The translations under genes and the position numbers were made by a program. From an uncultured Pelagibacteraceae bacterium (GTDB lineage: Bacteria > Pseudomonadota > Alphaproteobacteria > Pelagibacterales > Pelagibacteraceae), in assembly GCA_902599335.1 (NCBI GenBank), contig CACKFA010000009.1:1-35880 (forward strand): 35,880 nt of DNA. Direction: 5' to 3'. Shown piece after piece: positions 1 to 35,880 of the stretch (position 1 is its first letter; each line of letters opens with the position of its first letter). A model generated the notes under the pieces. That model did no database searches and was not told where the DNA came from. It worked only from the letters and a program-made list of their open reading frames with translations.

Positions 1-214
1 ATACTAAATTTAGCCTTGGTAACATTGAAAAGTAGAGCAATGCAGTTATAGAATATATGTTTTAAACGGCCATAGAGGTGCTTTATTTTGTTATATCTCG
101 ATATATACTACAACTGAAGGGTGAATATTACTATTTATGTTGAAATAAGCTCAAATATACAAAAAACGTTGATTTTACTAGTCTTTTTGACCATAAAATA
201 GGCTAAAAAAGCCA
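1..214. other. Non-coding left edge of window
   Basis: No convincing reading frame is open on either strand; all frames are broken by frequent stops. The stretch is A+T rich but holds a few more G/C-containing blocks than the glycan genes to its right. The only structure I see is a short palindrome at 92-105 (6-bp arms, 2-nt centre) and a 4-bp stem with an A-rich loop at 201-213, just beyond the alkyltransferase stop codon. It may be a spacer inside the accessory region or a remnant of something continuing to the left. I do not recognise a known RNA in it. Confidence 0.4.
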
Positions 215-484
215 CTAAATATCAACTTTTTCGGATCTCAATAAACGCAGTTTTGTCTTAATTCCACCTCTCCCCGAGTATCCACCAAGGCCTCCATCGG
301 ACCGAATTACTCTATGACAGGGTATTTTGGGGGCATAAGGGTTTTTTCCACATGCATTAGCTACAGCACGCGCTGATTTAGGCCTTTTAATAGCTATTGC
401 TACCTGTTTATAGGTTTTAACAGTGCCTTTTGGTATAGTTTTAAGGTAATTCCAGACTTTTAATTGAAATTTACTACCTTTCAT
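215..484 (-). CDS. Minimal MGMT/Ogt-type methylated-DNA cysteine methyltransferase domain
   Basis: This 89-residue protein is essentially one C-terminal DNA-binding/acceptor domain of the O6-alkylguanine-DNA alkyltransferase family. The helix-turn-helix region (around IPKGTVKTYKQVA and the SARAVANACGKNP recognition helix) is followed by the PCHRVI acceptor motif and a GGYSGR loop. The acceptor Cys is present (about residue 56), so it is not the Trp-substituted alkyltransferase-like (ATL) type, although its length is ATL-like; full Ogt proteins have an extra N-terminal domain of about 70-80 residues. A longer frame to 511 exists, but the ATG at 484 is preferred because it overlaps the stop of the small ORF upstream as TGATG. 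Family is confident; methyl transfer in the cell is inferred. Confidence 0.8.
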   Translation of the reverse strand: MKGSKFQLKVWNYLKTIPKGTVKTYKQVAIAIKRPKSARAVANACGKNPYAPKIPCHRVIRSDGGLGGYSGRGGIKTKLRLLRSEKVDI

Positions 485-654
485 CAATAAAAATTTAAAA
501 TAATGAAACAAACTATAAAGAAAACAGTTAAAATTGAAAGATAAATAGTTTCAAGAGTTTTTCCAGATTTTCTATAATTAATAAAGCTTAATATTGCAAA
601 ACCAAAAGATGTTATTAAGAAATATATCGGTTCAATTACTCCATCTATGCCCAT
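484..654 (-). CDS. Small predicted membrane protein (56 aa), coupled to the alkyltransferase gene
   Basis: A short frame with an ATG at 654 that directly follows an in-frame TAG, so this is the only ATG available. It ends in a TGA sharing bases with the alkyltransferase start (TGATG), typical of translational coupling. The translation has two hydrophobic stretches, about residues 7-25 and 37-55, separated by a short basic loop (NYRKSGKTLE). This suggests a two-span hairpin membrane protein. No family is recognised and no function is claimed. The coding case rests on the overlap, the membrane-like composition and the lack of stops in a very A+T-rich background. No Shine-Dalgarno sequence is visible. 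Confidence 0.5.
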   Translation of the reverse strand: MGIDGVIEPIYFLITSFGFAILSFINYRKSGKTLETIYLSILTVFFIVCFIILNFY

Positions 655-790
655 CTATAGGTTATATTTCATCATTATTGAGCTAGCAATATCATTAATT
701 GTCCCTAAAAAATGACTAATTATTTTATTTGACATTAGAAAACTCTTGATATATTACTAATGATAATTAATTGTTATCAATAGTAATTAT
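655..790. promoter_or_regulatory. Intergenic control region upstream of the recombinase
   Basis: This gap separates the divergent small-ORF/alkyltransferase pair from the recombinase. Toward the recombinase there is a TTGACA at 729-734, followed after a 17-nt spacer by TATTAC at 752-757, a plausible sigma-70-type promoter. Downstream of it is an inverted repeat at 761-779 with arms TGATAA and TTATCA around 7 nt, ending 11 nt before the ATG at 791. The repeat could be an operator or a recombinase arm site. Both calls are by eye; in this base composition such matches occur by chance. Confidence 0.35.
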
Positions 791-1744
791 ATGAAAGAAC
801 TCACAACAGACCTTAAATTACTACATGAGGCAACTCTAAACAACCTTAAAAGCTCTAAGGCAAATAATACTTTAAGAGCTTATAAATCTGACTTTAAAGA
901 CTTCGGAGCTTTTTGTGCGAAGAATGGACTAAATTCTTTACCGACAGAGCCAAAAATAGTTTCGTTATACCTAACCCATCTCGCTAAAAATTCTAAAATA
1001 AGCACTTTAAGACGAAGATTAGTATCAATAAGTATGGTTCATAGACTTAAAGGGCATTATTTAGACACCAAACATCCAATTATTGTTGAAAATTTAATGG
1101 GAATAAGAAGAATCAAAGGAAGTTTTCAGAAAGGAAAAAAACCTATATTAATCAATCATTTAAAATTAATAATTAATGTAATAAATGAACAAAAAACTGA
1201 GGAAATAAAAAAACTTAGAGACAAGTCAATAATCTTAATTGGTTTTGGAGGGGGTTTTAGAAGAACAGAACTCATTTCAATTGATCACGAGGATTTAGAA
1301 TTTGTTTCTGAAGGTCTAAAAATCAATATTAAAAGATCTAAAACAGACCAATTTGGAGAAGGAATGACTAAAGGACTACCCTACTTCGATAATGAAATTT
1401 ACTGTCCTGTTACAAATCTAAAAAAATGGTTAGAAATTTCTAAAATTAAATCTGGACCTATTTTTAGAAGATTTTCTAAAGGTTTATCATTAACAGACAA
1501 AAGATTAACTGACCAATCTGTAGTTTTATTAATGAAAGAATATTTAAGGTTAGCAGGAATCGAAAACAAAAATTTTGCAGGTCATAGTTTAAGATCGGGT
1601 TTTGCAACAGTAGCTGCTGATTCAGGCGCTGATGAGCGAAGCATAATGGCTATGACAGGTCATAAAACAACACAAATGGTTAGAAGATATATTAGAGAGG
1701 CAAATATATTTAAAAATAATGCATTAAATAAAATCAAAATTTAA
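791..1744 (+). CDS. Tyrosine recombinase / phage-type integrase
   Basis: At 317 residues this is a complete member of the XerC/D-lambda integrase superfamily, which cuts and rejoins DNA through a 3'-phosphotyrosine intermediate. An N-terminal SAM-like core-binding region (about 12-110) precedes the catalytic domain. The catalytic set is visible: Arg157 in GFRRTEL, a likely Lys184 in KRSKTDQ, His265 and Arg268 in HSLRSG, His291 in GHKTT and Tyr300 in RRYIREA. It is not Xer-like enough to call a chromosome dimer resolvase. Its place beside surface-glycan genes, with a tRNA-Glu gene at the far end of that run, suggests a mobile-island integrase. The stop overlaps the convergent methyltransferase gene by 4 nt. 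The target site is unknown. Confidence 0.9.
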   Translation: MKELTTDLKLLHEATLNNLKSSKANNTLRAYKSDFKDFGAFCAKNGLNSLPTEPKIVSLYLTHLAKNSKISTLRRRLVSISMVHRLKGHYLDTKHPIIVENLMGIRRIKGSFQKGKKPILINHLKLIINVINEQKTEEIKKLRDKSIILIGFGGGFRRTELISIDHEDLEFVSEGLKINIKRSKTDQFGEGMTKGLPYFDNEIYCPVTNLKKWLEISKIKSGPIFRRFSKGLSLTDKRLTDQSVVLLMKEYLRLAGIENKNFAGHSLRSGFATVAADSGADERSIMAMTGHKTTQMVRRYIREANIFKNNALNKIKI

Positions 1745-2409
1745 TTTTGTTTTTTAAAAGATATAATGTTTGAATTAATTATTTCCTCAAGATTTAAATT
1801 ATTATTAGATGCTAGTTTTAGACAATCATTCATCGATAATTTATTTCTTTCAGGACCATCAAATTCTTTAAGACGTCTATAAAAAAATTTTTTAAATGAA
1901 AAACGGTACACCGGTTTTAATAATCTTGTCCAATTAAGTCCATCCTTAGCAGTTAAAATTTTTCCATTTTTATTGAGTAAATTTGAATATTTTCTAAACA
2001 TTTCATCAAAAGCAATATCACAACAAGAAAAAGATTTTAAATTTACATCAATAATAAAATCATAATAATTTTCTTTTAAGAATTTAAGCGAATCTTTTCC
2101 TAATTTATTACTAAAATAAACCTTATAATTACTTAAATTGAGCTTTTTTGCATAATTAATTTCATTTGAAGATATGGAGATTCCATCAATTATGCCCTGG
2201 TTATTTAAAGATTTGGCTAAATAAGAGTTTCCAACACCTATATGTAATAACTTTACATTTTGAGAAATATGAGATTTTAGAAAATTTGTAATTTCAAGCT
2301 CATCAGATGTTGTTTCTTTATTTTCCCAATATTCATAGTTATTTCCATCAGAAAATATTTTACATCCATTAGGACAAAAAATTGTTTGATAATCTTTGAT
2401 TAAAAACAT
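1741..2409 (-). CDS. Class I SAM-dependent methyltransferase-like protein
   Basis: This 222-residue protein has a Rossmann-type SAM-binding region. LLHIGVGNSYLAK (about 54-66) matches motif I, and NYYDFIIDVNL (about 114-124) fits the acidic/post-I strand region with the central beta strands. The N-terminus contains Cys12 and Cys16 but no full zinc motif. It is the last gene of the glycan run and starts directly after the deacetylase stop (TAAATG), so the two are translated together. The context suggests methylation of a sugar or surface polymer, but no substrate can be read from the sequence. Confidence 0.65.
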   Translation of the reverse strand: MFLIKDYQTIFCPNGCKIFSDGNNYEYWENKETTSDELEITNFLKSHISQNVKLLHIGVGNSYLAKSLNNQGIIDGISISSNEINYAKKLNLSNYKVYFSNKLGKDSLKFLKENYYDFIIDVNLKSFSCCDIAFDEMFRKYSNLLNKNGKILTAKDGLNWTRLLKPVYRFSFKKFFYRRLKEFDGPERNKLSMNDCLKLASNNNLNLEEIINSNIISFKKQN

Positions 2410-3108
2410 TTATCTAAACTTGATATCTTCATAAGGTGTATAAATTTTAAACCAAAATTTAAGAAGATTGGTTGAATTATTAATTGGAACACGTGGAATA
2501 TTATAAAAATTAAATTTATTGAATTTGTATCTCGATCTCTGAGTGGTTACTGCTGTTTTATAATAGTCTTTAACTATATTTGTCGTTTGACTATCAAATT
2601 TTCCAAATGGATAAGAAAAGTTTTCAATATCGATAGAAAAATTTTTTTTAAAGAAAAAAATAGGTTCTATAATTTCATTTTTTTTTTGATTATATTCACA
2701 ATTTGATAGATCTATGTGATTAGAAGTATGAGCGCCAACCTGCATTCCTTCATGAATCCAGGATTTAATTTGAGTTAAATTCATTAATTTCATTTTTTTA
2801 TAATTACTTTTATTTTCATCCCAAAAGTTATATTTTCCAATAAAATTAGTAACAAAATAGCATATTGCAGAAAAATTTAACTCTTTAAGTATTGGCAAAG
2901 CATTTAGATAAACATCTTCATACCCATCATCAAATGTAATAATAAAATTTTTTTTATTAGAATTTTTATTATTAATTTGATTTAGATTTATTGTTTGAAA
3001 ATTATTCTTTTTCAAAAAAAACATCTGTTTCCTAAAATTATCAATATTTAAAGACACATTATTTTTTTCTGTATTAATCGAATGATACATTAAAATTGGA
3101 ATTGGCAT
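2410..3108 (-). CDS. Polysaccharide deacetylase family protein (NodB homology, CE4)
   Basis: A 232-residue protein with the carbohydrate esterase family 4 fold. The first motif, TFDDGYED (about 58-65), supplies the catalytic Asp and a metal-binding Asp. The second motif is HTSNH (127-131), with the two metal-binding His residues. The SYPFGKFD stretch (165-172) and YNIPRVPI near the C-terminus fit motifs 3 and 4. There is no signal peptide, so it probably acts on a cytoplasmic lipid-linked glycan precursor or is poorly anchored. It overlaps the preceding GT9 frame by one base. CE4 enzymes remove N- or O-acetyl groups from sugars; the actual substrate here is inferred from the neighbours only. 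Confidence 0.85.
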   Translation of the reverse strand: MPIPILMYHSINTEKNNVSLNIDNFRKQMFFLKKNNFQTINLNQINNKNSNKKNFIITFDDGYEDVYLNALPILKELNFSAICYFVTNFIGKYNFWDENKSNYKKMKLMNLTQIKSWIHEGMQVGAHTSNHIDLSNCEYNQKKNEIIEPIFFFKKNFSIDIENFSYPFGKFDSQTTNIVKDYYKTAVTTQRSRYKFNKFNFYNIPRVPINNSTNLLKFWFKIYTPYEDIKFR

Positions 3109-4120
3109 TAATTTAAATTAATTTTATCAGAGATTAAATTATAAAATTTTTTGTCATCGATAAGATCGTGCATTTCTTTACGTTCGTATAATGATAATTT
3201 AGTCATATGACCTGTCCAATATTTAGTATGTTGAAGTCTATTTTTTTCATAAAAAGCAACTGTACTTACTTTAAAGTTATGTGAAACATGGCTAATACCA
3301 CCTTCGCAACATACTAAAAAGGATGAGTGCTTAACCAAGTATTCTAAATCATTAAAAGACGTTTCTTTTATGAAAAAAATAGAATTTTTGTCTTTTTTTT
3401 TTTCATAAAAATTTTTTTTTATCAAGGTGAAATCTTTTGTAAATTGTTCTAAAACATCTAATTTTTTAGAACCAGTTGTCAATATTACGTCAAATTCAAA
3501 ATTAGTAGAATTTAGGATATTATTTACAAGTTTTTCTAACTGAGCTGGATTAGGATTTATATCTGTAAAATCTCTATAATAGAATTTAGTATACCATTTT
3601 TCATCTAAATGAATCATCAAATATTTTTTATCGAAAGAAATTTTATTTTGAAAATCATAATCTTTATAAATATCAATATACTTAAGATTTATATCAAAAT
3701 TTAATTTAATTGATTTTGTAACTCATAGTTAATCACACTTATATATCTAAAAAATTTACTAAAGAGCTCAAGTTCCCTACTTTGTAGTAAGATTGATTTT
3801 TTTCCATTAAGAAATAATGATATAAAAAAGGATCTATTTTTTCCATCGAGTACAATAATATGATCAAATTTATTTTTTCTTAATAAAAAAATCATTTTAA
3901 TTAAATTAAATAATTTTGGAAAAAATTTTACTTCATTTTTTAAAGGTATGATTTCATCAATAAATTTAAAATTTTTAATATAGTCATAATTGTATTCGGA
4001 TGAAATTGTAACTATTTTTGTTTTTTTAAATTTTTTTTTATAAGATAGTATGAATGGACATGATATTATAAAATCTCCAATACGATCTGTCCTAAATATC
4101 AATGTTTTTAATTCATCCAT
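3108..4120 (-). pseudogene. Frameshifted GT9 (heptosyltransferase-like) glycosyltransferase
   Basis: Two consecutive frames together make one GT-B glycosyltransferase of family 9. The first part (4120 to 3701, 139 aa) carries the N-terminal signature RTDRIGDFIISCP (10-22). The second part (ending at 3108) carries the C-terminal donor-site region CCEGGISHVSHNF, comparable to the DTG-x-x-H region of the family. I traced the second frame upstream: it is open from just after a TGA at about 3724 through the first-frame stop near 3701, so the frames overlap by about 20 nt in a -1 relation. The whole span is 1013 nt, one base short of 338 codons, so a single missing base restores a normal-length protein. 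No canonical -1 slippery heptamer lies in the overlap. A real inactivating deletion or a sequencing error are the likely explanations. Confidence 0.8.
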
Positions 4121-5160
4121 GACAGTTTATTATAAACATTATGCTCTAAAATTTTATCAATCATGTATTTTGTGACTATTGTATTTTCAAATAAATCAAA
4201 ATATTGTTTTTTTCCTTTTTCTGCTATGGCTGATCTTTCTTTAAAATTATTTGAATAAAATTTTATTTTATCAATTAATTCCTCATGAGATGTGTAATAA
4301 ACAGCATGAATTTTATCTTCAAAAAAATCTTCATATTCATAGCCTTTTTGCAAGAATGTTAACAATCCATTTGCAACAAGTGAACAAATTCTATCGCTTG
4401 AGTAGTATTTGATCGCTTCACCCCTATTATAATTTAAACCCATTTTTGATTTTGAAATTTCATTAAAAAAATCACTTCCCCAAACCGGTTGCCTATCAAT
4501 ACCAAAAAAATTAGTTGAAATTTGATCACTGTTTATTTTTTTTATAAAATCAACTCTTTCATCTTTATATCCTCTTTTTAAACCTCCCCTGTGTTGACCA
4601 TGACTTAAAGCAAAAAAAATATCATATTCTAAATTTTCATATTTATAATTTTCTAAAACGTCAATGCTTGCATCACAAACGTTTGGTATATAAAATGTTT
4701 TAGATTTATCTGTAAATTCAAGTATATGTGGATCTGTAGTAATAAAATTTGTATCACAAATTTGATACTTTAAAAAAAATCTATTTTGATGATGATGAAA
4801 ATTTTCAAAGTTTTTGTCAAGGGTATCTACAAAATATTGAGAAAATTTAATATTTTTATAATTATTTTTTAATAAGAAAAGATCTTTTTCATTTAGTGAG
4901 TCTACATGACCAAATAAGACAACATCCGGTGAAAAATTAGAAATTGTGCTTTCAATATAATTTAAAAATATATTTTTTTTATAATTAAAAATATTTGATT
5001 GCAAAAAATCTCTATCGCTTATTTGAACAACATTAAAATCATTTTTAATAAAGCCATTATTTATTTTTTTTCCAGTAGAGTAAAACAATCTACCTTGATG
5101 TCTTAAATGCATATCCGCAATGTGTAAAATTTTTACTTTTCTCTTAAGATTTTGTATCAT
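4108..5160 (-). CDS. CgeB-like GT-B glycosyltransferase
   Basis: This 350-residue protein has a GT-B layout. An N-terminal half starts with the strand VKILHIADMH, and a C-terminal half matches the CgeB / glycosyl transferases group 1-like domain (about 235-340). The C-terminal landmarks are SKMGLNYNR, YYSSDRICSLVANGLLTF (the usual R-x-x-E-x-x-A-x-G-type donor helix, here with Arg257 and Gly265), and a terminal helix with KGKKQYFDLF. It overlaps the GT9 gene by 13 nt and the GIY-YIG gene by 17 nt. Such enzymes usually decorate surface polysaccharides; donor and acceptor are unknown. Confidence 0.75.
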   Translation of the reverse strand: MIQNLKRKVKILHIADMHLRHQGRLFYSTGKKINNGFIKNDFNVVQISDRDFLQSNIFNYKKNIFLNYIESTISNFSPDVVLFGHVDSLNEKDLFLLKNNYKNIKFSQYFVDTLDKNFENFHHHQNRFFLKYQICDTNFITTDPHILEFTDKSKTFYIPNVCDASIDVLENYKYENLEYDIFFALSHGQHRGGLKRGYKDERVDFIKKINSDQISTNFFGIDRQPVWGSDFFNEISKSKMGLNYNRGEAIKYYSSDRICSLVANGLLTFLQKGYEYEDFFEDKIHAVYYTSHEELIDKIKFYSNNFKERSAIAEKGKKQYFDLFENTIVTKYMIDKILEHNVYNKLSWMN

Positions 5161-5410
5161 TAATATATTTTTCTTTTATTAATTTTCTAAGTCTATAATT
5201 TTTTTTAAGTTGAAATTCCGCTTTCATTGCAAGTGATTTATTATAATATTTTCTTTTATATATTATTTTCCATTTTCTACCTCTTGTAAATTTTGCACCT
5301 TTCGACGTATTATGCAAATTCAAACGATTTTTAATATCATTAGTATAACCAACATAAGATATTAGTTTTTTAGAATTGATTGATATTAGAAGATAGACAA
5401 AGTAATGCAC
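5144..5410 (-). CDS. GIY-YIG domain protein (UPF0213 / YhbQ-like)
   Basis: An 88-residue stand-alone GIY-YIG domain. FVY (4-6) and YVGYT (19-23) form the two-strand signature, Arg29 lies in NDIKNRLNLHN, KGAKFTRGR (38-46) is typical of the UPF0213 group, and Glu65 in KAEFQLKK is the expected metal-binding Glu. The start is a GTG at 5410; no ATG is available before the essential Tyr5. That GTG lies 5 nt beyond the CCA end of tRNA-Glu, so the mRNA is probably made by processing a tRNA-mRNA transcript. Family members are DNA nucleases by fold, but the cell role of this small group is not settled. The position at a tRNA/island border would suit a mobility-linked nuclease, but this is inference. 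Confidence 0.85.
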   Translation of the reverse strand: MHYFVYLLISINSKKLISYVGYTNDIKNRLNLHNTSKGAKFTRGRKWKIIYKRKYYNKSLAMKAEFQLKKNYRLRKLIKEKYINDTKS

Positions 5411-5415
5411 AATAA

Positions 5416-5490
5416 TGGCGGTCCCTAGGGGAATCGAACCCCTCTTTCGAGGATGAAAACCACGTGTCCTAACCGATAGACGAAGGGACC
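5416..5490 (-). tRNA. tRNA-Glu(UUC)
   Basis: A complete cloverleaf can be folded: 7-bp acceptor (GGTCCCT/AGGGACC), D-arm GTCT...AGGAC, anticodon loop TTTTCAT giving UUC, T-arm AGGGG TTCGATT CCCCT, G discriminator and an encoded CCA. The anticodon stem (CGTGG/CCTCG) contains a U-U mismatch at 29:41. The 3' end borders the glycan/GIY-YIG region, a common integration site for tyrosine recombinases. Confidence 0.93.
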
Positions 5491-5500
5491 GAATTGCTGC

Positions 5501-5529
5501 TTTTTATTGTATAAATGATGATTAATCAA
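5501..5529 (-). promoter_or_regulatory. Possible tRNA-Glu promoter
   Basis: On the minus strand TTGATT (5529-5524) is followed after 17 nt by TAAAAA (5506-5501), about 10 nt before the tRNA 5' end. The -10 match is weak and the call rests on position in the 44-nt gap between the glpX stop and the tRNA. Confidence 0.25.
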
Positions 5530-5534
5530 GTCTA

Positions 5535-6479
5535 TCATTTTACTTTTTGTTTTAATTTTATTACCTTTTTAATACCAGATGATTTATGTGTCACTAATGT
5601 CTCTGAAACAAAATCATTGTCTTGAATTTCAATACCTGCAACTAAATCACCAGAGGTAATCCCAGTCGCACAAAAAATAGAATCACCAGTCACAATTTCA
5701 TTTAATTCATATTTTTTTGTTAAATCTTTAATTCCCATTTTTTTTGCTCTTGCTTTATCCTCTTCTGTTTTGAACAAAAATCTTCCTTGAAAGTTACAAT
5801 TAAATGCATCTAAAGCAGCTGCTGCAAGAACACCTTCTGGACCACCTCCTGTACCTAAAAAAATATCAACATTATATTTTTCTTCAGTAACTAGTAAGGC
5901 TCCCGAAACATCACCGTCAGTAATTAATTTTAGATTAACTTTTAATTTGTTTAACTCATCTATAATTTCTTTATGTCTTGGTCTGTCCATAATACATGCA
6001 GTTAAATTTTCTGGATTCTTATTTAAATAGTCACTTAAATTAGATATGTTCTGCTTTACTGTATAATCTAAATCAATAACGTTTTTTTCATTAACTTTGG
6101 TAGAGATTTTTTCCATATAAGTTTCAGGAGCTTTAAACAAATTGTTTTTTTCAGTAATAGCAATTACTGATAATGCGCCTGGTAAGTTATTAGCAGCAAA
6201 ATTTGTACCCTCTAATGGATCTACTGCTATATCAAATTCTGGACCTTTATTTGTTCCTAGTTTTTCCCCAATATATAACATCGGTGCTTCATCTAACTCT
6301 CCCTCACCTATTACTATCTGTCCCTTAATATCTAAATTGTTTAGATTTGATCTCATAGAGTCTACGGCTGCTTTATCTGCTGCAATTTTATCTTTTTTTC
6401 CAACTAAATATGATGATGCTACAGCAGCTCTTGATGTAACGTTAACTAATTGATTTAAAAATTTTTTATCTATTGCCAT
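5535..6479 (-). CDS. glpX: Fructose-1,6-bisphosphatase, class II (GlpX)
   Basis: This 314-residue protein hydrolyses fructose-1,6-bisphosphate to fructose-6-phosphate, the committed step of gluconeogenesis, in the cytoplasm. It shows the class II landmarks IGEGELDEAPML (57-68) and VDPLEGTN (86-93) for metal and substrate binding, plus ITDGDVSG and GTGGGPEGVLAAAAL further on. Length is normal for the family (about 320-340 residues). Its start overlaps the transporter stop by one base (TAATG), so it is translated with the gene before it. The class I enzyme is not seen in this window. Confidence 0.95.
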   Translation of the reverse strand: MAIDKKFLNQLVNVTSRAAVASSYLVGKKDKIAADKAAVDSMRSNLNNLDIKGQIVIGEGELDEAPMLYIGEKLGTNKGPEFDIAVDPLEGTNFAANNLPGALSVIAITEKNNLFKAPETYMEKISTKVNEKNVIDLDYTVKQNISNLSDYLNKNPENLTACIMDRPRHKEIIDELNKLKVNLKLITDGDVSGALLVTEEKYNVDIFLGTGGGPEGVLAAAALDAFNCNFQGRFLFKTEEDKARAKKMGIKDLTKKYELNEIVTGDSIFCATGITSGDLVAGIEIQDNDFVSETLVTHKSSGIKKVIKLKQKVK

Positions 6480-7471
6480 TAAGCTTTTTCATCAAGCAAA
6501 TCTTCTTGTTGTATTTTAGACTCAAATTCTCGTAAACGTTTATAGACACTTGCTAGTTCTATAATAGTTGGCCAAGCTTTAAGTAAATATTGCATAGACC
6601 CTTCAACTCTTCCAAAGGCTCTAATAATTTGCTGCATAACTCCTAATGTAACTACACCTGCTACAATAGCTGGAGCTAAGAAAACATAAGCAGATAAAAC
6701 ATTAGCTTGCAGATATGCAATACGTCCAATATTAAAGTACAGGTATCTTAGATAACTTAAAAAATGAATTTTACGTACATCATCAAATAATTCGTCTATT
6801 CTTTTAGGTCTTACACTACCATCATCTTCTGCAATAACTAAAATTTTTCTGTATGCTGCTTCTTGTTTTTGTAAATCATATTCAACGCCGACTAATCTCA
6901 ATATTAAACCAAGCACAATTAAAAAAACAGTTCCTCCTATAGTCCAAATTAAGGCCCCTACTATTAAACCATATTCCCATTCTCCAAAAAAGAAAATTGG
7001 AATACCAATACTCAATCCAAATAATATTGGAATAAATTGGATCAAAATCATTATAGATTCTATTAAACTTGTGCCTAAACTTTCCATGATTCTAGTAAAT
7101 TTAATTGTATCTTCTTGAACTCTTTGTGAAGCACCTTCTATTTTTCGTGCTTTGTCATAGACAGAGTGATACCATTCAACCATTGATGTTCTCCATCTAA
7201 ATAAATAATGAGCTGTAAAAAAACTAATAGCAACATAAACAGCAATATACATACCTGCCAGTGTAATAAATGAAAACAAACTTGCAAAATATTCTTCAAT
7301 CGAAACAGCGTTTGGTTCTGAAAGAGCTTTTTGAATCATGTCATAAAAAACCCCAAACCATTCATTAATTTTTACGTCTATTTCAACCTGAACCCAAAGA
7401 GATGAAAGAATTATGAATGAACCTATCCAGGACCAAATAATCCAATGCTTTTCAGTAAAGAATCTAAACAT
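6479..7471 (-). CDS. SbmA/BacA-like peptide transporter, short form
   Basis: This 330-residue integral membrane protein aligns by eye with Escherichia coli SbmA across most of its length. Shared landmarks are a V-x-V-x-x-W-x-x-x-FYDMIQKALS segment (about 29-52), YLFRWRTSM (about 89-97), IEGASQRVQEDT, EAAYRKILVIAEDD and the C-terminal AFGRVEGSMQYLLKAWPTIIELASVYKRLREFE. SbmA and BacA import proline-rich peptides, bleomycin and related compounds using the proton gradient. The N-terminal part of about 75 residues carrying the first membrane spans of SbmA is absent, and ATG 7471 is close to the first shared segment. It begins 3 nt after the complex I gene and overlaps glpX. Confidence 0.85.
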   Translation of the reverse strand: MFRFFTEKHWIIWSWIGSFIILSSLWVQVEIDVKINEWFGVFYDMIQKALSEPNAVSIEEYFASLFSFITLAGMYIAVYVAISFFTAHYLFRWRTSMVEWYHSVYDKARKIEGASQRVQEDTIKFTRIMESLGTSLIESIMILIQFIPILFGLSIGIPIFFFGEWEYGLIVGALIWTIGGTVFLIVLGLILRLVGVEYDLQKQEAAYRKILVIAEDDGSVRPKRIDELFDDVRKIHFLSYLRYLYFNIGRIAYLQANVLSAYVFLAPAIVAGVVTLGVMQQIIRAFGRVEGSMQYLLKAWPTIIELASVYKRLREFESKIQQEDLLDEKA

Positions 7472-7474
7472 TTT

Positions 7475-7756
7475 TTATTTAAGAAAATTATCCGCGTAGG
7501 ACTTTTTTACAGTTTTTCTTTTTCTAGGTTCAATTAATTCAAAATCAATTTTTCTCTTTTTTGCATAATTGATTGCTAACTCTTTTGATGAAAATTCTAA
7601 CTTTAGTTCTGTATAAGTATCAGATGAACTCTCCCAACCCATTAAAGGATTTTTTGTTGGATCTTTTGTTTTAAATTCTAAAATCCATTTATCATTTTTT
7701 GCTAACCCTGATTGCATTGGATTTTTATTTGGGATGTAAATAATAGCTTTTTTCAT
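7475..7756 (-). CDS. NDUFS4-like NADH dehydrogenase accessory subunit
   Basis: At 93 residues this matches the NDUFS4 / 18 kDa family (ETC_C1_NDUFA4) found in alphaproteobacteria and mitochondria. Landmarks are a basic start (KKAIIYIPNKNPMQSG), W25 in NDKWILEF, NPLMGWESSSDT (about 36-47) and a C-terminal basic tail. The protein is an accessory subunit stabilising the NADH-binding module of respiratory complex I. The ATG lies 6 nt after the encoded CCA of tRNA-Pro, so expression probably depends on a shared transcript with that tRNA. The SbmA-like gene follows after 3 nt. Confidence 0.88.
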   Translation of the reverse strand: MKKAIIYIPNKNPMQSGLAKNDKWILEFKTKDPTKNPLMGWESSSDTYTELKLEFSSKELAINYAKKRKIDFELIEPRKRKTVKKSYADNFLK

Positions 7757-7762
7757 AAATGA

Positions 7763-7839
<77 letters not shown>

Positions 7840-7848
7840 ATCCGAGTA

Positions 7849-7876
7849 CTAATACAGCAGTTATTGATAATTTCAA
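7849..7876 (-). promoter_or_regulatory. Candidate tRNA-Pro promoter
   Basis: On the minus strand TTGAAA (7876-7871) and TATTAG (7854-7849) are separated by 16 nt. The predicted start is within a few bases of the tRNA 5' end at 7839. This is the best sigma-70-like match in the gap and would also serve the protein genes downstream of the tRNA. Confidence 0.45.
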
Positions 7877-7933
7877 TGTATAAAGATACCAAAATTAAAA
7901 GAAATTTGAATAAAATCTGGTATATAACGAAGC

Positions 7934-8431
7934 ATGATAATTACATGTCCAAATTGTAACAAGCAATTTAAAATTGATAAGTCTTTAATACCAGACGAAG
8001 GTAGAGATTTGCAATGTGGATCATGTAATCATATTTGGTTTTATAATATCCAAGAAAAAAATAATGAAACACTAGAGTTGAAACATGAAATTATTAGTGA
8101 AGACGTTGAAACAAAAGCTGAAAATAAAGAGGATAAAATAGAAGAGAAACAACAACCAAATGAAATAATTAAAACTGAAATAAATAATAAAAAAAAAGAA
8201 AAAAATTTAGATGAACAAAAAAATACAATTACGCTTAATAAAACGAAAAATAAGGGAAATAAGTTTTTTTCTTATTTAATAGTATTTATTATATCTTTTG
8301 TAGCATTAGTTATCTTGCTAGATACTCTAAAAACTCCGCTAATTAATGTTTTTCCAGGATTAGAAATTATACTATTTAACCTTTTTGAAACATTGCAGGA
8401 TATAAAACTATTTATTATAGACCTAATTTAA
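7934..8431 (+). CDS. MJ0042-type zinc-ribbon membrane protein
   Basis: A 165-residue protein with an N-terminal zinc ribbon of the MJ0042 type: CPNC (5-8) and CGSC (28-31) within about 36 residues. A long charged Lys/Glu/Asn-rich linker (about 40-110) follows, then a hydrophobic segment at about 112-131 and a second moderately hydrophobic C-terminal stretch. The zinc ribbon would face the cytoplasm. Similar proteins are common in alphaproteobacteria; their role is unknown. An extended -10-like sequence (TGG followed by TATATA, 7918-7926) sits only 7 nt before the ATG, so the mRNA may be leaderless. It is followed after 6 nt by nhaA. Confidence 0.8.
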   Translation: MIITCPNCNKQFKIDKSLIPDEGRDLQCGSCNHIWFYNIQEKNNETLELKHEIISEDVETKAENKEDKIEEKQQPNEIIKTEINNKKKEKNLDEQKNTITLNKTKNKGNKFFSYLIVFIISFVALVILLDTLKTPLINVFPGLEIILFNLFETLQDIKLFIIDLI

Positions 8432-8437
8432 TTTTTT

Positions 8438-9619
8438 ATGATTAATTATATATCTAAGCCTTTTAGATGGTTTTTTAAATTAGAAGCGGCAAGTGGACTT
8501 GTATTGTTGTTTGCTGCAATAATTGCATTATTTATAAGCAATTCTGGACTAGCGGATTTATATTTTGCTACTTTAAATAAGTATTTATTCATAGGTATTA
8601 ATAATTTTGGATTAAAATTATCAGTATTACATTGGATCAACGATGCCTTGATGGCAATTTTCTTTTTCTTTGTTACTTTAGAAATTAAAAGAGAATTTTT
8701 ACAAGGTGAACTTTCTAATATTAAACAAGCTTTATTGCCCATAATTGCTGCTGTAGGAGGAATGTTAGTTCCTGCACTGTTCTATGTTTTTATAAATTTA
8801 GGTGATAGTGAAACTTTAAATGGATGGGCAATACCCTCAGCAACTGATATCGCTTTTTCTTTAGGAGTTTTATCTTTGTTAGGTAAAAGAGTTCCTTTGT
8901 CATTAAAAGTATTTTTAACTGCATTAGCTATAATCGATGATTTAGGAGCAATAGTAATCATCGCCCTATTCTACTCTGGAGATCTGAGTATCAAGTATTT
9001 AACTTTAATGTTATTAGCTTTTATTGTTTTGTTATTAATTAACAAATTTAACATTAAAAAGTTTCTGCCTTATTTGGTTGTAGGACTATTACTCTGGGAC
9101 TTTACGCATAACTCAGGAATACACGCTACTATCGCTGGTGTCTTGTTAGCTATGACAATTCCTCATAGAAAAAAAGAAAAAGATTTTTCATTATTAATTA
9201 AAATTGAACACTCAATTAGTCCATATGTTGCTTTCGGAATAATGCCTTTATTTGCATTTGCAAATGCTGGAGTATCTCTTGAAGGTTTATCATTTGCTTC
9301 ATTACTTGATAAGGTTCCCCTTGGAATCGTATTAGGACTATTCCTTGGTAAACAACTAGGTGTTTTTGTCTTCTCATATGTGTCAATTAAATTAAAAGTA
9401 GCTCAAATGCCAAATGATACAAGTTGGTATAATTTTTATGGCGTAGGAGTTCTTACCGGGATTGGTTTTACAATGAGTTTATTTGTTGGAAATTTAGCTT
9501 TTGTAGAAAACATGCAATATATGGATGGTGTAAAAATTGGTGTATTGACTGGATCGTTGTTGTCAACTTTATTTGGTTATTTTTTAATATTACTTACACC
9601 AAATAAACCTAATAAATGA
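8438..9619 (+). CDS. nhaA: Na+/H+ antiporter NhaA
   Basis: This 393-residue inner-membrane protein matches NhaA throughout. It exchanges sodium or lithium for protons to control cytoplasmic sodium and pH. The family core is visible: FFVTLEIKREFLQGEL, PSATDIAFSLGVLSLLG (the unwound helix region), AIIDDLGAIVIIALFYS with the paired Asp residues used for ion binding, HATIAGVLLAMTIP, and GVGVLTGIGFTMSLFVG. Length is typical. It lies between the zinc-ribbon gene (6 nt) and the glutathione peroxidase gene (4-nt ATGA overlap), so the three probably form an operon. Confidence 0.96.
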   Translation: MINYISKPFRWFFKLEAASGLVLLFAAIIALFISNSGLADLYFATLNKYLFIGINNFGLKLSVLHWINDALMAIFFFFVTLEIKREFLQGELSNIKQALLPIIAAVGGMLVPALFYVFINLGDSETLNGWAIPSATDIAFSLGVLSLLGKRVPLSLKVFLTALAIIDDLGAIVIIALFYSGDLSIKYLTLMLLAFIVLLLINKFNIKKFLPYLVVGLLLWDFTHNSGIHATIAGVLLAMTIPHRKKEKDFSLLIKIEHSISPYVAFGIMPLFAFANAGVSLEGLSFASLLDKVPLGIVLGLFLGKQLGVFVFSYVSIKLKVAQMPNDTSWYNFYGVGVLTGIGFTMSLFVGNLAFVENMQYMDGVKIGVLTGSLLSTLFGYFLILLTPNKPNK

Positions 9620-10158
9620 GAAAAGTAATATTTTTATTTTCTATAATAATGTTTTTTTTTAAAACTTCAGCAAATGCTAACTACGAAAAAAAAATTTATG
9701 ATTTTAGTATTGAGAGTATAACTGGCGAGACAATTAATTTTAAAGATTACAAAAATAAAGTTATTTTAATTGTAAATACAGCAAGTTACTGTGGATTTAC
9801 AAAACAATATGATGAATTACAAGAATTGTGGGATTTATATAAAGAAAAAGGTTTAATTGTTCTTGGTGTTCCATCAAATTCATTTAATCAAGAAAAAAAT
9901 AATAATGCTGATATTAAAGAATTTTGTGAAGTAAATTTTAATATTAACTTTCCACTTACGACATTAACTGAGGTTAAAGGCAAAGACGCTCATGAACTTT
10001 TTAAATGGGCAAAAGAAAATCATGGTAAGTCGGCAGAACCTAAGTGGAATTTTCATAAAATTTTAATTAATAAAGAAGGTAAAGTTCAAGATACATTCGC
10101 ATCATTTACAAAACCAACTTCAAAAAAAATAATTAAAGCTATAGAAAATAGCTTATAA
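9616..10158 (+). CDS. Secreted glutathione peroxidase family protein
   Basis: This 180-residue thioredoxin-fold peroxidase reduces hydrogen peroxide or lipid peroxides, in bacteria usually with thioredoxin as donor. A cleavable signal peptide is likely (about 1-21, ending SANA), placing it in the periplasm. The catalytic residues are present: peroxidatic Cys59 in NTASYCGFT, Gln92 in PSNSFNQE and Trp144-Asn145 in KWNFHKIL. Cys104 is a candidate resolving Cys. It starts inside the nhaA stop (ATGA) and overlaps the convergent MBL gene by 6 nt. Confidence 0.92.
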   Translation: MRKVIFLFSIIMFFFKTSANANYEKKIYDFSIESITGETINFKDYKNKVILIVNTASYCGFTKQYDELQELWDLYKEKGLIVLGVPSNSFNQEKNNNADIKEFCEVNFNINFPLTTLTEVKGKDAHELFKWAKENHGKSAEPKWNFHKILINKEGKVQDTFASFTKPTSKKIIKAIENSL

Positions 10159-10923
10159 GTTTATTGTCAATCCGTCATGTGCTGGAATAACATTTTTAGG
10201 CATCATTTTTTTAAGCACTTTATAATCTAATACTGGTGATAAGTTAGTAAGAATAGCTTTTTTTGGTTTGAATTTTTTAATTACAGCAAGTGAAGTTTCT
10301 AAATTAAAATGTGATGGATGATAATTGTACCATAAGCAATCAATAATTAAATATCGAAGATTTTTAAAATATTTATGATCTTTGTTATAAATTTTACTTA
10401 CATCACTTATATAAGCTAATTTTTTATTAATAATAAAGCAATTTGACTTTACTTTACCATGCTCAACCATAATTGATTGAATAGTAATTTTTTTATTATT
10501 ATTTTTGATAAAAATTTTATTTGGAAGCTTATTGAGCTTTAGTGTTGCAGGATATTCTTTTGAATAACTTTTAAATATATAAGAAAATGTAGAGTTAAGA
10601 TATTTAGAAGTATATTTATCAGCATATACATCAAGTTGTTTTCTGCTGTTAATATAAAAAGATCTCAAATCGTTTATTCCATGAGTTTGATCAGCATGCA
10701 AATGAGAATATAATACTTTATTAATTTTATTTATTTTATGCCTTAAAAGTTGTTGTCGTAGGTCAGGAGACGTATCTATAAGAATATTTTCATTTGTGGT
10801 TTTTATCAAAGCTGAACATCTTGTTCTATAATTTTTTTTATTATTAGGATCACAATTTCCAAAGAATCCATCTGGCCTTGGTACACCCATTGAACTGCCA
10901 CAGCCTAAAATAATAAATTTCAT
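10153..10923 (-). CDS. MBL-fold metallo-hydrolase (PhnP-like)
   Basis: A metallo-beta-lactamase fold protein of about 256 residues, related to PhnP / RNase Z-like phosphodiesterases. It opens with FIILGCGSSMGVPRP and has RTRCSALI, then LIDTSPDLRQQLL and the metal motif SHLHADQTHGINDLR. The usual H-x-H-x-D-H reads H-x-H-x-D-Q here; I recall the same D-Q form in other alphaproteobacterial members, so it may be a subfamily trait. An earlier TTG at 10932 overlaps tatD, but the ATG at 10923, 5 nt after the tatD stop, is the more natural start. It is the last gene of the long operon; the substrate is unknown. Confidence 0.85.
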   Translation of the reverse strand: MKFIILGCGSSMGVPRPDGFFGNCDPNNKKNYRTRCSALIKTTNENILIDTSPDLRQQLLRHKINKINKVLYSHLHADQTHGINDLRSFYINSRKQLDVYADKYTSKYLNSTFSYIFKSYSKEYPATLKLNKLPNKIFIKNNNKKITIQSIMVEHGKVKSNCFIINKKLAYISDVSKIYNKDHKYFKNLRYLIIDCLWYNYHPSHFNLETSLAVIKKFKPKKAILTNLSPVLDYKVLKKMMPKNVIPAHDGLTINL

Positions 10924-10928
10924 TAATT

Positions 10929-11690
10929 TCAATTAAAAAATAGTTTATTAAAGTTATCTGTAGTTTTTTTTATAAGATCTTCTTTGGATATATTTTTAAT
11001 TTCAGCTAATTTTGCAGCAGTAAAATCAATGAATGACGGTTCATTTTTTTTTCCTCTTTTAGGAACGGGCGCTAAAAAAGGACTATCAGTCTCAATTAAG
11101 ATATTATCCATTGGAATAGATTTGAACGTATCTTGCAAATCTAATGAGTTTTTAAAAGTAATGATACCGCTTGCTGAAAAGAATGAATTTAAAGTCATTA
11201 GTTTTTCTGAGAATTCTTTAGACCCAGTAAAACAATGCATCAAAATTTTAAGGTTTTCATTTTTATATTCATTTAAAATCTCAAAAGTTTCTTTTTCTGC
11301 ATCTCTTGAATGAACAATTAATGGAATATTGGTTTTTATGGATGCATCTATATGCTCTTTAAAACTTGCAATCTGCTTTTCTTTTTCACTATTATTATAA
11401 TAAAAATCTAAACCAGTTTCTCCGATTCCAATAATTTTTGAGTTTTCATTGAGACCTTCAATGATCTGTTTTGAAGTGATAATATCTTTGGAGCTTTCAT
11501 GAGGATGAATGCCAATAGTACCGTAGATCATCTCATCTTTATTAATTAAATGTTTTACTCTAGAAAAACTTTCAAACGAAGTTGAGATAGTAAGTATTTT
11601 TTGTATACCAACTTCTTTTGATCTTTGAATTACATTAGTTAAATCACTTAATAATGGTTCATGATCTAGATGACAGTGTGAATCAATCAT
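10929..11690 (-). CDS. tatD: TatD family metal-dependent DNase
   Basis: A 253-residue TIM-barrel amidohydrolase-like nuclease. The TatD signatures are present in order: DSHCHLDH (3-10), GIHPHE, IGIGETGLDFYY, IVHSRDAEKE, MHCFTGS and LIETDSPFLAPVP. These provide the His, Glu and Asp ligands of the metal site. Family members act as 3'-5' exonucleases or deoxyribonucleases in repair and DNA turnover. The gene overlaps the metG stop by 8 nt, an order (tmk-holB-metG-tatD-MBL) I recall as common in alphaproteobacteria. Confidence 0.95.
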   Translation of the reverse strand: MIDSHCHLDHEPLLSDLTNVIQRSKEVGIQKILTISTSFESFSRVKHLINKDEMIYGTIGIHPHESSKDIITSKQIIEGLNENSKIIGIGETGLDFYYNNSEKEKQIASFKEHIDASIKTNIPLIVHSRDAEKETFEILNEYKNENLKILMHCFTGSKEFSEKLMTLNSFFSASGIITFKNSLDLQDTFKSIPMDNILIETDSPFLAPVPKRGKKNEPSFIDFTAAKLAEIKNISKEDLIKKTTDNFNKLFFN

Positions 11691-13224
11691 TGTTTTTCTC
11701 TATTTTTTTAAAAAGTATGTCAATTTTATTAATGTTATTACCTTTTGTTAAATACTCATTATTAGAAACCGAGTCTAATTTTATATTTTTTTCTTCAATG
11801 TCAAAAATATTTAATGCCTTTAAAGAAGATTCAGGAATAATTGGATATAGTAAAAAACTTATTTTTCTTACAATTTCTAAAGTAGTGTAAACAATGGTAT
11901 TTAATCTAATTGTATCGTCTTTCTTTTTCCATGGTTCTTGATCATTAAAATATTTGTTAGCTTCAAAAAGTGAATTTACAATATAATCAATGTAAAAATT
12001 AATATTTTGATTGTCAATTTGTGACCTAATATTATCTAAATTATCTTTATACTTATTTAGTATTAATAAATCTTCATCATTAAATTTAACTTCTAATGGA
12101 ATTTTTCCATCACAATTTTTTATTGCAAAAGCGGTTACACGCTGACATAAATTTCCATAATTGTTAGCAAGATCACTATTAATACAATCTTCTAGTCTTT
12201 CTTGAGATATATTTCCATCATTCCCAAAAGAAACTTCTTTAATTAAGTAGTATCTTAAAGGATCAAGACCATACTCTTTAATTATTTCAAGTGGATCAAG
12301 AATATTTCCTTTAGATTTAGACATTTTTTCTTCCCCTGATAATATCCATCCATGCCCGTAAACTCTCTTCGGTAAATCAATTTTTGCTGCTAATAAAAAG
12401 GCAGGCCAATAAACAGCATGGAATCTAAGTATATCTTTTCCAATTAAATGTATTGAGGCAGGCCAAAATTTTTTAAACAAATCATCGTTTGTATTAGGAT
12501 AGTTTAATGCACTTAAATAATTTGTTAAAGCATCAAGCCAAACATATATCACGTGGTTTTTGTTGTTTGGAACAGGTATGCCCCATGAAAAACTTTTTCT
12601 ACTAACAGAAAGATCTTTAAGACCACTTTTTACAAAACTAATAACTTCATTTTTCCTAGATTGTGGAGCAATAAAATTTGGATTAGCTTCATAATATTCT
12701 AATAACGGTTTTTCCCACTTTGAAAGTCTAAAAAAATAAGATTCTTCTTCAATCCATTCAACAGGAGATTTTGATGATATAGCAATTTTTTTTCCATCTA
12801 ATTCCTCAATTTCGTCTTCGTTATAAAAGGCTTCATCTGATACTGAATACCATCCAGAATAGTTTGATAAATATATATCATCATTTTTCTCAAGTTCATT
12901 CCAAAGATGTTGAACTGTTTTTTTATGTCTAGCTTCTGTAGTTCTTATAAAATCAGTGTTTGATAAATTCAAAGTATCTGAAAGATCTCTAAAAGTTTGA
13001 CTAATTTGATCACAAAATACTAGAGGTTCCTTCCCCGCTTTTTCTGCAGATCTTTGAATTTTTAATCCATGTTCGTCTGTACCAGTAAGAAAATGAACCT
13101 GATAATTGTCAATTTTTTTAAATCTTGCAAAGAAATCTGCGATAATGCTTGAGTATGCATGACCCATATGAGGCTTAGCTGACGGGTAGTAAATAGGCGT
13201 GGTTATATAATAAGTTTTATCCAT
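11683..13224 (-). CDS. metG: Methionyl-tRNA synthetase
   Basis: This 513-residue class I aminoacyl-tRNA synthetase charges tRNA-Met in the cytoplasm. The HIGH-type motif is PHMGHAYS (18-25) and the KMSKS motif is at 300-304. The connective region reads YSGWYSVSDEAFYNEDE with no Cys pairs, so the zinc knuckle is absent, as I recall for many alphaproteobacterial MetRS. The C-terminal dimerisation (EMAP-like) domain is also absent, giving the short form. It overlaps holB and tatD by 8 nt each. Confidence 0.96.
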   Translation of the reverse strand: MDKTYYITTPIYYPSAKPHMGHAYSSIIADFFARFKKIDNYQVHFLTGTDEHGLKIQRSAEKAGKEPLVFCDQISQTFRDLSDTLNLSNTDFIRTTEARHKKTVQHLWNELEKNDDIYLSNYSGWYSVSDEAFYNEDEIEELDGKKIAISSKSPVEWIEEESYFFRLSKWEKPLLEYYEANPNFIAPQSRKNEVISFVKSGLKDLSVSRKSFSWGIPVPNNKNHVIYVWLDALTNYLSALNYPNTNDDLFKKFWPASIHLIGKDILRFHAVYWPAFLLAAKIDLPKRVYGHGWILSGEEKMSKSKGNILDPLEIIKEYGLDPLRYYLIKEVSFGNDGNISQERLEDCINSDLANNYGNLCQRVTAFAIKNCDGKIPLEVKFNDEDLLILNKYKDNLDNIRSQIDNQNINFYIDYIVNSLFEANKYFNDQEPWKKKDDTIRLNTIVYTTLEIVRKISFLLYPIIPESSLKALNIFDIEEKNIKLDSVSNNEYLTKGNNINKIDILFKKIEKNND

Positions 13225-14146
13225 TTAGTATTTTATCCTCAAATTCCATAAACAATGTTTCCTCATCTAAATTATAAGTTCTGGTATTTTTAATTTTTTC
13301 CAAAAAATAATGGTATGACTTTAGTAAACTAATATTTTCAATAGATATATTGTTTCTAAAATAAAGTTCAATAAAAGAATAAATGATTTCAATAATTGAT
13401 TTATCTTTTTTATAAATTTTATTTTTAATTATGCTTGTTAGTGTTGTGTTTAAATCAAAATTGACAAAATCGAAGTCATATTCTTCAGATAACTTAATTA
13501 ATTTAAATAATTTTCCAGGAGTTGCATAATAATCAAATAACTTATTATTGATAATAGTATTTATGTCATCGTTTAGTAATTGATTAACAATTCTAATAGA
13601 CTGATCTTTTGTTAAAAAAACTTTAAAATTTAAACATCTGGATTTAAGAGTTGGAAGTACTCTTTTATTGTTATTAATTAAAATAAAATTTATATTGTCA
13701 TTAGGTTCTTCTAAAATTTTTAACAAAGCATTAATAGAATTTAAGTTTAATAATTCAATATTATCGATTAAAACAAATCTTTTTTTATTATTAAATGAGG
13801 ATTTGTTTAGATTTATTATCAACTCCCTAATTTGATTTATATCAATGTTTTTCTTATCTTCTAAGACATCAATTAAGTAAAAATTTGGGTTCGATTTATT
13901 TAGTATAAGTTTGTATGACTTATTATCTGGATTAATTATATTATTTTCATAATCATAGGGATGTTCTTCATTTTTAGATAATACAAAATTAATTAAATGA
14001 TATGCTAATGTTGATTTTCCAATACCTTTTTCACCAGACAAAAGAATTTTATTAGGCAAAGTATCGTTTTTTATTAATTTATATAATTGATTAAAAATTT
14101 CTTTGTGCTCAAATAAATTTATTTGAGTTGAGGGATTTAAATTCAT
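13217..14146 (-). CDS. holB: DNA polymerase III subunit delta'
   Basis: A 309-residue AAA+ protein of the clamp-loader family. The Walker A-like GEKGIGKSTLAY (about 39-50) is followed by FVLIDNIELLN (about 123-133) as Walker B-like, ALLKILEEPN and LKSRCLNFK (the SRC arginine motif). The Cys-rich zinc module of E. coli delta' is not present. The intact P-loop is as expected for some alphaproteobacterial homologues. Delta' helps load the beta clamp during replication. It overlaps tmk by 4 nt and metG by 8 nt, and this order supports holB rather than dnaX. Confidence 0.88.
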   Translation of the reverse strand: MNLNPSTQINLFEHKEIFNQLYKLIKNDTLPNKILLSGEKGIGKSTLAYHLINFVLSKNEEHPYDYENNIINPDNKSYKLILNKSNPNFYLIDVLEDKKNIDINQIRELIINLNKSSFNNKKRFVLIDNIELLNLNSINALLKILEEPNDNINFILINNNKRVLPTLKSRCLNFKVFLTKDQSIRIVNQLLNDDINTIINNKLFDYYATPGKLFKLIKLSEEYDFDFVNFDLNTTLTSIIKNKIYKKDKSIIEIIYSFIELYFRNNISIENISLLKSYHYFLEKIKNTRTYNLDEETLFMEFEDKILNG

Positions 14147-14757
14147 TTAATTAATTTTTTAATTTGATTTATTATTAAATCTTCATTTTTTTTTATATCT
14201 AAATTAGAATCAATAATTTTGTATGATTTTTTATTTGATTTAGCTAATTTTAAAAAACCTTTTTGAACTTTATTATAAAAATTCATATCAAACTGATCAT
14301 ATCTATTTAAAGATTTTCTATTTTTTAACCTTTGAAAGAGATTTTTTTTATTTACAACATTAAGAAAAGTAAATTTGACTTTAATTTTTTTTAATAGAAA
14401 TTTATTTATGGTGTTTATAATTTTTAAATCAATACCCATACCATAATGTTGATATGCAATAGTTGAGTCTATGAATCTATCAATCAAAATAATTTTTTTT
14501 TTGTATGATTTTTTTATAATATTTATGTTTTCACTACGAGCTGATAAATATAAAAGTAAATCAGTATATATGTTAAAATTAGATTTTTTATTTAAAATTA
14601 ATCTTCTTATTTTTTCTGAATTAAGACTTCCACCTGGTTCTCTTATCTTTATATAATTAATTTTCTTTTTATCTAAATATTTAGATACTTTATTTATATG
14701 ATGACTTTTGCCACTACCCTCTATACCCTCAAAGACAATGATGGGCTTTTTAGACAT
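14143..14757 (-). CDS. tmk: Thymidylate kinase
   Basis: A protein of about 204 residues that phosphorylates dTMP to dTDP with ATP. The P-loop is FEGIEGSGKSHH near the N-terminus, the DR(F/Y) motif is LIDRFIDSTIAYQHYG, and IKIREPGGS fits the dTMP-binding region. A GTG lies one codon before the ATG at 14757; the ATG is preferred. The start overlaps the carboxypeptidase stop by 8 nt. Lys and Asn content is high, in line with the strong A+T bias. Confidence 0.94.
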   Translation of the reverse strand: MSKKPIIVFEGIEGSGKSHHINKVSKYLDKKKINYIKIREPGGSLNSEKIRRLILNKKSNFNIYTDLLLYLSARSENINIIKKSYKKKIILIDRFIDSTIAYQHYGMGIDLKIINTINKFLLKKIKVKFTFLNVVNKKNLFQRLKNRKSLNRYDQFDMNFYNKVQKGFLKLAKSNKKSYKIIDSNLDIKKNEDLIINQIKKLIK

Positions 14758-15901
14758 CACCCCAAATTAAATAATTAATCGATTTTATTAATCTTGTAAA
14801 AAAATTAACTTTTTTAATTTCTTTAGAGGAAAGCAAATCATACTCTCCTACGAGTTCTTGATCATAAACAACTCTTAAAGTTGCTATTTTTTGATCTTTA
14901 TTTATTGGGGCTTCAACTGGACCATCATACTTAACAACAACTTTTAAAAGTTTTTTTTTTGCTTTTTTAATTGTTTTATAAATATCCTCATTTGTGTACG
15001 CATCCACACTATTTTCTTTTCCTAACCAAACATCAATTTTATGAAACGGTTGATTAGCTCTAGCTATTTCAATAAGATCATAGTTGCTAAGACCATATGT
15101 AAGCAATTTTGTACTTTCTTTAGACCTAGCATTTTTCGATTTAAAACCGCTTCCAACGGCAATTAATCTTCTACCATTTCTATCAATTGATGAAGCTAAA
15201 GAATATTTTTCAACAGCTAAATAGCCAGTTTTTATTCCATCTGCTCCAAGATTTTTATAAAGCAAAGGATTTCTATTTCCTTGTGTTATTGGATCACCTC
15301 CTGTCCTATCCCACGTAAATTCTTTTTCAGCAAACATTTTATAAAATTCAGGATGTTCTTTAATTAAATATCTAGACATTTTTAAAATATCTCTGACAGT
15401 TGAATAATTATCAGGATCATTAATACCAGATGAATTAGAAAAGTTTGTATTATCCATCCCTAATTCTTTTGCTTTAGCTGTCATTAAAATTGCAAATTCT
15501 TCCTCTGTACCTGCTATACCTTCAGCTAGTGCTATACATGCATCATTACCTGAAGCAACAATAATGCCTCTTAATAAATTTTCTACAGAGACCTCATCTC
15601 CTACCATTATAAACATCGATGAATATCCAGATGTAGATAATCTCCAAGCTCTCTCAGATATTATAAATTTTTCATTTAAATTAAGATCACCTGATTTTAT
15701 TAGATCAAAAGCAATAATTGCTGTCATTATTTTTGTCATAGAAGCTGGATAAATTGAAATATCTGGCTCTTTTTCATAGAGAATTTCTCCAGAATGATAA
15801 TCTTGTAATATTGCAGTTCTTGCCTTTACATCAAAATTAGCTTTTGAAACATTTACTAATGAAAAACTAAAAAAAATTACAATTAATAATATTCTAAACA
15901 T
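14750..15901 (-). CDS. D-alanyl-D-alanine carboxypeptidase (PBP5/DacC type)
   Basis: A 383-residue serine peptidase S11 that trims the terminal D-Ala from peptidoglycan pentapeptides in the periplasm. It has a signal peptide (about 1-21), then the three penicillin-binding motifs: SMTK (54-57) with the nucleophile Ser, SGN (117-119), and KTG in GIKTGYL. A C-terminal PBP5-like beta domain follows (from about 275). The C-terminal tail (FFTRLIKSINYLIWGDV) could be the amphipathic membrane anchor of the family. It sits between the RlpA-like and tmk genes, overlapping both. Confidence 0.94.
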   Translation of the reverse strand: MFRILLIVIFFSFSLVNVSKANFDVKARTAILQDYHSGEILYEKEPDISIYPASMTKIMTAIIAFDLIKSGDLNLNEKFIISERAWRLSTSGYSSMFIMVGDEVSVENLLRGIIVASGNDACIALAEGIAGTEEEFAILMTAKAKELGMDNTNFSNSSGINDPDNYSTVRDILKMSRYLIKEHPEFYKMFAEKEFTWDRTGGDPITQGNRNPLLYKNLGADGIKTGYLAVEKYSLASSIDRNGRRLIAVGSGFKSKNARSKESTKLLTYGLSNYDLIEIARANQPFHKIDVWLGKENSVDAYTNEDIYKTIKKAKKKLLKVVVKYDGPVEAPINKDQKIATLRVVYDQELVGEYDLLSSKEIKKVNFFTRLIKSINYLIWGDV

Positions 15902-16655
15902 CTTTTAATATTTCTATATTTTCAAAATTTAATACTTTTATTTCATTAAATGATTTTTCTAGTTTTTTTATATCATTAAATGGACCCAATAATACCCTAT
16001 ATTTAGTTTTAGATAATTTCTTAATTAGAGATTTTTTTATATTTGTCTCATCTTTTATTCTATCAACCATATTTTCTGCTGAATCTTTGTAATAAAAATC
16101 TGCAATCTTGATTGAGTATAAAAATTTATGTTTTTTTATTTTAACTACTTTATTTATCTCTTTACCCAGATTATCTATAGTAATTCCGTCAACAGGAGCT
16201 TTTTCGGCTACGCTTTTCTCTTCATCAAAAGTCTTTGCTTTCTTAGCTATAAATGTTGAACTATTTGAGATTAAAACAAGATTAATATAAGGTTCTTTAG
16301 GATCAAGTAATAACTCCTCAGCAATTCGTTGAGTAATTACAGAGTTATAAAAAGATGAGAATTTGACATCATTAGAGATTACTTCTGCTATAATTGACTT
16401 ATCATTAATAGGATTAGTTATTTTAACAAATGAATTTTTTTTAATTTTATTATGAAAAACTAAAAGAGATCTATTATCAATTTTTTTAGATATTTTTTTT
16501 TCTTTTTTTAGTTCATCATCATAAATTAAAGCAAATCCAGTATTACTATACTTTTGATCACTAATATAAAATAAGTTTTTATTATTTTGATCAAATTGAT
16601 TACACGCAGATAAAAAAAATATAGAAATAATTAATATAAGTTTTTTAAAGTTCAT
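15894..16655 (-). CDS. RlpA-like lipoprotein with C-terminal SPOR domain
   Basis: A 253-residue lipoprotein. The signal peptide ends in LSAC, giving a lipidated Cys18. The middle (about 60-140) resembles a worn double-psi beta-barrel domain of RlpA: a strand like SFVKITNPINDKSIIAEV, then ITQRIAEELLLD where RlpA has its IDLS-A-A region. The usual YG-x-x-F-x-G / VNDRGPF catalytic signature is not recognisable. The C-terminus (about 180-250) looks like a SPOR peptidoglycan-binding repeat ending in YRVLLGPFNDIKKLEKSFNEI. RlpA cleaves naked glycan strands at the septum; with the divergent barrel this copy may only bind. The mltB-rlpA-dac order supports the identity. Confidence 0.7.
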   Translation of the reverse strand: MNFKKLILIISIFFLSACNQFDQNNKNLFYISDQKYSNTGFALIYDDELKKEKKISKKIDNRSLLVFHNKIKKNSFVKITNPINDKSIIAEVISNDVKFSSFYNSVITQRIAEELLLDPKEPYINLVLISNSSTFIAKKAKTFDEEKSVAEKAPVDGITIDNLGKEINKVVKIKKHKFLYSIKIADFYYKDSAENMVDRIKDETNIKKSLIKKLSKTKYRVLLGPFNDIKKLEKSFNEIKVLNFENIEILKDV

Positions 16656-17646
16656 TTTTAAATTTATCTTTTAATGTACAAACAGCTAAAGCAAATCGCA
16701 ATGATCTATTCCATTTTAATATTATCTCATAGTTATCAAATACGATATAAGCTGGATTTAAAGTTTCTGCATCAGGTATGATATCTTTATCTGGAGTTAT
16801 AATGGCTACTTTTAAAGCATTGTACTTTTCATCTATTTGATCATTATTTTTAATAAATTTTCTAAAATATTTTAATTTTTTTTTATCATGAAGTTTTTTT
16901 GCTGAAATGTTTAAATAATTGCTTGGTATATTTTCTGATAAATCAATTCTATAAAAACAAGGATTCTCACTTTTCCAACCTATTTGATTTAAATAGTTTG
17001 ATGCTGAAGCATAAGCATCATTATTATTTTTTAAATCTATATACCCGTTCCCATCGTGGTCAATTGCATAATTTTTCATTGTTGATGGCATAAATTGAAA
17101 AAAACCAAAGGCACCTGCCCAAGATCCATATAACGTTTTATAATCTATTTGTTCATTTTCTATTAAACGCAAAAGTATTAATAATTCATTTGTAAAAAAA
17201 TCTGATCTTCTTTTATCAAAACTTAAAGTTGCTAAAGAAGATAAAATATCCATTTTACCAACATACGTTCCAAAATTAGTCTCTATTCCCATTAGAGCTA
17301 ATAATAACTCTCTCTCTATATTAAATTCGTTTTCAACAGTATTTATTAATGTTGAATTTTTTTCATAGAATTTTTTTCCTAATGAAACCTTTTTTGAAGA
17401 TGTTCTTTTTGAAATATAAGTTTTAGTATCCTCATAAAATTCAGGTTGATATCTGTCATATTTTATTACATCTGATAAAAATTTAGTATCGGACATAACT
17501 CTATCAAATGTTTTTTCTGAGATATTGTTCTCTAAAGCTATTTTTTTAAAACTTAATTTCCAATTTTCAAATTCTTTATTGATATCAGCAATTGAGAAGT
17601 TAATAGAAATAAAAGTAAAAAATAAAAAAAAATTAATTAGTCTCAT
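16645..17646 (-). CDS. Lytic murein transglycosylase (MltB family)
   Basis: This 333-residue protein cleaves peptidoglycan glycan strands, forming 1,6-anhydro ends. A signal peptide (about 1-20) leads into the SLT-like domain. The catalytic Glu is Glu122 in LMGIETNFG, followed by DILSSLATLSFDKRRSDFF and SWAGAFGFFQFMPSTM, all typical of the MltB family. A DHDGNGYIDL stretch fits the EF-hand-like loop of MltB. No lipobox is seen, so it is probably soluble and periplasmic. It overlaps the permease gene by 14 nt and the RlpA-like gene by 11 nt. Confidence 0.93.
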   Translation of the reverse strand: MRLINFFLFFTFISINFSIADINKEFENWKLSFKKIALENNISEKTFDRVMSDTKFLSDVIKYDRYQPEFYEDTKTYISKRTSSKKVSLGKKFYEKNSTLINTVENEFNIERELLLALMGIETNFGTYVGKMDILSSLATLSFDKRRSDFFTNELLILLRLIENEQIDYKTLYGSWAGAFGFFQFMPSTMKNYAIDHDGNGYIDLKNNNDAYASASNYLNQIGWKSENPCFYRIDLSENIPSNYLNISAKKLHDKKKLKYFRKFIKNNDQIDEKYNALKVAIITPDKDIIPDAETLNPAYIVFDNYEIILKWNRSLRFALAVCTLKDKFKNEL

Positions 17647-18511
17647 GTAAATCCTTCAAATATATAATTACAGCAATCCAAATAAAAATAAAACTAACTA
17701 ATTTTGTTATTGAAAAAGGCTCGTTGTAATAAAAATACCCTAATAAAAACTGAAAAGTGGGAGTTATATAAAATATCATACCAGTAGGTCCTAGACCACA
17801 GAGTTCAACACCTCTAACATATAAAAATAAAGGTATAACTGTCATGGGTCCAGCAAGATAAATAAATAGCATCATCGATGGATCGGATAATTGAAAATCA
17901 TTATATCCTTTGCTTGCTATCAAATAAAAAGCTAACAGTGCGAATGGTAATATAAATAAACTCTCGATAAGAAGACCTACATCAGTATCAACATTAATTT
18001 TTTTTCTAACTAGATTGTAAAATCCCCAACTTAAAGCAACAATTAAACCAACCCATGGCAATGATTTAATACTTACAATTATTAAAAAAAGGATAGATAG
18101 AATAACTAACAGAATTGAAAAAACTCTTTTTTTATTAAGTTTTTCTTTAAAAAAAAGATAACCAAGCATTACACTTAAAATAGGCATAATAAAATAACCA
18201 AAACTAGCATCTATAATTCTGTTTGTTGCTATAGCATATATCCATACGCTCCAATTTATAAAAATCAAAAAACCTGAAATAAATAAATAAAATAAATTTG
18301 ATTTATTTTTTACAATTTGAAAAAAAATATTCCATTTAGAGAATAAAAAAGTAGTCAGAATTAAAGTAAACGCTGTCCATAAACATCTATGAACTACTAA
18401 TTCAATATGTCCAATATAAGCAATATATTTGAAATAAATTACACCAAAGAAACCCCACCAAAAAGATCCAAACCCAGCAAGTAATAAGCCTTTGTTAAAT
18501 TCTTTATTCAT
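17633..18511 (-). CDS. EamA-family permease, RarD-like
   Basis: A 292-residue inner-membrane protein with about ten hydrophobic segments, of the drug/metabolite transporter superfamily. The opening GLLLAGFGSFWWGFFGVIYFK and ELVVHRCLWT, and the later SWGFYNLVRKK and GPTGMIFYITPTFQFLLGY, resemble RarD. Family members export small metabolites or amino acids; the substrate is unknown. It is the first gene of the overlapping minus-strand operon, so transcription of the cell-wall genes probably starts upstream of 18511. Confidence 0.85.
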   Translation of the reverse strand: MNKEFNKGLLLAGFGSFWWGFFGVIYFKYIAYIGHIELVVHRCLWTAFTLILTTFLFSKWNIFFQIVKNKSNLFYLFISGFLIFINWSVWIYAIATNRIIDASFGYFIMPILSVMLGYLFFKEKLNKKRVFSILLVILSILFLIIVSIKSLPWVGLIVALSWGFYNLVRKKINVDTDVGLLIESLFILPFALLAFYLIASKGYNDFQLSDPSMMLFIYLAGPMTVIPLFLYVRGVELCGLGPTGMIFYITPTFQFLLGYFYYNEPFSITKLVSFIFIWIAVIIYLKDLHETN

Positions 18512-18574
18512 AGGAAACCATGATGCCTGTAATTAATAAGTTTATTAGACTATTTTATGGTTGAATTAAATAAT

Positions 18575-18586
18575 TATAATTATAAA
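18575..18586 (+). promoter_or_regulatory. Possible -10 elements for tRNA-Ser
   Basis: TATAAT at 18575-18580 and TATAAA at 18581-18586 lie 12-23 nt before the tRNA-Ser 5' end. The nearest -35-like TTGAAT (18561) is too close for normal spacing, so only the -10 can be suggested. The region is shared with the divergent permease operon. Confidence 0.3.
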
Positions 18587-18597
18587 ACCTTGCTCAC

Positions 18598-18687
18598 GGA
18601 GAGATGGCTGAGTGGTTGAAAGCACCGGTCTTGAAAACCGGCAAAGGGGCAACTCTTTCCTGGGTTCGAATCCCAGTCTCTCCGCCA
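18598..18687 (+). tRNA. tRNA-Ser(UGA)
   Basis: A class II tRNA with a long variable arm. It has acceptor GGAGAGA/TCTCTCC, anticodon stem CCGGT/ACCGG with loop CTTGAAA (UGA), a variable arm with AAAG/CTTT pairing, T-arm CTGGG/CCCAG, G discriminator and encoded CCA. The CCA directly abuts the stop codon of the convergent sdhE gene. Confidence 0.96.
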
Positions 18688-18951
18688 TCATTTTTGTGTA
18701 TAGTCAAAATTTTTATATAAGTAATTAATGTTGTTATTTTCAAATTCAAAATCGGTTTTTAAACCATTAAAAAAATTATACAAATTAGTGTCATCAATAT
18801 TCAGTAGTTTTTCTAAATCAAGAAGATCATTTTCATTTAAATTATTTATATATTTTTTTGTAAATGCACCCAAAAGATTATCCATTTCTTTTGTACCTCT
18901 ATAATTAGATCGGTAAATAATTTTTTTTTTTAATTCATCTATGTTGATCAT
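18688..18951 (-). CDS. sdhE: FAD assembly factor SdhE (succinate dehydrogenase assembly factor 2)
   Basis: An 87-residue all-helical protein of the SdhE/Sdh5 family, which promotes covalent attachment of FAD to the succinate dehydrogenase flavoprotein. The signature RGTKEMD (18-24) carries the conserved R-G-x-x-E, and LEKLLNIDDTNLYNFF fits the last helices. It is divergent from recG, a pairing I recall from alphaproteobacteria. It ends directly at the tRNA-Ser 3' end with no room for its own terminator. Confidence 0.9.
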   Translation of the reverse strand: MINIDELKKKIIYRSNYRGTKEMDNLLGAFTKKYINNLNENDLLDLEKLLNIDDTNLYNFFNGLKTDFEFENNNINYLYKNFDYTQK

Positions 18952-18976
18952 AATAATTAGAATATATTAGTTGTTA

Positions 18977-21028
18977 ATGAATAATAAAACAAATTATGAA
19001 TATTTATTGTCAGATTTAAGTTCTTTAAAAGGTGTAGGAACTAAAACGAAAAATTTATTAAAGAAGAAAAATATTAATAATTTATTTGATTTACTGTGGA
19101 AACTTCCAAAATCTTATACAGATAGAAGCTTGTCATCAAAAATAAAAGATTTAAAAATTGGTGAAATACAAACAGTAACTATAATTCCACAAAAATATAA
19201 CTTCCCACGTATTAGGAAATTACCTAACAGAGTTTTATGTACAGATGAGACAGGCGAAATAGATTGTATTTTTTTTAATAGTTATGAAGGTTATATTAAA
19301 AAAATCCTACCGTTGGGAAAGGAAATTACTGTTAGTGGTAAAATAGGTCATTTTAAAAATAAATATCAAATTACAAATCCTAAATACGTATCTCAGGACT
19401 CAGCTTTAATTAAACAAGTTCATAATAAGTACTCTTTAACCGATGGGATTTCTGAAAAAGTATATAATAAAATTTTAAGTCAAATTATTAGTAATTTACC
19501 TGATTTAAATGAATGGCACTCTAAAGATATTATGTCAAAATTTCAAAATTTAAGTTGGAATAAATCAATTAAAGAATTGCATAAACCAGAAAATATCGGA
19601 AAATATAAATCAAATTTTTATCAAAGACTTGCTTATGATGAAATTTTTTCAACATTTCTAGTTAATTCAGAAATAAGAAAAAAAATAAAAAGAAATAAGA
19701 AAAAAAATAAAATAATCAATGTAAATAAACAAAATTCATTAATTAAAAATTTAGATTTTTTGCTAACAAATGATCAGAAAAATGCATTATATGACATAAA
19801 CAAAGATTTAAACTCCCCAAATAAAATGTTTAGACTCTTACAAGGGGATGTTGGTAGTGGAAAAACAATCGTATCTCTATTGGCTGCACTAAATACTATA
19901 AATTCTGGTTTCCAAGTTGCAATTATGGCACCTACAGAAATTCTTGCAAGACAACATTTTAATTTAGCAAAAAAAATATTTCCTAAAAATATTAATTTAG
20001 AGTTAATTTCAGGAAAGTCAGAATACAGGACAAAAAAAGAAATACTTAAAAATTTAGAAAATAATAAAATTGATATAATTTTTGGAACACACGCAATTTT
20101 TCAAAAAAAAGTTATATTTAGAAAATTGGGATTAATAATTATAGATGAGCAGCATAAATTTGGTGTAAACCAGAGAAAGAGGTTGTCCGACAAAGGGGGA
20201 GTAGATTGTGACGTTCTTTTAATGACAGCAACACCAATACCTAGAACATTAACAATGACAATCTATGGTGATATGGATATTTCTATAATCCGTGAAAAAC
20301 CAAAAAATAGAAAACCAATAAAAACTTATAGTAAATTAGATGCAAAAATTGATGATGTTTTAAAATTTGTAAATAAACAAATTAAATTAGGAAACCAAAT
20401 TTTTTGGGTATGCCCTTTAATTGAAGAGTCAAAAAAACTAGACCACACTTCAGCTATAATGAAATTTGAATTTTTACAGAAACAATTTCCCAGCCAGGTT
20501 GCTTTACTCCATGGCAAAACAGATTTAGATGAAAAAAATGTAATACTCAATGATTTTTTAAATAATAAATTTAAAATTTTAGTTTCAACAACAATAATTG
20601 AGGTTGGAATAGATTTTCCTAATGCTAACGTAATAGTAATAGAGAATGCAAATAAATTTGGACTTTCTCAACTTCATCAATTAAGGGGTAGAGTTGGTCG
20701 TGGTGATAAAGAGTCCACTTGTATTCTCATGTTTAAATCTAATTTAAGTGACAACGCAAAAAAAAGGATTCAAATTTTAAAAGATTCAAATGATGGTTTT
20801 CTAATATCCGAAGAGGATATGAAATTAAGAGGTTTCGGAGATATCTTGGGTTTTAAGCAAAGTGGAATTAAAAATTTTAAATTAGCAGACCCAATTCATA
20901 ATAGCGATCTTTTCACTTTAGCTGAAAAGGAAATGACAAGAATTGAAAATTCTAATGAAGATTTAAGAAAATTTAAGCCATTAATCAAATTATACGATAG
21001 AGCAGATATTATTAATGATATTGCTTAA
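18977..21028 (+). CDS. recG: ATP-dependent DNA helicase RecG
   Basis: A protein of about 683 residues that remodels stalled forks and Holliday junctions. The N-terminal wedge/OB domain spans about 60-150, and helicase motifs follow: GDVGSGKT (about 290-297), APTEILARQH, DEQHKFGVNQR (the DEQH form typical of RecG), TATPIPRTL, STTIIEVGIDFPNA and QLHQLRGRVGR. The C-terminus has the MKLRGFGDILGFKQSG element of RecG. A TTG at 18971 is in frame, but the ATG at 18977 is the better start. The stop overlaps the convergent DUF502 gene by 4 nt. Confidence 0.96.
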   Translation: MNNKTNYEYLLSDLSSLKGVGTKTKNLLKKKNINNLFDLLWKLPKSYTDRSLSSKIKDLKIGEIQTVTIIPQKYNFPRIRKLPNRVLCTDETGEIDCIFFNSYEGYIKKILPLGKEITVSGKIGHFKNKYQITNPKYVSQDSALIKQVHNKYSLTDGISEKVYNKILSQIISNLPDLNEWHSKDIMSKFQNLSWNKSIKELHKPENIGKYKSNFYQRLAYDEIFSTFLVNSEIRKKIKRNKKKNKIINVNKQNSLIKNLDFLLTNDQKNALYDINKDLNSPNKMFRLLQGDVGSGKTIVSLLAALNTINSGFQVAIMAPTEILARQHFNLAKKIFPKNINLELISGKSEYRTKKEILKNLENNKIDIIFGTHAIFQKKVIFRKLGLIIIDEQHKFGVNQRKRLSDKGGVDCDVLLMTATPIPRTLTMTIYGDMDISIIREKPKNRKPIKTYSKLDAKIDDVLKFVNKQIKLGNQIFWVCPLIEESKKLDHTSAIMKFEFLQKQFPSQVALLHGKTDLDEKNVILNDFLNNKFKILVSTTIIEVGIDFPNANVIVIENANKFGLSQLHQLRGRVGRGDKESTCILMFKSNLSDNAKKRIQILKDSNDGFLISEEDMKLRGFGDILGFKQSGIKNFKLADPIHNSDLFTLAEKEMTRIENSNEDLRKFKPLIKLYDRADIINDIA

Positions 21029-21642
21029 GATTTTTTTGTAGATGTGCCTGCTGAAACTATAAATTTAGATGCTTCCTCAAATGACATGTTTAAATATATT
21101 ACATCTTCTATTGGGAACATTAATAAAAAGCCGCTAGTTGGATTGGGTGTTGTTGGAACAAAAACATTTATTAAATTCTTTCCAGTTTTTTGAGCCATTT
21201 CACCTTTATTTTCTTTAGTAGCAAAACCAACAGCCCAAACACCTTTTCTTGGATATTCAATTAAAACTACACTTCTTTTTCCATCATCTTTTTTTGAGAA
21301 AGTTTCAGTCATTTGAACAATTGCAGAATAAACGGTTCTTAAAAAAGGAATTCTTTTGAATAAATCATCTATCAATTTAAGAATTCTTCTTCCAAAAAAT
21401 GATAAAGAAAGACCACCAACAATAGTTATGAGTAATATTGAAATAATGATTTCAACTCCAGGAATATTAAATGGTAAATAACTGTTAGGATTAATGTTCT
21501 TTGGAATTAAATTAGACGAAATACCTATTAAAATCTTAGTTAAATATAACGTAAAACCGATTGGTACTAATACAACAACACCAGTAATAAAATAATTTCT
21601 TAAAGTTAATGAAAAAGATTTTTTTGTGCTCTTTTTTGCCAT
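21025..21642 (-). CDS. DUF502 family membrane protein
   Basis: A 205-residue protein with two N-terminal membrane spans (about 14-36 and 58-84) and a soluble C-terminal domain. The DUF502 features are TGVVVLVPIGFTLYLT, RIPFLRTVYSAIVQMTETF, VVLIEYPRKGVWAVGFAT and NVFVPTTPNPTSGFLLMFP. Its biochemical function is unknown. Its presence beside recG and sdhE is a gene neighbourhood I recall from alphaproteobacteria. Confidence 0.88.
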   Translation of the reverse strand: MAKKSTKKSFSLTLRNYFITGVVVLVPIGFTLYLTKILIGISSNLIPKNINPNSYLPFNIPGVEIIISILLITIVGGLSLSFFGRRILKLIDDLFKRIPFLRTVYSAIVQMTETFSKKDDGKRSVVLIEYPRKGVWAVGFATKENKGEMAQKTGKNLINVFVPTTPNPTSGFLLMFPIEDVIYLNMSFEEASKFIVSAGTSTKKS

Positions 21643-21650
21643 ATTATAAA

Positions 21651-21728
21651 TTAACTATAACTTGCGTATATAACAAAAACAATTGCAATGATAAATATTA
21701 CAATTAAAATTTTGTTATTAAGATTCAT
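21651..21728 (-). CDS. Possible 25-residue single-span membrane peptide
   Basis: A 26-codon frame (ATG 21728, TAA 21651) encodes a short polar start (MNLNNK), a continuous hydrophobic stretch of about 16 residues and a short polar end (YASYS). It ends 8 nt before the DUF502 start on the same strand and could be translated with it. The length is so short that chance cannot be excluded in this A+T-rich sequence, where hydrophobic Ile/Val/Phe codons are frequent. Confidence 0.3.
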   Translation of the reverse strand: MNLNNKILIVIFIIAIVFVIYASYS

Positions 21729-21759
21729 GATAAAATATTAATATCAATTTTAAGAAGCT

Positions 21760-22587
21760 ATGGATAGAAGAAAATTTTTAACATATGTGGGTTGTGGCTG
21801 TGGCAGTATACTTTTACACTCATGTTCTACAGCTCCAATAACTGATCGAAAACAATTGAAAATAATTCCTGAGGCTAAATTAAATGCACAGGCCGCTCTA
21901 ATCTACGAAAAAGTAAAAGAAAAAGAGAAAATGAGTGACGATAAAAAAACTTTAAATGAAATAATAGAAATTGGAAAGAAAATGGAAGATTCGATTAGTG
22001 AATATTTTTATAGAGCTAACTTAACTGATCCTACAGCTAATTTTGATTGGGAATATATTTTAATTGATAATAAGAAAGTAAAGAATGCTTGGTGCATGCC
22101 TGGAGGAAAAATTGCAGTTTATACTGGAATATTAGATGTCACTAAAAATAAAAATGGTTTAGCTGCTGTCATGGGGCATGAAGTTGCACACGCTGTTGCT
22201 AAACATTCAGTGGAGAGAGCTAGTAGAGGTGTTTTGCTTAATACTGGAGCAAAAATAATTGATATTGCTAGTGGTGGAGTTTTATCTGACATCAATAGAA
22301 CAACTGGAATGGATACAGTTGGTATGCTTGCTCAATTAGGAATTATGAATCCGTTTAGTAGAAAACAAGAAAGTGAAGCAGATTATTTAGGAATGATTTT
22401 TTCATCCTTATCAGGTTACGATATTAGAGAAACAGTTAAAATATGGGAAAGGATGAAGGAGTCCAATAAAGGCAAGGAACCTCCCCAATTTATGAGTACT
22501 CACCCATCATCAGACACAAGAATAAAGCAACTCAATGAATGGATGAATGAAGTTATTTTAGATTATCCACCAATTAATTTAAGTTAA
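21760..22587 (+). CDS. M48 family zinc metalloprotease, exported lipoprotein
   Basis: A 275-residue protease of the M48 group related to periplasmic LoiP/YcaL/BepA-type enzymes. The zinc motif HEVAH is at 140-144, with the third ligand Glu in RKQESEADYLGM. The N-terminus has Arg-Arg at 3-4 followed by a hydrophobic segment and LLHSCS, so Cys22 is a likely lipidation site; the twin Arg may indicate Tat export. Such proteases degrade misfolded outer-membrane proteins, so envelope quality control is the likely role. It stands alone between a divergent small-ORF/DUF502 unit and convergent tRNA-Lys. Confidence 0.9.
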   Translation: MDRRKFLTYVGCGCGSILLHSCSTAPITDRKQLKIIPEAKLNAQAALIYEKVKEKEKMSDDKKTLNEIIEIGKKMEDSISEYFYRANLTDPTANFDWEYILIDNKKVKNAWCMPGGKIAVYTGILDVTKNKNGLAAVMGHEVAHAVAKHSVERASRGVLLNTGAKIIDIASGGVLSDINRTTGMDTVGMLAQLGIMNPFSRKQESEADYLGMIFSSLSGYDIRETVKIWERMKESNKGKEPPQFMSTHPSSDTRIKQLNEWMNEVILDYPPINLS

Positions 22588-22596
22588 ATGAATTAG

Positions 22597-22672
<76 letters not shown>

Positions 22673-22756
22673 CCAAATTATTCAAATTGAATAGTTGTTA
22701 TATACAGAATTATAATTTTTTTTCAAATGACAATTTTAACCAAATCTTTAGACCTT

Positions 22757-23869
22757 CTACAACTTATCAATGTATTTATCGTGAAATTGATCAAAAGTGC
22801 CTTCATTAATATTTTTTCTGATCGAGGCCATTAATTCTTGATAAAAATTAATATTGTTTAGCGTCAATAACATTGAGGCTAGAATTTCATTAGTATTAAA
22901 TAAGTGATTTAAGTAATTTTTTGAATATTTATTTAAATTAAGATTTTTACAATTTGGATCAAGTGGTGCGTTGTCATTTTGATATTTGTTATTTTTAATA
23001 TTGATTCTTCCCTGCCATGTAAAGGCCAAACCTGTTCTACCGGATCTAGTTGGCAAAACACAGTCAAACATATCTATACCTCTTTTTACAGCACCCAAAA
23101 TATCTGATGGTGTTCCAACACCCATTAAATAGTGTGGTTTTTCAAAAGGTAAGTTTTCCTTAATATCATCTAAAACGTTAAACATTTCATGTTGAGTTTC
23201 TCCTACAGCTAATCCTCCGAGAGCATACCCATCAAAACCAATTTTAATTAACTCTTGAAGAGATTTTAATCTTAAATCTTTAAAAAGACCTCCTTGAACT
23301 ATACCAAATAACGCTTTTTGTGGATTATTTCCAAATGCCGCTTTAGATCTTTCTGCCCAGTAAAGTGATAAATCCATAGATTTTTTGATTACATTATAAT
23401 CATTAGTTTTTTTTGGACACTCGTCCATAATCATCACAATATCAGAATTTAAACCCAACTGAATTCGGATACTCTCTTCTGGACTTAAGTAAAATTTTTT
23501 ACCATCAACATGGGAGTTAAATATGGCTCCCTTTTCTCTATCAATCTTATTCAATTTTGAAAGAGACATTACTTGAAAACCACCAGAGTCAGTTAAAATA
23601 GGTAAATCACAATTCATAAAATTATGAAGTCCACCAGCAGATTCAATTCTTTCAACACCAGGGCGTATCATTAAATGATAGGTATTTGAAAGAATTATTT
23701 CAGAACCTGTTTTTTTTATATCATCTATTGTGCAAGCTTTTACAGTTGCCTGTGTTCCTACAGGCATAAAAGCTGGAGTTTGTATATTGCCTCGATGTGT
23801 CTCTATTAAACCACACCTAGCAAATTTATCTTTTTTTAAAACATTGAAGGCAAATTTTTTTAATGCCAT
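22757..23869 (-). CDS. tgt: tRNA-guanine transglycosylase, zinc site degenerate
   Basis: A 370-residue TIM-barrel enzyme that exchanges guanine-34 of GUN-anticodon tRNAs for preQ1 in queuosine synthesis. Catalytic and substrate residues are intact: Asp94 in TDSGGFQVMS, IMDEC (147-151) with the preQ1-contacting Asp and Cys, GGLAVGE (218-224) of the bacterial preQ1 type, and nucleophile Asp269 in FDCVLPTR. The C-terminal zinc site is not. Aligned with the E. coli pattern C-x-C-x2-C...H, only Cys307 remains; the other positions are Asn309, Leu312 and Asn338. Surrounding sequence (SKNYLNHLF, NEILASMLL) aligns well, so this is substitution and not truncation. It starts 8 nt after the cyclophilin stop, with no queA between. 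Confidence 0.93.
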   Translation of the reverse strand: MALKKFAFNVLKKDKFARCGLIETHRGNIQTPAFMPVGTQATVKACTIDDIKKTGSEIILSNTYHLMIRPGVERIESAGGLHNFMNCDLPILTDSGGFQVMSLSKLNKIDREKGAIFNSHVDGKKFYLSPEESIRIQLGLNSDIVMIMDECPKKTNDYNVIKKSMDLSLYWAERSKAAFGNNPQKALFGIVQGGLFKDLRLKSLQELIKIGFDGYALGGLAVGETQHEMFNVLDDIKENLPFEKPHYLMGVGTPSDILGAVKRGIDMFDCVLPTRSGRTGLAFTWQGRINIKNNKYQNDNAPLDPNCKNLNLNKYSKNYLNHLFNTNEILASMLLTLNNINFYQELMASIRKNINEGTFDQFHDKYIDKL

Positions 23870-23877
23870 TAATAAAA

Positions 23878-24438
23878 TTATTGAGATTTGAAACTAATAA
23901 TCTTATCTGGATCAGTTACAGCACCGTTATTGTTTTGATCGCCTCTTTTTATTTTATCAACAAATTCCATTCCGTCGAGCACTTTTCCAAAAACTGTATA
24001 TTGACGATCTAAAAAAGGAGCTGGCTGAAAACAAATAAAAAATTGGCTATTTGCACTATTTGGATCTTGAGCTCTCGCCATTGATAAAGTTCCTCTATCA
24101 TGTGGTAGACTACTGAATTCTTGCTCTAAGTCAGGAAAATCTGATCCACCCATTCCAGCTCTTCTAAGATCAAAATCTTTTGATTCTGAATTTCCAAATT
24201 TAACATCACCTGTTTGAGCCATAAATCCATCTATAACTCTGTGAAAAACAACGTTATCGTATTTACCACTATTTGCTAATTCCTTAATTCTTTTAACATG
24301 ATTTGGTGCAACATCCTCAAACAATTCAATTTTAACTTCACCATCTTTTAATTTTAATATCATTATATTCTCCCCAGCTATTGATTGATTAGTAATAAAA
24401 AAAAACAAAATAAGTATTTTAATAAAAATTTTATTCAT
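23878..24438 (-). CDS. Exported peptidyl-prolyl cis-trans isomerase (cyclophilin type)
   Basis: A 186-residue cyclophilin with a signal peptide (about 1-21), so probably periplasmic. Landmarks are VVFHRVIDGFMAQTGD (the catalytic Arg region), NSANSQFFICFQPAPFLD (about 126-143) and YTVFGKVLDGMEFVDKI. It accelerates proline isomerisation during protein folding. It overlaps coaD by 8 nt and is followed by tgt, so it is part of the gyrA-coaD-ppi-tgt unit. Confidence 0.94.
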   Translation of the reverse strand: MNKIFIKILILFFFITNQSIAGENIMILKLKDGEVKIELFEDVAPNHVKRIKELANSGKYDNVVFHRVIDGFMAQTGDVKFGNSESKDFDLRRAGMGGSDFPDLEQEFSSLPHDRGTLSMARAQDPNSANSQFFICFQPAPFLDRQYTVFGKVLDGMEFVDKIKRGDQNNNGAVTDPDKIISFKSQ

Positions 24439-24925
24439 ATTTCTCTTTTAAAGACTTGATCGTACTTTTGGTAGTAAATTTTTTAATATCACCTTTTAAT
24501 TTAACAATCTCTTTTACAAATCTAGATGAAATAATTTGATTTTCTACATCAGACATTAAAAAAATTGTTTCAATATTTTGGTTCAATTTTCTATTCATAC
24601 CAGCTAATTGAAATTCATATTCAAAATCAGATACAGCTCTCAATCCTCTTAAAATAATGTTTGATTTGTATTTTTTACATAAATCAGTGGTTAAAGAACC
24701 AAATGATACTACTTTTATTTTTTTCCTATTTAACTTTAGATCTTTAAATAAAGCTTTATTTACTATTTCTATTCTTTCATCAGAACTAAATAGATAATTT
24801 TTGTTACTTTCATCTGAGACACCTACCACAATTTTATCAAATAATTTTAATGATTTTTTGATTACATCTATATGTCCGAAAGTTATTGGATCAAAAGTTC
24901 CAGGATAAATTGCAATTTTACTCAT
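24431..24925 (-). CDS. coaD: Phosphopantetheine adenylyltransferase
   Basis: A 164-residue nucleotidyltransferase that makes dephospho-CoA from 4'-phosphopantetheine and ATP. YPGTFDPITFGHIDVI (7-22) carries the (T/H)xGH nucleotide-binding motif as TFGH. LRGLRAVSDFEYEFQLAGMN and ISSRFVKEIV are also family signatures. Length is typical. It overlaps the gyrA stop by one base (TAATG). Confidence 0.96.
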   Translation of the reverse strand: MSKIAIYPGTFDPITFGHIDVIKKSLKLFDKIVVGVSDESNKNYLFSSDERIEIVNKALFKDLKLNRKKIKVVSFGSLTTDLCKKYKSNIILRGLRAVSDFEYEFQLAGMNRKLNQNIETIFLMSDVENQIISSRFVKEIVKLKGDIKKFTTKSTIKSLKEKYE

Positions 24926-27504
24926 TAAATTAAATTATCATCAATTTTAATGGCTGTAACAACTTTTTCTTCTCCTGATAACTTAATTATTCTAACCCCT
25001 TGGGTATTTCTTCCTGCAGTCCTAATTTCTTTAACAGCCACTCTAATAACCCTTCCTTTATTAGTAGAAATTAAAATTTCATCACCTTCAAAAACTGGAA
25101 ATGATGAAGTAATATTTCCATTTCTTGGTGAATTTACTATTCCTATAATTCCTTTACCACCTCTGTTAGTAACTCTGTAATCAGTATGTGAAGTCTTTTT
25201 TCCATAACCATTTTCACTAATTGATAAAACAAATTTGTCTTTTGCTCTTAATTCAGATTTTTCGTCTTTTGATTTTTTTCCGTTTTTATTAATTTTATCG
25301 TTATCAATAACTGACAAAGATACTATTTGATCATTTGATGCCAACTCTAATCCCTTAATTCCTTTAGAAGATCTGCCTTTAAAGACTCTTAACTTTTTGG
25401 CTTCAAATCTAATACATTTTCCAAATTTTGTACTTAAAATTACATCCTGATCATCTTTACAAATTTTAACACCTACAATTTTATCATTGTTATCTAATTT
25501 CATCGCAATTTTTCCAGATGCATTAATTGATGAAAAGTCTTCTAAACTATTTTTTCTTACTTTGCCTTGAGCAGTAGCAAATATAATTTGATAATTTTTT
25601 AAATCAGTTTCATCTTCAGGCATTGGCATAATTGAGCTTATTGCTTGGTGACTCTTTAAAGGTAAAATATTAAATAAAGACTTACCTTTAGATGATGATG
25701 AACCCTCTGGAATTTTCCATGCTTTGATCTTGTAAACTAAACCCTCAGTAGAAAAGAAGAGTACTGAAGTATGAGTATTTACAGACAATGTTTGAACAAC
25801 AGAGTCTTGATCTCTAGTTGTTATGCCTGATTTTCCCTTGCCACCTCTTTTTTGTTTTTTAACTCCGTCTAAAGAACCTCTTTTTATGTATCCTTGTAAT
25901 GTAACTGTAATTATTACCGATTGTTTTTGGATAGTTTCCTCAATATCATAATTTAATACAGCATCTATAATTTTAGTTCTTCTTGGTATAGCAAACTTCT
26001 CTTTGATATTTTTTAGTTCTTCGCTGATTACTTTTAGAAGTTCTTTTTTTGATGAAATAATCTTTTTATATTTAGTGATTAATTCAGCTAATTTTTTAAT
26101 TTCAATTTCGATCTCATTTATTCCTAAAGCAGTTAATTTTTGAAGTCTTAATTCTAATATAGCTAAAACTTGTGGTTCAGATAAAGAATAAAGGTTTTTG
26201 CCTTTTTTTCCCTCTACTAAAGAAATTAATTTTTGTGATTTATTTATTTTCCATTTAGTTTTTAAAATTGATATTTTAGCATCATCGGGTGTTTTAGATG
26301 ATCGAATAATTTTTATTATTTTATCTAGATTTTCAACCGACACTGATAATCCGATTAATATATGTGCTCGTTCTTCAGCTTTTTGAAGATCAAATTTAGT
26401 TTTCTTAATAACTACATCTTCTCTAAAAGTTAAAAAATTAGATAAAAAATCTTTTAAGGTACACGTTTGAGGTTTTCCCTCAACAATAGCTAAAGTATTA
26501 AAACCAAACGAACTCTCTATTTGTGTATTTTTATATAATTGTCTCTTTATAGTTTCTGGTTCTACACCGTTTCTTAAATCTATTGCTACTCTGATACCTT
26601 CTCTATTTGATTCGTCTCGAATATCTCTTATACCTTCAATCTTTTTTTCTCTTACTAACTGGGCAATCCTTTCATTTAAAACAGATTTGTTAACTTGATA
26701 CGGTATTGAAGTTATTACTAGTCTTTCACGACCATTTTTTTGTTGTTCAATTGAGATTTCTCCTCTTATCTTAAAGGACCCTCTTCCATTGTTATACCCT
26801 TGTTTAATTACATCTTTACCTATAATTACACCACCAGTTGGAAAATCTGGACCAGGTATATGTTTCATTAATTCTCTAATTTTAATATCTTTATTATCTA
26901 TTAAGGCCAAAGTTCCATCAATAATTTCACCTAAATTGTGAGGAGGTATACTTGTTGCCATACCAACAGCGATACCACCAGCTCCATTTACTAATAAATT
27001 TGGAAACTGTGCTGGTAAAACACTAGGTTCTTTCTCAGTTTCATCATAATTACTTTTGAAAGAAATTGTATTTTTTTCAATATCATCAATTAAATATTGA
27101 GAAACTTTTGATAAGCGAGTTTCGGTATATCTCATTGCTGCAGCAGGATCACCATCTATAGAACCAAAATTTCCTTGCCCTTGAATCAAAGGTAGACTCA
27201 TAGAGAAATCTTGTACCATTCTTACCAAAGCATCATAGACAGATTGATCACCATGAGGGTGATATTTACCAATAACATCTCCAACTATTCTTGCAGATTT
27301 TCTAAATTGTTTAGACCAATCGTAACCACCTTTATACATTGCATATAAAATTCTTCTATGAACAGGTTTTAATCCATCTCTTACATCAGGAAGTGCACGA
27401 CTTACAATTACACTCATTGCATAAGAAAGATATGATGAGCTCATCTCATCATGCATTGAGATTAATTTTATATTTTTATCTTTAAACTCTTCAAAATTTT
27501 TCAT
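24925..27504 (-). CDS. gyrA: DNA gyrase subunit A
   Basis: An 859-residue type II topoisomerase subunit that cuts and rejoins DNA to introduce negative supercoils. The catalytic Tyr126 is in AAAMRYTE. The C-terminal beta-pinwheel contains [12 protein letters not shown], a GyrA box, which separates it from ParC. At the position of E. coli Ser83 it has Gln87, in [10 protein letters not shown], while Asp91 (E. coli Asp87) is kept. The C-terminal domain is somewhat Lys-rich, with no acidic tail seen. It lies 5 nt after ssb and overlaps coaD by one base. Confidence 0.97.
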
Positions 27505-27509
27505 AGAAA

Positions 27510-27959
27510 TTAAAATGGAATTTCATCATCCATATCTGACACTTGTGAAGAATCCTCAATATTATTTTGTTGAGTTGTGTCATTTTGAATTCCACCACCA
27601 GATTTTCCTCCGCCCAACATCGTAAGTGAAGAATTGTATCCCTGTATAACTATTTCAGTTGAATATTTGTCTTGTCCCGATTGTTCATCTTTCCATTTTC
27701 TTGTTGTAAGTTGTCCCTCAACATAAACTTGAGCTCCTTTTTTTAAGTATTGTTGAACAACATTTACTAAACCTTCGTTAAATACAACTATACGGTGCCA
27801 CTCCGTTTTCTCTTTTCTTTCACCTGTGTTTTTATCTTTCCAGGATTGACTTGTTGCAAGGCTTAATCGGGCTACACTTTTGCCATTTACCATTTGTTTA
27901 ATTTCTGGATCTGCGCCCAAACGACCAATTAATAATACTTTATTTAAACTTCCAGCCAT
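27510..27959 (-). CDS. ssb: Single-stranded DNA-binding protein
   Basis: A 149-residue SSB. The OB fold covers about 1-108 ([51 protein letters not shown]). A short Gly/Gln/Asn linker follows, then the acidic tail DMDDEIPF, which recruits repair and replication partners. It is divergent from uvrA and directly upstream of gyrA, so it is the lead gene of the ssb-gyrA-coaD-ppi-tgt unit. Confidence 0.97.
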
Positions 27960-27989
27960 AATATTTAATATTTGTTAAATTAGTTAATT

Positions 27990-28008
27990 AGAATTATATC
28001 ACAATTCT
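27990..28008. promoter_or_regulatory. Inverted repeat between ssb and uvrA
   Basis: In the 88-nt divergent gap an inverted repeat has arms AGAATT and AATTCT around 7 nt. It could be an operator acting on both the ssb and uvrA promoters. It does not match the alphaproteobacterial LexA box, which I recall as a GAAC/GTTC direct repeat with a 7-nt spacer. No binding protein can be named, and chance is a serious alternative. Confidence 0.25.
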
Positions 28009-28047
28009 TCTGAATATTAATTTTATTAACTCAAAGCAACTAAAATT

Positions 28048-30900
28048 ATGATGAAAAAGATAGTTATTAAGGGCGCCAAAGAACATAATTTGAAGAATGT
28101 TACTGTAGAAATTCCAAAAGACAAATTTGTGGTCATTACGGGTCTATCAGGGTCAGGAAAATCATCTTTAGCTTTTGATACTATCTACGCAGAAGGTCAA
28201 AGAAGATATGTAGAAAGTTTATCAGCTTATGCACGTCAGTTTTTAGATAAAATGAAAAAACCAAATGTTGATCTTATTGAAGGATTAAGTCCAGCTATCG
28301 CAATAGAACAAAAAAATACCTCAAAAAATCCAAGATCTACTGTTGCAACTGTAACCGAAATTTATGATTACATGAGGGTATTATACGCTAGAGCAGGTAT
28401 CCCGTATTCACCATTTACAGGCAAACCAATAACCTCCCAAACAATTACACAGATAGTAGATTTAGTTAAAAAATTACCAAAAAAATCAACAATATATATT
28501 TACGCCCCAGTTGTAAGAGGTCGTAAAGGTGAATATAAAAAAGATATTTTAAGCTACAAAAGAAGAGGATTTAGAAAAATTAAAATTGATAATGTTTTAT
28601 ATGATATAGAAAAATCACCCAATCTAGATAAAAAACTTAAACATGATATTTCAATCTTAGTAGATAGAATAGTTTTAAATTCAAAACTTGGTAACAGATT
28701 AGCCGAAAGTATTGAAACAGCTGTAAATTTAGCCAACGGTTTAGTCTTTGTCGAATATGAGGACGAAACTCTTCCTCAAAAATTTAGAAAAATTGAAAAG
28801 TTAATTTACTCTACAAAGTTTGCCTGCCCTGAAAGTGGTTTTACAATTGAGGAAATTGAGCCAAGACTTTTTTCATTTAACAGCCCTTATGGAGCTTGTG
28901 AAGAGTGTGAGGGAATTGGAATGAAATTAAATGTTGATCCAAATTTAGTTGTTCCAGATGAAAGAAAAAGTTTAGCTGACGGAGCGATTGAACCTTGGTC
29001 AAAATCAACTACATTATATTATGCTCAAACTTTAGCATCATTAGCAAAACATTATGGTTTTTCTTTAGATGAAAAATGGAAAAAATTACCAAAAAAAATT
29101 AAAGATATTATTCTTTATGGTTCAGATGAAGATGAAATTAAATTTAATTATGATGATGGATATGAGAAATATTCTTACAAAAAAACTTTTGAAGGTGTAA
29201 TTAATAATCTTGAAAGAAGATTTTTAGAGTCAGATAGTGAATGGAAAAGAGAAGCTATTGCCGAATATCAATCAGATACAGCATGTGAAGCATGTAATGG
29301 TGACAGATTAAAAGAAGAGGCATTATGTGTAAAAATCAATGATCTTAATATTAGTGAAGTAACAAATAAATCTATTTTAGATGCAGCAGAATGGTTTAAA
29401 AATTTAGAGAATAATCTTGATAAAAGACAATTTAAAATTGCAGAACATGTTTTAAAAGAAATAAATGAAAGATTAAATTTTCTTCTAAACGTCGGATTAG
29501 ATTATTTAACATTATCTAGAGAATCTGGAACTTTATCAGGCGGAGAAGCTCAAAGAATAAGATTAGCTTCACAAATTGGGTCTGGCTTAACAGGAGTATT
29601 ATATGTTTTGGATGAGCCTTCAATTGGATTACATCAAAAAGACAATGTGAAACTTATAAATGCATTAAAAAGATTACGTGATCTCGGTAATACAGTCATT
29701 GTTGTTGAACATGATACAGAAACAATGGAAAATGCAGATCATATTATTGATCTTGGCCCTGAAGCTGGGAGTAATGGTGGCGAGATAACTGCACAAGGAT
29801 CATACGAAGAAATTAAAAAAGATAAAAAAAGTATTACAGGTCAATATCTTGCAAATAAAAAAACAATTGAAATTCCTAAAACTCGACGTTTAGCTAAAAA
29901 TGGAAGATTTGTAGAAATAAATGGTGCAAGTGGAAATAATCTAAATAATGTAAATCTTAAAATTCCAACTGGGACTTTTACCTGTGTAACTGGTGTATCA
30001 GGTAGTGGTAAATCTACTTTAATATTACAAACACTATTTCATGCTTTAAATTTAACATTGAACAATAAAGCAAGAAAATCACCTAAATCATTTAAAGGTT
30101 ATAAGGGTGTAGAATTGATTGATAAAATAATTGATATTGACCAGTCACCTATTGGTAGAACTCCAAGATCAAATCCAGCAACATACACTGGTGCTTTTGG
30201 ACCTATTAGAGATTGGTTTACAAGCCTACCAGAGTCCAAAACAAGAGGATATAAGCCAGGAAGATTTTCTTTTAATGTTAAAGGAGGTAGATGTGAAGTT
30301 TGTGAGGGTGATGGTGTAATCACATATGAAATGCATTTTTTACCTGATGTTTATATACAGTGTGATGAATGTAAAGGTACCAGGTACAATCGAGAAACTT
30401 TGGAAATTAAATTTAAAGGTAAAAGTATTGCTGATGTTTTAGATATGTCAGTTGATGAAGGGTGTGAATATTTTGATAATATATCTAATATAAAAACAAA
30501 ACTATTAACTCTTAAAAAAGTAGGATTGGGTTATATAAAAATTGGTCAGCAAGCAACTACGCTATCAGGAGGTGAAGCACAACGAATTAAGCTTGCAAAA
30601 GAACTTTCAAAAAGATCTACAGGTAGAACGATGTACATTTTAGATGAACCAACTACAGGTTTACATCAACATGATATAAAAAAACTTTTAGAGATACTTC
30701 ATACTTTTGTAAAACTTGGTAATACAGTAGTTGTGATTGAACACAATTTAGATGTTATTAAAACGGCCGACTACATTGTGGATATGGGTCCTGAAGGAGG
30801 TGTAAAGGGTGGTAATATTGTCGCCGAAGGAAAACCTGAAGAAGTATGCAAAGTTAAGGAGAGTTATACTGGTCAATTTTTAAAACCTCTTTTAAACTAG
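28048..30900 (+). CDS. uvrA: Excinuclease ABC subunit A
   Basis: A 950-residue damage sensor of nucleotide excision repair with two ABC ATPase modules. The Walker A motifs are GLSGSGKSS (32-40) and GVSGSGKST; both signatures read TLSGGEAQR. The C-terminal zinc module is intact (CEVCEGDG...CDECKGTR). In the first zinc module (CPESGF...CEEC) the second Cys is Ser263, a change I recall in other alphaproteobacterial UvrA proteins. Two adjacent ATGs (28048 and 28051) are possible starts. Length is normal. No terminator is evident before the next gene. Confidence 0.97.
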
Positions 30901-30910
30901 ATTTAACAAC

Positions 30911-30939
30911 TTAAAAATATTCAAAAATTAGTGTATAGT
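30911..30939 (+). promoter_or_regulatory. Candidate promoter for the PuuD-like gene
   Basis: TTAAAA (30911-30916) and TATAGT (30934-30939) are separated by 17 nt and end 11 nt before the ATG at 30951, so any leader would be only a few bases. The -35 is weak and the -10 is good. Confidence 0.35.
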
Positions 30940-30950
30940 AATTAAGAATC

Positions 30951-31553
30951 ATGAATAGCTTATTATCATCTTTGTCAAAAACAGTTCACGCTTCCCTTGC
31001 GTTAGCAATAGTATTATTTTTAGGATTGTTTTATTTAAATGATGGAATAGCTTTTGATACATTATTTTGGAGCTGGTTGTTTAGATACATACATGTGATT
31101 GTTGCAATTATGTGGATTGGATTGCTTTGGTATTTTAATTTTGTCCAAATTCCAAACATGGGAAAAATTCCAGATGAACAAAAACCAGCCATCGGTAAAG
31201 TAATAGCACCAGCTGCATTATTTTACTTTAGATGGGCTGCTGCATTAACTGTTCTTTCAGGTTTAATTCTAGCTCTTCTTAATGGATATCTTCATGATGC
31301 AATGACTTTAAGTATTGGTTCGGGTGTACCAAAACATACTGCGATAGGAATTGGAATGTGGTTAGGAATTATAATGGCATTTAATGTATGGTTTGTAATT
31401 TGGCCAAATCAAAAAAGAGCGTTAGGAATTGTTGAAAGTGATCCTGATACAAAAGCAAAATCAGCAAAAACAGCAATGCTATTCTCAAGAACAAATACTT
31501 TATTATCATTACCAATGTTACTTACAATGGTAATAGCTCAAAACTTATATTAA
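30951..31553 (+). CDS. PuuD-like (urate hydroxylase N-terminal) membrane protein
   Basis: A 200-residue protein with about five hydrophobic segments (roughly 13-31, 41-63, 88-110, 128-150, 176-197). It resembles the membrane part of the PuuD family, with HVIVAIMWIGLLWYFNFVQIP, PAALFYFRWAAALTVLSG, GIGMWLGIIMAFNVWFVIWP and RTNTLLSLPMLLTM. His42 and His128 could be heme ligands by analogy. Full PuuD proteins add a C-terminal cytochrome c domain with CxxCH; none is present here. No purine genes are nearby, so urate oxidation is not supported and the true role is open. It is convergent with the acetoacetyl-CoA synthetase gene, 4 nt apart. Confidence 0.75.
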   Translation: MNSLLSSLSKTVHASLALAIVLFLGLFYLNDGIAFDTLFWSWLFRYIHVIVAIMWIGLLWYFNFVQIPNMGKIPDEQKPAIGKVIAPAALFYFRWAAALTVLSGLILALLNGYLHDAMTLSIGSGVPKHTAIGIGMWLGIIMAFNVWFVIWPNQKRALGIVESDPDTKAKSAKTAMLFSRTNTLLSLPMLLTMVIAQNLY

Positions 31554-31557
31554 ATAA

Positions 31558-33519
31558 TTAATTTTGTAGCTCTAAAATATCTTTAAATTGGTTTAAACTT
31601 TCTGGATTAGCCAAAGCTTCTTTGTTTTTTATTTTAGTTCCTTCAATTATATTTTTGACTGCTAATTCAACAATTTTACCACTTTTAGTTCTTGGTATAT
31701 CGTTTATTTGAATTATTTTTTTCGGCACATGTCTAGGTGAAGCATTTTTTTTAATTTGTAATTTTAATTTTTTTATTAAATTATCATCTAGTTGATACTT
31801 TAAATTTAAAATTACAAATAAAATTATCCGAACATCATTATCCCAAGATTGTCCTACAACTAAAGATTCTTTAATTTCTTTAAACCGCTCTACCTCAGAG
31901 TAAATTTCGGCGGTACCAAGTCTTACACCGCCGGGATTTAAAGTTGTATCTGATCTTCCTGATATTATTAATCCATTATTATTTGTTATTTTAGCATAAT
32001 CTCCATGATGCCATATATTTCTATATTTGTTAAAATAAGCTTTTTTAAATTTAGTATCTTGATGATCATTCCAAAATTTTGAAGGCATAGATGGAAAAGG
32101 ATTAGCACAAACCAATTCACCTTTTTGACCTAATACAGACTTTCCCTTTTCATTGAATACGCGTACATCCATACCCAAACCTTTACTTTGTATTTCTCCC
32201 GCATAAACAGGTTGGTATAAATTTCCTAAAACAAAACAAGAAACAATATCTGTTCCTCCAGATATAGATGCTAAATGAACATTTTTTTTAATATTGTTAT
32301 ATACATATCTAAAACAATCTACTGATAACGGAGACCCAGTAGAGCAAATAGTTCTAAGTTTTTTTAACTTATAAACTTTCTTAAATTTCTTTTGCGTTTT
32401 TCTTAAAGCATCGATGTATTTGGCACTTACTCCAAATAAGGTTATATTTTCTTTATTGGCTATTTTTATAAGAAGATCATCACGTTTATACATTGGGAAA
32501 CCATCAAATAATACAATTGATGCTTTTGATGCTAAAACTGAAATCAGCCAATTCCACATCATCCATCCACATGTTGTAAAATAAAAAACATTGTCATTTT
32601 CTTTAATATCACAATGTAGTTGATGTTCTTTTAAATGCTGAATTAATACACCACCATTTTTATGGCAAATACATTTAGGTTTACCTGTTGTGCCGCTAGA
32701 ATAAAGAATTGCTAGATCATGTTCAAAATCAAATTTATGATATATAAATTTTGAAACGCTTTCCTTAGTGATATTGTTCCAATAATGTGTTTTGATATTT
32801 TTGTATTTTGGAAGTTTTTTTAAAATAGGCTCACCAGGATAAATAGATATAATTACGTGCTTTATTGAAGGAATTTTTTTTATTATTTCAGGTATTCTCT
32901 CTAAAATATTAATTTTTTTTCCGTTGTAAAAATATTGATTAGCAACAATTAAAACTTTTGGTTTAATTTGAGAAAATCTCTCTATAACACCATGAATTCC
33001 AAAATCAGGTGAACAAGATGACCAAATAGCTCCAATAGCAACGGTACCCAAAAAAGCCTCTACTGTTTCAGGTATGTTTGGCATATAAGCTGCTATTCTA
33101 TCTTTTGGCTTAATATTTAATTTATTAAAATTATTTGAAATATTTTTTACATTTTTATTTAAATCATTCCAATTTCGAATCTCGCGATAACCATTTTCGC
33201 TTATAAAAGTAATTGCTTTCTCTTTTGTATTTTTTGAAAGTAAATTTTCACAAAAATTTAATTTTGAATTTGGTAAAAAAATATTTTTATAAAAATTTTT
33301 TGATTTTTTAACTTTAGCATTACCCTTAACCCCCTTAACTTTTGTGAAATCCCACACACTACTCCAGAAATCACCTTGGTTTTTAATTGACCAATCGTGA
33401 ATTTTTTTGAAATTTTCATTATAATTTTTATTAAATCTTTTGGATAAAAATTTTTCAAATTTAAATAAATTTGATTTTTTTTTTGTTTTACTGGATGGCC
33501 TCCAAAGTTTTATATTCAT
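31558..33519 (-). CDS. Acetoacetyl-CoA synthetase
   Basis: A 653-residue ANL-superfamily adenylating enzyme that activates acetoacetate to acetoacetyl-CoA with ATP. It has an N-terminal acetyl-CoA synthetase-type domain (WSIKNQGDFWSSVWDF), the P-loop AILYSSGTTGKPK, TTCGWMMWNWL and GGTDIVSCF. Late motifs include HGDYAKI, GRSDTTLNPGGVRLG and the adenylation Lys in PRTKSGKIVE. The TTLNPGGVR element and length are typical of acetoacetate-CoA ligase and not of acetyl-CoA synthetase. It could feed ketone bodies from leucine breakdown or polymer storage into acetyl-CoA. It appears to be a single-gene unit next to secDF. Confidence 0.9.
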   Translation of the reverse strand: MNIKLWRPSSKTKKKSNLFKFEKFLSKRFNKNYNENFKKIHDWSIKNQGDFWSSVWDFTKVKGVKGNAKVKKSKNFYKNIFLPNSKLNFCENLLSKNTKEKAITFISENGYREIRNWNDLNKNVKNISNNFNKLNIKPKDRIAAYMPNIPETVEAFLGTVAIGAIWSSCSPDFGIHGVIERFSQIKPKVLIVANQYFYNGKKINILERIPEIIKKIPSIKHVIISIYPGEPILKKLPKYKNIKTHYWNNITKESVSKFIYHKFDFEHDLAILYSSGTTGKPKCICHKNGGVLIQHLKEHQLHCDIKENDNVFYFTTCGWMMWNWLISVLASKASIVLFDGFPMYKRDDLLIKIANKENITLFGVSAKYIDALRKTQKKFKKVYKLKKLRTICSTGSPLSVDCFRYVYNNIKKNVHLASISGGTDIVSCFVLGNLYQPVYAGEIQSKGLGMDVRVFNEKGKSVLGQKGELVCANPFPSMPSKFWNDHQDTKFKKAYFNKYRNIWHHGDYAKITNNNGLIISGRSDTTLNPGGVRLGTAEIYSEVERFKEIKESLVVGQSWDNDVRIILFVILNLKYQLDDNLIKKLKLQIKKNASPRHVPKKIIQINDIPRTKSGKIVELAVKNIIEGTKIKNKEALANPESLNQFKDILELQN

Positions 33520-33573
33520 AAAATAATTAAAATACTTCAGAATATTATAATGTAATTTTTAAATTTTTAACGA

Positions 33574-34473
33574 TTAATTTGATTTATTTTGATCGTCTTC
33601 TCTAAAAACTGTTTTTTGTGAAACTCTTAATCTTACTAGAACAGTATTCGCTATATAAATAGAGGAATAAGTTCCAAAAACAACACCCAATATCATAGCA
33701 AGTGAAAATCCTTTAAGTATCTCACCACCAAAAAAATAGATGGCTAATAAAGCCAGTAAAGTAGTTGCAGATGTTATTATGGTTCTTGATAAAGTTTCAT
33801 TAATTGAAATATTTGTTAATTCAAAAATTTTTATATCTGAATATTTTCTTAAATTTTCTCTGACACGATCAAAAATGACCACTGTATCATTCATAGAGTA
33901 TCCTACTATTGTTAATACAGCAGCTATAATTGATAAGTTTATTTCCAAGCTAAACAAAGAAAAAACTCCAAGTGTTACAATAACATCATGAAACAAAGCT
34001 AATATTGCACCTAGACTAAACTGCCATTCAAATCTAATCCAAATGTAAATCAGCATTAATGCTAACGATAAAGATATTGCTATCACTCCTGATTTTAATA
34101 ATTCGGCGCTAACTTTTGGACCAACATTTTCAACTCTTCTAAAATCATAATTGTTTCCAAAAGATTTATCTAAATTAGCTTTAATTTCTTCAATGATATT
34201 CTTCTTATTGTCTTTATTTTCAAATTTAACTAAAAAATCAGTTTCATTACCAAATTTCTTAACTGAAACATCCCCTAAGTCCATTTGATTAAATCTATCT
34301 CTTAACGAGCTAACATTTATTTTTGAGTCTGAGGTCCTTAATTCAATTAAAGTCCCACCTTTGAAATCTATACCAAAATTTAGACCTTTAAAAATTAACA
34401 ATAATAATGAAGCAATAATTAAAACTGATGAGAGTAAATTAAAGTGATTATAATATTTATTAAAAGCAATCAT
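33574..34473 (-). CDS. secF: Protein translocase subunit SecF
   Basis: A 299-residue inner-membrane RND-like protein that works with SecD to drive protein export using the proton gradient. It starts with a membrane span and GLNFGIDFKGGTLIEL (about 30-45), then a periplasmic domain. Five further spans follow, with IVGYSMNDTVVIFDRVREN, TSATTLLALLAIYFFGG and FGTYSSIYIANTV. The start overlaps the secD stop by one base (TAATG). Confidence 0.97.
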   Translation of the reverse strand: MIAFNKYYNHFNLLSSVLIIASLLLLIFKGLNFGIDFKGGTLIELRTSDSKINVSSLRDRFNQMDLGDVSVKKFGNETDFLVKFENKDNKKNIIEEIKANLDKSFGNNYDFRRVENVGPKVSAELLKSGVIAISLSLALMLIYIWIRFEWQFSLGAILALFHDVIVTLGVFSLFSLEINLSIIAAVLTIVGYSMNDTVVIFDRVRENLRKYSDIKIFELTNISINETLSRTIITSATTLLALLAIYFFGGEILKGFSLAMILGVVFGTYSSIYIANTVLVRLRVSQKTVFREDDQNKSN

Positions 34474-35880
34474 TATATTAATTTTTCCTTATCTTTATTT
34501 CTTGATACATAAATACTAGTGAATAATCTTGCTATGAAATATACTGAAAATAGGGTTGTAAATATTCCAACTCCTAATGTTACAGCAAAACCTTTGACTG
34601 GACCTGAACCCATGAAAAATAAAATAATTGCAGCTAGCAATGTAGTAATATTAGCATCTAAAATTGCTGTTCTAGATTTAGTATAACCACCATCAAAAGC
34701 CAAAATATTATTAGTCTCGTCTTTTAATTCTTCTTTTATTCTCTCAAAAATTAAAACATTTGCATCAACAGCCATACCTACTGTTAGAATAATCCCTGCA
34801 ATACCAGGTAATGTTAAAGTAGCTTCAAATAAAGTTAAAACTCCCAAAAGAATAAACAAATTAACTATCAATGTTATATTAGTAATTAATCCAAAAATTT
34901 TATATTTTACGAACATAAAAATTATCACCAGCATAAAACCTATTGCTAAGGCAATCATTCCTGCATTAATTGAGTCTTGTCCAAGATCTGGTCCCACTGT
35001 TCTTTCTTCAATTATTTCTAATGGTGCTGGTAATGCTCCTGATCTTAATAATAAAGCTAGATCCGTTGCTGTTTGAAAGGTGAAGCCACCACTTATCTGA
35101 CCGGATCCACTGGCAATCGTGTCTCTAACTACAGGTGCACTAATAATTTTACCATCTAAAACAATTGCTAATTGCTTTCCAATACCAGTTGACGTTGCCT
35201 TACCAAATCTCTTGGCACCTACTCTATCTAATGTAAATGAAACAATAGTTTGGTTAGCCTGAGTATCCATTTTTGGTTGAGCATCAAGTAAATTTTCGCC
35301 ACTTATTATAATTCTTTTACTAACCGTGGCTTCTTCTAGACCATCTTCAAATTTTAACTTTTCAACACCAAAACGATCATTTTCGTCATTTGTTACAAAT
35401 CGAAAAGTAAGGTTTGCAGTTTTACCTAGTAATGATTTTATTCTCATCGGATCATCTAATCCAGGTAACTCTACTAAAATTCGATTATTTCCTCTTTTAA
35501 GTATGTTAGGCTCATTAGTTCCAACTTCATCTACTCTTCTTCTAACTATTTCTATAGCTTGATCTTGAGAAGAAGTTTTAAGTTTAATTAAACCTTGTCT
35601 TGTAAAAGTAACTTTAAAATTAAAACCTGTATCTTCAATTTCTAATTGATGTGATTTAAATCTTGGGTAATAAGGGTTAAGGTCACTATTTTCATCCTGA
35701 AAAACATCTAAGACAGATTGCTTATCATCATCTGTTACATTAAAAAAAATATTTTGATTTTCTATCTTTATATTATTGATTTTAATATTTTTTTCTTTGA
35801 AGTAATTTCTGATTGTTGTTGTTAAGTTTTGTAATTTTTGTTGAATTACAGGTTCATTATCAATTTCAAGTAATAGATAT
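34473..35880 (-). CDS. secD: Protein translocase subunit SecD (5' end outside window)
   Basis: The reading frame is open to the right edge, so the gene is cut by the window and the ATG at 35447 is internal. The part present includes the periplasmic P1 domain (AIEIVRRRVDEVGTNEP, RGNNRILVELPGLDDP, RFGKATSTGIGKQLAIVLDG) and the membrane region (PGIAGIILTVGMAVDANVLIFERIKEEL, FAVTLGVGIFTTLFS). With SecF it pulls exported proteins across the inner membrane. About 468 codons are visible; a full SecD would need roughly 40-60 more N-terminal residues, with the first span. Confidence 0.97.
   Translation of the reverse strand, partial: YLLLEIDNEPVIQQKLQNLTTTIRNYFKEKNIKINNIKIENQNIFFNVTDDDKQSVLDVFQDENSDLNPYYPRFKSHQLEIEDTGFNFKVTFTRQGLIKLKTSSQDQAIEIVRRRVDEVGTNEPNILKRGNNRILVELPGLDDPMRIKSLLGKTANLTFRFVTNDENDRFGVEKLKFEDGLEEATVSKRIIISGENLLDAQPKMDTQANQTIVSFTLDRVGAKRFGKATSTGIGKQLAIVLDGKIISAPVVRDTIASGSGQISGGFTFQTATDLALLLRSGALPAPLEIIEERTVGPDLGQDSINAGMIALAIGFMLVIIFMFVKYKIFGLITNITLIVNLFILLGVLTLFEATLTLPGIAGIILTVGMAVDANVLIFERIKEELKDETNNILAFDGGYTKSRTAILDANITTLLAAIILFFMGSGPVKGFAVTLGVGIFTTLFSVYFIARLFTSIYVSRNKDKEKLI

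Follow-up and report, generated by a model that had tools for sequence, protein, structure and literature searches.

The window, by which we mean the whole stretch of 35,880 nucleotides analysed here, carries on its reverse strand a tgt gene that lies beside ppi, coaD and gyrA (Table 1). The product scored 458.4 bits against the Tgt profile TIGR00430 (cut-off 306.75), which places it within that family, and 478.9 bits against PF01702. When aligned with the Tgt of Z. mobilis (1pud and others), with which it shares the whole fold, about 55% identity, the catalytic and pocket residues and the positions of the interface hot spot, the C-x-C-x2-C motif and distal His of that enzyme paired without gaps with Cys307, Asn309, Leu312 and Asn338. 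Thus, in contrast to the four zinc ligands of Z. mobilis, three are replaced in the window Tgt, which lacks the C-x-C-x2-C plus distal His that define a zinc-bearing Tgt. The catalytic and base-binding residues D94, D269, D149, Q192, G218-L220 and M249 are all present, and D149-E150-C151 (DEC) and GGLAVGE (218-224) are unaltered. A preliminary description of this DNA had reported the gap-free loss of three of the four ligands from a protein with an intact active site; the alignment and the residues read bear this out, and the span it gave (22856..22951) agrees with the codon positions in Table 1. A second, zinc-bearing Tgt in the same genome was considered and set aside, the window tgt being the only Tgt match in its own assembly (92.6% complete). 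An Rfam scan of positions 21500-28100 yielded nothing beyond a tRNA next to tgt.

Table 1. Features of the tgt locus, in positions of the window.
Feature	Position	Strand	Basis
tgt, 370 aa, one of four zinc ligands left	22757..23869	-	ORF, profile match and alignment
Cys307 codon, sole ligand retained (Z. mobilis Cys318)	22949..22951	-	alignment
Asn309 codon, ligand position 2 (Z. mobilis Cys320)	22943..22945	-	alignment
Leu312 codon, ligand position 3 (Z. mobilis Cys323)	22934..22936	-	alignment
Asn338 codon, ligand position 4 (Z. mobilis His349)	22856..22858	-	alignment
Catalytic Asp94 codon (Z. mobilis Asp102)	23588..23590	-	alignment
Catalytic Asp269 codon (Z. mobilis Asp280)	23063..23065	-	alignment
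ppi, peptidylprolyl isomerase, conserved neighbour	23878..24438	-	best profile matches under curated cut-offs
coaD, conserved neighbour	24431..24925	-	profile match
gyrA, conserved neighbour	24925..27504	-	profile match
ppi-tgt gap, 8 bases; site of queA in sister family f2 and S. meliloti	23870..23877	.	gene-order comparison

Ligand states are given below as the four residues at positions 307, 309, 312 and 338, so that CCCH denotes the full set and CNLN the window Tgt. In 121 rows, made up of the query and its top 120 homologues, CNLH was found 92 times, CNLN 27 times and CKLH twice, and the best 80 of 388 named Pelagibacteraceae contigs were distributed similarly (CNLH 70, CNLN 8, CSLH 1, YNLH 1). 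Close relatives therefore generally share Asn309 and Leu312, and the replacement of His by Asn at position 338 marks a subset of them. Sequencing or assembly error was rejected as the source of these residues, since identical ones recur in many contigs and in named single-cell genomes. A Tgt match was present in 177 of the 197 genomes of the order that were searched, and 110 of these 177 supplied the SAR11 loci for comparison: 96 from family f1, which we take to be Pelagibacteraceae because its Tgt is 91-98% identical to that of named records, and 14 from its sister family f2. Two ligands remained at 80 of these loci, one at 14 and none at 16; three or four were found at 0 of 110. The full set in close relatives, which the preliminary description had named as the finding that would point to an error, is thus absent from SAR11 as sampled. 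All 14 f2 loci read SNCH, the 27 loci of f1 outside the window's genus read CILH, CLLH, CILN, VCSH or ICSH, and within the window's genus (69 loci) the states ranged from CNLH, at 36 loci, to VILN, VKLN, VRLN, VNLN and VLLN. The retained Cys therefore varies by clade between positions 307, 309 and 312, and His has given way to Asn in more than one clade, a pattern that we would expect if no ligand position mattered.

The alignment across SAR11 and other alphaproteobacteria that the preliminary description had proposed for mapping the losses placed them throughout SAR11 and beyond it. Outside SAR11, 88 alphaproteobacterial loci were scored, drawn from 142 genomes of the class, 129 of which, including two from SAR11, had a match; about 40 matches, most of them fragments or with low scores, were left out and one genome (G223) was counted twice. 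The full set was present at 66 of the 88 and incomplete at 22, with three ligands at two loci, two at 11, one at eight and none at one (at one locus, L245, a gap at a ligand position was scored as lost). Since 66 of 88 are CCCH, Tgt in this class does not generally do without zinc, and its zinc site is retained in between two thirds and three quarters of the sampled alphaproteobacterial families. In a sample of the phylum (90 loci, from 90 of the 147 genomes in which a match was present), CCCH was found at 61 of 61 loci outside the class and at 14 of 29 inside it, the other 15 being incomplete; some of these 29 repeat genomes of the 88. The ligand-poor Tgt that had been described as unusual is thus shared with a quarter of the other alphaproteobacterial loci and with rhizobia, and in the phylum sample it occurs only within the class, none of the 61 loci outside it being incomplete. 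Named records show the same: Sinorhizobium meliloti (strain Ak57) has SCTN, Methylobacterium bullatum SCAN and Oceanibacterium hippocampi SCSH, and CCCH is found in Paracoccus ferrooxidans, Sphingomonas parapaucimobilis, Magnetococcus massalia and E. coli. Of the top 120 homologues of one SCSH protein, 56 are CCCH and 64 incomplete. The top 120 for a Rhizobiaceae-like protein included no CCCH and 103 SCAN and were headed by a Mesorhizobium-named cluster of 1169 sequences, also SCAN. Like the window Tgt, the S. meliloti and Mesorhizobium proteins keep one of four ligands, have Asn at the last position and an intact active site; they differ in keeping the second Cys rather than the first. A quickly built tree of 141 rows, computed without the ligand columns and with 60 of its 138 inner branches open, called for at least eight changes between full and incomplete sets, a rough minimum. 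Judged from these residues, ligand loss is peculiar neither to the window genome nor to SAR11. Phage records were also seen to match Tgt (20, all at less than 60% identity); the short unannotated phage records H43-H53 carry bacterial-looking Tgt genes, and some may be host DNA.

This distribution bears directly on the suggestion, made in the preliminary description, that the loss reflects life in low-metal water. Were SAR11 specifically adapted to metal-poor seawater in this way, the loss of ligands at all 110 SAR11 loci would accord with it, as would the ribosomal proteins bL31 and bL36 of the same genome (L291 and L290, contig C1), which contain no Cys and are thus zinc-free forms. However, the Tgts of Mesorhizobium, S. 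meliloti and Methylobacterium are equally ligand-poor, so that low-metal seawater is not a sufficient cause, and ribosomal proteins free of zinc are the rule across the class: in alphaproteobacteria nearly every zinc-binding ribosomal protein has had its zinc form replaced by one of this kind, Magnetococcus keeping most zinc forms (PMC3087516). Other zinc sites in the window are also retained, namely a HEVAH protease, the second zinc module of UvrA with its four Cys, and a zinc-ribbon protein. We therefore consider a seawater-specific adaptation unlikely. Positions 7934-8431 encode the protein with the intact four-Cys zinc ribbon (PF13717), from which it follows that the genome has not abandoned structural zinc in general. 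In the first zinc module of UvrA (C260, S263, C284, C287), Ser occupies residue 263 (positions 28834-28836, forward strand), a Cys in solved UvrA. By analogy, the loss in Tgt would belong to a release from structural zinc across the class, of the kind seen in the ribosomal proteins, a release that is not total.

The queuosine (Q) pathway around Tgt was surveyed across the order, in 28 f1 and 30 f2 genomes (58 in all). QueA was found in none of the 28 f1 genomes and in 27 of the 30 f2 genomes, QueG in none and 25 respectively, and the PF02592 transporter family (QPTR) in all 28 and in 23. QueC and QueF were not found above cut-off in any of the 58; weaker matches in other frames are probably MnmA- and FolE-like. 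The gene order in f2 is gyrA-coaD-ppi-queA-tgt, and S. meliloti likewise has ppi-queA-tgt. A QueA ORF there directly precedes tgt. In the window, by contrast, only 8 bases separate ppi from tgt, and the two genes are direct neighbours at 80 of 80 loci from named Pelagibacteraceae, so that the loss of queA took place at that spot. The S. meliloti record (CP090106.1, L382) is a 3.7-Mb sequence labelled plasmid pSymB that bears ppi, queA and tgt; in strain 1021, tgt and queA are reported to lie on the main chromosome, and the label may be wrong. Queuine specificity of the window Tgt was considered and rejected: its GGLAVGE does not match GG[LS][AS]G, the pocket of queuine-inserting bacterial Tgts of the Chlamydia type (rule of PMC11570991), V222 is found at 96 of 96 f1 loci, and the pocket is of the preQ1 type, as that paper has already published. 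The same source describes Pelagibacter with Tgt and QPTR, without QueA and QueG and with a preQ1-type pocket, and proposes preQ1 as the base; Bartonella henselae is grouped there with Pelagibacter, and both resemble the window in having Tgt and the transporter, neither QueA nor QueG, and a GGLAVG pocket (PMC11570991). Residue 152 (positions 23414-23416, reverse strand), which follows DEC immediately and lies by the base pocket, is Pro at 96 of 96 f1 loci and at 0 of 14 f2 loci, where it is Thr throughout. As a sign of changed substrate this Pro was considered and set aside, being present also in seven of the 88 other alphaproteobacterial Tgts (six CCCH, one CCLH).

With the rest of the pathway gone from Pelagibacteraceae, tgt could itself be inactive or decaying and the tRNA no longer modified, as the preliminary description had allowed; the absence of QueA and QueG from all 28 f1 genomes and the ligand changes still continuing inside the genus lean that way. 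The pattern of substitution argues against it. Whole-gene dN/dS was 0.03-0.10 in 17 of 18 pairs, including nine of ten zero-ligand pairs, the exceptional pair standing at 0.21 with about nine changes altogether. Over residues 296-350, in the former zinc subdomain, two pairs reached 0.19-0.21, on at most six changes of either kind each, and the rest stayed at or below 0.14 (dS being saturated in two). Frames are full-length, and of 11 active-site positions checked ten are invariant at 110 of 110 SAR11 loci, the eleventh being F or Y. The retention of tgt in most genomes of the order and of a QPTR-family transporter in every f1 genome is likewise at odds with decay, and ligands have been lost also where QueA is present. 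QueA matches were found in the genomes of 20 of the 22 ligand-poor Tgts outside SAR11 and of 64 of the 66 full-set ones, a match being counted at E 1e-3 with fragments included. As QueA acts on preQ1-tRNA, the product of Tgt, and 21 of the 22 ligand-poor genomes have a single Tgt match (G230 has a second, weaker one), the Tgt in such genomes presumably works. Taken with the predicted fold described below, these sequence comparisons make decay very unlikely.

For one ligand-poor Tgt the evidence is genetic. In S. meliloti 1021 tgt is needed for symbiosis and for a preQ1-dependent effect (PMC3568095), and this published work shows that S. meliloti tgt works, the SCTN sequence having been read from strain Ak57 and the mutants made in another strain. 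Our literature search found no paper joining these genetics with the one-ligand state of the S. meliloti Tgt.

Structure prediction pointed the same way. AlphaFold2, which is blind to metals and largely tracks the family alignment, gave mean pLDDT values of 93.4 (window Tgt) and 93.7 (zero-ligand relative); block means across residues 301-340 were 92-98. The window model superposed on 1pud with an rmsd of 1.2 across 367 residues and has the TIM-barrel fold of Tgt. The modelling of residues 295-345 called for in the preliminary description thus predicts that the fold is retained over this region; it shows a predicted fold compatible with ligand loss, and such compatibility says nothing on the absence of zinc. 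The dimer interface, which had been suggested to be changed, appears from its residues to be largely as elsewhere. In Z. mobilis its hot spot consists of Phe92, Trp326, Tyr330 and His333 (PMC5395182), and the equivalents F84, Y315, Y319 and H322 of the window Tgt are retained at 95-96 of the 96 f1 loci, Tyr at the Trp326 position being the commonest residue in other alphaproteobacteria too (66 of 88). Only the neighbouring residue 321 (positions 22907-22909, reverse strand), beside two interface residues, is altered, with Asn at 94 of 96 f1 loci and His at 14 of 14 f2 loci.

It might be envisaged that metal is still bound, by Cys307 in combination with further side chains or between the subunits of the dimer, and the frequent occurrence of Cys307 with His338 in the window's genus (CNLH) would suit such a site. 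However, the Cys that is kept differs from clade to clade, and at the 16 loci without any of the four ligands the sole His or Cys common to all within residues 296-346 is H322, an interface residue. Continued metal binding of this kind is thus, like decay, quite improbable, and one- or two-ligand sites could still hold metal weakly. The remaining alternative, that the ligands went as a side effect of QueA loss or of a switch in substrate from preQ1 to queuine, would account for both losses occurring in the window's family and has very little to commend it, given that f2 has QueA in most genomes yet SNCH at every locus, that elsewhere no coupling between ligand loss and QueA loss was seen (QueA with 20/22 ligand-poor versus 64/66 full sets, Fisher p 0.26), and that the pocket residues C151 and V222 are unaltered.

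The window gene encodes an intact Tgt, under purifying selection and with one of four zinc ligands, which is unable to form the four-ligand site and very likely works. On the sequence comparisons and the models, we consider it probable that it folds and works without structural zinc. The best reading of the wider pattern would be a repeated release of Tgt from structural zinc in alphaproteobacteria, as for their ribosomal proteins. We infer that the class tolerates the loss of structural zinc and that the small C-terminal subdomain came to be held by the packing of side chains; all four ligand positions would then have been free to change repeatedly and in differing orders, until no ligand remained in some SAR11 lineages. 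Tgt is predicted still to swap guanine 34 of tRNAs with GUN anticodons for a deazaguanine base. In Pelagibacteraceae this base is probably preQ1 taken up from outside, as PMC11570991 proposes; in the absence of QueA and QueG it would remain the end product.

The parallel with the ribosomal proteins described in PMC3087516 is close in that the zinc-binding Cys are gone, the protein is kept and the phenomenon is class-wide; the M. massalia Tgt, likewise, is CCCH here where Magnetococcus keeps most ribosomal zinc forms. It differs in that the ribosomal proteins exist as whole C- and C+ gene variants, partly spread by horizontal transfer (PMC3087516), whereas in Tgt it is individual ligands that differ from one clade to the next. 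The truncated Q pathway of Pelagibacter is already known (PMC11570991). For loss of the Tgt zinc ligands, a search of open-licence papers, general and for SAR11, found nothing, and a text search of the main text of PMC11570991 returned no mention of zinc. The Tgt zinc site has been called a hallmark or highly conserved (PMC6165067, PMC4425180), and TGT is stated to require zinc for activity (PMC9508795, citing a 1995 mutagenesis paper).

Should alphaproteobacterial Tgts prove to work with a single ligand or with none, this requirement (PMC9508795) would not be general. There would then be a natural graded series of one enzyme with four, three, two, one and no ligands for asking what structural zinc does, and the same series could show how a protein comes to manage without it. 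QueC is a zinc enzyme and QueG an iron enzyme. Tentatively, and with somewhat less confidence than not, we suggest that structural zinc is dispensable in Tgt and has been shed many times, and that Pelagibacteraceae may stand at the metal-free end: without QueC and QueG, an importer and a zinc-free Tgt would mark GUN tRNAs with preQ1 as the final base. With Tgts that work on one ligand or none, a tRNA-modifying enzyme would join the zinc-free ribosomal proteins of the class, in cells that are among the most abundant in the ocean.
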